Source: Defluviicoccus sp. (GTDB lineage Bacteria > Pseudomonadota > Alphaproteobacteria > MPNO01). Taken from it: a stretch of DNA of 64,000 nucleotides. Location: positions 1 to 64,000 of the forward strand of contig JAJEHI010000072.1 of NCBI GenBank assembly GCA_022823775.1, written 5' to 3'. Each line of letters starts with the position of its first letter. Position 1 is the first letter of the stretch. Below, piece by piece: positions 1 through 64,000 of the stretch. Position numbers and translations under genes: made by a program. Below the pieces are notes generated by a model that was not told the DNA's origin, ran no database searches, and saw only the letters and a program-made list of their open reading frames with translations.

Positions 1-138
1 AGCGGCACGGTCGCGGTGGTGGCGGGGGTGCTGATCTCAACCGCGGCCGATCTCCCCGCGGGACCGTTCCTCGTCGTCTGCTTCGCCGCCGCCGCGATCG
101 GAACGCGACTCCTGTTGCGCGATCGCGGCACCGGGTGA
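1..138 (+). CDS. Metal ABC transporter permease, C-terminal fragment (partial)
   Basis: The reading frame is open from the first base and stops at 136-138, giving the last 45 residues of a protein that starts outside the window. The fragment is hydrophobic. Its stretch of a glycine/valine helix followed by ADLPAGPF resembles the final transmembrane segment of ABC-3 family permeases (ZnuB, MntB, TroC), where a D-L/I-P-x-GP turn is common; the complete znuB at 4235-5041 has the comparable WDIPAGPAIV turn. If so, a second metal uptake system lies to the left of this window. The fragment is short, so the family call is an inference and the metal cannot be named. Confidence 0.55.
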   Translation, partial: SGTVAVVAGVLISTAADLPAGPFLVVCFAAAAIGTRLLLRDRGTG

Positions 139-161
139 GCGACGCTCGACCGTCTGTGGGA

Positions 162-806
162 TCAGTTCCGATCGAGCCTGCCAGCAGCGGGCTGAACAGC
201 CATGTCCAGGGCGTTCAGGAACGTCCGGCCGATCAATTCCAATTGCCGCACGAGCTCTATGCGCTCCGCGGCGCCGGCCATCTCTTCCGCGGACAGGATA
301 TGACCGATGAGCCCGCAGCCGTCCGCGAGGGTGACGATCACGATGTCCCTCGGTTCCGGGATCGCGTCGCTCAACAGCGTCTCCCGGATCCGCCGGATCA
401 GGTCGCGCTCCGCCTCTTCGTTCGCGAGCGGGTAATGCCGCGTTCCGAATATCCGCAGGACGCGGTCGTCGCTCAGCCCGAGGATGCCGTTGTCGACCAG
501 CCGGGCCAGTGCCGTTTCCCGGATCTCGTCGGCATGGTGGGTCGCGTGCTCCACCCAGTAGAGGGCGTCGTGCTCCCGGCTCGATTGCGCGATCTCGGAG
601 AGCATCGGATCGAGCAGCGCATCCCCCACCGGGGACGAGTCCACCAGGAACAGCCGCCGCGCGTCGGTGTCGATGCGGTTCTCCAGCGCGAGGTCCATGA
701 GCACCGCGCCGCCGAGGGCATAGCGGGCCAGCCATTCCGGGGCCCGCGACAGCGCCCCGTCCTCGTCGCGCAGCAGGAGCAGAAACTCTTCGGCGAATCT
801 CATCAT
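162..806 (-). CDS. GPP34 (GOLPH3/Vps74-like) family protein
   Basis: Predicted protein of 214 residues starting MMRFAEEFLLLL. The layout matches the GPP34 domain, known from Golgi phosphoprotein 3 and found in many bacteria: an N-terminal EEFLLLLRDEDG helix, LGGAVLMDLALENRID, a P-x-GDALLDPMLSEI segment, LVDNGIL, the RHYPL turn and a C-terminal helical half. Eukaryotic members bind phosphatidylinositol-4-phosphate at membranes; no bacterial function is firmly established that I know of. The start is set by a TGATG junction: its ATG overlaps the stop of the PiT gene by one base, so the two are very probably co-translated. PiT carriers are more often paired with a PhoU-like DUF47 protein, so this partner is unusual. 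A longer frame upstream exists but runs through the PiT gene out of phase. Confidence 0.82.
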   Translation of the reverse strand: MMRFAEEFLLLLRDEDGALSRAPEWLARYALGGAVLMDLALENRIDTDARRLFLVDSSPVGDALLDPMLSEIAQSSREHDALYWVEHATHHADEIRETALARLVDNGILGLSDDRVLRIFGTRHYPLANEEAERDLIRRIRETLLSDAIPEPRDIVIVTLADGCGLIGHILSAEEMAGAAERIELVRQLELIGRTFLNALDMAVQPAAGRLDRN

Positions 807-2077
807 CAGGCGCCTTGGACGAATACCGCCGACAGGAGGTAGTAGAACGCGACCGCCAGCACCGCGCCCACCGGAAGCGTCACGACCCAGGACACGAAGA
901 TGGTGCGGACCACGCCGAAATCGAGGGCGCCCATCCCGCGCGCGAGACCGACCCCCATCACGGCACCCACCAGCGTCTGTGTCGTCGAAACCGGCAGTCC
1001 GGTGCCGCTCGCCACGACGACCGTCGACGCTGCGGCAAACTCGGCGGCAAATCCGCGGCTCGGCGTGAGCTCGGTGATCTTCCTGCCGATCGTCGCCATG
1101 ACCCGGTAACCGAACGTCGCCAGGCCGATCACAATGCCCGCCGCGCCGATCAGCAGGACCCACACCGGTACCGCCGACTTGGCGGCGACCCCGCCCGTGG
1201 TCACCACGCCGACGATCGCGGCGACGGGTCCGATCGCATTGGCGACGTCGTTGGAACCGTGGGCGAACGCCATGCCGGAAGCGGTGACGATCATCAGGAT
1301 GGCGAACACCTTCTCGACGTCGTTAAAGCGCGATTGCCCCCCGGTGGAGGATTCGAGGCTCCGGAAGCTCAACCGGTCGATGAGCAGACGACTGGCGACG
1401 GCGACGATGCCGGCCGCGACCACCGAAAACAGGAGCGCCATCGGCATGCTGAGATCCATGCCGACATGCTTCAGGCCCTTCACGAAAGTCACGACCGCGG
1501 TCACCAGCACCGCGGCGAAGATGTAGATGGGAACGTATCGACGCGCGTAAACGGCGGGATCGTCCCTGTCGAAGATCAGCCACTGTACGCTCAGCACCAG
1601 GAGAAACGCGATCGCTCCGGCAAGAACGGGGGTGACCACCCAGCTTGCGGCGATGGCCGTCACGTCCCACCAGTGGACGGCCTCGAAGCCGATCGCCACC
1701 ACGGCAAAACCGATGATGGCCCCGACGATCGAATGCGTGGTCGATACGGGCCAACCGAATCTGGAAGCGACCGTCAGCCAGACGGCGGCGGCCAGCAGAG
1801 CCGACAGCATGCCGATGACCAGCAGGTTGGGATCGTGCTCGAGGGCTTCGGCGTCGATGATGCCCTTGCGGATCGTCGAGGTGACCTCGCCGCCGGCCAG
1901 AAACGCTCCGAGGAATTCGAACACACCGGCGATCAGGATCGCGACGCCGACCGTGATGGCCCCCGAGCCGACCGACGTCCCCATCGAGTTCGCGACGTCG
2001 TTGGCGCCGATCGCCCAGGCCATGTAAAGGCCGGCGGCGATAGCCGCGACGAGAATGACGGTGAGGCCTGCGTCCAC
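806..2077 (-). CDS. Inorganic phosphate transporter, PiT family
   Basis: Protein of 423 residues, the usual length for bacterial PiT carriers. It has the two inverted PHO-4 signatures: GANDVANSMG near residue 24 and GSNDVANAIG near residue 273, each followed by a glycine-rich helix. About ten to twelve hydrophobic segments are evident, with a more polar central stretch around residues 220-260. PiT proteins import phosphate as a neutral metal-phosphate complex by proton symport, and E. coli PitA has been linked to zinc entry, which fits its place beside znuABC. It is transcribed divergently from znuA across a 303-base gap containing a Zur-like palindrome, and is followed by the GPP34 gene with a one-base overlap. 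On the minus strand a TTGACA hexamer lies about 60 bases upstream of the ATG. Confidence 0.93.
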   Translation of the reverse strand: MDAGLTVILVAAIAAGLYMAWAIGANDVANSMGTSVGSGAITVGVAILIAGVFEFLGAFLAGGEVTSTIRKGIIDAEALEHDPNLLVIGMLSALLAAAVWLTVASRFGWPVSTTHSIVGAIIGFAVVAIGFEAVHWWDVTAIAASWVVTPVLAGAIAFLLVLSVQWLIFDRDDPAVYARRYVPIYIFAAVLVTAVVTFVKGLKHVGMDLSMPMALLFSVVAAGIVAVASRLLIDRLSFRSLESSTGGQSRFNDVEKVFAILMIVTASGMAFAHGSNDVANAIGPVAAIVGVVTTGGVAAKSAVPVWVLLIGAAGIVIGLATFGYRVMATIGRKITELTPSRGFAAEFAAASTVVVASGTGLPVSTTQTLVGAVMGVGLARGMGALDFGVVRTIFVSWVVTLPVGAVLAVAFYYLLSAVFVQGA

Positions 2078-2283
2078 GGAATGCCGTCTCCCCGGCGAGA
2101 AGGTGACTGGAGCGGACAGTGCCGGTGTGTGTCAAGCGGTCGGCATGCTTGGTTTTCGGCGCTAACAGCCGTGCAGCGCCCCGTCCATCGACCGAATCGT
2201 GACGCTCCGGAGAGCGCGCGATAAGGATTCCAAGTCACCCCGCACGCGTGGCAACCGACAAAACTGATGAGTAATGAGAGCGG

Positions 2284-2300
2284 CAATTATAGTATAACAT
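2284..2300. promoter_or_regulatory. Zur-like palindrome upstream of znuA
   Basis: The AT-rich core TTATAGTATAA at 2287-2297 is a perfect inverted repeat around G2292. The 13-mer ATTATAGTATAAC matches the gammaproteobacterial Zur core (GTTATA-N-TATAAC, from memory) at all but the first position. It sits about 85 bases before the znuA start in the divergent gap between PiT and znuA, the expected place for a zinc-responsive operator. The rest of the 2078-2380 gap shows no gene. Assignment to Zur is an inference; no zur gene lies in the window. Confidence 0.6.
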
Positions 2301-2380
2301 CATAGTGAATTCGGCGCGCCGCTCGGTGGTACATCCGATAATCGGAACGCGACGGTGCCGGGTATCCGAGGGGGACAGCC

Positions 2381-3331
2381 GTGGATTTCATCCGCAAGAC
2401 ACTGATTTTCGCTGCGCTGTGCGCCCCGCTGGTTCCGTTTGGGTTGAGCGCGCAGACCCCGAATGTCGTGGTGAGTCTGAAGCCGATCCATTCCCTTGTC
2501 GCCGGGGTGATGGGCGAAGCCGGCAAGCCCCGGCTTCTGCTCAAGGGGACCGCATCGCCCCACACCTACCAGATGCGCCCGTCCGATGCCCGGGCTCTCG
2601 CCGAGGCCGACCTGATCGTGTGGGTCGGCGAGGCGATGGAGACCTTCCTCCACCGAGCCGTCGAAAATCTCGGCTCCCGGTCCAGGGTCGTGACCCTTCA
2701 CGAGGTGCCCGGAATACACCTGCTGCGCAACCGCGAAGGGGGGATATGGGAAGACGACGATCATGAGGAGCCCCATGTCGACGAGGACGAAGACCACGGT
2801 CATGAGCACGACGAGTACAACATGCATTTCTGGCTCGATCCGGCCAACGCCGGCCGGATCGTCGATGAGGTGGCGGCGGCGCTGATATTTCTCGACCCCG
2901 CCCGCACCGCGACCTGGCGCGCCAACGCCGCGGCGACGCGTAAACGGATCGCCGATGTCCACGCGTCCCTTGAAGCGCGTCTGGCGCCCGTGCGCGGACA
3001 CGCCTTCGTGGTCTTCCACGACGCCTATCAGTATTTCGAGCGCGCCTACGGGCTGAACGGCAAGGGCGCGGTCGCCGTCGACCCGGCGCGGGCGCCGAGC
3101 GCCAAGCGGCTCGTCGAGCTGCGCGCCGCGCTCGCCGAGCACAAGATCCGCTGCGTGTTCACCGAACCCCAGTTCGAGCCCGATCTGGTCCGCACCGTGA
3201 TCGAGGGCAGCGACGTCCGGACCGCGGTACTCGACCCGGTCGGCGCCGACACGAGGCCGGGTGCGGACGCCTGGATCGAGATCATGCGCGGCCTGGGCGA
3301 CGCGATGGTAGGCTGTCTCGGCAAGAGTTGA
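2381..3331 (+). CDS. znuA: Zinc ABC transporter periplasmic binding protein
   Basis: Protein of 316 residues from a GTG start preceded by a GAGGGGGA ribosome-binding site. It has a signal peptide (about residues 1-25, ending GLSAQ) and the cluster A-I solute-binding fold. The zinc ligands expected for ZnuA are present: H61 in SPHTYQ, H149 in MHFWLDP and H213 in FHDAYQYF, plus an acidic residue near the C-terminus. The mobile loop at residues 124-147 is rich in Asp, Glu and His, the hallmark that separates zinc-specific ZnuA from manganese-binding relatives. It captures periplasmic zinc and passes it to ZnuB. It is first in znuA-znuC-znuB, and a Zur-like operator lies upstream. Confidence 0.93.
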   Translation: MDFIRKTLIFAALCAPLVPFGLSAQTPNVVVSLKPIHSLVAGVMGEAGKPRLLLKGTASPHTYQMRPSDARALAEADLIVWVGEAMETFLHRAVENLGSRSRVVTLHEVPGIHLLRNREGGIWEDDDHEEPHVDEDEDHGHEHDEYNMHFWLDPANAGRIVDEVAAALIFLDPARTATWRANAAATRKRIADVHASLEARLAPVRGHAFVVFHDAYQYFERAYGLNGKGAVAVDPARAPSAKRLVELRAALAEHKIRCVFTEPQFEPDLVRTVIEGSDVRTAVLDPVGADTRPGADAWIEIMRGLGDAMVGCLGKS

Positions 3332-3401
3332 CCGCCGCCGCCGGGGCGCCGGAGCCGTCGATGGAGCGGCTCCCCGCATGCGTGTCTCGTCCCGATAAGG
3401 T

Positions 3402-4238
3402 ATGGCCACGGCAGGTTCCCGAATGACCGATGCACCCGCCCAAGGTCCGTCCGAGGCCTCGCCGCTCGTCGAGGCGCGCGGCGTCAGCCTGCGCTTCGGC
3501 CGCCGCACCGTGCTCGACACGGTGGATATCGCCGTCCGCGCCGGGGAAATCGTCACCTTGGTCGGGCTCAACGGCGCCGGCAAGTCGACGCTGATCCGCG
3601 TGATCCTAGGCATCGTGGAACCCGATAGCGGCGAGGTGTTGCGGAGCCCAGGCCTGCGCGTCGGCTACGTGCCGCAGCAAATGCAGCGCGATCCGGTCCT
3701 GCCGATCACGGTGGAGCGCTTCATGACGCTTGGTGCGCCGGCCCCTCGCGGGACGCTCCAACGGGTGCTCGACGAGGTCGGCGCCGATCCGATTCTCGGC
3801 TACCCGCTGGCCGAGATCTCCGGCGGGGAGATGCAGCGCGTGCTGCTCGCGCGGGCCCTGTTGCGCGAGCCCCGGCTCTTGGTGCTCGACGAGCCGCTGG
3901 CCGGGGTGGACGTCACCAGCCAGAACGATCTCTACCGGCTCATCGCCGACATCCGCGACCGGCGCGGCTGCGGGGTCCTCCTGGTATCGCACGATCTTCA
4001 CCTGGTGATGGCCGCGACCGACACCGTGGTCTGCCTCAACCGGCATGTGTGCTGCACCGGGCGGCCGCAGGCGGTTCTAAGACACCCCGAGTTCATCTCC
4101 CTGTTCGGACCGCATTTGTCGGAGACGCTCGCGGTCTACCAACATGCCCACGACCATCGTCACGACGCGCTGGGCGAGCCGCTCTCGATCGGAGCGGGCC
4201 CGTCGGAGCGGCCGGGGCCGGCCGGCCGGCATCCGTGA
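3402..4238 (+). CDS. znuC: Zinc ABC transporter ATP-binding protein
   Basis: Protein of 278 residues from the ATG used here; a second ATG at 3423 would remove seven residues and is equally plausible. ABC ATPase motifs are complete: Walker A GLNGAGKST (55-63), Q-loop PQQ (91-93), signature ISGGEMQR (139-146), Walker B LLVLDEP (159-165) and switch histidine in SHDLH (H197). The C-terminal tail contains a histidine run, YQHAHDHRHD, as in several ZnuC proteins, where it may bind zinc. It powers ZnuB at the inner membrane. Its TGA overlaps the GTG start of znuB by four bases. Confidence 0.93.
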   Translation: MATAGSRMTDAPAQGPSEASPLVEARGVSLRFGRRTVLDTVDIAVRAGEIVTLVGLNGAGKSTLIRVILGIVEPDSGEVLRSPGLRVGYVPQQMQRDPVLPITVERFMTLGAPAPRGTLQRVLDEVGADPILGYPLAEISGGEMQRVLLARALLREPRLLVLDEPLAGVDVTSQNDLYRLIADIRDRRGCGVLLVSHDLHLVMAATDTVVCLNRHVCCTGRPQAVLRHPEFISLFGPHLSETLAVYQHAHDHRHDALGEPLSIGAGPSERPGPAGRHP

Positions 4239-5041
4239 TCGAGGACTTCGTCCTGCGCGCCCTTGGCGGCGGGATCGGGGCGGCGATCGCCGCCGGGCCG
4301 GTCGGATGTTTCGTGGTGTGGCGGCGCATGGCGTATTTCGGCACCGCGCTCGCGCACGCGGTGCTGCTCGGGGTCGCGCTCGGATTCCTGCTCGAGATCG
4401 AGCCTATCGTCGCGGTCTTCGCGATATGCCTTCTGCTCGCGGTCTGTCTCCTTCTGCTGGAGCGCCAGCGGGTCATTTCGGTCGACGCCCTGCTCGGGGT
4501 TCTCGCGCACGCGGTGTTCGCGGCCGGGCTGGTCGTCGTCGCGTTCATGGAGCGGGTGCGGGTCGATCTGATCGGCTATCTGTTCGGCGACATCCTTTCG
4601 GTCGGGGTCGTCGATCTCTGGCTGATCTTCGGCACCGCGGCCGTGGTCTCCGCGGCGCTTGCCTGGCAATGGAGCAACCTCCTCGCCGTCGCCCTCAACC
4701 AGGATCTCGCGGCGGCGGAGGGCGTGCCGGTGGAGCGGATCCGTTTCCTGTTCCTGTTCCTGCTCGCCGCGGTGATCGCCGTCGGAATGAAGATCGTCGG
4801 CATGCTGCTTGTCGTGGCCCTGGTCATCGTCCCCGCCGCCGCGGCGCGGCGCATGGTGGCGACGCCCGAGCAGATGGCGGCGGCGTCGACGGCGATCGGA
4901 ATCGCCTCGGTCGTCGCCGGTCTGTTCGCCTCGCTCCTCTGGGACATTCCCGCGGGGCCGGCCATCGTGCTGATGGCGAGCGGGATCTTCGCCGCCAGCC
5001 TGCTGATTCCCGTCCGGGGGCAATCTCGCGGGGAAGGCTAA
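4235..5041 (+). CDS. znuB: Zinc ABC transporter permease
   Basis: Protein of 268 residues of the ABC-3 family. I chose the GTG at 4235, which forms a GTGA overlap with the znuC stop; a longer frame starting inside znuC would add 62 polar residues with no family resemblance. Seven or eight hydrophobic helices are visible. WRRMAYFGTALAHA near the N-terminus and the central GDILSVGVVDLW and MKIVGMLLVVALVIVPAAAA helices are typical of ZnuB. It forms the channel for ZnuA-delivered zinc. It ends 31 bases from the convergent end of the SPFH operon. Confidence 0.92.
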   Translation: MIEDFVLRALGGGIGAAIAAGPVGCFVVWRRMAYFGTALAHAVLLGVALGFLLEIEPIVAVFAICLLLAVCLLLLERQRVISVDALLGVLAHAVFAAGLVVVAFMERVRVDLIGYLFGDILSVGVVDLWLIFGTAAVVSAALAWQWSNLLAVALNQDLAAAEGVPVERIRFLFLFLLAAVIAVGMKIVGMLLVVALVIVPAAAARRMVATPEQMAAASTAIGIASVVAGLFASLLWDIPAGPAIVLMASGIFAASLLIPVRGQSRGEG

Positions 5042-5072
5042 CCCTCCGCGGGCGCCCGCCGCCGCGTCGCTC

Positions 5073-5564
5073 TCAGAAGAAGACCACCAGCAAGGCAATC
5101 CCGGCCAGGCCGCCGAGGATGAAGCAGGCGGCGCTCACGATGCCGGTCAGGGTGGCCCAATCGGCGGTCCGCCAGGTGCGACCCTCGACGTTGAACATGA
5201 CCTCGGAACGATCGCCCTCGCCGTCGGCGAAGCGCTTGAGCGCGGACTCGCTTCCGTGCGCCTCCCGGACGGAGACGATGGTGACCAGGAACATGGTCAG
5301 CGCGGAGGTCAGAATGCCCACGCCGAAGACCATGACGGTTGTGAGCGCGAACCAGTGAAACACGCCCTCCTGCCCGCCCGTGGTGGAGGTGCTCATGAAA
5401 CCGATAATCAGCGCGGTACCGCCGGCATTGCCGAAGAGCAGAAGGCGCGTCGATTCGAGGAGCATCCGGAACATGATGTTCCGGCGCATGGAAACGACCT
5501 TGTAGCCCTCCCGCAGCCATTCCTCGCTGGTTTCTTCCCGTTCGAATTCGTCGATTTTCTTCAC
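5073..5564 (-). CDS. Small membrane protein of unknown function, last gene of SPFH operon
   Basis: Protein of 163 residues from a GTG start that overlaps the stop of the preceding binding-protein gene by four bases (GTGA). The N-terminal 40 residues are charged and probably cytoplasmic. Hydrophobic segments lie at about 41-57, 70-98 and 136-163, the last ending flush with the C-terminus; a polar, charged loop lies at about 100-134. I recognise no family. Its place at the end of the five-gene permease-SPFH operon suggests a membrane partner of those proteins, which is inference only. Confidence 0.75.
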   Translation of the reverse strand: MKKIDEFEREETSEEWLREGYKVVSMRRNIMFRMLLESTRLLLFGNAGGTALIIGFMSTSTTGGQEGVFHWFALTTVMVFGVGILTSALTMFLVTIVSVREAHGSESALKRFADGEGDRSEVMFNVEGRTWRTADWATLTGIVSAACFILGGLAGIALLVVFF

Positions 5565-6757
5565 TGGCCGACCGCCTTTCCCGTCCCGTCTTTCACCTTT
5601 GCCGGGGCGAACTCGACCAGCCGCACATAGTCCGATCCGGCGTTCCCGCCATCGGCGAACGCGATCTCCCAGCCGTCGATGAGGAAGGGCCCGCTCGCCA
5701 ACGCCGTTTCCAGGAACCCTTCCCGATCCGGCTCGCCCGGCATCCGCTCGAGTACGGCGATGACGAAGCGACCCAGTATGTAGCCCTCGAGGCCCGACGC
5801 GTCCGCGGTTCCCGCCGCCTCCGGCGCCGCCGCCCGCCAGGCGGCGAGCGCGGACCGGAACCGCTTCACCAGCGCATTGCCGGCATCCCGTACATCCGGC
5901 AGGACGCGGGTGCTCACGGCCGGACCGAAGCGCTGCTTGAGCCGGCCGGCGATCCGGTCGAGATCGACGATCGACAGCATCCCGAAAGCGAAGTTGTGAC
6001 CGAATGACCGCGCCGCGTCGATCGCATCGAGGGTGTTGGACGTGGTCGCCGCCATCAGCACGACATCGAGATCCGCCTTCTCCAGCACGAACAGCGTGCT
6101 ATGGACCGAGTGGCTGTGCCACGAATAAGACGCCTTGGCGAGGATCGGCAAACCGCGGGCCTTCAGCGATTCGCGAAAAGCGGTCAGCACCGAGTATCCG
6201 AACGCGTCGTCCTGGAAAATGACGCCGAAACGGCGCGCGCCACGCCGGCCGTGCATGTGGGCGACGAGCTGTCGCGCTTCCTCGGCATAACCGGTGCGCA
6301 GGTTGACGACGTTGGGGAAGCGCGCACGGTCGCGCAGAAGGCCGGCGCCCGAGAGGATCCCGACAAAGGGCACCCTGGCCCTGCGGAGGATGGGCGCCAT
6401 GCGCAACGCTGTCGGCGTGCCCAGTCCGCCGATGACGGCGAAGATGTCCCGGTCGGTCGCAAAATGCGCCGCGTTGGCGGCGGCCGTGTCCGGATCGTAG
6501 GCATCGTCGCGCGACGTCAGCCGGAGCGTCCTGCCCCTCACTCCGCCCCCGAGATTGCGTTCGTGAAAGGCGGCGCGGATGCCGGCACGGTACCTGAGGC
6601 CCGTGGTTCCGCACGCGCCGGTGAGACAACTGCTCTGAGCGAAGGCGATCCTGTCCTCGGTCACGCCGGGCTCCGCAGGCTCCCCGGCCGGCACGGTTCC
6701 CGCGCATAGCAGCAGGAAAAGCGGGATCGTCCCGCCCAGCCTAGTTGGCAAGGCCAT
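5561..6757 (-). CDS. LivK-type ABC substrate-binding protein in SPFH operon
   Basis: Protein of 398 residues starting MALPTRLGG with a Sec-type signal peptide (hydrophobic residues 9-20, probable cleavage after VPAG). The mature part matches the Peripla_BP_6 fold used for branched-chain amino acids, amides and urea: RIAFAQSS near the N-terminus, then the FAVIGGLGTPT and FGVIFQDDAFG strand-turn signatures. No LivHMGF-type permease or ATPase is nearby, so it may be a sensor or accessory protein rather than part of an importer. C44 and C49 in SSCLTGACG sit where relatives usually have an SxPLTG ligand-binding loop, an unusual pair that could bind metal or form a disulphide. The start is inside the previous gene (17-base overlap); a longer frame upstream is Arg-rich and unconvincing. 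Confidence 0.82.
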   Translation of the reverse strand: MALPTRLGGTIPLFLLLCAGTVPAGEPAEPGVTEDRIAFAQSSCLTGACGTTGLRYRAGIRAAFHERNLGGGVRGRTLRLTSRDDAYDPDTAAANAAHFATDRDIFAVIGGLGTPTALRMAPILRRARVPFVGILSGAGLLRDRARFPNVVNLRTGYAEEARQLVAHMHGRRGARRFGVIFQDDAFGYSVLTAFRESLKARGLPILAKASYSWHSHSVHSTLFVLEKADLDVVLMAATTSNTLDAIDAARSFGHNFAFGMLSIVDLDRIAGRLKQRFGPAVSTRVLPDVRDAGNALVKRFRSALAAWRAAAPEAAGTADASGLEGYILGRFVIAVLERMPGEPDREGFLETALASGPFLIDGWEIAFADGGNAGSDYVRLVEFAPAKVKDGTGKAVGQ

Positions 6758-8210
6758 CCGTCTTCCCGGCGTTCGCCGCCGAGCCGGCTTTCGGCTCCGT
6801 CCCGTCCATTCCTGCCGGCTTCTCCGGCTTTGCCTTCTTCGTGCCGGCCGATCGGCCTTTTGTCGCCTTTTCCGGCTTTTCCTCCGCCGGTTTTGCATGC
6901 CCGGGCTGGGCCGGCCCACTCTCGTCCTCGTCGTCCGGGATGACGGTGGTCCGGTTGACCAACGGTTTTTCGTTCTGCTCCGCGGCCGCGGCAACGCCGG
7001 TCGGCGCGACGTGGCGGTGACTGAAGATGGACAGATCGTCGAAAATCAGGGAACGCAGCTTGGCCGTGCTCAGGTGGTGGCGTTCTCCGCGGGCGGCATG
7101 GAAGCGCCCATCCATCAGGAAGCGGTCGGAATCGACGTTCTCGAAGCCGTGGCCGCTCCCTTCGCTGACCGTGGACAGAGAGCGTCTCGCGCCGGCGAGG
7201 TTCCGTTTCGCCGGCGGCGCGACGGCCGCGACGGGAGCGCGGCCGACGCCCGGCACGAAACCTTCGACCATGTTGATGTCTATGGCCGAGGCATTGCTCG
7301 GATTGACCGTCGACAGCGTGGCGTCCCGGAAAATATTTCGCATGCGCTGCCAGTACCGCGTCACCGTGACCGAGGACGGCTGGCTCCGGTAGGCCACCAG
7401 CAGATCGGCGAAGATCTGAGCGCTGCTCTCGGCTTGAAGCCGGCGCTCTCGCGCTCTTGCCCTGGCGTTCATGACGACCGCCTGCGCCTGCCCCCGGCTG
7501 CGGGCCAGAAGTTTTTCCATCCGGCGGTTGGCGTTGCTTACCGATTGAATGCCTTCGGCGATCGCGTCGCTCACGTCCCGAAACGCGGCAACAGTTTCCT
7601 CGATGGGACGCACATCTACGATGTTGAGCGCCAGCAATTCGATCCCGATATCGTGATCCTTCAGATACGCGGATGTGTCCTTGAACAGGAGCGTCTGGAT
7701 GATGTCCCGGTTGGTTGTAAAAATCAGGTCTATGAAGTGCTTCCCCATGATCTCGATCAGGCGTTCGCGCACGATGAGCGTCAGAACGGCTTGCGGATCG
7801 ACGGTGGCGTAAAGGTAGCTCTTCAGGTTTCCGATCCTGTATTGCAGCGCGACGTCCGCTTCGAACAGATTTGCATCGCCGGACAGGATCGAAAACGCGG
7901 CCTTGCCCGTCTCGTCACGGGTCCCAACGCCGCGTCGCGTGATGCGCGTGACCTTGCGTATGTGGGCCCGCTCCACGAACGGAAGAGCGTAGTGGATTCC
8001 GGGCAGGATTTCCGGATCGACCACCTTGCCGAAGCGCGTCAGCACCGCCTGCTCTTCCTTTTTCACCACGTAAACGCCGTCGGAGAGCAAGGCCAGCACC
8101 GCGACCCCCGCGAGCGCGGCGAGCAGGACCGTCTTGCGGTCGTGCATGTAGTCGAAAACCGCGTGGATGATGCGTGTGCTGGGCGCGGGTGCTTCGGGAG
8201 CGTCCGGCAT
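6741..8210 (-). CDS. SPFH/band 7 protein, HflK-like, with long C-terminal tail
   Basis: Protein of 489 residues with one N-terminal membrane anchor (about 27-43) and an SPFH domain from about residue 44 to 290, including YVVKKEEQAVLTRFGKVV, PGIHYALPF and the YRIGN-YLYATVDPQ region typical of HflK. HflK and HflC form a large periplasmic cage around FtsH in E. coli. The C-terminal part (about 330-489) is unusual: it ends in a low-complexity Lys/Ala/Pro/Glu-rich stretch and has a HHLSTAKLRSL and SHRHV patch. It is the third gene of the operon, starting ten bases after the HflC-like gene. No ftsH lies in the window. It could be a paralogue dedicated to the permease rather than the housekeeping HflK. 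Confidence 0.87.
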   Translation of the reverse strand: MPDAPEAPAPSTRIIHAVFDYMHDRKTVLLAALAGVAVLALLSDGVYVVKKEEQAVLTRFGKVVDPEILPGIHYALPFVERAHIRKVTRITRRGVGTRDETGKAAFSILSGDANLFEADVALQYRIGNLKSYLYATVDPQAVLTLIVRERLIEIMGKHFIDLIFTTNRDIIQTLLFKDTSAYLKDHDIGIELLALNIVDVRPIEETVAAFRDVSDAIAEGIQSVSNANRRMEKLLARSRGQAQAVVMNARARARERRLQAESSAQIFADLLVAYRSQPSSVTVTRYWQRMRNIFRDATLSTVNPSNASAIDINMVEGFVPGVGRAPVAAVAPPAKRNLAGARRSLSTVSEGSGHGFENVDSDRFLMDGRFHAARGERHHLSTAKLRSLIFDDLSIFSHRHVAPTGVAAAAEQNEKPLVNRTTVIPDDEDESGPAQPGHAKPAEEKPEKATKGRSAGTKKAKPEKPAGMDGTEPKAGSAANAGKTDGLAN

Positions 8211-8220
8211 GGCTCGCTCC

Positions 8221-9138
8221 TTATTCCTGCGTCCGCTTCGGCGCCGGCGGCTTCGGAATCTCCTTGCCGTCCAGATACTTGAACAGTTCGTTGTCGGCCG
8301 GAAGCATCAGCGTGGTATTCTTGTCGATGATGGAATCGTAACTGTCGAGCGCCCGGATGAACTTGTAGAATTCCGGGTCGTCGCGGTACGCGGCGGCCAG
8401 CGTCTCCAGCGCATCGGCTTCCGCCTTGCCGAGAATGGCCGTGGCTTCGGCATGGGCGGTCGCCATGATCTTCTCGTGCTCGTTGATGGCGAACGCCTCG
8501 ATGCCTATCGCCCGCTCCTCGCCCTCGCTGCGGTAGCGCGCGGCGATACGGGCGCGTTCGGAGATCATCCGCTGGATTACGCTGGGACGGTTCTCGGCGG
8601 GCAGTGTGTATTCGACCAGACCCGCCTTGACGACCTCGATCCCGTAATCCGACGCCGCGACGGGTTTGATCTGATCGAGGATTTCGCGGGACGCCTTGGT
8701 GATGTCCTGATGCTGGAGTCCGAGGCTTACGAAGGCATCTCTCGACTTGTTGCTGACCACGATGCCGACGCTCGCCCTGTACAGATCGCCCAGCCGCTTC
8801 ACCGCGTTGGCTTCGGTGCGGATCGCCTCGACGTACCGGACGGGATCCGAGACGCGCCACAGCAGGTAGCCGTCCACCAGAACGTTTTTCTGGTCCTCGG
8901 TGATCAGCTCCTGCTTCAGATTCATCAGCGGCCGGACCCGCCGGTCCACCTTGTAGACCACCGATATGGGCGTCGGCAGTTTGAAGTGCAGCCCGGGTTG
9001 CTTCACCGGCGGCACGATCTTGCCGAAATTGGTCAGGACGCCCTGTTCCGACTCATCGATCACGTAGTGGACGTCCCACGCGACGACGGCCGCGAGAACG
9101 ACCGCGACCGTCGTCGCGAGTTTCCTGCCTCTAGTCAT
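8221..9138 (-). CDS. SPFH/band 7 protein, HflC-like
   Basis: Protein of 305 residues, close to the usual HflC length. A single N-terminal membrane helix (about 7-22) is followed by the SPFH domain with VDRRVRPL, EDQKNVLVDGYLLWRVSDP and the YVEAI segment, all standard HflC landmarks. The helical half includes SERARIAARYRSEGEE, a conserved coiled region, and the C-terminal LPADNELFKYL motif ends as in HflC. The start overlaps the stop of the fusion gene by eight bases, implying coupled translation. With two HflK-like domains in the operon (one fused to a permease), this protein could form a three-component SPFH assembly; that is inferred. I leave the symbol blank because a second, genuine hflC may exist elsewhere. 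Confidence 0.88.
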   Translation of the reverse strand: MTRGRKLATTVAVVLAAVVAWDVHYVIDESEQGVLTNFGKIVPPVKQPGLHFKLPTPISVVYKVDRRVRPLMNLKQELITEDQKNVLVDGYLLWRVSDPVRYVEAIRTEANAVKRLGDLYRASVGIVVSNKSRDAFVSLGLQHQDITKASREILDQIKPVAASDYGIEVVKAGLVEYTLPAENRPSVIQRMISERARIAARYRSEGEERAIGIEAFAINEHEKIMATAHAEATAILGKAEADALETLAAAYRDDPEFYKFIRALDSYDSIIDKNTTLMLPADNELFKYLDGKEIPKPPAPKRTQE

Positions 9139-11464
9139 GACTGCCTCCGGCGGCTCCGGTCGCGTGCTTGTCGCCGCCCGATCGGGCGGGATGGCCGGGT
9201 CGCGGCCCGGCGGCGCCGCCCAGCGACCTCTTCCACAGCGCTACCTTGTTCAGCGTGTCCTGGTTCGGGACGATGATCTTGCTGCGACCCGAGAGCGAAG
9301 TTTCCAGCTTTTCGCGCCACAGCATGTTGTGAAGGACTTCCGGCGCTTCGCGGACGGCGCCGGCGACCATGCGGATGGCGTCGCTTTCGGCCGCGGAGGT
9401 GATGACTCGCCGTGACGCTTCGCCCCTGGCCTGCTGGACCTCGTACTCCGCGTTGCCGTGCGCGCGGGGGATCAACGACACCGTAAGGCGCTGCGCGTTG
9501 ACGATGATGCGCTCCCTGTCGTCCTGGGAACTCGAAACCTCCCGGAACGCATTCATCGCGCCGCCGACGGGACTTACGGAGAGCAGGTTCACCTTCACGA
9601 GCTCAATGGCGTCGAGCAGCGCGCTGTCCCCGCCCGGGAGCCGCTTTTCGAACACCTCCCCGATGTGATCCTGAAGCATCGCGCGTTCGACGTTCAGCAG
9701 GTTGTCCAGCGTCCGCCCCGCCACGAACTTGCGCAGCTCCTTGCGGATATTGTCGCCGATGACCTGTTCGGGGTTCGCCACGCGGTAGTGATAGACGTAA
9801 GGGTCGCTGACCCGGTACTGCACGTTCAGCGACATCGACATCAGGTTGACGTCGCCGGTGAGATACTCGCCCGCCGCGCCGCTGGTCACGGACTTAACCT
9901 CCCGGACCGGCCATTTGTCCGCCCGCGCGAACGGCCAGGGAGCGAGATAGTGAAGCCCTGGCGGCAGGTCCCGCCACGCCACCGCGCCGAACAGGCGCCC
10001 GTAGCCGACCTCGCCCGGCCGCACGACGGCGAAGCCGCTCAGCAGAAATGCGGCAACGACGGACAGCCAGACGGTCGCTCCGGCGGGCGCGCGGGGGCGC
10101 AGCAAACCCTTCAGCGGCGCACCGCCGGTCATGCGCGCCCACCATCCCTTCATCGGCCCCGACAACGGCCGCAGGTTCATGAGCAGATCCTGATAGCCGC
10201 CTTTCAGCGCCCCCGCACGGAAGCGCCAGAACATGAGCGCGAAGAGGCCGAGCGCGCCGGTCCACTGGATCACCGCCACCGCGGGCGAGTCCGACGCGTC
10301 GAGATTGACCGCGAGCGACAGGCCGAAGGCAATCATCAGGAGGTCGACGGCGATGCCCAGAGCCACCGTCACGACGACGACCGAGCCGACATAGACCGAA
10401 GCGAACCGCGCGCCGAACTGGCTGGCGACAATGGCTATCGTCCCGGTGTTGGTCGCGGGTCCCGTCATCAGGAACACCAGCGCCGCGCCCGGGCTGAACC
10501 CCTTGGCCACGAGGGCCGCGGCGATCGGCGTGCTCGCGGAGGCGCAGATGTAGAGCGGCACGCCCACCAGAACCATGACCGGATAGGACAGCCAGCGGGC
10601 GTACTCGTAGGCCATGAGGTTGTCCGGAATGGCGAGGTAGAGCAGCCCGCCCAGGATCACGCCGACCAGCAGCGCGAACAGGATGTCGTCGGCCACCTCG
10701 ACGAAACCGTAGCGCAGGATGTGCTTGCAAACCGTGGTAAAGGAGAGATCGCCGAGGTCCCGGCCCGCTTCGTCCCTGGGCGGCGCCGCGGGTTCGGGAA
10801 TCGAGAGAAACTCCCTGTAAAAATCCGGCTTGATCCACGTCATGGACCGCGCCTGGCCGATGCCCTGGTTGAGGCGGCCGAGCCATGTGACGAAGAACGC
10901 CCTGAGGGTGGCCGGGCTTATGTAGCAGTCGTCGTCGCCCGGTATGAGGGTCTTGTGGCTGTGGTCGTGGTCGTGGTCGTGATGATCGTGGTCATGGCCG
11001 TGGTCGTGGCCGTGGCCGCCGTCGGCGGGAACCGGTTCGGGGGCATCGCCGTCGCGGACCATCCCGATGCAGAAAATTCCGGCCATCACGCCGGTTATGA
11101 AACTGATGACAGGCCGGACCACGGCGGCCACCGGCCCGAAAAAGGCGTTGGTGACCAGGATCGAATCGGCGCCGGTCTCCGGCGCGGTGATCAGGAACGA
11201 CATGCAGGCCGAGCGCGACGCGCCCTTGCGCCGCATTTCGGCCACCACCGGAACCACCGAACAGCTGCAAAGCGGCATCGGCACGCCGATGGCCGCGCTG
11301 GAAGCAACGGACTTGAGACTGTCCCGGTGCAGCCATCGCAGTACAGCGTCCCGCGAGATGAACACATGGATCAATCCCGCCAGGAAAAGGCCGAGGAGCA
11401 GCATCGGCCCCAGCAGGAGAAACGAGTTCCACAGGAAATCGAGGAAAACAATCAGCTGATCCAT
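9131..11464 (-). CDS. COG0701-type permease fused to an SPFH (HflK-like) domain
   Basis: Protein of 777 residues with two parts. Residues 1-415 are a COG0701/DUF318 permease (the group that includes predicted Cu/Zn efflux proteins and ArsP): GVPMPLCSCSVVPV at 60-73, LITAPETGADS at 92-101, YICASASTPIAAAL at 305-318 and GPATNTG at 335-341. Between the two membrane halves, residues 151-170 form a His/Asp run, a likely zinc-binding loop. A further membrane helix (about 466-482) leads into an SPFH domain at about 485-720 with NVQYRVSDPYVYHY and the HflK-like EVVK-type helix. The frame is continuous with no stop or shift at the join. It is first in a five-gene operon and is preceded by two Zur-like palindromes about 170-200 bases upstream. 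Direction of transport and substrate are not shown by sequence. Confidence 0.9.
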   Translation of the reverse strand: MDQLIVFLDFLWNSFLLLGPMLLLGLFLAGLIHVFISRDAVLRWLHRDSLKSVASSAAIGVPMPLCSCSVVPVVAEMRRKGASRSACMSFLITAPETGADSILVTNAFFGPVAAVVRPVISFITGVMAGIFCIGMVRDGDAPEPVPADGGHGHDHGHDHDHHDHDHDHSHKTLIPGDDDCYISPATLRAFFVTWLGRLNQGIGQARSMTWIKPDFYREFLSIPEPAAPPRDEAGRDLGDLSFTTVCKHILRYGFVEVADDILFALLVGVILGGLLYLAIPDNLMAYEYARWLSYPVMVLVGVPLYICASASTPIAAALVAKGFSPGAALVFLMTGPATNTGTIAIVASQFGARFASVYVGSVVVVTVALGIAVDLLMIAFGLSLAVNLDASDSPAVAVIQWTGALGLFALMFWRFRAGALKGGYQDLLMNLRPLSGPMKGWWARMTGGAPLKGLLRPRAPAGATVWLSVVAAFLLSGFAVVRPGEVGYGRLFGAVAWRDLPPGLHYLAPWPFARADKWPVREVKSVTSGAAGEYLTGDVNLMSMSLNVQYRVSDPYVYHYRVANPEQVIGDNIRKELRKFVAGRTLDNLLNVERAMLQDHIGEVFEKRLPGGDSALLDAIELVKVNLLSVSPVGGAMNAFREVSSSQDDRERIIVNAQRLTVSLIPRAHGNAEYEVQQARGEASRRVITSAAESDAIRMVAGAVREAPEVLHNMLWREKLETSLSGRSKIIVPNQDTLNKVALWKRSLGGAAGPRPGHPARSGGDKHATGAAGGSHD
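10951..11012 (-). repeat. His/Asp-coding low-complexity stretch in the permease gene
   Basis: A run of near-repeats of gtggtc and gtcgtg on the plus strand encodes alternating His and Asp (protein residues 151-170). It lies between the two permease halves and is most simply read as a metal-binding loop rather than an independent repeat element. Confidence 0.8.
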
Positions 11465-11617
11465 GGCGCTTTCTCCGTCGCCTGTTGCAAGCCGAAGAAT
11501 ATAGCCAGCTTGCCGACTCCAGCCCGACTCAATTCGCGAGGCGTTGTGTTTATTGGACTATTTTACACGGACAAAATCTACTTGGACATCTTGCAATCAC
11601 AATATTTCCGTCAATTT

Positions 11618-11660
11618 AATGATATAATATTATAGTTAATAAGATGATATAATATCACCT
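11618..11660. promoter_or_regulatory. Two Zur-like palindromes upstream of the permease-SPFH operon
   Basis: Within an AT-rich gap, the 13-mer TGATATAATATCA at 11645-11657 is a perfect inverted repeat; shifted by one base, GATATAATATCAC agrees with the GTTATA-N-TATAAC Zur core at 10 of 12 defined positions. A second imperfect palindrome, TGATATAATATTA, lies at 11620-11632, 25 bases away. The resemblance to the site before znuA suggests common control by Zur. The sites are about 160-185 bases upstream of the start at 11464, so the promoter would have to lie between 11464 and about 11660; AT-rich candidates occur around 11560-11600. The regulator is inferred. Confidence 0.5.
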
Positions 11661-11689
11661 TTCGGTCAACGGCGCGACCAAGATCCCCG

Positions 11690-11942
11690 AGATGACACTC
11701 TTTCACGGTAACGACGAACAATCCGGACATGTCAGTACTGATGTTAATGGTGCCTGCAATGCCACCCCGTCTGGTGAAGGGTGCCAGGTGGAAGGGGGTC
11801 GCCAAGTTCCGTTGGTTTCCGACGGCGGGGTGAAAGAGCCGCGATCCGAGCTGTACCGGGCGCGAACCTTCGCATGCGGTCCGGGCTACCGCAGGACCTA
11901 TGGCGAGACACGAACGAAGCACTTGTCGGAAGCCTCTTCACC
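11690..11942. other. Unrecognised non-coding segment next to the transposase remnant
   Basis: About 250 bases of lower coding quality between the Zur-like sites and the IS630 remnant. Short frames exist but none has a ribosome-binding site or a family resemblance. The base composition changes sharply from the AT-rich operator region to GC-rich sequence with internal complementarity. It may be the remains of a mobile element such as a structured intron, but I cannot identify it. Confidence 0.3.
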
Positions 11943-12619
11943 TAACATGCATCCTTCGCGAGCGCGTTGTCCGGGCTCACCTGGCGGGCGAGCCGATCCG
12001 CTCGATTGCGGCGCGCTCGGCGTCAGCGTTTCCTCGGTGCCCAAATGGGTTGCACGGTGGTCGTCGAGACGCCGCATTTGACGATCGACCGGTTGCAGGA
12101 TCTGCCGGCGACGCAAGGGATCGCGGTGTGCCGCGACTCGATCTGGCGGCTCCTCGGGCGCGCGGGGCTGCGCCTTAAAATAATTCTGTTCGCCCATGAG
12201 CAGACGCGCGCCGCAGTGGCCCGCAAGCGGGCCCGGTGGCAGACGCTCAGGTGCCGGCTGGAGGCGGACAGCCTGATGTTCGTCGATGGTGAGGATGCTT
12301 CCAGGCCTGGATCGAGCAATTCCTCGTCCCAACGCCGAGGCCCGGCGACATCGTCCTCCTCGACAACCTCGCCAGCCACAAAGGAAGACCGGTCCGCCAG
12401 GCAATCCGCGGCGCCGGCGCGAAGCTGTGGTTCCTGCCGCCTTACTCGCAAGACCTCAACCCGATCGAACAGGCCTTCGCAAAGATCAAGCATTGGATGC
12501 GCGATGCCCAGAAGCGTACCCCCGAAGACGCCTGCGACCACCTCGGAACCCTCATCGATTCCATCCAACCCCAAGAGTGCCGCAACTACATCCAAAACGC
12601 AGGATACGCTTCCGTCTAA
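11943..12619 (+). pseudogene. IS630-family transposase remnant, frameshifted and internally deleted
   Basis: Reading across frames gives pieces of an IS630-type transposase. LRERVVRAHLAGEPIRSIAA, part of the N-terminal helix-turn-helix, lies near 11953. A frame change leads to LGVSVSSVPKWVARW near 12030. Another frame carries DSIWRLLGRAGLRLK and FAHEQTR near 12140-12210, up to LMFVDGED. After a gap of roughly 60 missing codons that normally hold the second catalytic region, [42 protein letters not shown] and the C-terminal [13 protein letters not shown] end follow at 12305-12619. The DDE centre is therefore incomplete and the element cannot move itself. I did not define terminal inverted repeats. 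Confidence 0.82.
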
Positions 12620-12762
12620 AACGGATACGTGCCAGCCGTTGGCCAGCCCGAGTCGGGCGTATGCAAGGCCTCTTGGGCGTCCAAACGGCCGGCGCGGCGG
12701 CAAGCTCTCTCACCCGGCATGCCGCCGCGCACGGCGGCACCGACCCGACGGCCGATCGGCCT

Positions 12763-13779
12763 TCAGCCGATGCGGGTCCGAAGGATGCCGATTCCGTCGA
12801 CCTCGCACTCGACCGCGTCGCCGGGCTTGAGCCACCAGGGCTCGTCGTCCTCTTCGTTGAGCGGCAAACGCAGCCCGACAACCCGGCCCAGCCGGCCAGC
12901 CTCGTCGGCGATGGCGGTCGCCTCGGACAGGGAGAGGCGGCGCACGGACGAGAGAAAAGCCCACTGGTCGGCATGGGGCTCGAAACTGTCGTCCAGAAAG
13001 ACGGTGTTGCCGTCCTCGCGCGGACTGCCCTGCAGCGGCAGCGCGATAAGATTGCCGAAGCCGCCCGCGGGCACGGTGTCCTGGCTCGGGAAGAACCGGT
13101 CGCAGGACGCGAACCCGATATCCGGGTTGCGCTCCATCGTCTCGGTGATCAGATGGGCGCCGAGACGGCGTGCGAGGGCGGCGGGGACCGGCTCGGCGAA
13201 GAAAATGCAGACATGCCCGCCATTGCCCGAACGCGAGCGTTCGAGAGCCGCCGGCACGTCCTTCGAGCGGCAGGCTTCAAGAAAGGCGCCCGCGTCCCGC
13301 TGCCAGCTCGCCTTGTCGAAGTCGGCGGCGAGAAACCGGCAGGTGTCGTCCGAAAGCATGGGATAGACGCCGATCGTGTGGCGGCCGCGCAGATGCCCGT
13401 CGATCGCCTCGTCCGTTACCTCCCGGAACGCCCGGTTGGGACAGGAGCCGCACTTGACGCGCGGCTTGCCGCAGATGCGGGGCGCCCACTCATTGGCGCA
13501 GACTGGCGCATAGCCCGCCTTGCCTGTCCTGGCGTTGTCCCAGCGCTTCGGATAGATGTCCTCGCGGCCGCGAAACAGGGATCTGAACAGCGCGATCTTG
13601 TCGTGCGCCGACGAACGGTTGGTGATCGGTCCCGCGGACGGCAGGACGTCCTTCAACGCGGTGGGCGGATTCCCAATCTCAGCGAGACGGGCCTCAAGGG
13701 TCGCCTTCTCGGCCTCAAGACGCGCAAGCCGCTCGCGTATGAGCGCGGCTTCCTCGTCGTGGGATGAAGCGTGCGCCAA
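12763..13779 (-). pseudogene. Truncated TOTE-type primase (AEP domain) run into the end of an FAH gene
   Basis: A frame of 338 residues from a TTG preceded by GGGGA; the codons upstream have no family resemblance. After a coiled segment (RERLARLEAEKATLEARLAE) comes FRSLFRGREDIYPKRW, a zinc-ribbon stretch (ICGKPRVKCGSCPNRAF), the metal-binding FLAADFDK (D-x-D) and SGNGGHVCIFF motifs of the archaeo-eukaryotic primase domain found in TOTE-type primase-helicases. The protein should continue into a superfamily II helicase of several hundred residues. Instead, after LPLNEEDDEP it ends in WWLKPGDAVECEVDGIGILR, which is the closing segment of fumarylacetoacetate hydrolases. This looks like a deletion joining two genes at about 12838. 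The primase part may still be expressed but the original multi-domain protein is lost. Confidence 0.8.
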
Positions 13780-14074
13780 CTTGTCCCCGTTTCGTAGATC
13801 CGTCCGCACATGCCGGCGAGGGAGCAGGATAGTGCGCCCCGAAAGCCCCGGTAAATGTCGCCACCGCCGCATACGGTTCCCACGTGTGGGCGCCGGTGGG
13901 CTACTCGTGGGACGAAGGGTGGAACGGCGGTCTGGTCCGCGGCCCGCATGCGGCCTTGCCGATGGGCAAGACGGTAAAAGTCGTCGCACGAACCCTTCGC
14001 GGAAACCAGGCTGTCCGGGCCTTGTGGATGCTTGGGCGACGATGCCGTTTCACACACCGGAGGCGTTATCGGTT
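13780..14074. other. Gap between primase remnant and TPP decarboxylase operon
   Basis: About 295 bases with no convincing gene. A short minus-strand frame at 13811 begins MCGRI but loses any resemblance to a known family directly afterwards. No hairpin followed by a T run was seen. Confidence 0.5.
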
Positions 14075-14677
14075 TCACACCCGCGCGTCGAAGATCCTCA
14101 CGCCGTAGGTGCGCTCGAGATAGCGGCCGAAGCGGAACTTGCACTCGGGGCCGTCCATTGGCGGGTCGGGCAGCGCGCCGCCCAGCGGTTCGACGTCGAG
14201 CACCACGAACGCCTCGCCGTTGACCCGCTCCACCTCGTCCATGCCGTCGCGCAGGTCGCCGAGCGTGCCGAACCGGAACACGTTCCTGAGCCCGCAGGCG
14301 CGGGCGAGCGCGGCGTAGTCGGTCTCGCCCGCGTCCGCCATCCCGACCTCGAACGTCGCGCCGTAGACCCCGTTGTCGACCAGGAAGTGCGTCAGGTTGG
14401 GAAGACCGAGCCGGCGCTCCACCGTCAGCATCCCGGGGTTCATCAGGAACGCGCCGTCGCCCGAGAACGCCCACACGTTGGCCCGGGGGATGCCGTAGGC
14501 GATGCCGGCGGCGAACAGCGAGGCGAGGCTCATCGAGGCTTCGAGGTAGAATACCCTCTCGGTTTCGCCGGTGAGCTTCCACCACATCTCGGACGCGTTG
14601 CCGGCCGAGGTGACGACGACCTGGTCGGTCCAGCGCTCCACCAGATGGGCGAAGCAGGCCTCCATCTCCATCGCCAT
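14075..14677 (-). CDS. Split TPP-dependent decarboxylase, beta (C-terminal) subunit
   Basis: Protein of 200 residues matching the TPP-binding half of sulfopyruvate/phosphonopyruvate decarboxylases (ComE type). The diphosphate/Mg motif runs from GDGAFLMN (73-80) to DN (101-102). The start is fixed by a TGATG junction with the alpha subunit upstream. Together with the alpha subunit it would decarboxylate a 2-oxo acid; the true substrate cannot be read from sequence and sulfopyruvate is only one candidate. It is the last gene of an aldolase-alpha-beta operon. Confidence 0.82.
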   Translation of the reverse strand: MAMEMEACFAHLVERWTDQVVVTSAGNASEMWWKLTGETERVFYLEASMSLASLFAAGIAYGIPRANVWAFSGDGAFLMNPGMLTVERRLGLPNLTHFLVDNGVYGATFEVGMADAGETDYAALARACGLRNVFRFGTLGDLRDGMDEVERVNGEAFVVLDVEPLGGALPDPPMDGPECKFRFGRYLERTYGVRIFDARV

Positions 14678-15195
14678 CAGGGGCTCTCCCCGTAGAGCAG
14701 GTCGCGGGTGAAGCCGACCACCACGGGCCGCGAGATCGTCCGGGCGTGGGCCACCGCGCGGCGGATCTCGCCCAGCCGGTCGCGCCGTTCGATCACCGTG
14801 TAGGGAAGGTCGATCGACTGCATCACCGGTTCGAGATAGAGCCCGTTCGAGACGTGGAACTTGGCGCGGTCGCCCAGCCTGCCCCGCATGGTGATGAAGA
14901 TCGTCATCGGCACCATGTAGGTGTAGTTGATCTTGGTGATCGCGTAGATGCAGGTCATCAGCCCGGACGCGCCCATCAGGGCGAGCGAGCCCTTGCCGCC
15001 GAAAAACGCCCCAGAGCACAGCCCGATCGCCGATTCCTCGCGGTTGACCGGGATGTGGTCGAAGCGCGCGTCGGCCTCGAACGCCTCGATCAGCGCGGCG
15101 ATCCAGCCGTCGGGCAGGCTGGCGACCAGCTCGATTCCCGATTGCGCCGCCTGCTCGGCGATCGCGGCGGCGACCTCCCGGTCGGGACCCGCCAT
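14677..15195 (-). CDS. Split TPP-dependent decarboxylase, alpha (N-terminal) subunit
   Basis: Protein of 172 residues corresponding to the PYR domain of ComD-like decarboxylases. The conserved glutamate that activates thiamine diphosphate is in PVNREESAIGLCSGAFFGG (E53 or E54), followed by a GSLALMGASGLM helix. It needs the beta subunit, with which it shares a one-base overlap. It follows the class II aldolase gene by nine bases, so the three are one transcription unit. A second alpha/beta pair lies at 22807-23921. Confidence 0.8.
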   Translation of the reverse strand: MAGPDREVAAAIAEQAAQSGIELVASLPDGWIAALIEAFEADARFDHIPVNREESAIGLCSGAFFGGKGSLALMGASGLMTCIYAITKINYTYMVPMTIFITMRGRLGDRAKFHVSNGLYLEPVMQSIDLPYTVIERRDRLGEIRRAVAHARTISRPVVVGFTRDLLYGESP

Positions 15196-15204
15196 GTCCG
15201 CCCC

Positions 15205-15921
15205 CTAGAGGTCGCTCACCCCGGCGCGGTGGCGGAGATACTGCCACGCCCGGTTGACCGATATTTCGCTGGTGAAGGTCGCCGAGCAATGCTCGATCTC
15301 GGCGTCCGAGAGATATGTGACCTCGCCCATCCGCATCGCCTGCGCCTGCAGCTCGGCGGCGACCTGGAGATAGACCGACGTCATCGTCGCTTGCTGGTGC
15401 GACGTGCCGGCGACCGCGCAGCCGTGGCCCCGCATCAGCGCCACCCGGTTGCCGCCGAGGCAGTCCGCGAGGTCGCGCCCCTGCTCCATGTTGACGACCA
15501 GGAGGTTGGTGTCGCCGAACCTGTCGCGGATATCCCAGACCGGGATGTCGGCGCCGATCGACGCTCCGACATGGATGATCGGGCGCAGCCTGATCCCGGT
15601 CACCCCGAAGGGGATGACGGCGTGCGAGTGGTTGTGGACCACCGAGTTGACGTCGGGTCGCTTCTCGTAGATCGCGCCGTGGATGAAGCGCTCGGCATAG
15701 GGAACCCGGCCCGAGTCGTCGACCGGCTCGCCGTCGAGGGTGAACTCCATGATGTCGTCGAGCGTGACCAGCTCCGGCGCGCGCGAGCACGACATCAGAT
15801 AGCGCTCCGGATTGCCGGGGTGACGCACGGTGACATGGCCGTAAGCGTCGACCACCCCCTCGCGCGCCAATATGCGGTTGGCGACCACCACGTCGCGCAT
15901 GGCCTGCAGCACATCGCTCAT
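15205..15921 (-). CDS. Class II aldolase/adducin family protein
   Basis: Protein of 238 residues starting MSDVLQAM; an in-frame upstream extension is Arg-rich and unlikely. Class II aldolases (fuculose- and ribulose-phosphate enzymes) use a divalent metal bound by histidines: VVHNHSHAVIP around residue 97 supplies the HxH pair, and MRGHGCAV a third histidine around residue 165. The N-terminal AYGHVTVRHP segment also fits. It heads the operon with the split TPP decarboxylase, which suggests a pathway where a carbonyl compound is cleaved and a 2-oxo acid decarboxylated, or where this protein is itself a decarboxylase (several family members are). Substrate unknown. Confidence 0.85.
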   Translation of the reverse strand: MSDVLQAMRDVVVANRILAREGVVDAYGHVTVRHPGNPERYLMSCSRAPELVTLDDIMEFTLDGEPVDDSGRVPYAERFIHGAIYEKRPDVNSVVHNHSHAVIPFGVTGIRLRPIIHVGASIGADIPVWDIRDRFGDTNLLVVNMEQGRDLADCLGGNRVALMRGHGCAVAGTSHQQATMTSVYLQVAAELQAQAMRMGEVTYLSDAEIEHCSATFTSEISVNRAWQYLRHRAGVSDL

Positions 15922-16225
15922 TCTGGAAACTCCTCTGGCTGGCCTCCGACGAATGCCTCGCGGCGGTCTTACCATGCCGCGCTCCGCCGCGCGACCCGCC
16001 GCGCCGTCCGGACCCCGCCGCAGCTTGCGCCAGATCGATCGGCAGTCCGCCCGGATGTCCTACAGGCAGGGTTCCCGTCCGGCTCCTCCTCCGAGCTTTA
16101 TAAGAATTTCTAATGATATCCCATAAATAACGGTATTGGTTTTTATGATCCTTCGCGGCTAAAAGTCACAAGAAGACTTCTACGGGCATCCCGTCCGCGA
16201 ACGTCTTGCGCAGGGAGGAACCGAT
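15922..16225. promoter_or_regulatory. Divergent regulatory region between aldolase and OxyR-like genes
   Basis: The part from about 16090 to 16165 is markedly AT-rich (including taatgatatcccataaata), unlike its surroundings, and is the likely place for promoters and a LysR-type operator. I cannot define the binding site. No gene is evident up to the small frame at 16226. Confidence 0.4.
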
Positions 16226-16327
16226 ATGAGCGGGAAGGAGAAGCCGCGGTCCGGGACTTCCCATACGGCGGGAAGGGCAGCGGGAACGCCCGGGAAACGT
16301 AGGCCGAAGAAAGCGCCGCCGGGATAG
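16226..16327 (+). CDS. Possible 33-residue basic small protein before the OxyR-like gene
   Basis: An ATG frame of 33 codons with a strong ribosome-binding site (CAGGGAGGAACC) eight bases upstream, ending 27 bases before the LysR-type gene. The peptide, beginning MSGKEKPRSGTS, is rich in Lys, Arg, Gly and Pro and has no recognisable domain. It could be a leader peptide or a genuine small protein. The good Shine-Dalgarno site is the main support. Confidence 0.35.
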   Translation: MSGKEKPRSGTSHTAGRAAGTPGKRRPKKAPPG

Positions 16328-16354
16328 GGGACGTCGGCGCGGGAGGATGGAGCC

Positions 16355-17311
16355 ATGCCAGTCACGTTGCGTCAGCTGCGCTATTTCCAGGCCTTGGTCG
16401 AACACGGATCGTTCAGCCGGGCGGCCGAGAGCGTGCACGTTTCTCAGCCCGCGCTCTCGCTCCAGATTCGCGAACTCGAGGCCTCCCTGGGCGGGCCCGT
16501 GGTCGAGCGCGAGAGCCGCGGCATCCAGCTCACGCGGCTGGGCCGGGAGGCGCACGAACAGACCCTCAGGATCCTCGACGAGACGCTCCTCCTGGAGACC
16601 ATGGGGAAGCGGTTCGAGGAGGGCCCGCTCCGCTTTGCCGTGGGCATCCTTTCGACGCTCGCGCCCTATCTGCTGCCCGGCCTCCTGGATCGTCTGGAGG
16701 AGTCCTCGCCGCGCGTCGAGCTCAACGTGATGGAGGCGTCCGGCCAGGATCTCGTCGCCCACCTGCTCGCCGGACGGCTCGACGCGGCGATCGTTTCCCT
16801 GCCGCTCGGCTTGCTGGAACTGCCCGAGAGGGAGCTCTTCGAGGACCGTTTCCTGCTCGCCGGGCGCGCCCGGCGGCTCGAGGCGCTCTGCGCGCCGGGC
16901 AACGCGCCGCAGCCGGCCGACCTCGCGCGGGCGGACACCGGGCCGCTGCTCACCCTTGGGGACGGCCATTGCCTCGCCAACCAGGTGCTCGGCGCCTGCG
17001 CGATGTGGCGCATCCAGGAGGTCCGACGCGGGGCCGGGTCGCTCGCCACGCTGTCGAGGCTCGTGGCGAGCGGCGCCGGGCTGACGCTGATGCCGGAGAC
17101 CGCGGCGCTCTGCGAACGGTCGGCCTCGCCGGAGCTGAGCTTCCTGCGCTTCCGCGCTCCCGAGCCGTCGCGGCAGATCGGTCTGGTGCACCGCGCGGTG
17201 TATCACGGGCAGCGCTGGGTAGACCTGCTTGTCGAGGCGGCCTCGGATGCCGGCGGGGCGCTGGTGCAGGAGGCGCGCGAATCGATCCGGAAGCGGTCCC
17301 GAAAGCGTTGA
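16355..17311 (+). CDS. LysR-family regulator, OxyR-like
   Basis: Protein of 318 residues with the LysR helix-turn-helix at 1-60 (RQLRYFQALVEHGSFSRAAE and VSQPALSLQIRELE) and a ligand domain. Two cysteines nine residues apart, C206 in GDGHCLANQ and C215 in VLGAC, match the peroxide-sensing pair C199/C208 of E. coli OxyR, including the GHCLxxQ context. This makes a peroxide-responsive activator more likely than a metabolite sensor. No katG, ahpC or dps is adjacent; neighbours are the divergent aldolase operon and a convergent deacetylase. A GGGAGGA ribosome-binding site lies ten bases before the ATG. Confidence 0.83.
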   Translation: MPVTLRQLRYFQALVEHGSFSRAAESVHVSQPALSLQIRELEASLGGPVVERESRGIQLTRLGREAHEQTLRILDETLLLETMGKRFEEGPLRFAVGILSTLAPYLLPGLLDRLEESSPRVELNVMEASGQDLVAHLLAGRLDAAIVSLPLGLLELPERELFEDRFLLAGRARRLEALCAPGNAPQPADLARADTGPLLTLGDGHCLANQVLGACAMWRIQEVRRGAGSLATLSRLVASGAGLTLMPETAALCERSASPELSFLRFRAPEPSRQIGLVHRAVYHGQRWVDLLVEAASDAGGALVQEARESIRKRSRKR

Positions 17312-17333
17312 TCGCGGCGTCGCCCTCCCCCGA

Positions 17334-17406
17334 CCCCTCCCGCGAGCGGGAGGGGAGAAGATGAGCGGAGGCCGACGAAATCCCCTCTCTCCCGCGGGGA
17401 GAGGGG
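17334..17406. terminator. Two adjacent GC-rich hairpins between convergent genes
   Basis: The first hairpin (17334-17355) pairs CCCCTCCCGC with GCGGGAGGGG around a two-base loop. The second (17382-17406) has an eleven-pair stem built on CCCCTCTC and GAGAGGGG. They occupy the gap between the convergent OxyR-like and deacetylase genes and could stop transcription from either side; no T run is present. Such hairpin pairs also occur as dispersed repeats in alphaproteobacteria. Confidence 0.5.
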
Positions 17407-17452
17407 AGGTGGACGGTACGGACCGCGCGTCCCGGTCGGGTTCGAAAGGGCG

Positions 17453-18334
17453 CTATCCCGCCTCCCGCCCCGCCTTCCATTCGAGGAAATGGGCGACGAT
17501 CTCCCCGCCGGTGGCGAACCAGACGTCGTCGTGGCTCCGGATATGGGCGAGCGCCCGGTCGAGCGCGCCGATCCGGTGCGGCACGCCCACGATGTAGGGG
17601 TGGAGCGAGACCGTGGCGACGCGTCCCGAGACGGCGCTCTCGGCGTAGAGCACGTCGAAGGCGCGGCGGATCATGCGCTCGAAATCGTCGGCGGTGAAGC
17701 CGCTCCCCTCGAAGGCCTGCTTGTCGGAAACGCCGGCGCCGTACGGCATCGAGACGATCGTCCGGCCCGCGACCTCCATCGCGACCGGCTGGTCGTCCGA
17801 GTCCCAGTCGACGACGTAGCGGCAGCCCTCGGCGACCAGCCGGTCGAGCGTGCCCCAGGTCTCCTGCCGCCCGGCGCCGAGCCAGCCGGTCGGGCGGCGG
17901 CCGGTGGCGCGCTCGATGCGGTCCAGCGTGCGCGCGACGATCCGCCCGGCTTCTTCTTCCGATCCCGCCTCGTTGAGCCGCCGCGTGTTGCTCTCGCAAT
18001 GGCCCATGAGCTCCCAGCCGAGCCGCAGGCACTCCTCGACGATGCGCGGGGCCGCATCGCACACCTCGCTGTTGAGCGCGACCGTGTCGGGAACCCCGTG
18101 GCGCTCCATCACCTCCATCATGCGGAACACGCCGAACCGGTTGCCGTAATCCCGCTTTCCCCAGGCCGATACGTCGGGGATCAGGCCCGGCCCCTCCGGC
18201 ATCCGCTCGTCGAGCGCGAAGACCTCGATATTGGGGACCGCCCAGAACGCGATCCGCGCCCCGCCCGGCCAGACAAGCGGCGGCCGGTCGATTATCGGCT
18301 CGTAGGCGTAGGGGCCGTAGGCGCGGGGTTCCAT
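17453..18334 (-). CDS. Polysaccharide deacetylase (NodB/PuuE-like) family hydrolase
   Basis: Protein of 293 residues starting MEPRAYGPYAYEPI; an upstream extension is not supported. It resembles the PuuE/allantoinase-type branch of the NodB fold: WPGGARIAFWAVPNIEVFAL, DYGNRFGVFRMMEVMERHGV, then TVALNSEVCD and GWELMGHCESNTRRLN, where the histidine of MGH would bind metal. The usual catalytic Asp-Asp pair after the first strand is replaced by NSEVCD, as in other members of this branch. Substrate could be an amide, ureide or N-acetyl compound. It is transcribed divergently from the VOC gene, 113 bases away. Confidence 0.8.
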   Translation of the reverse strand: MEPRAYGPYAYEPIIDRPPLVWPGGARIAFWAVPNIEVFALDERMPEGPGLIPDVSAWGKRDYGNRFGVFRMMEVMERHGVPDTVALNSEVCDAAPRIVEECLRLGWELMGHCESNTRRLNEAGSEEEAGRIVARTLDRIERATGRRPTGWLGAGRQETWGTLDRLVAEGCRYVVDWDSDDQPVAMEVAGRTIVSMPYGAGVSDKQAFEGSGFTADDFERMIRRAFDVLYAESAVSGRVATVSLHPYIVGVPHRIGALDRALAHIRSHDDVWFATGGEIVAHFLEWKAGREAG

Positions 18335-18376
18335 CGTCCTTCCCGTCCCGGTTGCGGACCCGATTGTGGCGTCCGC

Positions 18377-18415
18377 GCCGGCGCGTTGCCAGACCCCGGA
18401 CGAGGCCGCAAGATG
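18377..18415 (+). promoter_or_regulatory. Candidate promoter module before VOC-GST genes
   Basis: GCCGGCGCGTTGCCAGACCC followed after 12 bases by CAAGATG. The same 20 bases and the same spacing occur at 20845-20883. Read as a promoter, TTGCCA (-35) and CAAGAT (-10) are 17 bases apart, the standard spacing. The VOC start is 33 bases further on. Confidence 0.5.
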
Positions 18416-18447
18416 ACCGACAGCTTTACGCAAGAGGGCCCGCGCCC

Positions 18448-18873
18448 ATGACGACTCCCGCGAAGGACACCGCGGCCACCGTCGTTCCGTCGCTCCGCTA
18501 CCGGGACGCCCCGGCCGCGATCGAATGGCTCTGCGAGGCGTTCGGTTTCGAAAAGCGCCTCGTGGTGCCGGGCGAGGACGGGACGATCGCCCATGCCCAG
18601 CTCGCGTTCGGCAACGGGATGATCATGCTCGGCTCGGCCAGCGACGACGCGTTCGGCCGGCTCCAGCGGCCCCTCGACACGCCGGACAGCCCGGTGTCGA
18701 TGAGCGCCTACGCGATCGTGGACGACGTCGACGCGCACCACGCCCGCGCCGTCGGCGCCGGGGCCCGGGTGGTCATGCCGCCGGAGGACCAGGACTACGG
18801 AGGGCGCCTCTACGCCTGCCGCGATCCCGAGGGCAATCTGTGGAACTTCGGCAGCTACGATCCCTGGGAATAG
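18448..18873 (+). CDS. VOC family protein (glyoxalase/PhnB-like)
   Basis: Protein of 141 residues with the paired beta-alpha-beta-beta-beta modules of the vicinal oxygen chelate fold: VVPSLRYRDAPAAIEWLCEA, GTIAHAQLAFGNGMIMLG, then SAYAIVDDVDAHHARAVGAG and YACRDPEGNLWNFGSYDPW. The last motif is the usual PhnB-like ending. Such proteins range from glyoxalases to antibiotic-binding proteins; the activity cannot be stated. It is followed 26 bases later by a glutathione S-transferase, hinting at detoxification. Confidence 0.85.
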   Translation: MTTPAKDTAATVVPSLRYRDAPAAIEWLCEAFGFEKRLVVPGEDGTIAHAQLAFGNGMIMLGSASDDAFGRLQRPLDTPDSPVSMSAYAIVDDVDAHHARAVGAGARVVMPPEDQDYGGRLYACRDPEGNLWNFGSYDPWE

Positions 18874-18899
18874 CGCCGCGATTGCGGGGGAGGCTCACG

Positions 18900-19529
18900 A
18901 TGAGTGCGGAGATCGTCTTCTACACCAACCCGATGTCGCGCGGGCGCATCGTCCGCTGGATGCTGGAGGAGCTGGCGGTTCCGTACCGCACCGAGATCGT
19001 GGAGTACGGGCCGCCGATGAAGTCGGCGGAGTACCTCGCGGTCAACCCGATGGGGAAGGTGCCGGCGATTCGCCACGGCGCCGCGATCGTGACCGAGGCT
19101 CCCGCGATCTGCGCCTATCTGGCCGATGCCTTCCCAGAGGCCGGGCTGGCGCCGCCGGCGGGAGAGCGCGGCGCCTATTACCGCTGGCTGTTCTTCGCCG
19201 CGGGGCCGCTCGAAGCCGCCGTGACCAACCGCAATTTCGGGCTCGTTCCGCCGGTGGACAAGGAAGCGATGGTGGGCTACGGCAATTTCTCCCTGGTCAT
19301 GGACACGCTGGAGAGGGCCGTGGAGGGCGGCGGCTACGTGGCGGGCGATACCTTCACGGCCGCCGATGTCTATGTCGGCTCGCACATCCTGTGGGGGCTG
19401 CATTTCGACCTGATCGAGAAGCGCCCCGCCTTCGAGGCGTACCGGTCGCGGCTCGAAGGGCGCGACGCGTACCGGCGCGCAACGGCGCTCGACGACGCGG
19501 CGGGCGGCGGTGGCGACGTCGAAGACTAA
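18900..19529 (+). CDS. Glutathione S-transferase family protein
   Basis: Protein of 209 residues with an N-terminal thioredoxin-fold domain (EIVFYTNPMSRGRIVRWMLE, EYLAVNPMGKVPAI with the cis-proline, and IVTEAPAICAYLAD) and a helical C-terminal domain containing GDTFTAADVYVG, the N-capping box of GSTs. S13 in NPMSRG is the likely thiol-activating residue, as in theta/beta-like classes. It conjugates or reduces substrates with glutathione in the cytoplasm. It has a GGGGGAGG ribosome-binding site and follows the VOC gene. Confidence 0.9.
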   Translation: MSAEIVFYTNPMSRGRIVRWMLEELAVPYRTEIVEYGPPMKSAEYLAVNPMGKVPAIRHGAAIVTEAPAICAYLADAFPEAGLAPPAGERGAYYRWLFFAAGPLEAAVTNRNFGLVPPVDKEAMVGYGNFSLVMDTLERAVEGGGYVAGDTFTAADVYVGSHILWGLHFDLIEKRPAFEAYRSRLEGRDAYRRATALDDAAGGGGDVED

Positions 19530-19586
19530 CGCCTCGCGTCCGGCCCGACGCTTTCGGTTTTCGAAACGGCGAAGCGCTTCATTTCC

Positions 19587-20765
19587 TCATAGTTCCGGCA
19601 CGATCCGTTTCATGAAGCCGTCGAAGAGCGGTACGGTGAATGCCGTGTCGCCGTGGGCGGGGCTGTAAATCATGCCCTTGGCGATAAGCGCGTTGCGCAC
19701 GGGGGCGACCGAGGTGACCTGCCGATTCAGGATGTGGGCAATATCGCCAGACCGGTGGGGTCCGGGCCCGAGCTCGGCCATGGCACGCATGTAGCGCTTT
19801 TGGGTCGGCGTCAGCCGATCGAAGCGCACGCGGAAAAAGCTCGCATCGAGTTCCGCGAGCGCCTCGGTTGTTGCGCGCCGCGCATCGTCGAGCTCAATCG
19901 GGGAAGCTTCGGCGACGTCCCAGCTGTGCTTGCCCCACTCCTGGAGGAAGTAGGGATAGCCGTTTGTCCGGCGCAGAATTTCGGAGACCGCGCCGGGTTG
20001 GAAGGCGACCCCCTCCTTGGAAGCAGGCACGACGAGGGCATCGCGGGCATCGTCGTCGCCGAGGCGATCGACGGAGGCGAATTCGAAGAGGCGTTCCGCG
20101 TAGGACTTGGCGTCGCCGGTCCGCCCGACCAGTTGGGGCAGTCCTGCCGCCACCATGGTGATCGGCAACTGCTCTTGGCTGGCGCTATGGAGCGCGGCAA
20201 TCAGGGAGGCGAGCTGGTCTTCCGGTACATATTGCAATTCGTCGATGAAGAGCACGATTGCGGTGGCGCGCTCGCCGGCGGCGTTGCCCAGGGTCAGAAT
20301 GAGATCCGTGAGATCTGTGTCGAGGTCGCTGCTGTCGGCCAGCCCGGTTTCAGGATCGACATCGATACTGAATTCGATGTCTTGATATTTGACCTTGAGG
20401 GCCTTGGTGAAACTCGCTAACGCCCTCATGCCTTTCAGCAAACTGTCTTTGAGCACCTCTCCGCGGCTCAAGCGCAAGAGCGCCGCGCGCAGCGCCGGAA
20501 TCAGCATGGCCGGGAGCGACCGCTCCTCGGGAGCTTCCATTCTGACGCTGGCCATGCCGCGCGCCTCGGCGTCCAGGCGGATGCGGTTGAGCAGGACGGT
20601 CTTGCCGACTCCACGCAATCCATAAAGGATGAAGCTTCGCGCGGACCTCCCGGAGCGAATGCGGTCCAGCGCCACGGCGGCGCGTTCGATCAACTCGTCG
20701 CGCCCCGCAAGTTCGGGGGGAGGCGTGCCTGCGCCCGGTGCGTAGGGATTCTGCCGAGGATCCAT
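19587..20765 (-). CDS. AAA ATPase with C-terminal winged-helix domain (ORC/Cdc6-like architecture)
   Basis: Protein of 392 residues. The N-terminal ATPase has Walker A GLRGVGKT (49-56) and Walker B VLFIDELQ (171-178), with LAGRDELIERA before them and a sensor region around RRTNGYPYFLQEWGKH. The C-terminal 90 residues (TPTQKRYMRAMAELG to LFDGFMKRI) read as a winged-helix DNA-binding domain. The layout resembles archaeal-type ATPases found widely in bacteria, often as accessory genes. It stands alone between convergent and divergent neighbours and no partner is evident. Role unknown. Confidence 0.83.
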   Translation of the reverse strand: MDPRQNPYAPGAGTPPPELAGRDELIERAAVALDRIRSGRSARSFILYGLRGVGKTVLLNRIRLDAEARGMASVRMEAPEERSLPAMLIPALRAALLRLSRGEVLKDSLLKGMRALASFTKALKVKYQDIEFSIDVDPETGLADSSDLDTDLTDLILTLGNAAGERATAIVLFIDELQYVPEDQLASLIAALHSASQEQLPITMVAAGLPQLVGRTGDAKSYAERLFEFASVDRLGDDDARDALVVPASKEGVAFQPGAVSEILRRTNGYPYFLQEWGKHSWDVAEASPIELDDARRATTEALAELDASFFRVRFDRLTPTQKRYMRAMAELGPGPHRSGDIAHILNRQVTSVAPVRNALIAKGMIYSPAHGDTAFTVPLFDGFMKRIVPEL

Positions 20766-20844
20766 TTCAAGCGATCTTACCCAAGTTTATGCAGTTAGGA
20801 TAATATGCCGTAAGATTGATAAGAAGCAATGGCGGCACCATAGT

Positions 20845-20883
20845 GCCGGCGCGTTGCCAGACCCGCCCTGACGCCACAAGATG
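20845..20883 (+). promoter_or_regulatory. Candidate promoter module before the amidohydrolase gene
   Basis: Same 20-base block and same spacing to CAAGATG as at 18377-18415; TTGCCA and CAAGAT are 17 bases apart. It lies 36 bases before the amidohydrolase ATG, so it could direct its transcription. Confidence 0.5.
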
Positions 20884-20918
20884 GCGCGAGCGAGCAACGA
20901 CCGGGAGCGAGGATTGCG

Positions 20919-21968
20919 ATGACGACGATCGATGCGGATGCCCATGTCCTGGAGACGCCGGAAACCTGGCGCTATCTGCGCGCGGACGAGCAGGGCTACA
21001 CCCCGATGGTCGTCGCCCGCACGTCCGGCAGACAGGATCGCGGGCTCGAGGGCCAGGCGGTCGAGGAATACTGGGTGGTCGACGGCTCGATCCTTCCCAA
21101 GGAGGACAATGTCGGCAGCGACACCACCCGGGACACGCGCGAGATGCGCGACATCCCGGCGAGGCTCGCCCACATGGACCGGCTCGAGGTCGACATCCAG
21201 GTCCTTTACCCGACGCTGTTCCTCCGGCCCGTCACCATGAAGGCAGGCGTCGAGCTGGCTCTCAGCCGGAGCTACAACCGCTGGCTCGCCGATATCTGGC
21301 GCCAGGCGCCGGAGCGGCTGCGCTGGGTGATGTCGCCGCCGCTTCTGGCCATGGACAGGCTGGACGAGGAGCTCGACTTCGCGCAGGAGAACGGCGCGGT
21401 CGGCATCTTCATGCGCGGGCTCGAATGCGACCGCACGCTGAACGACCCCTGTTTCTTCCCGGTCTACGAGGCGGCCGAGAAGCGGAACCTGCCGATCTGC
21501 ATCCATTCCGCGACCAACAGCCCGACCATGCACCGCTTCTTCCTCGACGATTCCGGGTTCTCGAAGTTCAAGCTCGCGACCATCGGCGCCTTCCACACCC
21601 TGGTCTATCACGGCATTCCCGACCGCTTTCCCGGCGTCCGCTGGGGCTTCATCGAGGTGTCGAGCCAGTGGGTGCCCTACGTCCTCAACGACCTCGCGAT
21701 CCGGTTCCAGAGGCGGGGCAAGGAGCTTGGCGAAGACGTGCTCCGGCGCAACAACATCTGGGTCGCCTGCCAAGTGACCGACGACCTGCCTTACGTGCTC
21801 GGCTACACCGGCGAGGACCATGTCGTCATCGGCACCGATTACGGCCACGCTGACACCGCGACCGAGATCGAGGCGCTGCGCCTGTTGAAGACCGATGGGC
21901 GGGTGGAGCCTCGCGTGGTCGACAAGATCCTCGACGACAACGCCAGGGCGTTCTACGGGCTGGGCTGA
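20919..21968 (+). CDS. Amidohydrolase 2 (ACMSD-like) family protein
   Basis: Protein of 349 residues of the metal-dependent amidohydrolase_2 group, TIM-barrel enzymes that include aminocarboxymuconate-semialdehyde decarboxylase. Metal-site landmarks are D7-A-H9 in IDADAHVLE, a histidine in ICIHSATNS, FHTLVYHGIPDRFPGVRWGF with the core histidine, and the aspartate of VIGTDYGHAD. Members hydrolyse or decarboxylate small organic acids, often in aromatic breakdown, consistent with Rieske and ring-cleavage genes further on. The exact substrate is unknown. Confidence 0.87.
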   Translation: MTTIDADAHVLETPETWRYLRADEQGYTPMVVARTSGRQDRGLEGQAVEEYWVVDGSILPKEDNVGSDTTRDTREMRDIPARLAHMDRLEVDIQVLYPTLFLRPVTMKAGVELALSRSYNRWLADIWRQAPERLRWVMSPPLLAMDRLDEELDFAQENGAVGIFMRGLECDRTLNDPCFFPVYEAAEKRNLPICIHSATNSPTMHRFFLDDSGFSKFKLATIGAFHTLVYHGIPDRFPGVRWGFIEVSSQWVPYVLNDLAIRFQRRGKELGEDVLRRNNIWVACQVTDDLPYVLGYTGEDHVVIGTDYGHADTATEIEALRLLKTDGRVEPRVVDKILDDNARAFYGLG

Positions 21969-22051
21969 GGCTTTGGCGAAGCGGTCCGCCGATGCGTCAC
22001 CCGGTCGCCGTTCCGGGCACGCCGTTCGTTCGGCTGACATCTTGACAGCAA

Positions 22052-22076
22052 AATTGTTACACATCATGATGTACAT
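22052..22076. promoter_or_regulatory. Putative operator of the RHH-PIN pair
   Basis: ACATCATGATGT is a perfect 12-base palindrome directly before the antitoxin ATG, flanked by further TACA/TGTA symmetry. Autoregulation by the ribbon-helix-helix antitoxin is inferred. Confidence 0.45.
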
Positions 22077-22337
22077 ATGAGGACCACATTGACGCTCGAT
22101 CCGGACGTCGAGCAACTCCTCCGGCGGGAAATACGCCGGACGGACCGCAGTATGAAGGCGGTCGTCAACGATGCCTTGCGTCTCGGACTCGGTGCACGGG
22201 GCAAGCCTCCCCGGTCGCCTCGTTACAGGGTCGAGCCCCACGCGTTCGGCCTGAAGCCGGGCCTCGACAGGGACCGGCTCAACCAGCTTGTCGACGAGAT
22301 GGAGGCCGAAGAAACTGCCGGTCGTCACGGCCGGTGA
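22077..22337 (+). CDS. Ribbon-helix-helix antitoxin (VapB-like)
   Basis: Protein of 86 residues whose first 40 (MRTTLTLDPDVEQLLRREIR to VVNDALRLGL) form a ribbon-helix-helix DNA-binding domain. The C-terminal tail would neutralise the PIN toxin encoded next; the two overlap by four bases (GTGA). The upstream AT-rich stretch gttacacatcatgatgtacatatg contains the near-palindrome ACATCATGATGT, a likely self-repression operator. Confidence 0.87.
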   Translation: MRTTLTLDPDVEQLLRREIRRTDRSMKAVVNDALRLGLGARGKPPRSPRYRVEPHAFGLKPGLDRDRLNQLVDEMEAEETAGRHGR

Positions 22338-22762
22338 TCGTTCCCGACGTCAACCTGTTGTTGCACGCCCACGACTCGCAGTCTCCTCGTCACGAGGCGG
22401 CGCGGGAATGGTGGGAAGCCCTGTTGAACGGCGTGGGCGGAATCGGCCTTCCCTGGGTCGCCATGCTGGGATTCGTGCGCATCGCCACAAATCCCAGGGT
22501 TTTCGACAACCCGCTCGACGTGGTCGGCGCCTGTCGGCAGGTTCGGGCGTGGCTTGGCAGACCGCAGACGGTAATCGTTCACCCGGGAGACCGTCACGCC
22601 GACATTCTGTTCTCTCTCCTTGAAGAAGTGGGTTCCGCCGGCAATCTGACAACGGACGCGCATCTCGCCGCCTTGGCGATCGAGCACCAAGCGGAACTTC
22701 ACTCCACCGACGCCGACATGGCGCGGTTCCCCGGTCTAAACTGGACGAACCCGCTCGCTTGA
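22334..22762 (+). CDS. PIN-domain toxin (VapC-like ribonuclease)
   Basis: Protein of 142 residues from a GTG start overlapping the antitoxin stop. PIN-domain acids are visible: D5 in IVPDVNLLLHA, a central acidic region, D in NLTTDAHLAALA and D in STDADMARF. VapC toxins cleave specific RNAs (tRNA or rRNA) when released from the antitoxin. It is convergent with the TPP decarboxylase operon, leaving 44 bases. Confidence 0.88.
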   Translation: MIVPDVNLLLHAHDSQSPRHEAAREWWEALLNGVGGIGLPWVAMLGFVRIATNPRVFDNPLDVVGACRQVRAWLGRPQTVIVHPGDRHADILFSLLEEVGSAGNLTTDAHLAALAIEHQAELHSTDADMARFPGLNWTNPLA

Positions 22763-22806
22763 CGTGCCCGGCGTATCGGATCGGTCGAACATGCGGGCAA
22801 TCCGCC

Positions 22807-23409
22807 TCACCCCTTCCGCGCTGGGCCGCCCTCTTCGCCGCCGAGGAACGGGCGGATCGCCTGGCGGAAGGTCTCGCGCATGCGGGCGCTGTGGATCATC
22901 GGGTAGTCGTATTCCGGCAGCGGTCCGGGCTCGATCTTGAGGCAGCCGAAGACCGGCCCTTTCGCTGCGAGCAGTTCCGGGAGCATCGCGGAGAAGCGGT
23001 TGAGGCCGTCGAAGGAATGCACTTCCCGGTACCCGGCATCGCGCGCGAAACCGGCGAAGTCGACCCGGCCCTTCCCCGGAATGGGGTGGCCTCCGTTGGC
23101 CTCGTAGGTCCCATTCTCCACCACGAAGTGGACCAGGTTCTCCGGTCCGGCCTCGGCGACGGTCACCAGGCTGCCGAGATTCATCAGGAGCGAGCCGTCG
23201 CCGTCGAGCACGACGATCTTGCGGTCGGGAAGCCCCATGGCGAGACCGAGCGCGTGCGAAGAGGCCTGCCCCATCGCGCCGATGCTGACGAAGTTGAGCG
23301 GGTTGGGGTCGATCGCGATCCACTCGAACGCGGACGTGTAGGCGGGGACCACGATGGCGTCGCCCCGGTGCTCGGCGAGTTTGCGGAAACACTCGTCGCG
23401 CCGCATCAT
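22807..23409 (-). CDS. Split TPP-dependent decarboxylase, beta subunit (second copy)
   Basis: Protein of 200 residues with the TPP diphosphate motif GDGSLLMN (70-77) to EN (98-99). It resembles sulfopyruvate/phosphonopyruvate decarboxylase beta subunits and the product of 14075-14677, but the two clearly differ along their length. The ATG overlaps the alpha stop by four bases. It is the last gene of the hydrolase-alpha-beta operon. Confidence 0.83.
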   Translation of the reverse strand: MMRRDECFRKLAEHRGDAIVVPAYTSAFEWIAIDPNPLNFVSIGAMGQASSHALGLAMGLPDRKIVVLDGDGSLLMNLGSLVTVAEAGPENLVHFVVENGTYEANGGHPIPGKGRVDFAGFARDAGYREVHSFDGLNRFSAMLPELLAAKGPVFGCLKIEPGPLPEYDYPMIHSARMRETFRQAIRPFLGGEEGGPARKG

Positions 23410-23921
23410 CGCTCGATCCTCCTTCCGATCAGCGCCACCACCGGCCGCGATTCCGCGTAAGCCCGGTCGATCGCCGGGGCGAGCAGGGCGACGTCGGAAG
23501 AGGTCTCGATGCCGAGGCGGTCGATTCCCATCGCGTCCAGCACGGGCTCGACGATTCGCACGCCGTAATTCTCGGACTCCGACGCCGGCCGGTCGGGCTC
23601 CTTGCCCAGCAGGCCGACGACCATGCAGATCGGCAGCCCGTACTCCACCCCGGTCGCGCGGACCGAATTGAGCGAATCCATCAGCCCGGTCTGCTGCATC
23701 AGGAGGACGGCGCGCTTGTCGCAGTATGAAAGGCCGGCGCAGATCGAGACGCCCTCGTCCTCCTTGCAGAGCCGGATCAGCCGGATGTCGGGGTCTTCCG
23801 CCAGCCGCCAGAGGATACCGCCGCTGGTGACGATGTCGGGCAGCGCCGCGACATGGCGCACTCCGGCGGCCTTGATCGCGTCGACGATCTCGCTTCCGCG
23901 CGGGGTGTCGTCGATCCGCAT
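23406..23921 (-). CDS. Split TPP-dependent decarboxylase, alpha subunit (second copy)
   Basis: Protein of 171 residues, the PYR-domain partner. The thiamine-activating glutamate is in LCKEDEGVSICAGL (E54 or E56). It starts directly after the stop of the alpha/beta hydrolase gene and overlaps the beta subunit by four bases. As with the first pair, the 2-oxo acid substrate is unknown. Confidence 0.82.
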   Translation of the reverse strand: MRIDDTPRGSEIVDAIKAAGVRHVAALPDIVTSGGILWRLAEDPDIRLIRLCKEDEGVSICAGLSYCDKRAVLLMQQTGLMDSLNSVRATGVEYGLPICMVVGLLGKEPDRPASESENYGVRIVEPVLDAMGIDRLGIETSSDVALLAPAIDRAYAESRPVVALIGRRIER

Positions 23922-24677
23922 TCAGGAGGCCTCCGCCGCCTCGATCAGCAGCGCCGCCGTTTCCTCCGGCATCGTCACCATCGCATCGTGGCCGGTCGCC
24001 AATTCACGGAAACGCCAGGTGGGGTCGTTCCGGATCCGCTCCGCGAGGACCTTGAAAGGTGTCGGCCCCTCTGAGCCCGTGCAAAGGATATAGGTGCGGG
24101 GCAGGCCGTCGGAGCCGCCGTTCTCCAGGCGGATCGGCTCGATCTGGGTGCGCACCGGGTGCGGCGTGATGCGGCGTTCCACCCAGCGATAGGGCTCCGG
24201 CGGGTCCCTGGGGATGTCGAACATGTTGGTGTAGTGCGTCCTCGAACCGCCGCGCTCTCCGGTGAGGTCGAGGCGGCGCTTGATCTCCGCGCCGATGTCC
24301 GCGTCGGTCGCATCGGGATTGGCGAGGGTCGCCGCCATAGAGGCCGAACTGTCTCCGTCCTTCGGCACGAAGGCGTCGAGATAGACCGCGTGGGCGATCC
24401 GGCCCTTCATCCGGTCGGCGACGCCGGTGATGACGTTGCCGCCGTAGGAGTGCCCGACCAGGACCACGTCCTCCAGCTCCTCCCAGACGATCGTGTTGAC
24501 GACGTCGGCGACATGGGTGTCCATGTCGATGTCGCGGGACAGCAGATGCGAGCGCTCGCCGAGCCCGGTCAGCGTCGGGGCGAACGCCTCGTGCCCGCCC
24601 GCGCGCAGGATCGCCCGCACGTCGCGCCAGCACCAGCCGCCGTGCCATGCGCCGTGCACCAGGACGAAGGTCGCCAT
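23922..24677 (-). CDS. Alpha/beta hydrolase
   Basis: Protein of 251 residues of the alpha/beta hydrolase fold (MenH/salicylate-esterase-like group). FVLVHGAWHGGWCW supplies the oxyanion hole, GHSYGG the nucleophile serine (about residue 87) and GHDAM the catalytic histidine near the C-terminus; the acid is probably D197-region LCTGSEG or nearby. It heads the operon with the second split TPP decarboxylase. It could hydrolyse an ester or a C-C bond in the same pathway. It is divergent from the Rieske oxygenase gene 104 bases away. Confidence 0.87.
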   Translation of the reverse strand: MATFVLVHGAWHGGWCWRDVRAILRAGGHEAFAPTLTGLGERSHLLSRDIDMDTHVADVVNTIVWEELEDVVLVGHSYGGNVITGVADRMKGRIAHAVYLDAFVPKDGDSSASMAATLANPDATDADIGAEIKRRLDLTGERGGSRTHYTNMFDIPRDPPEPYRWVERRITPHPVRTQIEPIRLENGGSDGLPRTYILCTGSEGPTPFKVLAERIRNDPTWRFRELATGHDAMVTMPEETAALLIEAAEAS

Positions 24678-24714
24678 CGTTTTCCTCCCGCGTCGATTTC
24701 GTTCGACCCCATCA

Positions 24715-24744
24715 TTGGACCGGAGAGGGGCTTTTGGCTAGCCT
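24715..24744 (+). promoter_or_regulatory. Candidate promoter before the Rieske operon
   Basis: TTGGAC and CTAGCC are 17 bases apart in the gap between divergent hydrolase and Rieske genes. The -10 match is weak. Confidence 0.25.
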
Positions 24745-24781
24745 TTCCCGGCAGAGACCCGCGCTTCCGGGAAAGAGGACG

Positions 24782-25921
24782 ATGTTCGAGACCGAGACGA
24801 TCGACCGTTCCGCCTTCGACAGTGTGTTCCGGGAGGTCGAGGAGGCGGAGAGCCTGCCCGCCTGGTGCTATACGTCGGAAGAATACTACCGGCTGGAAGT
24901 CCGCAACCTGTTCTCGCGGACCTGGAACTTCTTCGGCCATGTCGACCAGGTGGCGGAGCCGGGCGATTTCATCGCCGTCGACTATGTCGGCGTGCCGATC
25001 CTGATCGTCCGAGGTGCGGACGGGGAGATCCGGGCGTTCGCCAACAACTGCCGGCATCGCGGAACCCCGGTGGCGGATGGCGAGGGCAACTGCCGCGCCT
25101 TCACCTGCCCCTATCACGGCTGGGTGTACGACCTCGACGGCAAACTGCACAGCGCGCCGGGGATGGAGCGGGCGAAGAAATTCGATGCCGCCGGGTACGG
25201 GCTGCGCGAGCTCCGGCTGGAGACCAGCGGCTGCTTTATCTTCGTCAATTTCGACGCCGGCGCCCCGCCGCTTTCCGACTATCTCGGAAACTTCCCCGAG
25301 CTCATGGGGTCCTACGGGCTCGACGAGCTCGCTTTGGTGCGCAAGCGCGTCCACGAGGTGGACTGCAACTGGAAGGTGCACATCGAGAACGCGATGGAGG
25401 AATACCACCTGCCGATGGTCCACGGGGCGACGCTCAACCCGAAGGAGATGGAGCACTCGGCGGCGCCCACCGAAGGGGCCTGGCTCGATATCCGCGAGCA
25501 CCACGACGAGCACACGCGCTCGCTCCTGATCGAGGATCTGGAGCACGAGCTGCCGCATATCGAGGGTCTGGAGGGGAGGGCGGCGATGGGCACCAACTAT
25601 GTCTGCCTCAACCCGTCCACGATGCTCGGCATGACGCTGGATTCGGTGTGGTACCTGGAACTCCAGCCGCGGGGTCCCAACCGCACGCGCGTGATCCACG
25701 GCGCCTGCTTCCCCAGGACGACCGTGGCAAGGCCGGATTTCGAGGCCAAGGTGCCCTACTACTACAAGCGCTGGGACACCACGCTCGCCGAGGACAACGC
25801 GGTCGCCGCCCTGCAGCAGCGCGGGCTGAAGTCGCCGCTCGCGCCGCGCGGCCGGTTCTCCCATCTCGAACCGTTGGTCCCGCGGCTTGCCCAGTGGTGG
25901 GTCGAGCGGACGCTGGATTAG
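24782..25921 (+). CDS. Rieske ring-hydroxylating oxygenase, alpha subunit
   Basis: Protein of 379 residues. The Rieske 2Fe-2S site is C90-x-H92 (NNCRHRG) and C109-xx-H112 (CPYHGW). The mononuclear iron site is in the NWKVHIENAMEEYHLPMVHG helix (H209 and H214) with an acidic third ligand later. The ATG is preceded by AAGAGGA. Alpha subunits of this kind hydroxylate aromatic rings or remove methyl groups from amines using an external reductase, which is not encoded next to it. It opens an operon of five closely packed genes. Confidence 0.92.
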   Translation: MFETETIDRSAFDSVFREVEEAESLPAWCYTSEEYYRLEVRNLFSRTWNFFGHVDQVAEPGDFIAVDYVGVPILIVRGADGEIRAFANNCRHRGTPVADGEGNCRAFTCPYHGWVYDLDGKLHSAPGMERAKKFDAAGYGLRELRLETSGCFIFVNFDAGAPPLSDYLGNFPELMGSYGLDELALVRKRVHEVDCNWKVHIENAMEEYHLPMVHGATLNPKEMEHSAAPTEGAWLDIREHHDEHTRSLLIEDLEHELPHIEGLEGRAAMGTNYVCLNPSTMLGMTLDSVWYLELQPRGPNRTRVIHGACFPRTTVARPDFEAKVPYYYKRWDTTLAEDNAVAALQQRGLKSPLAPRGRFSHLEPLVPRLAQWWVERTLD

Positions 25922-25936
25922 TCGCGAGGACCGAAA

Positions 25937-26926
25937 TTGCCCAACCGGGTTCGTCTCCATATCGAGAACGACTCGAGCCTCGGCGCCGTATTCGAGGTGA
26001 CCGGGGAACGCCTGTCCGCGGCCTTCTCCCGCTTTCCCGACCTCGCCGAGAGGGTCGATTGCAGCATCGGCTACGACTGCGCCGATTTCGACCGCCAGAT
26101 CGCCGATGCCGACGCGCTGGTGTGCTGGGACATCGACCACCGCGAGATCGCCAGGCGGGCGCCCAGGCTGCGCTGGATCCACGCCACGGGCGCGGGGGTG
26201 GAGCACTTCACGCCGTTCGACTGGCTGCCGGACGACGTGACCTTCACCAACAACCGCGGCGTCCACGGCGCGCGCGCCCACGAATACGCGATCATGTCGG
26301 TGCTGATGCTTAACAACCGGGTGCCGGAGATGGTCACCCATCAGCGCGCCGGGCGCTGGGAGCAGACCTTCAACACCGGCATCGCCGGCAAGACGCTGCT
26401 GGTCGTCGGCGTGGGCAGCGTCGGCGGCGGCGTGGCCGAATGGGCCAGGCGTTTCGGCATGCGAACGATCGGCGTGCGGCGGACGGCGAAACCGCACCCG
26501 GCGGTCGACGAGATGCGGGGGCCCGAGGCGCTGCTGCAGCTGATCCCGCGCGCCGACTACATCATCGCCACCGCGCCCGCGACCGCGCATACCCGCCACC
26601 TGATCGGCAAGGCGGAGATCGAGGCGATCAGGCCCGGCGGCGGCATCGTCAATTACGGCCGTGCCCGGGTGGTCGATTACGAGGCGCTGCGTGCGCGGCT
26701 GGAACGGCGCGAGATCAGCGCCATCCTCGACGTGTTCGACCCGGAACCGCTGCCCGACGATTCGCCGCTCTGGCGGACCCCCAACCTGATCATCACGCCG
26801 CATTGTTCGTCCGACGACACCGAGCTCTACATCCCGCGGACGCTCGACCTGTTCTTCGAGAACATGCGCCGGTTCCTCGCCGGCGAGCCGCTGGAAAACC
26901 GGGTCGATCCCGTGCTCGAATACTGA
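25937..26926 (+). CDS. D-2-hydroxyacid dehydrogenase family protein
   Basis: Protein of 329 residues from a TTG start with a GAGGA site seven bases upstream. The NAD-binding motif is VGVGSVGGGVAEWARRF, and the C-terminal FDPEPLPDDSPLW-to-ITPHCS segment carries the catalytic Glu/His pair; the usual substrate-binding Arg lies in NYGRARVVD. The substrate pocket of the catalytic domain differs from GhrA-type enzymes and no specific acid can be named. It lies 15 bases after the Rieske gene and is probably co-transcribed. Confidence 0.87.
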   Translation: MPNRVRLHIENDSSLGAVFEVTGERLSAAFSRFPDLAERVDCSIGYDCADFDRQIADADALVCWDIDHREIARRAPRLRWIHATGAGVEHFTPFDWLPDDVTFTNNRGVHGARAHEYAIMSVLMLNNRVPEMVTHQRAGRWEQTFNTGIAGKTLLVVGVGSVGGGVAEWARRFGMRTIGVRRTAKPHPAVDEMRGPEALLQLIPRADYIIATAPATAHTRHLIGKAEIEAIRPGGGIVNYGRARVVDYEALRARLERREISAILDVFDPEPLPDDSPLWRTPNLIITPHCSSDDTELYIPRTLDLFFENMRRFLAGEPLENRVDPVLEY

Positions 26927-26959
26927 GCGCACCCGGCACTGAAAGGAGACGTCAGCCAG

Positions 26960-28018
26960 ATGACGACCACGATGATCATGGGGGCGTCCTACGGCTCCCT
27001 GCTCGCGATCAAGCTTCTGCTCGCCGGACACGACGCGAAGCTGGTGTGCCTGCCCGACGAGGCGGCGCTGATCAACGACGAAGGCCAGCTCGTCCGCATG
27101 CCCGCGAAGGGGCGGGACGGGCCGGTCGAGGTTCATTCGAGCAGGCTTCCGGGGAAGCTCTCCGCCGCGACGCCCGCCGACGTGGACCCGGCCGATTACG
27201 ACCTGATCGTGCTGGCCATGCAGGAGCCGCAATACCGCGCGCCGGGCGTCCGCGAGCTTCTAGACCGGGTGGCCGCGTCCGGGAAGCCGGTGATGTCGAT
27301 CATGAACATGCCGCCGCTCGCCTATGTCAGGCGGATCCCCGGGATCGACACCGATACGCTCGACGGCTGCTACACCGACGCCTCGGTGTGGGACGGGTTC
27401 GAGCCGCCGCGCATCACGCTGTGCAGCCCCGACCCTCAAGCCTTCCGCCCGCCGGACGAAAAGACCAATGTGCTGCAGGTCAGCCTGCCCACCAACTTCA
27501 AGGCGGCGCGGTTCGATTCCGAGGAATCGACCGCCCTGCTCAGGGGATTGCAGGCCGATATCGAGGCCGCGACCTTCGATGACGGAATGGGCGAGATCGC
27601 GCTGCCGGTGAAGCTCAAGGTGCACGACTCCATCTTCGTGCCGCTCGCCAAGTGGGCGATGCTGCTGACCGGCAACTATCGCTGCGTCGGGGAGGACGGG
27701 ATGCGCCCGATCCGCGAGGCCGTGCACGGCGATCTCGCGGTTTCGAAGGGCGTCTACGACTGGGTCTGCGAGGTCTGTCGGGCCCTCGGCGCGGCGGCCG
27801 GCGATCTGGTCCCGTTCGAGAAATACGCCGCCGCCGCGGACGGGCTGATCCGGCCCTCCTCGGCCGCGCGCGCCCTCGACGCGGGCGCGGCGAATATCGA
27901 GCGCGCCGACCGGCTGGTGCAGGCGCTCGCCGCCCAGAAGGGTATGCGGAACGACACCGTCGACAAGACCGTCGCGACGGTCGACGCCTGGCTCGAGGCC
28001 AACCGGCGCAAGGCGTAA
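26960..28018 (+). CDS. Ketopantoate reductase-like (ApbA/PanE) dehydrogenase
   Basis: Protein of 352 residues, longer than typical PanE (about 300). It starts with a Rossmann-type strand and MGASYGSLLA in place of the usual GxGxxG, so cofactor binding may be altered. The C-terminal ApbA_C domain is suggested by LKVHDSIFVPLAKWAMLLTG and PIREAVH. Considering its neighbours it more probably reduces an intermediate of the local catabolic operon than ketopantoate. It ends in a one-base overlap (TAATG) with the ligase gene. Confidence 0.72.
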   Translation: MTTTMIMGASYGSLLAIKLLLAGHDAKLVCLPDEAALINDEGQLVRMPAKGRDGPVEVHSSRLPGKLSAATPADVDPADYDLIVLAMQEPQYRAPGVRELLDRVAASGKPVMSIMNMPPLAYVRRIPGIDTDTLDGCYTDASVWDGFEPPRITLCSPDPQAFRPPDEKTNVLQVSLPTNFKAARFDSEESTALLRGLQADIEAATFDDGMGEIALPVKLKVHDSIFVPLAKWAMLLTGNYRCVGEDGMRPIREAVHGDLAVSKGVYDWVCEVCRALGAAAGDLVPFEKYAAAADGLIRPSSAARALDAGAANIERADRLVQALAAQKGMRNDTVDKTVATVDAWLEANRRKA

Positions 28019-29415
28019 TGGACAAAACCCGCCAGGTCTGGCTGGAGACGCTCGAGCGCCACCGCCGCGACACGGATGCCCCGGCAAGCGACAAATACTG
28101 GTCGGAGGCGCTGGAGACCTGCTCGCGCGACGAGCTGATCGCCATCCAGAACGACAAGCTCCAGGCGCTGACCCCGTTCCTCTACGAGAACAGCGCCTTC
28201 TACCGCCGGCGCTTCGACCGGCTGGGGCTCGCGCCGACCGATATCCGGACGGTCGACGACCTCGAGAAATGGCCGGTCGTCGAGAAGTCCGAGATGATGG
28301 AGGACGCGACCGAAAACCCGCCCTACGGGACCTATTCCACGATCGGCGAGGCGGAGTGGGCGGATCGCGGTTGGATGCTGTTTTCGTCGTCGGGGAGCAC
28401 CGGCGTACCGCGCGTCTTCCGCTACACCCATATCGACCGCGGCTACTGGGAGTGGGCCAACGCGCGCGCTCTCTACTCGATGGGGATAAGGCGCGGCGAC
28501 AGCGTCTTTCCCATGGTCGGGTTCGGCCCCCATGTCTGGATCTGGGGGGCGATGTACGCCTTCGCGCGGATGGGGGTCGCGGTCATCCCGGGCGGCGGGA
28601 TGGACGCCGAGGCGCGGGCGCGCGTGATCGACCGCTTCAAGCCGACGGCGATCGCCGGCACGCCCTCCTACGCGCTCTATCTCGGTCGCACGATGGAGCG
28701 GCTCGGCCTCGACCCGCGCGGGTCTTCGGTCCGGACCTTGTTCACCGGCGGCGAGCCGGCGATGGGGATCGACCGCACCCGCGAGCGGCTGGAGGAGCTC
28801 TGGGGATGCCGTGTGGTCGAGTTCTACGGCTGCACCGAGGTGTCGCCCCATGTCGGCGGCTATTCCTGCGAGGCCTCGGTCCGGCCCGGCGAGACCACCT
28901 TCACCCACCTGATGGAGGACGTGCAGATCTGGGAACTGGTCGACCCAGACGGCCACGAGCGCGTCCCGGAAGGCGAGCGCGGGCTCACCGTCTGCACCTC
29001 GCTCAACTCGGAGAGTTCGCCGCAACTGCGCTTCCTGGTGGGCGACTACACGGTCTTCGACACCGATACCTGCGCCTGCGGGCGCACCCACGTCCGCGCG
29101 ATGGGATCCTTCACCGGCCGCGCCGACGACCTGATCAATTTGCGCGGGGTCAAGTTCTTCCCCAGCCAGGTCGAGCAGGCGGTGCGCTCCATCGACGGCA
29201 TCGGCGACGAGTTCGAGATCGTACTTACCACCAACGAAGACGGGCTGGACGTGATGGACCTCCGCGTCGAGCACGCTTCCGGGGATGTCGCCGAACGGGT
29301 CGGCGCGGCGGTGCGCAGCCGCTGCGAGGTCCGGGTGGCGGTCGAGGTGCTGCTGCCCGACACCCTGCCCAAGACCGAGTTCAAGGCAAAACGCGTGCGC
29401 GACGAGCGGGGATGA
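28018..29415 (+). CDS. Acyl-CoA ligase, phenylacetate-CoA ligase (PaaK)-like
   Basis: Protein of 465 residues of the ANL adenylating superfamily. The phosphate-binding loop is LFSSSGSTGVPR (122-132), followed by FTGGEPAM, EFYGCTEV and a C-terminal domain with GRADDLINLRGVKFFPSQVE, as in PaaK. A CDTCAC-like DTDTCACG segment precedes it. It would activate an aromatic or other carboxylic acid with ATP and CoA. The start overlaps the upstream stop by one base, and the next gene starts within its stop (ATGA). Confidence 0.88.
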   Translation: MDKTRQVWLETLERHRRDTDAPASDKYWSEALETCSRDELIAIQNDKLQALTPFLYENSAFYRRRFDRLGLAPTDIRTVDDLEKWPVVEKSEMMEDATENPPYGTYSTIGEAEWADRGWMLFSSSGSTGVPRVFRYTHIDRGYWEWANARALYSMGIRRGDSVFPMVGFGPHVWIWGAMYAFARMGVAVIPGGGMDAEARARVIDRFKPTAIAGTPSYALYLGRTMERLGLDPRGSSVRTLFTGGEPAMGIDRTRERLEELWGCRVVEFYGCTEVSPHVGGYSCEASVRPGETTFTHLMEDVQIWELVDPDGHERVPEGERGLTVCTSLNSESSPQLRFLVGDYTVFDTDTCACGRTHVRAMGSFTGRADDLINLRGVKFFPSQVEQAVRSIDGIGDEFEIVLTTNEDGLDVMDLRVEHASGDVAERVGAAVRSRCEVRVAVEVLLPDTLPKTEFKAKRVRDERG

Positions 29416-29831
29416 AACAGGCTCCCGCCCAACCCGAGGACAGGACCGTGAAGAACAACGACTTCCCGCCGGGCGATCATACCAGGATCACCGGCTACCA
29501 CGCCCATATCTACTACGACGAGGAAACCCGGGAGACGGCGGCCCGGCTGCGCGGCCGGATCTGGGACAGATGGGGCTTCGACATCGTCATGGGCCGGTTC
29601 CGCGACCGCCCGGTCGGCCCGCACCCGGAACCGATGTTCCAGGTCGCCTTCGACAAGGAGCTGTTCGCCGAGTTCGTGCCCTGGCTGATGTACAACCGGG
29701 ACGGGCTGGTCGTGCTGGTCCATCCGGAAGCCGACGACGCCCATGACGACCACGTCTACTACCCGCTCTGGCTCGGCGGGTTTTACGAGGTCAGGCGCGA
29801 CTTCCTGCGCTCCGGGCAGCGCTCGGCGTAA
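29412..29831 (+). CDS. DOPA 4,5-dioxygenase-like protein
   Basis: Protein of 139 residues matching the small DOPA 4,5-dioxygenase family: TGYHAHIYYD (27-36), VGPHP (68-72) and LVHPEADDAHDDH (102-114) hold the conserved histidines, followed by YPLWLGG. Fungal members cleave catechols extradiolly; bacterial ones are mostly untested. A second possible start is the GTG at 29451. The gene overlaps the ligase by four bases and its 3' end overlaps the convergent MFS gene by 41 bases. Confidence 0.85.
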   Translation: MKQAPAQPEDRTVKNNDFPPGDHTRITGYHAHIYYDEETRETAARLRGRIWDRWGFDIVMGRFRDRPVGPHPEPMFQVAFDKELFAEFVPWLMYNRDGLVVLVHPEADDAHDDHVYYPLWLGGFYEVRRDFLRSGQRSA

Positions 29832-30942
29832 TCCGCGCCAGCGCCAGCGCGCCCAGCAGACCGCCCGCCGACATCGCCGCCATGGCGTAGAACGCGCCGG
29901 CCCCCACATCGTCGTAGAGCGCGCCGGCGAGGATTATGGCGCCGCCCATCAAGAGACCCATCGCCATCCCGGAATAGAGCGCCTGCGCGCTCGCCGAATG
30001 CTCCGGCGGAACCGAGCGGACGATATACAGCATGGCCCCCAGATGCGCCGCGCCGAAGGTGAGCGCGTGCAGCGCCTGGAGGAGGACGAGCAGCCCGAGT
30101 CCCGGCTCGATCGCGAATCCGAGCCAGCGGACGATCCCCGCGACGGCGGCGATGGCGAGCAGCCGGGCCGGACCCAGCCGGGCGGCGAGCCCGCCGCCCA
30201 GCGCGAACAGGACGATCTCGGCGAGCACGCCTTCGGCCCACAGGAGGCCGATGACGTCATCGTCGATTCCGGCGGCGCGCCAGGCCAGCGTCGCGAAGCC
30301 GTAAGCCGCCGCATGGCTCGCCTGGATCAGCGAGGCCGTCGCAAGGAACACCGCCATCGACGGCTTGGACAGGAGCGCGGCGGCCGGCACGCGCCGGCGC
30401 GACGGTGGCGAGCCGGTCTCCGGCATCGCGAGCGACGCCAGCACGGTCAGCGCGAGAGTGCCGAGTACCAGCCACAGGATCACGTCGGCGCCGGCGCCTC
30501 CGACGAACCGGCCGCCGGCGGTTGCGCCCACGATGAAGGCGATCGAGCCCCACAGGCGGACGCGGCCGTAATCGAAACGGCGTTCCCGGGAGGCGAGAAG
30601 GGTCGTGTTCTCGCCCATCGGGATGATCGGTGTGAAAGCGATGGCGGCGAGGATGCTGACGGCGAGGAGCGCCGCAAATCCTTCCGCGACCAGAAACAGC
30701 AGGTGTACCGCGAAGGACAGGGATGCGAGCAGGATCAGCACCCCGCGCCGGCGCCCGCGGCGGTCAGCGAAATGGGCGGCGATCGCGGGTGCCGCGATCC
30801 TGATCCAACTGCCCGCGGTGAAGAGGAGCCCGATCTCGGTCGCGCTCATCCCCTTCGCGGTCAGCCAGACCGGCCAGAACGGCAGCGACACGCCGACGAA
30901 CAGAAAGACCGCCGCGTAGAACAGAGCAAGGCGTACCGCCAT
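29791..30942 (-). CDS. MFS transporter, 3-phenylpropionate (HcaT)-like
   Basis: Protein of 383 residues with about twelve membrane helices; I start it at MAVRLALFYAAVF, since the upstream in-frame extension reads into the promoter region of the next operon. LPFWPVWLTAKGMSATEIGLL, DRRGRRRG and RLWGSIAFIVGA are typical of the HcaT/LacY-related 3-phenylpropionate permease branch. It probably imports an aromatic acid or related substrate for the neighbouring oxygenase genes, which is an inference. Its end overlaps the dioxygenase gene end-to-end by 41 bases. Confidence 0.85.
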   Translation of the reverse strand: MAVRLALFYAAVFLFVGVSLPFWPVWLTAKGMSATEIGLLFTAGSWIRIAAPAIAAHFADRRGRRRGVLILLASLSFAVHLLFLVAEGFAALLAVSILAAIAFTPIIPMGENTTLLASRERRFDYGRVRLWGSIAFIVGATAGGRFVGGAGADVILWLVLGTLALTVLASLAMPETGSPPSRRRVPAAALLSKPSMAVFLATASLIQASHAAAYGFATLAWRAAGIDDDVIGLLWAEGVLAEIVLFALGGGLAARLGPARLLAIAAVAGIVRWLGFAIEPGLGLLVLLQALHALTFGAAHLGAMLYIVRSVPPEHSASAQALYSGMAMGLLMGGAIILAGALYDDVGAGAFYAMAAMSAGGLLGALALARITPSAARSAGSRA

Positions 30943-31027
30943 CGCCGATCCCGTGGTCCCGAATTCACTCACCCGTATCGAACACCTATAGTGAACCGAC
31001 CCGCAGCCGCCGCGAAGGGAGACCCCC

Positions 31028-32767
31028 ATGCCGCAGCAACGAATCCAGGTCGACAGCCTGGCGGAAGCCTATCTCGCGCTCCTCAAGGACCGGGGCGTCG
31101 ACTACCTGTTCGGCAATGCGGGGACCGATTTCGCCTCGGTTATCGAGGCGCTGTCCAAATCAGCCACCGAGGGCACGAAAGCGCCGACTCCGATGACGGT
31201 ACCGCACGAGAACCTTGCGGTCTCGATGGCGCACGGCTACTTCCTCGCCACCGGCAAGCCGCAGGCCGTGATGGTCCATGTCAATGTCGGCACCGCCAAC
31301 GCGATCTGCGGCATCACCAACGCGTCGCGCGAGAACGTGCCGATCATCTTCACTTCCGGCCGGACGCCGCTGACCGAGACCGGCGCGCCGGGGGCGCGCT
31401 CGATCTACATCCATTGGGGGCAGGAGATGTTCGACCAGGCGGGCATGGTCCGCGAGATGGTCAAGTGGGACTACGAGCTGCGCAATGCCCGCCAGCTGGA
31501 GACCATCGTCGACCGCGCCGTCAACGTGGCGATGAACGAGCCGAGGGGCCCCGTCTATCTCACCCTGCCGCGCGAGGTACTGGCCGAGACGCCCGGGGAT
31601 TTCGCCTATGAAAGCCCGTCGCGTCGGCTTACCGCTTCCAGTCCAGCGCCCGATCCGAACGCGATCGACCGGGCCGCCGAATGGATCCGCGCGGCCGAGA
31701 ACCCGGTGCTCATCACCGCGAGCGCGGGCCAGAACCCGGCTTCGGCGAGGGCGCTGACCGACCTCGCCGAGCGCTTCGCGCTGCCGGTGGTCACCTACCG
31801 TCCGCGCTACGTCTCGCTGCCCACCGACCACGAGATGCACATGGGGTTCGAGCCCGGCGGCCTGATCGGCGAAGCCGACCTGATCCTGGTGGTCGATTGC
31901 GACGTGCCCTGGATACCAAGCCTTCACAGCCCGAACCCCGACGCCAGAGTGATCCACATGGGCGTCGATCCGCTGTTCAGCACCTATCCCGTGCGCGGCT
32001 ATCCCTGCGATCTCGCGATCACCGCGGAATCGAGCCTCGGACTTGCGGCGCTGTCGGAGGCGCTGGAAAGCGGGGCCAATGGGAGTGTCGACGGGCGCCG
32101 GGCGCGCGCCGCCGAACGCAAGGCGGTCGCGGCGGATGCTCGCGCGGCGCGGATCGAGGCGGCGAGGACACGCGGCGCCACCGACGCCGCCTGGATCGCC
32201 CACTGCATCGACGAGATCAAGGACGACGGCGACGTGATGGTGAGCGAATCCCAGCTTACACTCGGAAATATCGACTTCCGCGAGCCGGGCACCTTCTTCG
32301 CCACCAGCCCGGCCGGCGGGCTCGGCTGGGGCATGGGCGCTTCGCTCGGCGTGAAGCTGGGTTACGGCGACCGCCGGGTGTTCTGCGTCGTGGGCGACGG
32401 CTCCTACATGTTCGGCAATCCGACGCCCGCGCATTTCGTCTCCGCCGCCAACGATTTGCCGGTGCTGACGGTAATCCTCAACAACCGCATGTGGGGGTCG
32501 GTGCGCAAGGCAACGCTCGGCCTTCACCCGGACGGGGCGGCGTCCCGCACCAACCGCGCGCCGCTCACCTATCTCGAACCCGCGCCGGCCTATCACAAGG
32601 TCGTCGAGGCCTCGGGCGGCTACGGCGAGGAGGTCGAGACTCCCGACGCGCTCCCGGTCGCGCTGGAGCGGGGCCTCAAGGCGGTCGAGGTCGAGAAGCG
32701 CCAGGCGGTGCTGAATGTGCTGACGGCTTACGACGACTCGGCGGCGCTTGCCGACGCCAAACGCTGA
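31028..32767 (+). CDS. TPP-dependent enzyme, acetolactate synthase/benzoylformate decarboxylase-like
   Basis: Protein of 579 residues with the full three-domain layout of acetolactate-synthase-like enzymes. The PYR domain has the activating glutamate E61 in PHENLAVSMAHGY, the central domain is at about 200-340, and the PP domain carries GDGSYMFGNP (456-465) to NN (485-486). In acetolactate synthases and benzoylformate decarboxylases that motif is followed by residues shaping the active site; here no FAD-specific features are obvious. The reaction could be a decarboxylation or carboligation of a 2-oxo acid. It heads an operon, overlapping the next gene by one base (TGATG). Confidence 0.87.
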   Translation: MPQQRIQVDSLAEAYLALLKDRGVDYLFGNAGTDFASVIEALSKSATEGTKAPTPMTVPHENLAVSMAHGYFLATGKPQAVMVHVNVGTANAICGITNASRENVPIIFTSGRTPLTETGAPGARSIYIHWGQEMFDQAGMVREMVKWDYELRNARQLETIVDRAVNVAMNEPRGPVYLTLPREVLAETPGDFAYESPSRRLTASSPAPDPNAIDRAAEWIRAAENPVLITASAGQNPASARALTDLAERFALPVVTYRPRYVSLPTDHEMHMGFEPGGLIGEADLILVVDCDVPWIPSLHSPNPDARVIHMGVDPLFSTYPVRGYPCDLAITAESSLGLAALSEALESGANGSVDGRRARAAERKAVAADARAARIEAARTRGATDAAWIAHCIDEIKDDGDVMVSESQLTLGNIDFREPGTFFATSPAGGLGWGMGASLGVKLGYGDRRVFCVVGDGSYMFGNPTPAHFVSAANDLPVLTVILNNRMWGSVRKATLGLHPDGAASRTNRAPLTYLEPAPAYHKVVEASGGYGEEVETPDALPVALERGLKAVEVEKRQAVLNVLTAYDDSAALADAKR

Positions 32768-33942
32768 TGGCCTTCCCGGCGGAGGCCGTCAACGGAGCGC
32801 TGGAACGGCTCCGCGCCCATCCGTTCTATCGTGGACGGCTGCCGAAGTCGGTCTCCGGCGAGGAAGAATTCGCCGCCAGCGTGCCTTTGATGACACGGGC
32901 GGAGTTTGTCGCCGAGATGGGAAAGCCCGGCTACGGCGCGTTCGGCGGGGCGAGCGCGGTCCGTGTCAACCTGACCCCGATGGGACCGACCTTGGTGCCG
33001 GTCTTCCATACAAGCGGCGACCTCGAGCGCATGATCGCCGCGGCGAGGAGCCATCTCGACGCCTGCGGAATCGGCGAAGCCGATGTCTGCGCGGTGACCT
33101 TCGGCTATCACCTTTTCGTCGCCGGACTGTTCTACCAATCCCAGATGGAAGCCCACGGGGTCGCCTGCATCCCGCTCGGCCCGGGCGAGGCGGAACGCGC
33201 GGTGGAAGTGTGCAACGGCCACGGCGTGACCGTGCTCGCCGGCAATCCGAGCTTCTCCCTGCGCCTGATCGAGGCGGGGCTCACTCCGCCCAAGGTCTTC
33301 TTCGCCGGCGGCGAGGCATTCACCGGCAACGCCGCGCTGTACTCCCGGGTGCGTGCGGCGATGCCGGAAACCGTGCTGGTCGACGCGTTCTCCCTGTCCG
33401 AGTTCCTGCCCGTCGCGCGCACCTTTCCCGGTGGCGAGGGCGTTCACGTGTTCGACGAGCTGGTCCATGCCGAGGTGATAAACCCGGAGACGCTGGACCC
33501 GGTTCCGGACGGGGAGCGGGGCGAGCTGGTGCTGACCCATCTGGTGAAGGAGGCCCAGCCGCTCGTCCGTTACCGCACCGGCGACCTCACGGTCCGGCGC
33601 ACCACGGCGCCGCTGCATGGCCGCACGGTGAGCCTGCCGCGTGTGGTGTTCGGCCGTACCGACGAGATGCTGAAGGTCAAGGGGGTCAAGATTTATCCGT
33701 CTGAGATCCGCGCCGTCCTCCTCGGCATCTCGGGGTTGACCGGCAAATACCGGATCGCCGTCGAAACCGAGCGGGGGCGCGACCGCCTCGGGTTGATCCT
33801 CGAAGGCAGCGTGGACGACGACGCGCTGGAAACCGTCGCCGAGCGGTTCAGGAGCCAGACTCTGATCGCCGCCGACCGGATCGAGCTCGTTTCCGCGCTC
33901 GACAACGGGCCGGTGACGCTCGATCGCAGGGGTTCCGCATGA
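32767..33942 (+). CDS. PaaK-like adenylate-forming protein lacking the canonical phosphate loop
   Basis: Protein of 391 residues. PaaK-type features include YRTGDL, GRTDEMLKVKGVKIYPSEI and LPLMTRAEF near the N-terminus, but where the phosphate-binding SSGSTG loop is expected the sequence reads TPMGPTLVP (70-78). The protein is shorter than PaaK (about 430-440). It may bind acyl-adenylate or CoA without making AMP-esters itself, or use a divergent loop. It overlaps the TPP enzyme by one base and the lipoate-ligase-like gene by four (ATGA), so the three proteins probably work together. Confidence 0.78.
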   Translation: MAFPAEAVNGALERLRAHPFYRGRLPKSVSGEEEFAASVPLMTRAEFVAEMGKPGYGAFGGASAVRVNLTPMGPTLVPVFHTSGDLERMIAAARSHLDACGIGEADVCAVTFGYHLFVAGLFYQSQMEAHGVACIPLGPGEAERAVEVCNGHGVTVLAGNPSFSLRLIEAGLTPPKVFFAGGEAFTGNAALYSRVRAAMPETVLVDAFSLSEFLPVARTFPGGEGVHVFDELVHAEVINPETLDPVPDGERGELVLTHLVKEAQPLVRYRTGDLTVRRTTAPLHGRTVSLPRVVFGRTDEMLKVKGVKIYPSEIRAVLLGISGLTGKYRIAVETERGRDRLGLILEGSVDDDALETVAERFRSQTLIAADRIELVSALDNGPVTLDRRGSA

Positions 33943-35051
33943 GCGGCTGGCGCCTGGTCGTCGATCGGGGCTCCTACGCCGATTTCTCGGTTTCGGTGTC
34001 GCCCGCGGTCGAGAAGGCGGTGGTGCGTGGCGAGGCACCGCCGACCGTCTTTCTGAATATCTTCGACTCGGACTCGATCACCATCGGCGTCAACGAGGAT
34101 CCGGAGCAGGTGCTGGACCTCGATTTCTGTCGTGCCAACGGGATCGATTTCCGCCGCCGGGTCAATGGCGGCGGGCCGATCTATGCCGGCGCCGGGTCGG
34201 CCTTCCTGATCTATTTCCTTCCATTGTCGCACCCCGAGGTGCCGGGGACCACGGAGGAGGCGTTTCGCAAGATCCTCGGCGCGGTCGCCGATGTATTCCG
34301 CGACCGCTACGGATTCCCGGCGGAATACCGCCCGCTCAACGACATCCAGGTCGAGGGGCGGAAGCTGGTCCCCACCTCCCTCAAGATCGAGGACGGGGTG
34401 ATGACGCTCCGCATCGTCGTCAACGTAAAGCCCATCGACACCGAGCTCGCCGGCAAGGCGATGCCGATGCCGCCCGAGAAGGTGCGCGACAAGGCGCTGA
34501 AGACGCTGGAATCGCGTTTCACCTGGCTGGAGAGGGAAGCCGGCCGAGAGATCGACGAAGCGGAACTGACCGCCTTCGCCCTGGCCTGCACCGAACGGGC
34601 CTTCGGTGAATCGGGGCTGGAACGGGCAAGGCTGGGCGCGGTCGAACGGAACTACGCCGATGCCTTTCGCGCCGAGCTCGATACGGAGGCCTGGCTGTTC
34701 GGGAAGTCGGAACGAATCCGCTTCGCCGATATGCCGCGTTCCGGCGACTTGCTGGGCAGGGGCCGCGAGAAGGCCATGGGCGGCATGATCCGCGCGACTC
34801 TGCTCGTCCGGGACGGGATCGTTCTGCGTGCAATCGTCAACGGCGACTGGCACCCGCGCCCGCTGGAGTCCGTCGACTGGCTGGAGCGTGCGCTCGCTGG
34901 CGTGACTGCCCGGGCGGACTCCCTGCGGCCCGCGGTGGAGGCTTTCCTCGCCAGGGGCGATGTCGAGTTCGCCGGCATCGCGGCCGGCGACCTGATGACG
35001 GCGTTCGAGGCGGCACTCGCCGATTGCAAGCCCTGGAAGGGCGCGCCCTGA
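33939..35051 (+). CDS. Lipoate-protein ligase A-like protein
   Basis: Protein of 370 residues of the biotin/lipoyl ligase fold. FRRRVNGGGPIYAGAGSAF (71-89) matches the RR-x2-GGG-x-V-x-H-D motif of LplA, and NDIQVEGRKL (134-143) holds the catalytic lysine. The second half (about 190-370), with RGREKAMGGMIRATLLVRDG and VNGDWH, resembles the LplA C-terminal accessory domain. It could activate lipoate or another acid. The VNGGGPIY loop differs from the usual GGGxVxHD, so lipoate specificity is uncertain. No lipoylated E2 protein is encoded nearby. Confidence 0.8.
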   Translation: MSGWRLVVDRGSYADFSVSVSPAVEKAVVRGEAPPTVFLNIFDSDSITIGVNEDPEQVLDLDFCRANGIDFRRRVNGGGPIYAGAGSAFLIYFLPLSHPEVPGTTEEAFRKILGAVADVFRDRYGFPAEYRPLNDIQVEGRKLVPTSLKIEDGVMTLRIVVNVKPIDTELAGKAMPMPPEKVRDKALKTLESRFTWLEREAGREIDEAELTAFALACTERAFGESGLERARLGAVERNYADAFRAELDTEAWLFGKSERIRFADMPRSGDLLGRGREKAMGGMIRATLLVRDGIVLRAIVNGDWHPRPLESVDWLERALAGVTARADSLRPAVEAFLARGDVEFAGIAAGDLMTAFEAALADCKPWKGAP

Positions 35052-35494
35052 GTCCGGAAGACCTTCCCGCCGACCGCGGCGCCTACGCGCTGGTCTTGCG
35101 TCTCGCGCGAGACACCCGGCTCGACATCGCGACCCTGGGCCGGCCGGTTCTGCCCGCCGGGCTCTACCTCTACGCCGGCAGCGCGTGGGGGCCCGGCGGG
35201 ATCCGCGCCCGGGCCGGTCGCCATCTGCGACGCTCCAGGGCGCGGGTCTGGCACATCGACCATCTGACGGAGGTGGCGACGGTAGAACGGGCGGTTGCCT
35301 TCCCCGGTGCCCGGGAATGCGAGATAGCGGATTTCGTCGTCGCCCGCGGAGCGCAAGCGCCGGTTCGCCGCTTCGGGGCTTCCGATTGCCGCCGCTGCGA
35401 GGCTCATTTGCTGGCCGTGGAGCCCGATCTTGTCCAAGTATTGATGTCGACGACTCTTGACAAGGAAAATATCCTTGTTAGAACAAGGAAATGA
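35024..35494 (+). CDS. DUF123 (GIY-YIG-like) protein
   Basis: Protein of 156 residues if started at the TTG at 35024, which overlaps the previous gene by 28 bases; the family usually starts near SPEDLP, so about eight residues could be extra. It has the DUF123 landmarks: GAYALVLRL, LPAGLYLYAGSAWGPGG, ARAGRHLRR and HIDHL, then CEIADFVV. DUF123 proteins occur alone or fused to endonuclease III and are related to GIY-YIG nucleases; the function is not established. Its stop overlaps the AbrB antitoxin start by four bases. Confidence 0.8.
   Translation: MQALEGRALSPEDLPADRGAYALVLRLARDTRLDIATLGRPVLPAGLYLYAGSAWGPGGIRARAGRHLRRSRARVWHIDHLTEVATVERAVAFPGARECEIADFVVARGAQAPVRRFGASDCRRCEAHLLAVEPDLVQVLMSTTLDKENILVRTRK
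35457..35489. promoter_or_regulatory. Repeated operator and -35-like element before the AbrB-VapC pair
   Basis: ACAAGGA (35460-35466), its inverse TCCTTGT (35472-35478) and a third direct copy ACAAGGA (35483-35489) lie directly before the antitoxin ATG. TTGACA at 35457-35462 overlaps the first copy. The inverted pair is spaced by five bases. Binding by the AbrB-type antitoxin to repress the pair is inferred. Confidence 0.55.
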
Positions 35495-35787
35495 GCAAGG
35501 TCACCAGCAAACTGCAAGTGACACTCCCCAAGGCGCTCGCCCAGCGTTACGGAATCGCGCCCGGGGACGACATCCGTTTCGAGGAAGCCGGCGAAGTCAT
35601 CCGCGTGGTGCCCGCCAATACCGGTGTATCCGAACAAGGTCTGGACACCGAGGCGCGGCTGCGGCTGTTCGACGCCGCGACCGATCGCCAGCGGGCGCGC
35701 GAGGCCGGCCGGCCATCGCGCCGCGCCGAGACGCGGGGCTGGACCCGCGAGGAGTTCTACCAGCGTGGTATCCCGGGTTCTGATTGA
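35491..35787 (+). CDS. AbrB/MazE-family antitoxin
   Basis: Protein of 98 residues whose first 45 (MSKVTSKLQVTLPKALAQRY, GIAPGDDIRFEEAGEVIRV) form a swapped-hairpin AbrB DNA-binding domain. The C-terminal half is Arg/Glu-rich and would bind the toxin. It overlaps the DUF123 stop by four bases and the toxin gene by 23 bases. It probably binds the repeats just upstream. Confidence 0.88.
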   Translation: MSKVTSKLQVTLPKALAQRYGIAPGDDIRFEEAGEVIRVVPANTGVSEQGLDTEARLRLFDAATDRQRAREAGRPSRRAETRGWTREEFYQRGIPGSD

Positions 35788-36208
35788 CACCGACATACTG
35801 GTTTACCGCTATGACGACCGGTTTCCCGACAAGCGGGCGACCGCGTCCGCTGTTCTGCGCGACGGCATCGTCACCGGCACCGCGCGCGTGCCCCATCAGG
35901 CGGTCGTGGAGTTCGTCGCCGCGACCACGAGGGGTCGTCCGGAAGACCGGTTGCTCGATGCCGCCGACGCGCGACGCGAGGCGGAAGAAATCATGGCGCA
36001 GTTTCCGATCCTCTACCCCGATGACGCGGTGTTGCGAACGGCGCTGCGGGGAGCTGCGGCCTACGGCCTTTCCTGGTTCGATGCGCACCTCTGGGCCTAT
36101 GCGGAAGTGAACGGGATCGAAGAGCTGTTGTCCGAGGATTTTCAGCACGGTCGCATGTACGGCACGGTGACGGTCCGCAACCCCTTCCTGACGGAAGTCG
36201 CGAAATAG
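35765..36208 (+). CDS. PIN-domain toxin (VapC-like)
   Basis: Protein of 147 residues from a GTG start inside the antitoxin gene. Acidic PIN residues are in VLIDTDILVYRYD, VVEFVAATTRG, SWFDAHLWAYAE and LLSEDFQHG. It should be an RNase kept inactive by the AbrB-type antitoxin. Unlike the other PIN gene in the window (22334-22762), it is paired with an AbrB and not a ribbon-helix-helix partner. Confidence 0.9.
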   Translation: MVSRVLIDTDILVYRYDDRFPDKRATASAVLRDGIVTGTARVPHQAVVEFVAATTRGRPEDRLLDAADARREAEEIMAQFPILYPDDAVLRTALRGAAAYGLSWFDAHLWAYAEVNGIEELLSEDFQHGRMYGTVTVRNPFLTEVAK

Positions 36209-36287
36209 AGACGTCATCGTCCCTCTTCCTTGCCGCTGTCCCTGCGAAACGGGATAGTCCGGCGGTATTGCAAACGAGGCCTTGGAT

Positions 36288-37073
36288 ATGAGCGCCGAAG
36301 AACCCGTCCTGACGATCGACCGGCCGGCCGAAGGGATCGCCCGTATCGGGCTGAACCGGCCGGAAAAGCGCAACGCGCTCGATCCCGAGTTGCGGCTTGC
36401 GCTGATCGACGGGATCGGCGCGGTGCTGGAGGATTCGTCGGTCCGCGCCGTGATCCTCGCCGGCAACGGCGGACATTTCTGCGCCGGTGGCGACATCGCG
36501 TCCATGGAGGGGCTGGACGCTGCGGCGGGGCGCGCGCGGATGAAGTCGAACCACCGCATGGTCCGGCTGATCGCGGAAGCCGAAAAGCCCGTCGTCGCCG
36601 CGGTGGAAGGCTATGCGGTCGGCGCCGGCGCGGGCATCGCGCTTCTCGCCGACACCGTCGCGATCGCCGAGACCGGTGCGATCGGCTTTCCCTCCTTCAA
36701 GGTCGGGCTGATCCCCGATTACGGCATCCTTCACACCCTCCCGCGTCGGGTCGGGACGGCCAGGGCGCGCCAGATCCTCCTCTACGCGCGGATGCTGCGG
36801 GGTGCGGAGGCGGTCGAGGCCGGGCTCGCCGACGAGCTCGCGCCCGAGGGCGGGGCCGAGGCCGTCGCGCTGGAACGCGCGCGCGAGCTCGCCGCCATGC
36901 CGGCGCTGGCCTTCGCGCTCGCGAAGCAGCAGATCGGGCTCGCCCCGGCAAGCCTGGAGGCGGCGCTGGAGATGGAAGCGCTGGGCCAGGCCTCCAACTT
37001 CACCACCGCCGATTTCGCCGAGGGCCGCGCGGCGTTCAGGGAGAAGCGCGCGCCGGATTTCCGGCGTTCGTAA
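36288..37073 (+). CDS. Enoyl-CoA hydratase/isomerase family protein
   Basis: Protein of 261 residues from the ATG; a TTG two codons earlier is possible. Crotonase-fold motifs include LNRPEKRNALDPEL, the oxyanion-hole loop GHFCAGGDI and AVEGYAVGAGAGIALLAD. Family members hydrate or isomerise enoyl-CoA thioesters. It is followed 10 bases later by a 3-hydroxyacyl-CoA dehydrogenase, so the two probably carry out consecutive beta-oxidation steps. Possible promoter elements TTGCCG and GATAGT lie 17 bases apart about 25-50 bases upstream. Confidence 0.9.
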   Translation: MSAEEPVLTIDRPAEGIARIGLNRPEKRNALDPELRLALIDGIGAVLEDSSVRAVILAGNGGHFCAGGDIASMEGLDAAAGRARMKSNHRMVRLIAEAEKPVVAAVEGYAVGAGAGIALLADTVAIAETGAIGFPSFKVGLIPDYGILHTLPRRVGTARARQILLYARMLRGAEAVEAGLADELAPEGGAEAVALERARELAAMPALAFALAKQQIGLAPASLEAALEMEALGQASNFTTADFAEGRAAFREKRAPDFRRS

Positions 37074-37083
37074 GGAGCACCTC

Positions 37084-38610
37084 ATGACGATCGACCCTCA
37101 ATCGCCCGATCTCGCGCTCGGGGTCATCGGCACCGGTACGATGGGCCGGGGCATCGCCCAGATCGCGGCGGCGGGCGGCGTCTCCGTCAGGCTGTACGAC
37201 ACCCGCGACGGCGCGGCGGAAGAGGCGTCGGCTTTCGTGGCCCGGATGCTGCGCCGGGCGGCGGAAAAGGGCGGCATGACAGAAGGCGCGGCGGAATCGG
37301 CCATCGCAAGGCTGGACATCGTCGACGGGCTCGACGCCATGGCCGGCGCCGGCGTCGTGGTCGAAGCGATCGTCGAGGAGCTGGAGGCCAAGAAACGGCT
37401 GTTCGCCGAGCTCGAGACCATCGTCTCCGACGACTGCATTCTCGCCTCCAACACCTCGTCGCTCTCCGTGACGGCGATCGCCGCCGACTGCGAGCGGCCG
37501 GAGCGCGTGGCTGGCTGGCACTTCTTCAACCCGGTACCGCTGCTGAAGGTGGTCGAGGTGGTCGACGGGTTGTTGACCGAGCCCTGGGTGGGCGATGTCC
37601 TGGACGCGGTCGCGCGCCGCTGCGGCCATCGCCCGGTCCGCGCCAAGGATTCGCCGGGCTTTCTCGTCAACCATGCCGGACGCGGGCTCAATACCGAAGG
37701 TTTGCGAATCGTCCAGGAAGGCATCGCCCAGCCCCGTGATGTCGACGACATCCTGCGCGAGGGCGGCACCCGGTTCCGCATGGGCCCATTCGAGCTCATG
37801 GACACGACCGGGCTCGACGTCTCCGGCGTGGTGATGGAGTCGATCTACCGCCAGTTCTACGAGGAGCCGCGCTTCCGCCCGGTCCCGATCGCGCGCCAGC
37901 GCATGGCCGCCGGGCTTTACGGGCGCAAGACCGGCCGCGGCTTCTACGCCTACGAAGACGGCGGGAAGGCCGCGGCACCGGCGCCGGCGATCCCCGAGGC
38001 GGCGCCCGCCCCGGTCTGGGTGAGCCCGGCCGACCCCGACGGGCAGGCCGCCGTCATGTCGGCCATCGCGGACGCGGCGGAGATCGAGAGCGGGGCGAGT
38101 CCCGATCCGGGAACCCTCTGCATCGTTACGCCCACGGGATCGGACGCAACGACAGCGGCGCTCGACCAGGGCCTGCCGCCGGAACGCACGGTGGCGGTCG
38201 ACACCGCGTTCGGGCTGGACGGCAGGCGCACCGTCATGACTACCCCGGTGACCGAACCCCGATGGCGCGATCTCGCTCATGCGCTGCTCGCCGCCGACGG
38301 CACGCCGGTCACGGTTATCGGGGACAGTCCCGGCTTCGTCGCCCAGCGGGTGGTCGCCACGATCGTCAATATCGGCTGCGACATCGCCCAGCAGGGGATC
38401 GCCACCCCCGGAGACATCGACGCCGCCGTCGAGCTCGGCCTCGCCTATCCGCGTGGGCCGATCGCCTGGGGCGACTATCTCGGCCCCTCCAGGGTGCTCG
38501 CGATCCTCGAAGCGCTGCACGGCTTCTACCGGGATCCGCGCTACCGCCCGAGCCCGTGGCTGATCCGGCGCGCGAAGATCGGCGTGCCGCTTGCGACGGT
38601 GGCGCGCTGA
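37084..38610 (+). CDS. 3-hydroxyacyl-CoA dehydrogenase with two C-terminal domains (PaaH-like)
   Basis: Protein of 508 residues. The N-terminal NAD-binding domain has GVIGTGTMGRGIAQIAA (about 13-29) and the catalytic WHFFNPVPLLKVVEVV histidine/asparagine segment. One C-terminal 3HCDH domain follows (DSPGFLVNHAGRGLN and MGPFELMDTTGLD). After a Pro/Ala-rich linker comes a second domain (DSPGFVAQRVVATIVNIG, YPRGPIAWGD). This duplicated layout is that of PaaH-type enzymes of aromatic or fatty-acid breakdown, and it is longer than the single-domain Hbd form (about 290). GGAG precedes the ATG. Confidence 0.9.
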   Translation: MTIDPQSPDLALGVIGTGTMGRGIAQIAAAGGVSVRLYDTRDGAAEEASAFVARMLRRAAEKGGMTEGAAESAIARLDIVDGLDAMAGAGVVVEAIVEELEAKKRLFAELETIVSDDCILASNTSSLSVTAIAADCERPERVAGWHFFNPVPLLKVVEVVDGLLTEPWVGDVLDAVARRCGHRPVRAKDSPGFLVNHAGRGLNTEGLRIVQEGIAQPRDVDDILREGGTRFRMGPFELMDTTGLDVSGVVMESIYRQFYEEPRFRPVPIARQRMAAGLYGRKTGRGFYAYEDGGKAAAPAPAIPEAAPAPVWVSPADPDGQAAVMSAIADAAEIESGASPDPGTLCIVTPTGSDATTAALDQGLPPERTVAVDTAFGLDGRRTVMTTPVTEPRWRDLAHALLAADGTPVTVIGDSPGFVAQRVVATIVNIGCDIAQQGIATPGDIDAAVELGLAYPRGPIAWGDYLGPSRVLAILEALHGFYRDPRYRPSPWLIRRAKIGVPLATVAR

Positions 38611-38727
38611 AATCCCTCCGCGGAGACCCGACGGCCTTGCATCGCCGCCGCGCCGGGGACACATTGCGGCGCCCTAGGGGGTCCCGATTCGAATACCCTT
38701 CATCGCGCCCAATTGTGTGAGACCGTC

Positions 38728-40755
38728 ATGACGATCAGCACCCAACAAGCGTCGACCGTCGGCTGCGCCGCCGGGGTCACACCGCTGCGCATGGCCAACG
38801 CGATCCGCGCGCTCGCCATGGACGCGGTCCAGGCGGCCAGGTCCGGCCATCCCGGAATGCCCATGGGTATGGCCGACGCCGCCACGGTGCTGTTTACGCG
38901 TTTTCTGAAGTTCGACCCCGCGGCTCCCGACTGGCCCGACCGCGACAGGTTCGTGCTGTCAGCCGGGCACGGCTCGATGTTGCTTTACGCGCTCCTTCAT
39001 CTGACCGGCTATCCGGACATGACGATGGACGAGATCCGCCGCTTCCGGCAGCTCGGGAGCCGCACCGCCGGTCACCCGGAATATGGCCACGCGGCGGGGA
39101 TCGAGACCACGACGGGACCGCTCGGACAGGGCATCGCGACGGCGGTCGGGATGGCGCTCGCCGAGCGCATGCTCGCGGCGCGGTTCGGCGACGAGGTCGT
39201 CGACCACCGGACCTACGCGATCGCTTCCGACGGCGATCTGATGGAGGGGGTGAGCCACGAGGCCGCCTCCCTCGCCGGCCATCTCGGGCTCGGCAAGCTG
39301 ATCGTGCTGTTCGACGACAACGCGATCTCCATCGACGGCCCGACGGCGCTCTCGGTGGCGGACGACGTACCGGCGCGGTTCGCGGCCTATGGCTGGCACA
39401 CCGATTCCGTCGACGGCCACGACCCGGAGGCGGTCGCCGCGGCCATCGGGGCCGCACAGGACGACGGGCGCCCGTCGCTGATCGCGTGCAGGACCGTCAT
39501 CGGCTACGGCGCGCCCAACAAGGCGGGGACGGCCGGTTCGCACGGCGCGCCGCTGGGCGAGGACGAAATCGCGGGTGCGCGCAGGGCGCTCGACTGGGAT
39601 CTGCCCCCCTTTGAGCTTCCGGAAGACGTGGTCTCCGCCTGGCGGGCCGCCGGCGCCCGCTCCGGGCCGGAGCGGGCAGCCTGGCGCATGCGGATCGAAG
39701 CATTGCCGGCGGAGCGCGGGGCCGAGTTCGAGCGCGCGGTCTCGGGCGCGCTGCCGCAAGGTTGGGAGGCGGCATTCGATGCCCATGTCGACCGCCTCGT
39801 GGAGGCCGGGCCGAAGCGCGCCACCCGCCAGTCCTCCGGCGAGGCGCTGAACGTACTCGCGCCGCTGATACCCGAGCTGATCGGCGGTTCGGCCGATCTC
39901 ACCGGGTCCAACAACACCCTGTTCAAGGATGCCCGCATTGTTACTCGCGATGACTTCTCCGGACGTTACATCCATTACGGCGTCCGCGAGCACGGCATGG
40001 CCGCGGCCATGAACGGGATGGCGCTGCACGGGGGGATCGTTCCCTATGCCGGAACCTTCCTGATCTTCTCGGACTATCTGAGACCGGCGCTTCGTTTGGC
40101 CGCGCTGATGGGCAAGCAGGCGATCTACGTGTTGACCCACGACTCGATCGGGCTCGGCGAGGACGGACCCACCCACCAGCCGGTGGAACATCTTGCGAGC
40201 CTGCGCGCGATGCCCAACGTGCGTGTCTTTCGGCCGGCCGATGCCGTCGAGACGGCCGAATGCTGGGCTGCGGCCCTCGCGTGCCGCACCGGGCCTTCGG
40301 TGCTTGCACTGACCCGCCAGGCCCTGCCCGCGCTGCGCAATCCGGAGCACGACCGGGGTCTCGGTGCGAAGGGCGGCTATGTCCTGGCCCGGGCGAGCGG
40401 CGGAGCCCCGCGCGTGGCGCTGCTCGCGACCGGGTCCGAGGTTTCGATCGCGGTCGAGGCCCGGGCGATCCTCGAGGACGAGGGTGTCCCGACCCAGGTC
40501 AGTTCGCTCCCCTGCTGGGAGCTGTTCGAGGAGCAGCCGAAGTCCTGGCGCGACGCGGTGCTCGGCGGAGACGCGGTCCGTGTCGGGGTCGAGGCTGCCT
40601 GCGGCCTCGGCTGGGAACGCCATATCGGCGCCGACGGAGCGTTCGTCGGGATGACGGGGTTCGGGGCCTCGGCGCCGCATGGCGATCTCTACGAGCATTT
40701 CGGGCTGACGGCCGAAGCGGTGGCCGACGCCGCGCGCGCCCATCTGAAAGCGTAA
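38728..40755 (+). CDS. tkt: Transketolase
   Basis: Protein of 675 residues, normal for transketolase. TPP-binding and catalytic features include [47 protein letters not shown], the [15 protein letters not shown] histidine loop and [13 protein letters not shown]. It transfers two-carbon units in the pentose phosphate or Calvin cycles. I place the start at the ATG, not the TTG five codons upstream. It is followed after 16 bases by gap and then pgk, a common alphaproteobacterial order. Confidence 0.96.
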
Positions 40756-40771
40756 TTCCGGAGGAAACGAT

Positions 40772-41782
40772 ATGGCGGTTCGGGTAGCGATCAACGGGTT
40801 TGGCCGTATCGGGCGTCTCGTCTTGCGGGCGCTCTACGAATCGGGGCGCGAGGACATCGAGGTCGTCGCGATCAACGATCTCGGTTCGCCCGAGGTGAAC
40901 GCCCATCTGCTCGAATACGATTCCAGTCACGGGCATTTCGAAGGCAAGGTCCGGGTGACCAAATCCGGCTTCAACGTGAACGGCGACGCCATCGCGGTCT
41001 TCGCCGAGCGCGACCCGGCGAACCTCCCCTGGGCGAAGCTCGGCATCGACGTGGCTTTGGAATGCACCGGCCTGTTCACCAAACGGGCGGACGCGGAGAA
41101 ACATCTCGCGGCGGGCGCCAAACGCGTTCTCATCTCGGCGCCCGCGACGGACGAGGACATCACCGTCGTCTACGGGGTGAACGAGAACAGGCTCCGCAAG
41201 TCGCACCGGGTCGTCTCCAACGCGTCCTGCACCACCAACTGCCTCGCTCCCGTGGCCGCCGTGCTCGACAAGGCGGTGGGCGTTTCCAAGGGGTATATGA
41301 CGACGGTCCACGCCTATACGGGCGACCAGCGCATTCTCGACACCCTGCACAGCGACCTGCGGCGCGCTCGCGCGGCGGGACAGTCGCTGATCCCCACCTC
41401 GACCGGTGCCGCGAAGGCGGTCGGCCGCGTACTGCCGGAGCTCGACGGCAAGCTCGACGGCACGGCCATCCGGGTGCCGACCCAGAACGTGTCGATGATC
41501 GACTTCAAGTTCGTGGCGTCGCGCAAAACGACCGCCGAAGAGGTCAATGCCGCGATCGCGAAGGCGGCAAGGACCAGGCGCCTCAAGGGCGTGCTCGCCA
41601 CTAACGACGCGCCGCTGGTCTCGACCGACTTCAACCACAACGCCGCGAGCTCGGTTTTCGACCTGACCCAGACCCAGGTGATCGACGGCACGCTGGTCCG
41701 CGTACTCAGCTGGTACGACAACGAGTGGGGCTTTTCCAACCGGATGCTCGACGTCGCGGCGGCGCTCGGCCGGCTCGGCTGA
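40772..41782 (+). CDS. gap: Glyceraldehyde-3-phosphate dehydrogenase, type I
   Basis: Protein of 336 residues with NAD-binding [10 protein letters not shown] at the N-terminus, catalytic cysteine C153 in SNASCTTNC and [12 protein letters not shown] at the C-terminus. It oxidises glyceraldehyde-3-phosphate to 1,3-bisphosphoglycerate with NAD(P) in the cytoplasm, or runs in reverse. GGAGG lies nine bases before the ATG. It is flanked by tkt and pgk. Confidence 0.96.
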
Positions 41783-41795
41783 ACCGGCGCGGCCG

Positions 41796-42986
41796 ATGCC
41801 GCGTTCGATCGACGCCTTTGCGCTGGCGGGAAAGCGGGTCCTGCTGCGCGCCGACCTCAACGTCCCGATGAAGGACGGGGTCGTCGCCGACACGACCCGG
41901 CTGGATCGTCTGGCCCCCACCGTCGAGGAAATCTGCGCCAAGGGTGCTTCGGCGGTCGTCCTTTCCCATTTCGGCCGACCGAAGGGCAAGCGCCTGGACG
42001 AACTGTCCTTGCGCCCACTCGTCGGGCCCCTGAGCAAGGCGCTTGGCGGCCGCGAGGTGGCGTTTGCGGAAGACTGCATCGGCCCTGTCGCCGAAGGAGC
42101 GGCCGCGGGGCTCGGTCCGGGCGACGTGCTGCTGCTCGAGAACCTGCGTTTCCATGCCGGTGAGGAAGCCAACGATCCCGACTTCGCCCGGTCGCTCGCC
42201 GCGCTCGGGGAAGTCTACGTGAACGACGCCTTTTCCGTCGCGCACCGCGCGCACGCTTCGACGGAAGGGGTGGCACACCTCCTGCCGGTCGCCGCGGGGC
42301 GGTCGATGGAGGCCGAGCTGGCGGCACTGGCGAGCGCTTTGGAAACGCCCGCGCGGCCGCTTGCCGCGATCGTCGGCGGCGCCAAGGTCTCCACCAAGCT
42401 CGATCTCCTCGGCAACCTGCTCGACAGGGTCGACATGCTCGCCATCGGCGGCGCGATGGCAAACACCTTCCTTCACGCGCTCGGAACCGATGTGGGCGCT
42501 TCGCTGTGCGAGGTCGGGATGGCCGATACGGCGCGTGCGATCCTGGCGGACGCCGACGCGGCGGGTTGCGAGATCGTGCTGCCGTCCGATGTCGTCGTGG
42601 CGCGGGCGCTGGAAGCGGGAGCGCCGTCGGAAACGGTGCCCATCGCCGCGGTGGCCGACGACGCGATGATCCTCGACATCGGTGGGGGCTCGGCGAACGC
42701 ACTGTCCGCGCGGCTCGCGGAATGCCGGACGCTGGTCTGGAACGGCCCGCTCGGCGCCTTCGAGGTGCCGCCCTTCGACGCGGCGACGGTCGCGGTCGCC
42801 AGGGCCGCGGCGGCACTCACCAGGGCCGGATCGCTGCGCACCGTCGCGGGCGGCGGCGACACCGTGGCGGCGCTCTCCCATGCCGGGGTCGCGGCAGACT
42901 TCGGCTATCTCTCGACGGCCGGCGGCGCGTTCCTCGAATGGCTCGAGGGGAAGACGCTCCCCGGTGTCGCGGCGCTCGGCGGCTAA
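41796..42986 (+). CDS. pgk: Phosphoglycerate kinase
   Basis: Protein of 396 residues with the conserved [13 protein letters not shown] segment, [30 protein letters not shown]-type [12 protein letters not shown], and C-terminal [10 protein letters not shown]. It converts 1,3-bisphosphoglycerate and ADP to 3-phosphoglycerate and ATP. It starts 13 bases after gap and its stop overlaps the convergent flavoprotein gene by four bases. Confidence 0.96.
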
Positions 42987-44455
42987 CGCCGGTCGGGATT
43001 TCCCTCGAAACCCGCGCCGTAACCCGCCTCCTCGGCCGCCCAGCCACCGGCGACTCGGCCGCTGAAGATGGCCGGTCCCAGCATGGTGCCCTCGAGACCG
43101 GCCTCTCCGTTGATATGTCCTCCCGCCATGCCCGCCAGCTCTCCCGCCGCGTAGAGACCGGGGATGGGCTCGAAATGCTTGTCGAGCACGCGGCATCGGA
43201 GATCGGTCTTGACGCCGCCGAAGTTCTTGCGTGCGAGCGGGAAGAGTTGGATCGCCGAGAAAGGCGGAGTGTCGAATTTCTTCGACTGGCCGAGCGGCTT
43301 GCCGAACTCCGGTTCGGCGTCCAGCCCGTCGTCGAAAGCACGGTTGTAGCGCGCGACGGTATCCAGGAACGCGGTTTCGTCGACCCCGATCTCCAGGGCC
43401 AGCCCGCCGAGCGTGTCGGCATTGGCGATGAAGGGCGAATTCGCGAACAGCTCGGCGATCCTGGCGCGCGAAACCTTGCTCCCCTCCCGGTAGCGGGGAT
43501 CGGCGACCTCCATGGTCTCGGTCATGGCGGCGTCCAGGATCCCCCAAGCGTGGCAGGGGTCTTGCCCCAGCAGCGCGGGCGTCGCCGAGGCGGCGCCCGA
43601 ACGCGCCTCGTTGTGGAAGCGCCGTCCCTGCTGGTTGACCCAGATGTAGCCGGGGGTACCGCGGAAGACGAGGCCGCGCCGCCCGCTCGGGTCGCGGTAG
43701 TCGGGCGTGGCGTAGACATAGAGCCAGATATTTCCGAGATGGGTGAGATAGCCTCCCGCCTCGCGGATCAGCGCGTGGCCGGAGCCGGTCGCGTTGGGGC
43801 CGGAACCCTCCATGATGCGGTGTTTCGCGAGATCCGGCCTGACGTCGAGGATCATATCGAGATTGGAGTTGAACCCCCCCGTCGTCACCAGGACGGTCCC
43901 GCAATGGACTTCGACCGAGTCGCCGCTCTCCAGGTTGCGGCCCCCGAGGCCGGTTGCCCGGCCGTTGTCGATGCGGATGCCGGTAATTTCGGTGTGAGGC
44001 ACGATCTCTCCGCCGCGCGCGCGATAGGCTTCGATCAGCCGTTCCGTCAGTTCCCGCCCGGCACCTCCCGGACGGGTCCAGCGGATCACCGAATTGCCCT
44101 CCTGCGGCAGCATGGACGACCATTCGACGCCGAGCTTCTCGGCCCAGAAATAGAGATCGTTGAGCGAATGCTCGACGTAGTAGCGCGCCCAGACGGCATC
44201 GGCCGAGGGGCCGCCCCATTTCATCCAGTCGTCGAAGGCGAGGTCGGGGCTGTCCTCGATCCCCCTCTCGCGCTGCAGCGGAGAATCGACGATCAGGCAG
44301 CCGCCGCCCGAGATGATCGACGCTCCGCCCGGTTCCGCCGCGATTTCGAAGGCGGTTACGCGCGCGCCCGCCTCGCGTGCCTCGATGCCGGCGGCCATTC
44401 CCGCGCCGCCGGCCCCGACGATGGCAATGTCGGTCTCGAAACGCCTGACACCCAT
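42983..44455 (-). CDS. FAD-dependent oxidoreductase, fumarate reductase/KstD-like
   Basis: Protein of 490 residues. The N-terminal FAD motif is [18 protein letters not shown] followed by [16 protein letters not shown]; the C-terminal FAD contact is [14 protein letters not shown] with [15 protein letters not shown]. This is the FAD_binding_2 group that includes flavocytochrome fumarate reductases, 3-ketosteroid dehydrogenases and tricarballylate dehydrogenases. It reduces or oxidises a C-C bond of an unknown substrate. No haem-binding or other cofactor domain is fused. A perfect 9-base inverted repeat lies in the gap to the divergent enoyl-CoA hydratase gene. Confidence 0.86.
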
Positions 44456-44520
44456 TCCTTCCGATCCCGCCCAAATGGCCCCGCGGGAGCGTTTAGCATG
44501 CCGCGCTCGGCGGCAACAGC

Positions 44521-44550
44521 GAGCCCGCGTTGTCGCCCGCCCGCGGGCTC
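44521..44550. repeat. Inverted repeat in a divergent promoter region
   Basis: GAGCCCGCG and CGCGGGCTC form a perfect nine-base stem with a twelve-base loop between the divergent flavoprotein and enoyl-CoA hydratase genes. It could be an operator or a leader hairpin; it has no T run. Confidence 0.4.
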
Positions 44551-44596
44551 CCTAGGATCGCCGCCCGGTGCCCCGAACAAGCGAAAGACAGCGAGC

Positions 44597-45499
44597 ATGA
44601 AATACCGCTACCTGGACTGGTCGATCGAATCCTCGCCGCAAAACCCCGGCGACAACGCGATCGGCATTCTCACCCTGAACCGGCCCGACCATGCCAACGC
44701 CATTGGTCCCCGCATGACGATGGAACTGCACCAGCTGGTCGACGAGATCCGCCATTCCCCGGTCCGGGTCGTCATCGTCACCGGCGCCGGCGGCAATTTC
44801 TCGGGCGGCGGCGACCTCCAGATCGAGACCATGCCGATGGAGGATCAGAAGGACGAGTGGACCGATTACGGGGTCAAGGGCGAATACGGCGAGATGCTGG
44901 TCTGGTTCGCCAACGACTATTTCCACATCGTCGCCCAGCGCATGTGCCGCAAGCTGGAGGACCTGCCGCAGGTGACCATCGCGGCGGTCGACGGGATCGC
45001 CGTCGGCATCGGGCTGGAGATGGCGGTCTCCTGCGACCTCAGGATCGCGTCCGACCGCGTCCGTTTCGCCGAGATCGCCGTGCCGGCCGGCTTCATGAGC
45101 GAATGGAGCGCACCCCGCAGCCTGCCCGGACTGATCGGCCAGACCAGGGCCAACGAGATGATCCTGACGGGGCGTTTCGTCTTCGCCGAGGAGGCCGAGC
45201 GGATCGGGCTGGTCAACAAGGCGGTGCCGGCGGACACCCTCCTCGACGAGGCGCGTGCCTGGGCAGGGCGGATGTGTACGTATCCCACGCTCGGGCTGAA
45301 ATACGCCAAGGAGACTATCCGGCTCTACCAGAACCAGAATCGTCTGAAGGAGCATGGCGAGGTCGAGATGGAGCGCATCTTCGAGATCACCCGCACCGCC
45401 GACTGCGCGGAGGGGATCGAGGCGTTCCTGGAAAAGCGCGCGCCGGTCTATCACCAGGGCGCGCCGGTCGACAAACGCGCGCGCTGGCAGGACGACTGA
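44597..45499 (+). CDS. Enoyl-CoA hydratase/isomerase family protein
   Basis: Protein of 300 residues, longer than common crotonases (about 260) owing to an insert near residues 80-110. LNRPDHANAIG, GGNFSGGGDLQIE (oxyanion loop) and AVDGIAVGIGLEMAVSCDLR are standard motifs, and GLVNKAVPA follows. The substrate is a CoA thioester. It is divergent from the flavoprotein gene, suggesting shared control but not proving a shared pathway. Confidence 0.9.
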   Translation: MKYRYLDWSIESSPQNPGDNAIGILTLNRPDHANAIGPRMTMELHQLVDEIRHSPVRVVIVTGAGGNFSGGGDLQIETMPMEDQKDEWTDYGVKGEYGEMLVWFANDYFHIVAQRMCRKLEDLPQVTIAAVDGIAVGIGLEMAVSCDLRIASDRVRFAEIAVPAGFMSEWSAPRSLPGLIGQTRANEMILTGRFVFAEEAERIGLVNKAVPADTLLDEARAWAGRMCTYPTLGLKYAKETIRLYQNQNRLKEHGEVEMERIFEITRTADCAEGIEAFLEKRAPVYHQGAPVDKRARWQDD

Positions 45500-45524
45500 G
45501 GGGGCGGGAGGGCGCCGGGTCTCG

Positions 45525-46298
45525 TCAGAGTCGGCCTGCGATTCCCGCGTCGAGGTCGGCGTCGCCGGACACAAACGCGCGTTCGGCCCCGACGAGGAAC
45601 GCTTCCGTCTCGTTCTCGGTCATGGCGCCGCGGAACATCTCCCGGCGCATCGATACGCGCTGCGCGCTGATCGCCCGGATGGCGTCCGTCATCTCCGCGA
45701 GGTCGTCTTCGTTCCCGATCAGCGATACCGCTTCGCGCGCCATTTCCTTGTAGTGGTCGCGTTCGTCGTCGTAGATTACCTGCATGGCCCTGGCGGTCAT
45801 GACGTTGAGCTCGTTTCCCGCGAGCTTCGCGCCCTCCCGGAAGAGCCGGGCGCCGCCGCCCTCGGTGAAGCCCACGGCCGCGCGCTCGATGGGGGAACCC
45901 GACTGGACATAGGACCGGCGCATATCGCCGAGCTTCTTTTCCTCGGGGAGCTGGACCGTGTCGTCCGGGGAGATGGGCCGGCCGGCGAGGTGCTCGAACA
46001 CGTCGGCGAGCAACGCATAGTGGTTGAACTCGTCGGCGAGCTGGGTCAGTCGGAAATGGAACTCGCGCCGGGGGATCGTCTTGTCGACCTCGGGGAAGCA
46101 GTCGACCAGCGCGGCGAGCTCGCGGTGGAGCCCGTTGAAGTAGCCGTCGACCGGGTTGAGCTCCTTCCAGAGTTGCGCCCGCAGATAGAAGACGTGGTCG
46201 TCCTCGCTGGCCCTGGCGTAGAACCGCCGCGCGATCTCTCCCTCGGCCTCCCAGTACGGCCAGGCGGCGGCGAGCAGTGCGTGTTCCGTGTCCGTCAT
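45525..46298 (-). CDS. Ferritin-like, possible di-iron protein
   Basis: Protein of 257 residues, predicted almost entirely helical. Two ExxH motifs, EFNH (90-93) and ERDH (179-182), lie in helices about 90 residues apart, with further glutamates (E59-E60, E146) that could complete a di-iron centre as in ferritin-like proteins. I do not recognise a named family. The start MTDTEHALLA is preferred over an upstream in-frame extension that runs into a small tandem repeat. Role unknown. Confidence 0.7.
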   Translation of the reverse strand: MTDTEHALLAAAWPYWEAEGEIARRFYARASEDDHVFYLRAQLWKELNPVDGYFNGLHRELAALVDCFPEVDKTIPRREFHFRLTQLADEFNHYALLADVFEHLAGRPISPDDTVQLPEEKKLGDMRRSYVQSGSPIERAAVGFTEGGGARLFREGAKLAGNELNVMTARAMQVIYDDERDHYKEMAREAVSLIGNEDDLAEMTDAIRAISAQRVSMRREMFRGAMTENETEAFLVGAERAFVSGDADLDAGIAGRL

Positions 46299-46310
46299 GT
46301 CGATCTCCGC

Positions 46311-46332
46311 GATGCCGCCGCGATGCCGCCGC
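46311..46332. repeat. Short tandem repeat, 11 bases twice
   Basis: GATGCCGCCGC occurs twice in tandem, followed by a degenerate third copy, in the divergent gap before the ferritin-like gene. Confidence 0.6.
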
Positions 46333-46399
46333 GATGATAGCGGCGGACCGGCCGGCGGCAAGCATTGCGGGTCTTTCGGCGGTTTGAGAAAATGAGCCG

Positions 46400-48115
46400 A
46401 TGCCGCAACTCGAAACCGATGTTCTGGTGATCGGCGCCGGCGGCGCGGGCATGTACGCCGCTGTTGCCGCCGCCCGTGAGGGCGCGCGCGTGGTTCTCGT
46501 CGACAAGAGTCTGGTCGGGCGTGGCGGGGCGACGATCATGGCGCAGATGACGGTCGCCGCGGCGGTCGGCGAGTGGGAGCCCGACCACTGGACCCACCAT
46601 CTCGCCGACACCATCGAGGCAGGGCGGGGTCTTTGCAACGAACGTCTCGCCGCCATTCTCTGCGAGGAGGCGCCGGTTCGCATCCGGGAGATGGACTCGT
46701 GGCGGGTCGGCTGGGCGCGCGAGGACGGGCGCATGCGGGCGGTGATGGCCCCCGGCCACAAGATCCCGCGCTGCGTCTATGTCGATTTCCTCAATACCGG
46801 TCCGGCGGTGGCCAAGACGCTCCGCACGCAGGTTGCGCAGGGGGCGGGGATCGCGCGGGTAAGCGGGCTATCGATCGCCGATCTCGCGGTCCATGACGGG
46901 CGGGTCGCCGGCGCGGTCGGGATCAATCTCGAGGACGGCGCGCCGGTCGGGATAGCGGCCAGGGCGGTTATCCTCGCCGCGGGCGGGCTCACCCGTCTGT
47001 TCCGGCGCAACAGCGCGTCGGCCAATATGGGCGGCGATGCCTTTGCGCTCGCGCTCAACGCCGGCGCCGAGCTGATCGACATGGAATTCCCGCAATTCTT
47101 CCCGATCGGCCACCTCGCGCCGCGCCTGGTGGGGATGGACCCGATCATGTGGGACCCGTTCCGCTACAAGCTCGGCGGGCGGCTGCTCAACGGGAACATG
47201 GAAGAATTCATCGAGAACTACGGCGAGCAGGATTCAGGAGTCTATACCGCTCCCCGCGACATCACCTCCTACGCCATCGTGAAGGAGTGCGAGGCCGGGC
47301 GCGGCTCGCCCAACGGTGGCGTGTATCTGAGCTTCGAGCACATCCCGGAGCCCGAGCTGAGGCTCGCCTTCGGTCCAGTGATCGACCGGTTGGCGAAGAA
47401 CGGGATCGACCTTACCCGGCGTCCCATCGAGGTGGCCCCGATCGCGCATTACCATATGGGCGGGATTCGGGTGGACGAGCGCATGGAGACCCGCATCGCG
47501 GGACTCTACGCCGCGGGCGAGGCGGTAGGCGGCGCGAACGGCGCGAACAGGTTGTCCGGCAACGCGATCCCGGAGGCCTTCGTATTCGGCGAGCGCGCCG
47601 GACGCTTCGCCGCCGAACGCAGATCGGAGGCCGGGGCCTGGCGGAGCGACGACGATGGCCGGGCGGAACGTGTCGTCGACGGTGCGCACGGCAGCGGTCG
47701 CAACAACCGGGCCGGGCTCGGCGCGCTGCTCCGCGAGTTGCAGGCGTTGATGTGGGACGATGTCGGCCTGCTCAGGACGGAGGAAGGCCTTTCCCGCGCG
47801 CTCGACCGTATCCGTAGGATGCGCGACGACGACCTTCCCGCCCTCGCGCCGGCGCGCAAGACGCGTTTCGATCACGCCCTGCTCGACTGGCTCGATCTCC
47901 GGGCGTCCTTGCTCGCGGCGGAATCGGTTGCGCTTGCCGCTCTCAACCGCAGGGAGAGCCGGGGCGCGCATCAACGCGAGGACTTCGTGGAGACCGATCC
48001 GGCTTACGCGCGCAACCAGGTTGTGACGCTGTCGACCGACGGCGCGCTGGAATGCGACTGGGCCGGGATCGTCGAAGCGTCCCACGCGCGGGCGCCGCTG
48101 GAGGCGGCCGAGTGA
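46400..48115 (+). CDS. Fumarate reductase/succinate dehydrogenase-type flavoprotein subunit
   Basis: Protein of 571 residues. FAD binding is shown by DVLVIGAGGAGMYAAVAA at the N-terminus and LYAAGEAVGGANGANRLSGN later; AHYHMGGIRVDE and RRESRGAHQREDFVETD are typical of SdhA/FrdA and L-aspartate oxidase relatives. It overlaps a small 2Fe-2S protein gene by four bases, giving a two-subunit enzyme without a membrane anchor. It is therefore unlikely to be the respiratory complex; a soluble oxidoreductase acting on a dicarboxylate or related compound is more likely. Confidence 0.87.
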   Translation: MPQLETDVLVIGAGGAGMYAAVAAAREGARVVLVDKSLVGRGGATIMAQMTVAAAVGEWEPDHWTHHLADTIEAGRGLCNERLAAILCEEAPVRIREMDSWRVGWAREDGRMRAVMAPGHKIPRCVYVDFLNTGPAVAKTLRTQVAQGAGIARVSGLSIADLAVHDGRVAGAVGINLEDGAPVGIAARAVILAAGGLTRLFRRNSASANMGGDAFALALNAGAELIDMEFPQFFPIGHLAPRLVGMDPIMWDPFRYKLGGRLLNGNMEEFIENYGEQDSGVYTAPRDITSYAIVKECEAGRGSPNGGVYLSFEHIPEPELRLAFGPVIDRLAKNGIDLTRRPIEVAPIAHYHMGGIRVDERMETRIAGLYAAGEAVGGANGANRLSGNAIPEAFVFGERAGRFAAERRSEAGAWRSDDDGRAERVVDGAHGSGRNNRAGLGALLRELQALMWDDVGLLRTEEGLSRALDRIRRMRDDDLPALAPARKTRFDHALLDWLDLRASLLAAESVALAALNRRESRGAHQREDFVETDPAYARNQVVTLSTDGALECDWAGIVEASHARAPLEAAE

Positions 48116-48468
48116 GCGCCGGGACCGTCACCATCCGGGTTCGCCGGGGAACGCCCGAAGAGCCGTCCCGGGTCGAGACCTTCGCCGTCCCCTATACCGA
48201 GGGCATGTCGGTGCTCGACGCGGTGATGTGGGTGCACGCCCATGTCGATTCGACGCTCGCCATTCGCTACGCCTGCATCAACGCCAATGCCTGCAAGGAA
48301 TGCATGGTCCGGGTCGACGGCAAGACCGGCTATGCCTGCACGTCCCGCCTCGGCCCGGAGGGCGCGCTGATCGAGCCGCTCGACAACAAGGCGCTGATCC
48401 GGGATCTGGTGACCGACATCGTCCCGCCCAAGGAACGCCTCGCCGCGCATCTGTCGGCGGACGGTTAG
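48112..48468 (+). CDS. Small 2Fe-2S protein, SdhB N-terminal-like
   Basis: Protein of 118 residues from a GTG start overlapping the flavoprotein stop (GTGA). It corresponds to the plant-type ferredoxin domain of SdhB/FrdB, with cysteines in YACINANACKECMV and YACTSRL. The spacing is C-x5-C-x2-C-x11-C, one residue longer in the first gap than the usual C-x4-C. The second SdhB domain with 4Fe-4S and 3Fe-4S clusters is absent. It probably passes electrons to or from the flavoprotein. Confidence 0.83.
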   Translation: MSAGTVTIRVRRGTPEEPSRVETFAVPYTEGMSVLDAVMWVHAHVDSTLAIRYACINANACKECMVRVDGKTGYACTSRLGPEGALIEPLDNKALIRDLVTDIVPPKERLAAHLSADG

Positions 48469-48472
48469 CCCG

Positions 48473-49492
48473 TCACCCCTCCTCCGAGATCAGCCGGTCG
48501 AGTATGCGGCGCGCGGCGAGCACGCCGGCGTCGGCGTTGATGTCGATTTGCGGCAGGCCGTCCGGCATCGTCTCGATGCTTCGCTGCTGTGCCTCGATCA
48601 GCCCGACATCTTCCCCGAAAGTCGTCTCCGCCGCCTTGGCCAGATACGTCGTGATCGAGTCGTCCTCCAGGTTGAAGCCGCGCGCGTGGTGCCAGAAATA
48701 ATGCGCGCTGGTTTTCGTCTCGGGCGTGATGGTGTGGTTCGAGTACAGCTCGATCCCGTCCGCGCGGTTGCCCGCGCGCGCGCCTTGCCCCGCCGGCGCG
48801 CAGCCCGCGTCGATCACGACATGGCTGGGCGGGGTCCAGGTGATCAGTTGCCAGCGGTCGACGTCGAAGTCGATACCGCCCGCCCGCGCGAACATGCCGG
48901 GCGGCTTTCCCCCCATGATCCAGCGGTCGACATGGACCCGGTCGCCGTCGCGGCTGACCTCGACCGGGAACCGGGCGACCCGATCGGTGCCCAGCGTCGC
49001 ACCGTGGACGAACTGCACATGCGACAGGTCGAGCAGGTTGTCGACGATCAACCGGTAGTCGCCGGCGACGTAGAACCGCCCCTGGACCGATTTCCACGCG
49101 GGGTCGTCGTTCCAGTGATAGTCGGGAACCAGTGCCGGATCGGCCCGCTCGGGATCGCCCATCCAGATCCAGACGAAGCGGTCTCGTTCCACCACGGGAT
49201 AGGACGGCACCCGGGCACCCGGGGGCACCCTGGTCTGGCCCGGCACTTCGATGCAGGTGCCGTCGTTTGCGAACAAGAGCCCGTGATAGCCGCAGCGGAT
49301 GCCGCCCCGCTCGATCCTGCCATGCGAGAGCGGGGCATGGCGGTGAATGCAACGGTCGGCGAGCGCGATCGCCTCGCCGTCGTCTCCGCGGAACAGGACC
49401 ACCGGCCGGTCGAGGATGCGCCGTGCCAGCGGGGACTCCCCGATCTCGTCATCCCAGGCCGCCGCGTACCAGCAGTTTTCGAGAAAGGCCAT
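48473..49492 (-). CDS. Rieske oxygenase, vanillate O-demethylase (VanA)-like
   Basis: Protein of 339 residues starting MAFLENCWYAAAW. The Rieske site is C48-x-H50 (RCIHRHAPLS) and C67-xx-H70 (IRCGYHGL). The mononuclear iron region is DNLLDLSHVQFVHG, as in VanA/LigX-type O-demethylases and related aromatic oxygenases. The substrate is unknown and no VanB reductase is adjacent. It follows the first CoxL-like gene by 11 bases on the same strand, so they may be one operon. Confidence 0.9.
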   Translation of the reverse strand: MAFLENCWYAAAWDDEIGESPLARRILDRPVVLFRGDDGEAIALADRCIHRHAPLSHGRIERGGIRCGYHGLLFANDGTCIEVPGQTRVPPGARVPSYPVVERDRFVWIWMGDPERADPALVPDYHWNDDPAWKSVQGRFYVAGDYRLIVDNLLDLSHVQFVHGATLGTDRVARFPVEVSRDGDRVHVDRWIMGGKPPGMFARAGGIDFDVDRWQLITWTPPSHVVIDAGCAPAGQGARAGNRADGIELYSNHTITPETKTSAHYFWHHARGFNLEDDSITTYLAKAAETTFGEDVGLIEAQQRSIETMPDGLPQIDINADAGVLAARRILDRLISEEG

Positions 49493-49503
49493 CGGTCGTT
49501 CCG

Positions 49504-51825
49504 TCAGCCGCGCGCCGCGGCGACCGCCGCCGCGATCCGGTCGGGGGCAATGGGCACATCGTCGATGACGACACCGAAGGGCGCAAGCGCGTCGTCGACC
49601 GCGGCGGCGATTGCTGCGGGCGCCGGTATCACCCCTCCTTCCCCGGCGCCCTTCGCCCCGAGCGGGTTGAGCGGGGTCGGCGACTCGGTGTGGATCAGGT
49701 CGAGCCTCGGCATCTCGCAGGCGCCCGGCATCAGGCACTCGCCGAGATTGACCGTCATCGGCTGGCCGGCATCGTCGAACGCCATGCGCTCGTAGAGTGC
49801 GCTGCCGATCCCGTGGATCGCGCCGCCGATCACCTGACCTTCCACGATCATGGGGTTGATCATCCGCCCGCAGTCGTGGACCACCGTGTAGCGCAGGATT
49901 CCGACCGCCCCGGTCTCGATGTCCACCTCCACCTCGGCGACGTGACAGCCGTTGCAATAGGTTACGGTCTCGGGCGTGAAGGTGCCGAGCGCCTCCATCC
50001 CCGGCTCCATCCCGCCGGGCAGCGCGTAGCCCGGCTGCCCGGCGAGGGCGCGGGCGATTTCGCCTAGCTCCACCGCCATGTCCGGCACGCCTCGGACGCG
50101 GACCCGCCCCCCGGCGAGTTCGAGGTCGGCGGGCGCGGCCTCCAGCATGTGCGCGGCTGCCCGCAGCGCCTTTTCCGCGAGGGACGAAGCGGCGACGTGA
50201 ACGGACGAGCCGGCGGTGACCGCCTGGCGGCTCGCGAACGCGCCGAGTCCGAGCGACACCGTGTCGGTATCGCCGGCGGTGACTTCTATTGCGCCGGGAT
50301 CGAGTCCGAGCGCCGACGCGCAGACCTGGGCGAGCGCGGTCTTGAGCCCCTGGCCCTGCGCGGTCGCCCCCGTCGCGATCGTCACCCGGCCCGAAGGGTT
50401 GATCCTTATCCGGGCGGACTCGAACGGACCGCGTCCCGTCCCCTCGACATAGTTGCCGATCCCGATCCCCACATAACGCCCTTCCCGACGCAGCAAGGCC
50501 TGTCGTTCCCGAAATGCATCGTGCTCCGAGGCTTCCAGCGCCAGCGCCTGTGTCGCCGGATAATCGCCGCTGTCATAGGTCATCGCGGTGCCGTCGCGGT
50601 TCTTCACTGGCGTCTCGTAGGGCATCGCCTCGGGCCGGATCAGGTTGCGCCGGCGGATCTCGGCGCGGTCGATTCCAAGCAGTTCGGCACCCTTGTCCAG
50701 CAGCCTTTCCATGACGAAGGTTCCCTGCGGGCGGCCGGCGCCGCGCACCGGCGTGACCGGCACCTTGTTGGTCGCGGCGAGCCTGATGTCGAGCGAGTAC
50801 GCCGGCACGCCATAGGGGCCGAGCAGGTTGGTCGCCGAGTTGTAGGGCAGGTTGACGCCATAGGGGCTGTAGGCGCCATGGTCGTGGATCAGCGTGCCGC
50901 GAATTCCGAGGATCCGCCCCGCCCCGTCGAGCGCCATCTCCACGTCCCAGAACTGGTCTCGCTCCTGGGTGGTGGCGGTGAAATGCTCGCGGCGGTCCTC
51001 GATCCACTTGACCGGACGGTCGACGATGCGGGCGGCCAGCGCCGTCACGGCCTCCTCGGGGTAAAAGACGAATTTGGGCCCGAACCCGCCGCCGACATCC
51101 GGTGCAATTACGCGCAGCTCGTCCTCGCCGCAGCCGAGCAGGTCGCGGAGCACCCCGTGCGCGCGATGCGGCATCTGCGTGCCGCTCCACACCGTCAGCC
51201 TGCCGTCGTTGGGATCGAGCCGGGCGAGCACCCCCCGGCACTCGATGGCGTGGCCGAGCCCCTTGTTCTGATGCATGTCCGCCCGGACCGTATGCGCGGC
51301 CGAGGCGAAAGCCCGGTCGCAATCCCCGTAGGCCATGGAGAGCGCGGCGACCAGATTGTCGGGGAGCGTGCCGTGGGCCGGAGGAGCGTCCGGCTCCAGC
51401 GCGCGCCGGCAGTCGATCGCGGCCGGGAGAGGCTCGTAGTCGATCTCGACCTGGGCGGCCGCATCCTCCGCACGGTACGGGCTGTCCGCGATCGCCACGG
51501 CCACCGGCTCGCCGACATGGCGGACCTCCCCGTCGGCGAGGATCGGCGGGTCCAGCACATGCCGTATCGCACCGGAGGGTTGGGCAAGCGGCATCGTCAC
51601 CCGCGTCACGCGCGGCCGGAGATCCTCGAGGGTGAGGACCGCGCGAACCCCCGGCGAGATCATGGCCGCCGATTTGTCGATCCCGCGAATCCGCGCGTGA
51701 GCCACGCTGCTCCTGACGAAAGCGGCGTGCAGCAGGTCGGGGAAGCGAAGATCGTCGACGAAACAGGCCCGCCCCCGCAGGAGCGCCGGGTCCTCGATCC
51801 GCGGGACCCGCTCCCCGAGCGTCAC
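49504..51825 (-). CDS. Molybdenum hydroxylase large subunit, CoxL-like (first copy)
   Basis: Protein of 773 residues of the xanthine dehydrogenase/CoxL family. IEDPALLRGRACFVDDL at the N-terminus, VGGGFGPKFVFYPEE, the active-site loop VTPVRGAGRP and the catalytic glutamate in KGAGEGGVIPAPAAI are present. The form I CO dehydrogenase loop (AYRCSFR) is absent, so CO oxidation is not supported. These subunits need a small Fe-S and a medium FAD subunit; neither is in the window. Its start overlaps the SDR gene stop by four bases. Confidence 0.9.
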   Translation of the reverse strand: MTLGERVPRIEDPALLRGRACFVDDLRFPDLLHAAFVRSSVAHARIRGIDKSAAMISPGVRAVLTLEDLRPRVTRVTMPLAQPSGAIRHVLDPPILADGEVRHVGEPVAVAIADSPYRAEDAAAQVEIDYEPLPAAIDCRRALEPDAPPAHGTLPDNLVAALSMAYGDCDRAFASAAHTVRADMHQNKGLGHAIECRGVLARLDPNDGRLTVWSGTQMPHRAHGVLRDLLGCGEDELRVIAPDVGGGFGPKFVFYPEEAVTALAARIVDRPVKWIEDRREHFTATTQERDQFWDVEMALDGAGRILGIRGTLIHDHGAYSPYGVNLPYNSATNLLGPYGVPAYSLDIRLAATNKVPVTPVRGAGRPQGTFVMERLLDKGAELLGIDRAEIRRRNLIRPEAMPYETPVKNRDGTAMTYDSGDYPATQALALEASEHDAFRERQALLRREGRYVGIGIGNYVEGTGRGPFESARIRINPSGRVTIATGATAQGQGLKTALAQVCASALGLDPGAIEVTAGDTDTVSLGLGAFASRQAVTAGSSVHVAASSLAEKALRAAAHMLEAAPADLELAGGRVRVRGVPDMAVELGEIARALAGQPGYALPGGMEPGMEALGTFTPETVTYCNGCHVAEVEVDIETGAVGILRYTVVHDCGRMINPMIVEGQVIGGAIHGIGSALYERMAFDDAGQPMTVNLGECLMPGACEMPRLDLIHTESPTPLNPLGAKGAGEGGVIPAPAAIAAAVDDALAPFGVVIDDVPIAPDRIAAAVAAARG

Positions 51826-52574
51826 GGCCTCACCCAGCCGCCGTCGACATAGAGCGTCTGTCCGGTCAGGAACGCGGCATCCTCGCTCGCGAGGAACGAC
51901 AACGTGCCCGCCAGGTCTTCCGGCATCTGCGTACGCTTGATCGCCTGCATCGAGGAAACCGTCTCAAAGCGTTCGTCCGACCTCGGGTGGGTCACCTGCG
52001 TGCCGTGCGTGCGGACCAGGCTGGGCGCGATCGCGTTGACGGTTATTCCCTCGTCCGCGAGGTCGCTGGCGAGCGCCCGGGTGAACCCGATCACGCCGCC
52101 CTTGCTTGCGATGTAGTGGCTGTACCCGGTCACCGACGTGTTGAAGGTGTTGGATGCCATATTGACGATCCGGCCCCAGCCGCGCTCGACCATGCCCGGC
52201 GCAAACGCCTTGGCGGTCAGAAACATGGAATCGAGGTTGATAGACATGACCCGCCGCCACTTGGCGAAGGTAACCTCCTCGAACGGTTCGTTGGGGTAGA
52301 TCCCGACGTTATTGACCAGGATGTCGCAGCGTCCGAAGCGCTCCGCGATCTCGGCGGACAGGCGAGCGACATCGTCCTCCGACGTAACGTCGCCTTCGAA
52401 CGACGCGGCTTCCGCCCCGGCGCCGGACAGCGCGGCCATCGTATCCGTCGCAGCCTCCAGATCGATGACGGCCACTGCGGCACCCTCGGCCGCGAGACGC
52501 TCCGCGAAGGCCCGACCGATCCCCTTGGCGCCGCCGGTCACCGTCGCGACCCGGCCCTGGTGTCGATCCGACAT
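51822..52574 (-). CDS. Short-chain dehydrogenase/reductase
   Basis: Protein of 250 residues with the SDR cofactor motif TGGAKGIGRAFAERL, NNVGIYPNEPF, and the catalytic Ser-Tyr-Lys site with YSHYIASKGG; the C-terminal segment DAAFLTGQTLYVDGGWVRP is also characteristic. An acidic residue after the second strand (VIDLE) suggests NAD. It is the first gene before the CoxL-like and VanA-like genes (ATGA overlap), and diverges from the second CoxL-like gene. Confidence 0.92.
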   Translation of the reverse strand: MSDRHQGRVATVTGGAKGIGRAFAERLAAEGAAVAVIDLEAATDTMAALSGAGAEAASFEGDVTSEDDVARLSAEIAERFGRCDILVNNVGIYPNEPFEEVTFAKWRRVMSINLDSMFLTAKAFAPGMVERGWGRIVNMASNTFNTSVTGYSHYIASKGGVIGFTRALASDLADEGITVNAIAPSLVRTHGTQVTHPRSDERFETVSSMQAIKRTQMPEDLAGTLSFLASEDAAFLTGQTLYVDGGWVRP

Positions 52575-52646
52575 CGTGAATCTCCCTTTGACCCGACTCC
52601 CGGACTATCATCGCGATCGGGCGGAACATTGGTAGGGGGCCGAGCG

Positions 52647-54980
52647 TTGACCACACCGGAAACGATCGACGATCGCCGGGCTCTGATACTCGGCCGCGGG
52701 TATTTCTTCGACGACCTCGACCCGCCGGGATGTCTGCACATCCATTTCCTGAGAAGTCCCTTCGCACGCGCGCGGATAGCCGGCATCGATTGCACCGCGG
52801 CCGGTGCCATGGACGGCGTGGTCCGGGTCCTTACGGGCGCGGAGCTCGCCGAAACGACCGCGCCGGTTGCCGCCCGCATGGACGAGGCCGACTGGTACCG
52901 CTACCGCCCTACCGCATGGCCGCTGATCGCCGAGACCGAAGTGCGCTTCGCGGGCGAAATCGTCGCTGCCGTCGTCGCGCGCGACGCTTATGTCGCCGAG
53001 GATGCCGCTTCGCTGATCGATATCGAGTACGAGCCCGGAGATCCGGTCGCCGATGCCGCCTCGGCGCTTCGCGACGGCGCGCCGCTGGTTCACGAGGCGC
53101 TCGGCGGCAACATCCTGTTCGAGAGCCGGTTCGTCAGCGACCCCGAGGCCGACCCCTTCGCAACCGCGGCGGTGGTCGTTTCGGGCCGGTTCCGCCACCC
53201 CCGCGTCGCGCCCTCGCCCATCGAATGCTGCGGCTGCCTCGCGGTCCATGACCGGCGCGACGACGTGATCGAAATCCGTTCGCCGACCCAGGTTCCGCAT
53301 ATCCTGCGGGACGGAATCGCGAAATTCCTGCGCCTGCCCGAGTCGAAGATCAGGGTGCGGACGACCGATATCGGGGGCGGGTTCGGGGTGAAAATGCTCC
53401 TCTACCCCGAAGAGGCCATCACCGCCTTCGCGGCGCGCTCTCTCGGCGGCGCCGTCAAGTGGACCCAGGACCGGCTCGAGCACCTGGAGCGCGGGTATCA
53501 CGCCCGGGACGCGGTGATCGAAGCCTCGCTGGCCGCCGACGAAGAAGGCCGGATCCTCGGCATGAAGGCGGAGGTCCGGTGCGATTCGGGCGCCTACAGC
53601 CCGTACCCGCTCGGCCCGTCGCTGGAACCGCATACCGCGTTGGTCGGCCTTCCCGGGCCCTACGCCATTCCCTTCATGGACTACACCTCGCGCGCGGTCG
53701 CGACCAACAAGTGCCCGACCGGACCCTATCGCGGCGTCGGGTTCGGTCTCTGTCCGCTTGTGACGGAGAGCCTGGTAGACGCGCTCGCGCGGAAGATCGG
53801 CGCGGATCGTGTCGCGGTCAGGCGTCGCAACCTGGTGCCGACGGGGGCTTTTCCGTTCAAGACCGTCGGCGGCGGGGTCATCGACAGCGGCGATTACCAC
53901 GGGCTGCTGGCGAAGCTGCTGGATGCCGCCCGGATCGACGAAGAGCACGATGGAGGCGGACGCAGGGTCGGAATCGGCGTTTCCTGCTTCATAGAGCCCA
54001 CCGGCATGGGATGCACGGTGTTCCGGGGGCGCGGGATGACCGACGTTCCGGGCTACGATTCGGCGGTGCTTCGGGTCGCCCGGTCGGGCGCGGTCGAGGC
54101 CTATGTGACGACGCCCTCCATGGGCCAGCAGCCTTTCAGGGCGATGCGGCGGATCGTGGCCGACGGGTTCGGAATCGACGAGGCGCGCGTTCACGTCTCC
54201 TGCACCGACACCGAGACGATGCCGCACGGTTCGGGCGCCTTCGCAAGCCGCGGATTGGTCTCCGGCGGAGGCGCGCTGCAGAAGGCGGTTCGACAGGCGG
54301 TCGACCGGATGAAGCGGTTCGCCGCGCTCAAGCTCGAGGTCGATCCGGCGGACGTGGTCTTTGCCGACGGCCGGTTCGCTGACGGGCACAATTCGAACCG
54401 GTTCGCGACCTTCGAGGAAATCGCCGACTTCGCCCATTCGCCCAGCCCCGACCTGCCCGAAGGGCTGCCGCACGGGTTGCAGGTTGCGGCCACCTTCGAC
54501 ACGCCGGGCGCCGCGACATCGGCGGCGATGCATATCGCCGTCGTGGCGGTCGACACCGAGACCGGCGAGGTCGAAATCCTCAAATACGTCGTCGCCGAGG
54601 ATTGCGGCAGGATCGCCGATCTTGAGGTCGTCGAAGGCCAGACCTGGGGCGGCGTCATGCAGGGGATCGGGGCGGCGCTGCTGGAAGAGGTCCGCTACGA
54701 CGAGGCCGGGCAGCTCCAGTCGGCGAATTTCGCCGATTACATGATCCCGGGCGCGTTCGAGGCGCCGGGGATCGAGATCGTCCATCAGGAGACCCCCTCG
54801 CCGATCACCGAAGGCGGTTACAAGGGTGTGGGGGAGAGCGGCACGATCGGCGCGCCCGCGGCCATCGCCGGCGCCGTGTTGGACGCGCTCGGCCTTGAAT
54901 GCGACGATGTGCGGCTGCCGCTCAGCCCGGACCGCATACGGAGTCTGATCGCGGCGTCGGAGGCGGGCTCAGCCGTCTGA
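52647..54980 (+). CDS. Molybdenum hydroxylase large subunit, CoxL-like (second copy)
   Basis: Protein of 777 residues from a TTG start with TAGGGGGCCGAG upstream; the longer frame starting in the SDR gene is not credible. Features are LGRGYFFDDLDPPG, DIGGGFGVKMLLYPEE, the active-site loop TGPYRGVGFG and the catalytic glutamate in YKGVGESGTIGAPAAI. The loop differs from both other copies and from CO dehydrogenase. It ends 12 bases inside the convergent CoxG-like gene. Confidence 0.9.
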   Translation: MTTPETIDDRRALILGRGYFFDDLDPPGCLHIHFLRSPFARARIAGIDCTAAGAMDGVVRVLTGAELAETTAPVAARMDEADWYRYRPTAWPLIAETEVRFAGEIVAAVVARDAYVAEDAASLIDIEYEPGDPVADAASALRDGAPLVHEALGGNILFESRFVSDPEADPFATAAVVVSGRFRHPRVAPSPIECCGCLAVHDRRDDVIEIRSPTQVPHILRDGIAKFLRLPESKIRVRTTDIGGGFGVKMLLYPEEAITAFAARSLGGAVKWTQDRLEHLERGYHARDAVIEASLAADEEGRILGMKAEVRCDSGAYSPYPLGPSLEPHTALVGLPGPYAIPFMDYTSRAVATNKCPTGPYRGVGFGLCPLVTESLVDALARKIGADRVAVRRRNLVPTGAFPFKTVGGGVIDSGDYHGLLAKLLDAARIDEEHDGGGRRVGIGVSCFIEPTGMGCTVFRGRGMTDVPGYDSAVLRVARSGAVEAYVTTPSMGQQPFRAMRRIVADGFGIDEARVHVSCTDTETMPHGSGAFASRGLVSGGGALQKAVRQAVDRMKRFAALKLEVDPADVVFADGRFADGHNSNRFATFEEIADFAHSPSPDLPEGLPHGLQVAATFDTPGAATSAAMHIAVVAVDTETGEVEILKYVVAEDCGRIADLEVVEGQTWGGVMQGIGAALLEEVRYDEAGQLQSANFADYMIPGAFEAPGIEIVHQETPSPITEGGYKGVGESGTIGAPAAIAGAVLDALGLECDDVRLPLSPDRIRSLIAASEAGSAV

Positions 54981-55595
54981 ACGAACGCCGAACAGACCCT
55001 TCAGCCAGCGGACGATGGCGTTCCACATCACGCTGGCGCCGAGCGAAAAACCGGAGATCGGCTTGGCGGCAGGCGCGGGCGGCGGGGCGGATGGGGCGTC
55101 GTCGGCGCCCGAGGGTGCCTCCGTGTCTTCCGCGCCGCGTTCCGCCACGATCTGCTCGTGAAGCGCGTCGGCGAACCGGTCGATCAGCTGCGTCGCCACG
55201 TCCTTGATCATGCCGACGCCGCGGCCGTACTGGGCGACCGAGCCGGAGAGCTGCAGGTCGGTTCGGATCTCGACCGTGGTCGTGCCGTCGTCGGCCGGGA
55301 TCAGGCGGAAGTCGACATTGGCGTTGGCGCCGCCCCGGCCCTTGGAGTCCCGTCCCTGGGCCTTGACGCGGGCGGAATGACCCTCGTCGTCGCGGTCCTC
55401 GAACCGGGCGTCGCCCGCGAAGGTCAGCGCCACCGGGCCCAGCCGGACGGATACCTTGCCCTTGAAGCTGTTCTCGTCGATCACCTCGGTGAGCTCGGCG
55501 CCCGGCATGCAGGGGGCGATCCGCTCGACGTCGGTCAGGATTGCCCAGGCTTGGTCGACCGGCACCCCGACGTTGAATGAATTCTCGAACTCCAA
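54969..55595 (-). CDS. CoxG-like SRPBCC protein
   Basis: Protein of 208 residues. Residues 1-150 form a carbon-monoxide-dehydrogenase subunit G (SRPBCC) domain: FENSFNVGVPVDQAWAILTD, CMPGAELTEV, GPVALTFAGDARF. After an acidic, Pro/Ala-rich linker the C-terminal LGASVMWNAIVRWLKGLFG helix could attach it to the membrane, as CoxG is thought to do for CO dehydrogenase. It follows the third CoxL-like gene by 28 bases. A role in docking or maturing these hydroxylases is inferred. Confidence 0.88.
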   Translation of the reverse strand: MEFENSFNVGVPVDQAWAILTDVERIAPCMPGAELTEVIDENSFKGKVSVRLGPVALTFAGDARFEDRDDEGHSARVKAQGRDSKGRGGANANVDFRLIPADDGTTTVEIRTDLQLSGSVAQYGRGVGMIKDVATQLIDRFADALHEQIVAERGAEDTEAPSGADDAPSAPPPAPAAKPISGFSLGASVMWNAIVRWLKGLFGVRSDG

Positions 55596-55623
55596 GTCAG
55601 CCTCCTGTCCGCCGGCGTCCGGA

Positions 55624-57948
55624 CTAGCTGGCGGCGCGGTCGATGGTGCGCCATACCGTTTCGGGACTCGCCGGCATGTCGATCGCCGAGACGCCGAGCG
55701 GGCTCAACGCGTCGACGATGGCGTTCATCAGCGCCGGCATCGCACCGACGCACCCCGCTTCGCCGGCGCCCTTGATGCCGAGCGGGTTGGTCGGGGTCGG
55801 CACCTCGTTGATCTCCATCTCGAAGCTTGGAAGGTCGTCGGCGCGCGGCATCGTGTAATCCATGAACGATCCCGCGATCAACTGGCCCGACTCCCGGTCC
55901 CACACCACGTTCTCCATCAGGATCTGGCCCACGCCCTGGGCGATCCCGCCGTGGAGTTGCCCCTCCATCAGAAGCGGGTTGAGCACGGTGCCGACATCGT
56001 CGACCGCGGCATAGCGCAAAATGTCGATCTCGCCGGTTTCGGGGTCGATCTCCACCTCGCAGACATGGCATCCGTTGGGAAAGGTCGGCGCCGGCGGCGT
56101 CCAGGCGGCCCACTCGTTGATGCCGGGCTCGAACCCGGGAGGCACCGTCATGAACGACTGGGCCAATTTGGCCGCGTCGACCAGCCCGATCGTCCGGTCG
56201 GTTCCGGCGACCGTGAAGGTGCCGTCGGCGAACTCGATATCCTCCTCCGCCGCCTCCAGCTTGTGCGCGGCGATCTTGCGGCATCTCTCGATCGCCTTGT
56301 CGGCCGCCAGCATGATCGACGCGCCGCCCACGCCGGATGAGCGCGAGCCGAAGGTCCCGGTGCCGGCCATGACCTCGTCGGAGTCGCCCTGCGAGATGCG
56401 GATCTGCTCGAATTCCAGCCCCAGCTTGTCGGACAGCATCTGACGGAACACCGTCTCGTGCCCCTGGCCGTGGTTATGGGTTCCCATCGTCAGGGTGAGC
56501 GAGCCCGAGGGGTCGAACCGGATCTGCGCCCATTCCGGCGGACCGCCGGCCGATTGTTCGATGACGTTGGAGATGCCGATCCCCAGCAGCTTGCCGCGCG
56601 CTTCGGCGTCGGCCCGGCGGGCGTCGCGGTCGCCGTAATCGACCAGCGCCAGAGCGCGGTCCATGTTGGTCTCGAACTCGCCCGAATCGTACGTGAAGAC
56701 GAGGCCGGTGGCGAAGGGGAACGCATCGGGGGCGATGTAGTTGCGCCTCCGGAGCTCGGTCGGATCGATGCCCATCTCGTCCGCCGCCGTGTCGATGACC
56801 CGCTCGATCGCATACGCCGCCTCCGGCCTGCCCGCGCCGCGATAAGGCCCGGTGGATGCGGTGTTGGTGAAGACGCCTGTCACATGGGTATAGATCGCCG
56901 GTGTCCGGTAGGGGCCCGCGAGCGAGCCCAGGTTGTTGGTCGAGGAATGGGGGCCGAGCAGGGTCAGATAGGCGCCGAGATTAGCCGTCGTGCGAACCCG
57001 GAAACCGAGGAACTCGCCGTCCTTGGAAAGGGCGAGTTCGGCGGTCGAGATGTTGTCGCGCGCCTGATCGTCGACCATGAACCCTTCGGCGCGGTCGCCG
57101 GTCCACTTGACCGGACGGCCGAGCATCTTCGAGGCGAAGAGGCACATCGTGTATTCGCAATAGGGGCCGGAGCGCATCCCGAAGGCACCGCCCATGTCGT
57201 GGCTGACGACGCGGAGATCGCCCTCCGGCACCTTGAGGATCGGGGAAGCGGTCGCCATGCGAACGCCGTGCGGACCCTGGGTCCCGGTATAGAGGGTGTA
57301 GCGCCCGGTGAACCCGTCGAACTCGCCGATGCAGGCGCGCGGCTCCATCGGCGCGACGGCGACGCGGGTGACGATAAAGTCGAGCCTGGTGACATGGTCG
57401 GCCTCGGCGAAGGCCCGCTCGACCGCGTCGCTGTCGCCCTGTTCGAAGACGAAACAGACATTGTCGGGTGCTTCCGGCCACACCGCGGGCGCGCCCTCTG
57501 CCTGCGCACCGGCGGTCGCGGTGACCGAGGGAAGCGGCGCGTAATCGACCTCGATAAGCTCGGCGGCATCGCGCGCTCCGTCATGGGTCTCGGCGACGAC
57601 GAACGCCACGTAGTCGCCGACCAGCCGCACCCGCTCCTTGCGGAGCGGTAGGTTGGGCGGGGTGAACATCGGCGAGCCGTCCGCACTGTTGCGCGGCACC
57701 GCGCAGGGAATGCTGCCGAGCCCCGCGGCCTCGACATCGTCATGGGTATAGACCGCGAGCACGCCGGGAACGGCGGCCGCCGCGGCCGTGTCGATCAAGC
57801 GGATCTCCGCATGGGCGTGGGGCGAACGCAGGACGTAGCCATAAGCCTGGTATGGCCGGTTCAGGTCGTCGCTGTAGCGCCCGCCGCCTCTGAGCAGGCG
57901 CGGGTCTTCCCAGCGCGGCACCCCTTGGCCGATACCGAACTTCGTCAT
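55624..57948 (-). CDS. Molybdenum hydroxylase large subunit, CoxL-like (third copy)
   Basis: Protein of 774 residues with VPRWEDPRLLRGGGRYSDDL, DMGGAFGMRSGPYCEY, the active-site loop TGPYRGAGRPEA and the catalytic glutamate in KGAGEAGCVGAMPAL. The YRGAGR loop is that of so-called form II CoxL proteins, whose substrates are mostly unknown and which are not established CO dehydrogenases. It is co-transcribed with the CoxG-like gene. Confidence 0.9.
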   Translation of the reverse strand: MTKFGIGQGVPRWEDPRLLRGGGRYSDDLNRPYQAYGYVLRSPHAHAEIRLIDTAAAAAVPGVLAVYTHDDVEAAGLGSIPCAVPRNSADGSPMFTPPNLPLRKERVRLVGDYVAFVVAETHDGARDAAELIEVDYAPLPSVTATAGAQAEGAPAVWPEAPDNVCFVFEQGDSDAVERAFAEADHVTRLDFIVTRVAVAPMEPRACIGEFDGFTGRYTLYTGTQGPHGVRMATASPILKVPEGDLRVVSHDMGGAFGMRSGPYCEYTMCLFASKMLGRPVKWTGDRAEGFMVDDQARDNISTAELALSKDGEFLGFRVRTTANLGAYLTLLGPHSSTNNLGSLAGPYRTPAIYTHVTGVFTNTASTGPYRGAGRPEAAYAIERVIDTAADEMGIDPTELRRRNYIAPDAFPFATGLVFTYDSGEFETNMDRALALVDYGDRDARRADAEARGKLLGIGISNVIEQSAGGPPEWAQIRFDPSGSLTLTMGTHNHGQGHETVFRQMLSDKLGLEFEQIRISQGDSDEVMAGTGTFGSRSSGVGGASIMLAADKAIERCRKIAAHKLEAAEEDIEFADGTFTVAGTDRTIGLVDAAKLAQSFMTVPPGFEPGINEWAAWTPPAPTFPNGCHVCEVEIDPETGEIDILRYAAVDDVGTVLNPLLMEGQLHGGIAQGVGQILMENVVWDRESGQLIAGSFMDYTMPRADDLPSFEMEINEVPTPTNPLGIKGAGEAGCVGAMPALMNAIVDALSPLGVSAIDMPASPETVWRTIDRAAS

Positions 57949-58133
57949 CGTTTCCTTCCCGATCGCTCCACCGGCGTCGACGGCCGAATCCCCCTCGGCG
58001 CGGCAATGCGTTCCACGGCCGCCGAGTTCGGCGCTGTCATCTGCGGACGCCGGATGATAGGGGAAGGGCCGGACGGCAACAACGCCGCCAGCCGGTCCGA
58101 TTCCCGCCGCCGAACTCCTGTATAAGGGATGGG

Positions 58134-59288
58134 ATGGAAGGGACGCTGGACACTCTCTCGGCCTTCGTCCGGCATGCCGACGGCATCCGGGAAGCCGAAG
58201 TGCTCGGGTTGGAGATCGGCGCGGTCGCGACGGCGGCGCTGGTTTTCGTCGTTTGCCTGCTGTTGCGCGGCGTCTTCACCCGCGTTGTGGTGCGGCGCCT
58301 GGCGCGTTGGGCGGAGAAGACCGAGAGCAGGCTCGACGACGAGGCGGTCGCGGCGCTGGAGCCGCCCCTACGGTTCATGCCGCTGGTACTCGGCCTCTTT
58401 CTGGCGAAGGCGATCCTGCCGTTCGCCGGGCTGGCCGAGCGCATCGCGGACGACCTCCTGCGGTCGCTGGCCGCGTTCGTCCTGTTCTGGGCCTTGTATC
58501 GCCTCGCCGAGCCGCTCCGCGGGTTGGCCTCCCGGGTCGAGGAGAAGATCGGCGCCGAGGTGGTGGACTGGTCGATCCGCGGACTCAAGATCGCATTCGT
58601 TGCCCTCGGCGCAATAACCGTGCTTGAGATATGGGGGATAGAAGTCGGTCCCATTCTGGCCGGGCTGGGGCTGATCGGGGTCGCGGTCGCGCTCGGCGCG
58701 CAGGACCTTTTCCGCAACCTGATCGCGGGGCTCCTCATCATCGGCGAGCGCCGGCTCGCGCATGGCGAGTGGATCAAGATCGACGGCGGCGTCGAGGGCA
58801 CGGTCGAGGCGATAGGATTTCGCTCCACCCGGGTCCGGCAGTTCGACAAGGCGCCGATCTACGTCCCCAACTCCAAATTGTCGGATACCGCGGTCGTCAA
58901 CTACACGCGGATGACCCACCGGCGCATCTACTGGATGATCGGGGTGGAATACCGCACGACCGTAGACCAGCTGAGGCAAATCCGGGACGGGATCGAGGCT
59001 TTCCTGCTGGAAGACGAAGCGTTCGCCCATCCGCCGGAGGTTCCGACCTTCGTCCGCATCGACCGGTTCTCCGATTCCTCGATCGATATCATGGTCTATT
59101 GCTTCACGGTGACCACGTCGTGGGGTGAGTGGCTGGCGATCAAGGAACGGCTCGCCTACCGCATCAAGACGATCGTCGAGGAAGCAGGGACCGGCTTCGC
59201 CTTCCCGTCCCGGTCGCTCTATGTGGAGAGCGGCGGCGATGCGCCGGAAATCTTCGTTCCGCCGGAATCCGTCAAAGCGGAAGATTAG
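58134..59288 (+). CDS. Mechanosensitive ion channel, MscS family
   Basis: Protein of 384 residues with about five membrane helices; the pore-lining TM3 is GLGLIGVAVALGAQDLFRNL, followed by the MscS beta domain (AHGEWIKIDGGVEGTVEAIG, APIYVPNSKLSD). It opens under membrane tension to release solutes after osmotic downshock. GTATAAGGG just upstream may act as promoter element. The next gene lies 100 bases downstream. Confidence 0.92.
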   Translation: MEGTLDTLSAFVRHADGIREAEVLGLEIGAVATAALVFVVCLLLRGVFTRVVVRRLARWAEKTESRLDDEAVAALEPPLRFMPLVLGLFLAKAILPFAGLAERIADDLLRSLAAFVLFWALYRLAEPLRGLASRVEEKIGAEVVDWSIRGLKIAFVALGAITVLEIWGIEVGPILAGLGLIGVAVALGAQDLFRNLIAGLLIIGERRLAHGEWIKIDGGVEGTVEAIGFRSTRVRQFDKAPIYVPNSKLSDTAVVNYTRMTHRRIYWMIGVEYRTTVDQLRQIRDGIEAFLLEDEAFAHPPEVPTFVRIDRFSDSSIDIMVYCFTVTTSWGEWLAIKERLAYRIKTIVEEAGTGFAFPSRSLYVESGGDAPEIFVPPESVKAED

Positions 59289-59312
59289 CTCCCGCCAGAA
59301 CCGGCCACGGCG

Positions 59313-59343
59313 TTGACTAAATCGCGGGCGGGAAACATATATT
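59313..59343 (+). promoter_or_regulatory. Candidate promoter of the argD operon
   Basis: TTGACT at 59313-59318 and the AT-rich CATATATT at 59336-59343 are separated by about 17-19 bases. They lie about 45-75 bases before the argD start, in an otherwise GC-rich gap. Confidence 0.5.
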
Positions 59344-59388
59344 CGCGTTCCGCGGGTCGAAGCGCCCGCTTTCTTTTGGGGAACAGTC

Positions 59389-60561
59389 ATGATTCCGGCC
59401 GTCATGCCGAGCTACGGACGCACGGACATCGCGTTCGAACGCGGAGAGGGACCCTATCTCTTTGCTGCGGACGGTCGACGATTCCTCGATTTCGGCGCCG
59501 GCATCGCGGTCACGGTCGCGGGCCACTGCCATCCGCACCTGGTGGACGCGCTGACCCGCCAGGCGGGGCAATTGTGGCACACATCGAACCTGTACCACAT
59601 TCCCGGGCAGACCCGGCTCGCCGAGCGTCTGACCGCGGCGAGCTTCGCCGACACGGTATTCTTCTGCAACTCGGGCGCGGAGGCGATGGAGGCGTCGCTC
59701 AAGACCGCGCGCAAGTTCCAGTTCGAGTCCGGACGGGAGGAGCGCTACCGGTTCGTCGTCTTCGAAGACAGCTTCCACGGGCGGACTCTCGCGCTGATCG
59801 CGGCGGGCGCGAGCGACGCGCACCGGCGCGGATTCGGTCCGATGCTCGATTCCTTCGACCGCGTGGCCTACGGCGACCTCGACGCAGTGAAGGCGGCCAT
59901 CGGCCCGCAGACAGCCGGCATCGTCGTCGAGCCGGTGCAGGGCGAGGGCGGCATCCGGCCCGCCGGTCCGGCCTTCCTGCGCGGGTTGCGCGCGCTCGCC
60001 GATGAGCACCGGCTGGCGCTGATCTACGACGAGGTGCAGTGCGGCATCGGCCGGACCGGCTATCTCTTCGCCCACGAAGCCGCGGACGCGCCGCCCGACA
60101 TAATGGCGGTCGCCAAGGGACTCGGCGGCGGGTTCCCCATCGGCGCCTGTCTGGTGGACGAGGAAGCGGCCGTCGGGATGGTGCCCGGCACGCATGGCAG
60201 CACCTTCGGCGGCAATCCTCTGGCGAGCGCCGCCGCCAACGCGGTGCTCGACATCGTGCTGGAAGATGGATTCCTCGACGGGGTGAAGGAGCGCGGCGCG
60301 GCCCTGGGCGCTGCGCTCGGCGACCTCGCCCGGCGCTACCAGGGGGTCATCGCGGATGTGCGCGGCGTCGGCTTCATGTGGGGCATGAAGTGCGTCGGCC
60401 CGAATGCGGAGCTGAGCGGGCTTATGTTCGACAAGGGGCTCCTCAACGTGATCGCCGGCGACAACATGGTGCGCCTGTTGCCGCCCCTGATTGCCACCGA
60501 GGAACACATCGCCGAGGCGCTCGAGACGGTCGAGGCCTGCTGCTCCGAGATCGCCAAATGA
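59389..60561 (+). CDS. argD: Acetylornithine aminotransferase
   Basis: Protein of 390 residues, class III PLP aminotransferase. The cofactor lysine is K243 in [15 protein letters not shown]. Other features are [25 protein letters not shown] and [12 protein letters not shown]. It makes N-acetylornithine from N-acetylglutamate semialdehyde in arginine synthesis and may also act in lysine synthesis. It overlaps argF by four bases (ATGA). The argD-argF-hslO order is common in alphaproteobacteria. Confidence 0.93.
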
Positions 60562-61469
60562 CCCGGCCCCGGCATTTTCTCGACCTTGCCGAGAACGAGC
60601 CGGCGGTGCTCCGCCGGCTGATCGACACGGCGCTCGCGCTGAAGGCCGACCCGGCCTCGCTGGACGATCCCGCGCCGCTCGCCGGGCGGACGCTCGCGAT
60701 GATCTTCGAGAAACCTTCGACGAGAACCCGCGTCTCCTTCGAAGTCGGGATGCGGAGCCTCGGCGGGGACGTGATCGTCCTCAGCCCGAACGATATGCAG
60801 ATCGGCCGCGGCGAGACGATCGAGGACACCGCGCGGGTGCTGTCGCGCTACGTCGATGCGATCATGATCCGCACCTTCGAGGCGGACACGCTTGCCGCCC
60901 TGGCCGAGCACGCCACGGTCCCGGTGATCAACGGGCTCACCGGCCGATCGCACCCCTGCCAGCTGATGGCCGACGTGATGACATTCGAGGAGCACCGGGG
61001 ACCGATCGAGGATCGCATCGTCGCGTGGTCGGGGGACGGCAACAACGTCGCCTGCTCGTGGATCGAGGCGGCGGCGGCGTTCAATTTCGAACTCCGCCTC
61101 GCCTGCCCGCCGGTGCTCGCGCCGCCCGCCGCGATCGTCGAACGGGCGGAGCGGAACGGCGGGCGCATCGCGCTGACGGAAGACCCCTGCGAAGCCGCGT
61201 ACGGGGCGGACTGTGTGGTGACCGATACCTGGGTGTCGATGGGCGACGACGCGGAAGACCACCGGCACAACATTCTCGCGCCGTATCAGGTCGACGAGCG
61301 CCTGATGGCGCGCGCCAAGCCCGACGCGATTTTCATGCACTGCCTGCCCGCGCATCGCGGTGAGGAGGTAACCGCGGGCGTCATCGACGGGCCGCAATCG
61401 GTGGTCTGGGACGAGGCGGAAAACCGTCTCCACGCCCAGAAGGCGATCCTGCTCTGGTGCCTGGAATGA
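60558..61469 (+). CDS. argF: Ornithine carbamoyltransferase
   Basis: Protein of 303 residues with the carbamoyl-phosphate loop STRTR (54-58), [21 protein letters not shown] and the ornithine-binding [12 protein letters not shown]. It converts ornithine and carbamoyl phosphate to citrulline. It overlaps argD and hslO by four bases on each side. Confidence 0.95.
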
Positions 61470-62446
61470 CCGGGGCCGGCGCCTCTTTCGTCACGGAGGG
61501 GCCGGCAGGGCTGGTCGACACCGATATCGTGCTGCCGTTCCAGATCGAGACCCAGGCGGCGCGCGGCAAACTTGTCCGCCTCGGCGGCACGGTGGACAGG
61601 ATCCTCTCGCGGCGAAACTATCCGGCGCCGGTGGCGACGCTCCTGGGCGAGCTCGCGGTGCTGGCCGCCCTGGTCTCTTCGGCGCTGAAGGACGAGGGCG
61701 TTCTGACCGTCCAGGTGAAGGGCGACGGCCCGGTCGGCATGCTGGTCGCCGATGCCACGTCTTCCGGCGAGCTGCGCGCCTATGCGGCGTTCGACGGCGG
61801 CACGCTGGACGGTGTGCTGGCGGGGGAGGGTTCCGCCGACTGGCGGACCGCTCCGGTGCCCCGGCTGATCGGAGCGGGCTATCTGGCCCTCACCGTCGAC
61901 CGGGGACCCGAGGTCGAGCGCTATCAGGGCATCGTTGAGCTCAGCGGAGGGTCGCTCGCGGATTGCGCGCACCGACATTTCCGCGAGTCCGACCAGAACC
62001 AGGCGGCGTTCAAGCTCGCGGTCGCGCCCACCGGCCCGAGCGGAGCATGGCGCGCGGGCGGCATGATGATGCAGCGCCTGCCCGACAGCGGCCGGGCACG
62101 TCTTTCCGGCGAGGCTCCCGACGACGACCTCGAGGAGAGCTGGCGGCGCGCCCTGGTGCTGATGGGGTCGTGCACGCCCGGCGAGCTGGTCGACGCCCGC
62201 CTGCATCCCCACGAGCTCCTCTACCGCCTGTTCCACGAGGACGGGGTGCGGGTGTTCGAGCCGCATGCGCTCGCGCATGGCTGCCGCTGCTCCCGCGACA
62301 GGGTGGAAGTGACGCTGCGATCCTTCCCGCGCGAGGAGATCGCGGATCTGGAGGTCGACGGGCAGGTCGTCGTCACCTGCGAGTTCTGCGGCGAGCGCTA
62401 TGCCTTCGACGAGGACGACATAGAGCGCCTCTACCGGACCAATTGA
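61466..62446 (+). CDS. hslO: Hsp33 redox-regulated chaperone
   Basis: Protein of 326 residues. The substrate-binding N-terminal domain is followed by the zinc switch: C-x-C in [10 protein letters not shown] and C-x2-C in TCEFCGERY, which is the redox centre that activates Hsp33 holdase activity upon oxidation. I start it at the ATG overlapping argF. No second chaperone gene is linked. Confidence 0.93.
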
Positions 62447-62449
62447 ACC

Positions 62450-63046
62450 GTGAGGTTGCCGATTCCCCACCTGTCCGGATGCGCGGCGCTGCTGCTTGCC
62501 TTGGTCGTTACCGGATGTACGTCCGTGCCCACGGCCCCGAGCCATCCGGAGATTCGCTTCGCCGACAAGCCGCCGATCCTCCTCGACGTTGCCAGGATCG
62601 ACATCGTCGACGCCTATCGGCCGCCTTTGAAGGCCCCGAACGGGGAGCATCTGTTTCCCGTGCGGCCGTCGCAAGCGGCCAGGCGATGGGCACGCGACCG
62701 TCTGCGCGCCGGCGGCACGACGGGCCGGGCCGAGGTCGCGATCCGCGATGCATCGGCGACCGAAACGGCGCTCGAGCGTACCGACGGTGTCCGCGGCGCA
62801 TTCACCACCGACCAGGCGGAACGCTACGACGCCGCCATTACGATTTCCGTACATATTCTCGATTCGCTCGGGAAGGAGCTGGCCAACGCGTCCGCGACCG
62901 CCCGCTATTCGCGCACCGTGGCCGAGGACGTGACGCTCAACGAGCGCGAGCGCGTGTGGCACCGCATGACGACGGCGATGATGCATGCGCTCGACAAGGC
63001 GCTTGAGGGCCAGATGAAGAAGAGCCTCGCGGCGTATATCGAGTGA
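62450..63046 (+). CDS. Putative lipoprotein
   Basis: Protein of 198 residues from a GTG start three bases after hslO. A signal peptide ends in the lipobox VVTGC (C23). The mature part, with KPPILLDVARIDIVDAYRPP, has no enzyme motif and ends in a helical segment. It is probably an outer- or inner-membrane lipoprotein of a conserved family I cannot name. Confidence 0.83.
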   Translation: MRLPIPHLSGCAALLLALVVTGCTSVPTAPSHPEIRFADKPPILLDVARIDIVDAYRPPLKAPNGEHLFPVRPSQAARRWARDRLRAGGTTGRAEVAIRDASATETALERTDGVRGAFTTDQAERYDAAITISVHILDSLGKELANASATARYSRTVAEDVTLNERERVWHRMTTAMMHALDKALEGQMKKSLAAYIE

Positions 63047-63067
63047 GCCCGGCCGGGAACGCCCGGA

Positions 63068-64000
63068 CTATGCGGCGAGCGTCGCCACGACTCGCTTGAG
63101 GAAGGCGCTGCAAGCGGCAATCTGGTCCAGGCTCACGAACTCGTCGGGCTGGTGCGCCTGGCTCACGCTGCCCGGACCGCAGACGATGGACGGTACCCCG
63201 GCTTCGGCGAACAGCCCGGCCTCGCACACATAGGGCGCGGTCGAAGGCTCGTTCTGCCCGGTGAGGCGGAGCGCGAACGCCTCGGCTTCCGAGCCCGGCA
63301 TCGGCCCCAGCGTCGGCGCGGTAATGTCCACCGTGGTGCGTATTCCCGCCTCCGGGTCTACCGCCCGCATGCGGGGTATCAGCGCGTCGTTCGCGAACGC
63401 ATCCAGCCGCGCCAGCACCTCGGCCGGATCGACATCCGGGGTCGGGCGCATCTCCCAACGGAAATCGCAGTTGCGGGCGATGATGTTGACCGCCGATCCG
63501 CCGCCGATCCTGCCGATATTGAACGTCGTTCCCGGCGGGTCGAACGACCCGGCGATGCCGTCCCGGGGCAGGGACCCCACGACGGCTTCGATCCGGCGGA
63601 TATATTCGGCCGCGAAGAGGATCGCGTTTACCCCTGCGGCGGGCCGGCTCGAATGCCCGTCGCGGCCCTGCACGCTTGTCTGCTGCTGAGAGATACCCTT
63701 GTGAGCGTTGACCACCCGCATCTCGGTCGGCTCGCCCACGATCGCGAAGGCCGGCCTCGGAAGCTCGTTTCCGATCAGCGCGATGAGGGTCCGCACCCCG
63801 ATACAGCCGACCTCCTCGTCGTGGGACAGCACGACGTGGACCGGCCGGGTCAGGCTGGCGGCGCCGAGCTCCGGCGCCAGGGCGAGGACGCAGCCGATGA
63901 ACCCCTTCATGTCCGCCGTCCCGCGGCCGTAGAGTCTGCCCTCGCGTTCCACCATGGCGAACGGGTCGCCGGTCCAGGGCTGGCCTTCCACCGGGACTAC
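63068..64000 (-). CDS. Acetylornithine deacetylase/ArgE-like M20 peptidase (partial, 5' end outside window)
   Basis: The frame is open at the right edge of the window; 310 residues are visible, lacking the N-terminus. VVPVEGQPW and YGRGTADMKGF supply one metal-site aspartate, and SHDEEVGC carries the catalytic glutamate pair of M20 hydrolases. A dimerisation domain follows, and the C-terminus has CGPGSVSQAHQPDEFV with the last zinc histidine. It probably deacetylates N-acetylornithine, suiting the adjacent arginine genes, though other amides are possible. Confidence 0.9.
   Translation of the reverse strand, partial: VVPVEGQPWTGDPFAMVEREGRLYGRGTADMKGFIGCVLALAPELGAASLTRPVHVVLSHDEEVGCIGVRTLIALIGNELPRPAFAIVGEPTEMRVVNAHKGISQQQTSVQGRDGHSSRPAAGVNAILFAAEYIRRIEAVVGSLPRDGIAGSFDPPGTTFNIGRIGGGSAVNIIARNCDFRWEMRPTPDVDPAEVLARLDAFANDALIPRMRAVDPEAGIRTTVDITAPTLGPMPGSEAEAFALRLTGQNEPSTAPYVCEAGLFAEAGVPSIVCGPGSVSQAHQPDEFVSLDQIAACSAFLKRVVATLAA

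Follow-up and report, generated by a model that had tools for sequence, protein, structure and literature searches.

In Defluviicoccus sp., the zinc importer genes znuABC are accompanied by a five-gene cassette encoding a permease-SPFH fusion, HflC-like and HflK-like SPFH proteins, a LivK-fold periplasmic binding protein and a small membrane protein. An earlier note on this DNA had read the SPFH set as dedicated and zinc-linked, and this reading is strongly supported, because the cassette co-localises with znuABC in five layouts, shares a common Zur-like motif at its head, and is separate from the housekeeping hflKC. We consider the chances about even that the cassette is a zinc-acquisition module, namely a putative transporter-tethered SPFH dome that would be produced together with ZnuABC at low zinc.

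The cassette lies at positions 5073-11464 (minus strand) of the window, the 64-kb stretch of DNA that was analysed. Verification of the open reading frames and domains recovered five packed genes converging on znuABC, in the order and with the spacing originally described. The fusion (9131-11464, minus, 777 aa) consists of the permease, a TM helix and an HflK-type SPFH domain with coiled coil, and its gene overlaps by 8 bases that of the HflC-like protein (8221-9138, minus, 305 aa, one N-terminal TM). After a gap of 10 bases comes the gene of the HflK-like protein (6741-8210, minus, 489 aa), which overlaps by 17 bases that of the binding protein (5561-6757, minus; signal peptide, Peripla_BP_6 1.1e-47); the latter overlaps by 4 bases the gene of the small membrane protein (5073-5564, minus, 163 aa), which belongs to no known family. 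Only 31 bases separate this last gene from the end of znuB (5041). The importer genes on the plus strand, znuA (zinc-binding protein, 2381-3331, Pfam ZnuA 6.1e-69), znuC (ATPase, 3402-4238, NF007090 score of 308.7, above the cut-off of 306) and znuB (permease, 4235-5041, ABC-3 1.6e-65; start picked by comparison, the longest ORF beginning at 4049), all exceed Pfam cut-offs in profile searches.

The search for co-occurrence suggested in the earlier note recovered the five genes, with their order kept, in 18 further loci, mostly from uncultured Alphaproteobacteria, and this recurrence rules out a chance neighbourhood. The znu genes adjoin the cassette in 17 of the 18, the remaining contig stopping at the cassette itself. 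The five layouts include tail-to-tail arrangements, arrangements divergent from znuA, runs of ZnuCBA and the cassette in one direction (L051, L059), and ZnuA-cassette-ZnuCB gene runs (L056, L057, L063).

Within its single frame, the fusion contains both ArsP_1 (3.3e-40) and Band_7 (7e-11) Pfam domains. Its orthologues in the 18 loci are 69-97% identical and the frame is open in 18 of 18 orthologues compared, excluding an assembly chimera or a frameshift. The permease half exceeds the equivalog cut-off of NF033936 (SO_0444 'Cu/Zn efflux'; 321.8 vs 300) and retains the family motifs CSC, PETG, CASAS/CATAS and GPATN, by which it looks active. The loop between the two permease halves (10952-11023, minus, residues about 148-171) is His-rich in 19/19 orthologues and variable in length; a check of its charge with respect to the side of the membrane was ambiguous (KR 11.6, DE 19.5). 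While the other SO_0444 family members seen here are standalone and annotated as efflux proteins, the cassette permease is fused to an SPFH domain and tied to zinc import genes. The standalone permeases, about 60% identical, adjoin ZIP genes, in one locus (L062) together with a P-type ATPase. The annotation of the family as exporters is a puzzle absent from the earlier note, and expression of a Nitratiruptor member of the family rises under Cd and Cu excess.

Band_7 is also present in the HflC-like and HflK-like proteins. The former exceeds the cut-off of the HflC model TIGR01932 (161.9 vs 134.4), whereas the HflK-like protein and the SPFH part of the fusion are HflK-like but below equivalog level, scoring 129.8 and 127.2, respectively, against a TIGR01933 cut-off of 159.4. 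The nearest match of the fusion's SPFH part, in both sequence and fold, is the HflK of 7vhp/9cz2, and the top hits of the fold search are HflK/C and FtsH-HflKC complexes. The fusion's SPFH domain and coiled coil resemble HflK of E. coli FtsH-HflKC in sequence and fold; the cassette differs in being a duplicate set with a transporter fused in and a zinc-linked operon. Canonical hflKC genes lie elsewhere in the genome, so the cassette is not the housekeeping pair, and homologues in six loci (L037-L042) were discarded as cassette relatives since their neighbours mark canonical hflKC. Phylogenetic analysis clustered the HflC-like protein with the metal-linked C-types of Aquibium and Pseudomonas (92/88), apart from housekeeping HflC; the cassette and Pseudomonas K-types joined at 90/82 with the Aquibium pair outside, on branches flagged as long. 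The HflK-like protein also carries a His-containing C-terminal module (about residues 346-425) that, among 171 loci compared, is confined to cassette loci, with a conservation like that of the SPFH part (mean identity 74%). The residues through which HflK is known to contact FtsH are not conserved within the canonical HflK proteins themselves.

In the binding protein, C45, C50, H66, H215, H217 and H220 (counted from a Met one residue upstream, 399-aa form) are conserved in the cassette and missing in its nearest solved and plasmid relatives. The unusual Cys/His residues sit near the first ligand loop. Together with the HflK tail, these cassette-specific sites are candidate zinc ligands. No livHMGF-type genes occur in the cassette, so that the binding protein lacks a HAAT/LivK ABC permease and ATPase there, and chemotaxis receptors are the partners of its closest relatives on plasmids. 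The 163-aa protein had no match in Pfam or NCBIfam; it is 70-97% identical among 16 aligned orthologues, and its AF2 model (pLDDT 69) has three long helices and gave no significant match in a fold search.

The similar AT-rich palindromes reported before both transcription units are real. A hold-out motif, trained solely on other clades and then scanned over the window, placed its three top sites ahead of the fusion gene, at 163 and 183 bases, and ahead of znuA, at 86 bases: TGATATAATATTATAG (11620-11635, score 27.1, best in the 64 kb), the palindrome TGATATAATATCA (11645-11657, score 19.1, second) and AATTATAGTATAACATCATAG (2285-2305, score 18.1, third). The sites coincide, however, with some of the most AT-rich stretches of a window of 68% GC, and column-permuted AT-rich palindromic matrices had their best site at the same places in 274/300 cases, so that the localisation of the motif is confounded; the true motif nevertheless outscored 295/300 permuted matrices. 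The motif at operon heads, ATgtTAtAnTaTAacAT, scores 98-121 vs 33-51 in resampled sequence and resembles the meningococcal Zur box TGTTATATAATAACA. The hold-out scan found no convincing site at one locus (L055), and a strict Zur-box pattern had 7 sites in the whole genome vs 6 for the reversed pattern, none of them at the window sites. The genome encodes two Zur-like proteins (NF008646, 101.9 and 75.2 bits), for which Zur is the best family at scores below its cut-off of 167. From these data we infer that Zur probably controls the cassette in this organism.

Pseudomonas aeruginosa PA2434-PA2439 is a known, uncharacterised parallel, where an SPFH trio (hflK/hflC-like) clusters with hmtA, encoding a zinc/copper importer; zinc depletion induces these genes and Zur binds their promoter. 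The earlier note knew of no described system with its gene set, which holds for the exact set but leaves out this close parallel; its notion of a zinc-starvation assembly fits the experimentally Zur-controlled trio, and its further suggestion, that such an assembly may protect, position or gate the permease, is hypothetical. Both systems have three SPFH genes of HflC and HflK type beside a zinc transporter, and in homologues of the Pseudomonas trio (presumed Pseudomonadaceae) the first SPFH protein also bears a fused membrane domain. That domain has no Pfam family, the transporter is a P-type ATPase rather than an ArsP_1-type permease, and the LivK-type binding protein, the 163-aa membrane protein and adjoining znu genes were not seen in the stretches read. 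A third variant, on an Aquibium oceanicum plasmid (NZ_CP018172.1), has a CDF-SPFH fusion at its head and, as in the cassette, HflC- and HflK-type genes behind it, but CDF replaces ArsP_1, copper chaperones and a P-type ATPase for heavy metals are the neighbours, and there is no znu in the stretch. Queries with the Aquibium CDF fusion and HflC against about 400 Pseudomonadota revealed no further CDF-SPFH fusion, and their top matches read as canonical HflK/HflC pairs. The cassette fits the pattern of these metal-linked trios, with one C-type and two K-type SPFH proteins, a metal transporter, and a membrane domain on the lead K-type. A further precedent is the human stomatin dome, which encloses aquaporin-1 and urea transporter-B (UT-B) (PMC12407830); it is likewise an SPFH cage around a membrane transporter, as proposed for the cassette, but eukaryotic, non-covalent and without a metal role, as opposed to a covalent bacterial fusion.

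In the zinc-acquisition reading, low zinc would relieve Zur repression, and the cassette would be made together with ZnuABC. The fusion, HflC-like and HflK-like proteins would assemble an HflKC-type dome over the inner membrane, on its periplasmic side, and because one wall subunit would be covalently an SO_0444-type permease, transporters would sit at the base of each dome. Periplasmic zinc, or a zinc complex, may be caught by the binding protein together with the His-containing tail of the HflK-like protein and passed into the dome, from which the permease would deliver it to the cytoplasm alongside ZnuABC, the His-rich loop acting as acceptor or gate. That a dome forms, that zinc is what the permease carries, that transport runs inward, and what the binding and small proteins do are our inferences. 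In favour of this model are the established gene content, fusion, conservation, znu coupling in several layouts and common Zur-like motif, the two Zur-like genes, the separate housekeeping hflKC, the Zur-bound and zinc-responsive Pseudomonas trio with its importer and its membrane domain on the lead SPFH protein, the CDF-SPFH fusion of the Aquibium trio, the ZIP genes beside standalone permeases, the stomatin precedent, and the cassette-specific candidate ligands. Against it stand the match of the permease to a model named 'Cu/Zn efflux transporter', as an exporter produced under starvation would be futile, and the excess-metal induction of the Nitratiruptor relative. Amino acids are the usual ligands of the LivK fold, and relatives of the binding protein adjoin chemotaxis receptors. 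The AT-richness of the motif sites, the locus devoid of a convincing site and the lack of genome-wide enrichment of the strict Zur box also count against the model.

The same evidence on the permease underlies an unlikely alternative in which it exports zinc, gated by the SPFH and binding proteins, against poisoning by sudden entry through derepressed ZnuABC. The equivalog match, the metal-excess response of the Nitratiruptor family member and the His-rich loop, a feature common in exporters, all suit such a valve. The same-direction znu runs (L051, L059, L056, L057, L063), however, would have importer and exporter co-made in starvation, an importer accompanies the Pseudomonas trio, and related standalone permeases adjoin ZIP genes, even if L062 also has the P-type ATPase. 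The trio might instead be a zinc-starvation HflKC that keeps FtsH, a zinc enzyme too, off new zinc transporters or retunes it, with the permease mainly an anchor or client. The HflK/HflC model and fold matches agree with this, as does the interpretation given to the Pseudomonas genes in the literature, but the genome retains canonical hflKC and the permease appears active from its motifs; we deem it somewhat less probable again. Least probable is uptake of an organic zinc chelate, perhaps of host or community origin, which the LivK-fold protein would bind and the caged permease import. The fold, the unusual Cys and His residues close to the first ligand loop and several source bins that look host-associated (judged from bin names only) speak for it, but in the window no gene for metallophore biosynthesis or for an outer-membrane receptor could be recognised beside the cassette.

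The zinc-acquisition model might extend beyond this locus. We tentatively suggest, with clearly less confidence than for the module itself, that a periplasmic SPFH dome with a metal transporter as wall subunit (ArsP_1-type, CDF or an unnamed membrane domain) is a general bacterial device forming a closed metal-handling compartment at the inner membrane. The znu-linked cassette would be its version for acquiring zinc, in which a LivK-fold protein would have become a zinc receptor.

SPFH proteins are ubiquitous and, to our knowledge, the cargo enclosed by bacterial SPFH cages besides FtsH is largely open. Here, evolution fused cargo to cage, ZnuABC is already known as the partner pathway, and Pseudomonas offers a tractable relative in which similar genes respond to Zur without explanation. 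Our results suggest that, under zinc scarcity, some bacteria may enclose a zinc transporter in a protein cage made for it. If true, this would provide a direct test of whether SPFH domes isolate transporters, and bacterial zinc acquisition would gain an added layer.

The five-gene cassette occupies 5073-11464 on the minus strand, its genes overlapping or almost abutting, and in the window 31 bases separate its end from that of znuB. A single 777-aa frame carries both ArsP_1 and Band_7 (Pfam); the second and third proteins carry Band_7, the fourth is Peripla_BP_6, and the 163-aa fifth matches no Pfam family. The permease half of the fusion scores above the cut-off of NCBIfam's SO_0444 'Cu/Zn efflux' equivalog, and the HflC-like protein above that of the HflC equivalog; both the HflK-like protein and the fusion miss the HflK cut-off. 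A separate canonical hflK-hflC pair is present on another contig of the same genome.

A relative with 81% identity in the fusion was found in one further genome among 289 of the class, and 23 loci emerged when 84,980 species genomes were scanned. The earlier note's pairing of this cassette with znuABC was borne out: the five genes stand in identical order in the window and in 18 complete or nearly complete loci, with znu in the same stretch in 17 of the 18, the contig of the remaining one beginning at the cassette. Five layouts were observed: tail-to-tail with znuABC (window, L046-L050, L054, L064), divergent from znuA (L036, L052, L053), ZnuCBA followed by the cassette (L051, L059), the cassette between ZnuA and ZnuCB (L056, L057, L063), and tail-to-tail with znuA, after which znuCB runs divergently (L055, L068). 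Rearranged yet never separated, these genes provide strong evidence that cassette and znu are functionally coupled. The source records are metagenome bins, mostly titled Alphaproteobacteria, and several look, from bin names, like sponge or other host-associated sets. One fragment (L058) was binned as Gemmatimonadetes, and bin jk18x22bins.41 appears mixed, since it holds three different cassette stretches (L048, L054, L066).

A PiT-type phosphate transporter gene (82-95% identity) lies near the cassette in 11 of 19 loci; in the window it is at 806-2077 (minus), divergent from znuA. In other bacteria PiT transports metal-phosphate, so the gene may be part of the zinc neighbourhood. Adjoining it is a gene for a GPP34 (Golgi phosphoprotein 3) domain protein (162-806, minus), in a bacterium; a TOTE-system archaeo-eukaryotic primase domain protein (PF22548, 3.4e-96) is encoded at 12763-13989 (minus).

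An unsupervised search recovered the palindromic motif ATgtTAtAnTaTAacAT upstream of operon heads (scores 98-121 versus 33-51 in Markov-resampled sequence), a motif similar to the Zur box TGTTATATAATAACA given for Neisseria. As related sequences inflate motif scores, clades were held out in training; with the window's own clade excluded, the three highest-scoring positions in the 64 kb fell before the fusion (two) and before znuA (one). Control matrices with permuted columns also tend to score best in these AT-rich regions; the actual motif outscores 295 of 300 of them. Zur control of the cassette is predicted, and likely. The genome has two Zur-like genes; the second (contig C44, locus L167) lies ahead of genes for ZnuC- and ZnuA-like proteins, which suggests that the genome has another zinc ABC system.

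Candidate metal ligands can be proposed from sequence in three proteins. The permease loop of the fusion is His-rich in all orthologues. C45, C50, H66, H215, H217 and H220 of the binding protein are conserved in the cassette (except L051, where H220 is Tyr) and absent from the nearest solved LivK-type structures and from chemotaxis-linked relatives. GRFH, ERHH and SHRH motifs occur in a C-terminal module of the HflK-like protein (about 346-425); this module is conserved to the same degree as the protein's SPFH domain and was found nowhere outside the cassette among the 171 loci compared. Relatives of the binding protein in three genera (L169-L171) are each followed by a methyl-accepting chemotaxis protein gene, not by ABC genes, which points to a possible receptor role for the binding protein.

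In the AlphaFold2 model of the fusion (mean pLDDT 72, pTM 0.49), the permease forms a bundle, residues 460-475 form a helix, and the SPFH domain carries a long coiled coil. By fold the model most resembles HflK/C assemblies; a stomatin chain of a stomatin-aquaporin complex is also matched. A strongly positive stretch at 413-463 and a charge-poor loop at 380-395 are consistent with the SPFH domain lying in the periplasm, as it does in HflK.

The exact five-gene set and a permease-SPFH fusion in znu context had no match in the open-licence literature searched, and a survey of SPFH operons in prokaryotes, published in 2009, mentions neither permease, transporter nor zinc (PMC2636767). An SPFH trio under Zur control has been described before. 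In P. aeruginosa, transcripts of the three hflC/hflK-like genes PA2437-PA2439 rise with hmtA under zinc depletion (PMC4542158), as do the proteins (PMC11761036), and the PA2439 promoter is bound by Zur with zinc (PMC8531726). By gene order and content, we equate with PA2434-2439 a set of loci comprising a lead protein of ~650-680 aa (multi-helix N-terminal half, C-terminal Band_7), HflC-type, HflK-type and 150-aa proteins, and a P-type ATPase. They occur in genomes of one family, which we take to be Pseudomonadaceae. In these Pseudomonas-type loci (L158-L165), a long, His-rich tail stands at the N-terminus of the HflC-type protein, and no Pfam family matches the N-terminal membrane domain of the lead protein.

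On an Aquibium oceanicum plasmid, the lead subunit is instead a CDF-SPFH fusion (L073 8350-9897; NZ_CP018172.1 16552-18099), annotated merely hflK, heading an SPFH trio whose neighbours are a heavy-metal P-type ATPase and copper chaperones. The C-types of the three systems group together (92/88), apart from housekeeping HflC, in a tree with long-branch warnings. Given these parallels and this grouping, a class of metal transporters with an SPFH trio and a membrane-domain-bearing lead subunit looks real, whether or not the trios share descent. As a further SPFH-transporter association, plasmid hflK-hflC pairs of Methylophaga and Vibrio (L078, L079) adjoin cation:proton antiporter or nhaA genes.

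Efflux is favoured by the permease family name; uptake is favoured by the coupling with znu and by the Pseudomonas importer. The closest standalone permeases (~60%; L061 2040-4618, L062 9980-14470) directly adjoin ZIP zinc transporter genes, which supports a zinc role and leaves its direction unfixed; in L062 a P-type ATPase follows. The znu-linked cassette looks like one form of the metal-transporter/SPFH-trio class. That an SPFH dome would enclose its own fused permease and serve zinc acquisition beside ZnuABC is about an even call; a role of some kind in zinc homeostasis is much more secure.
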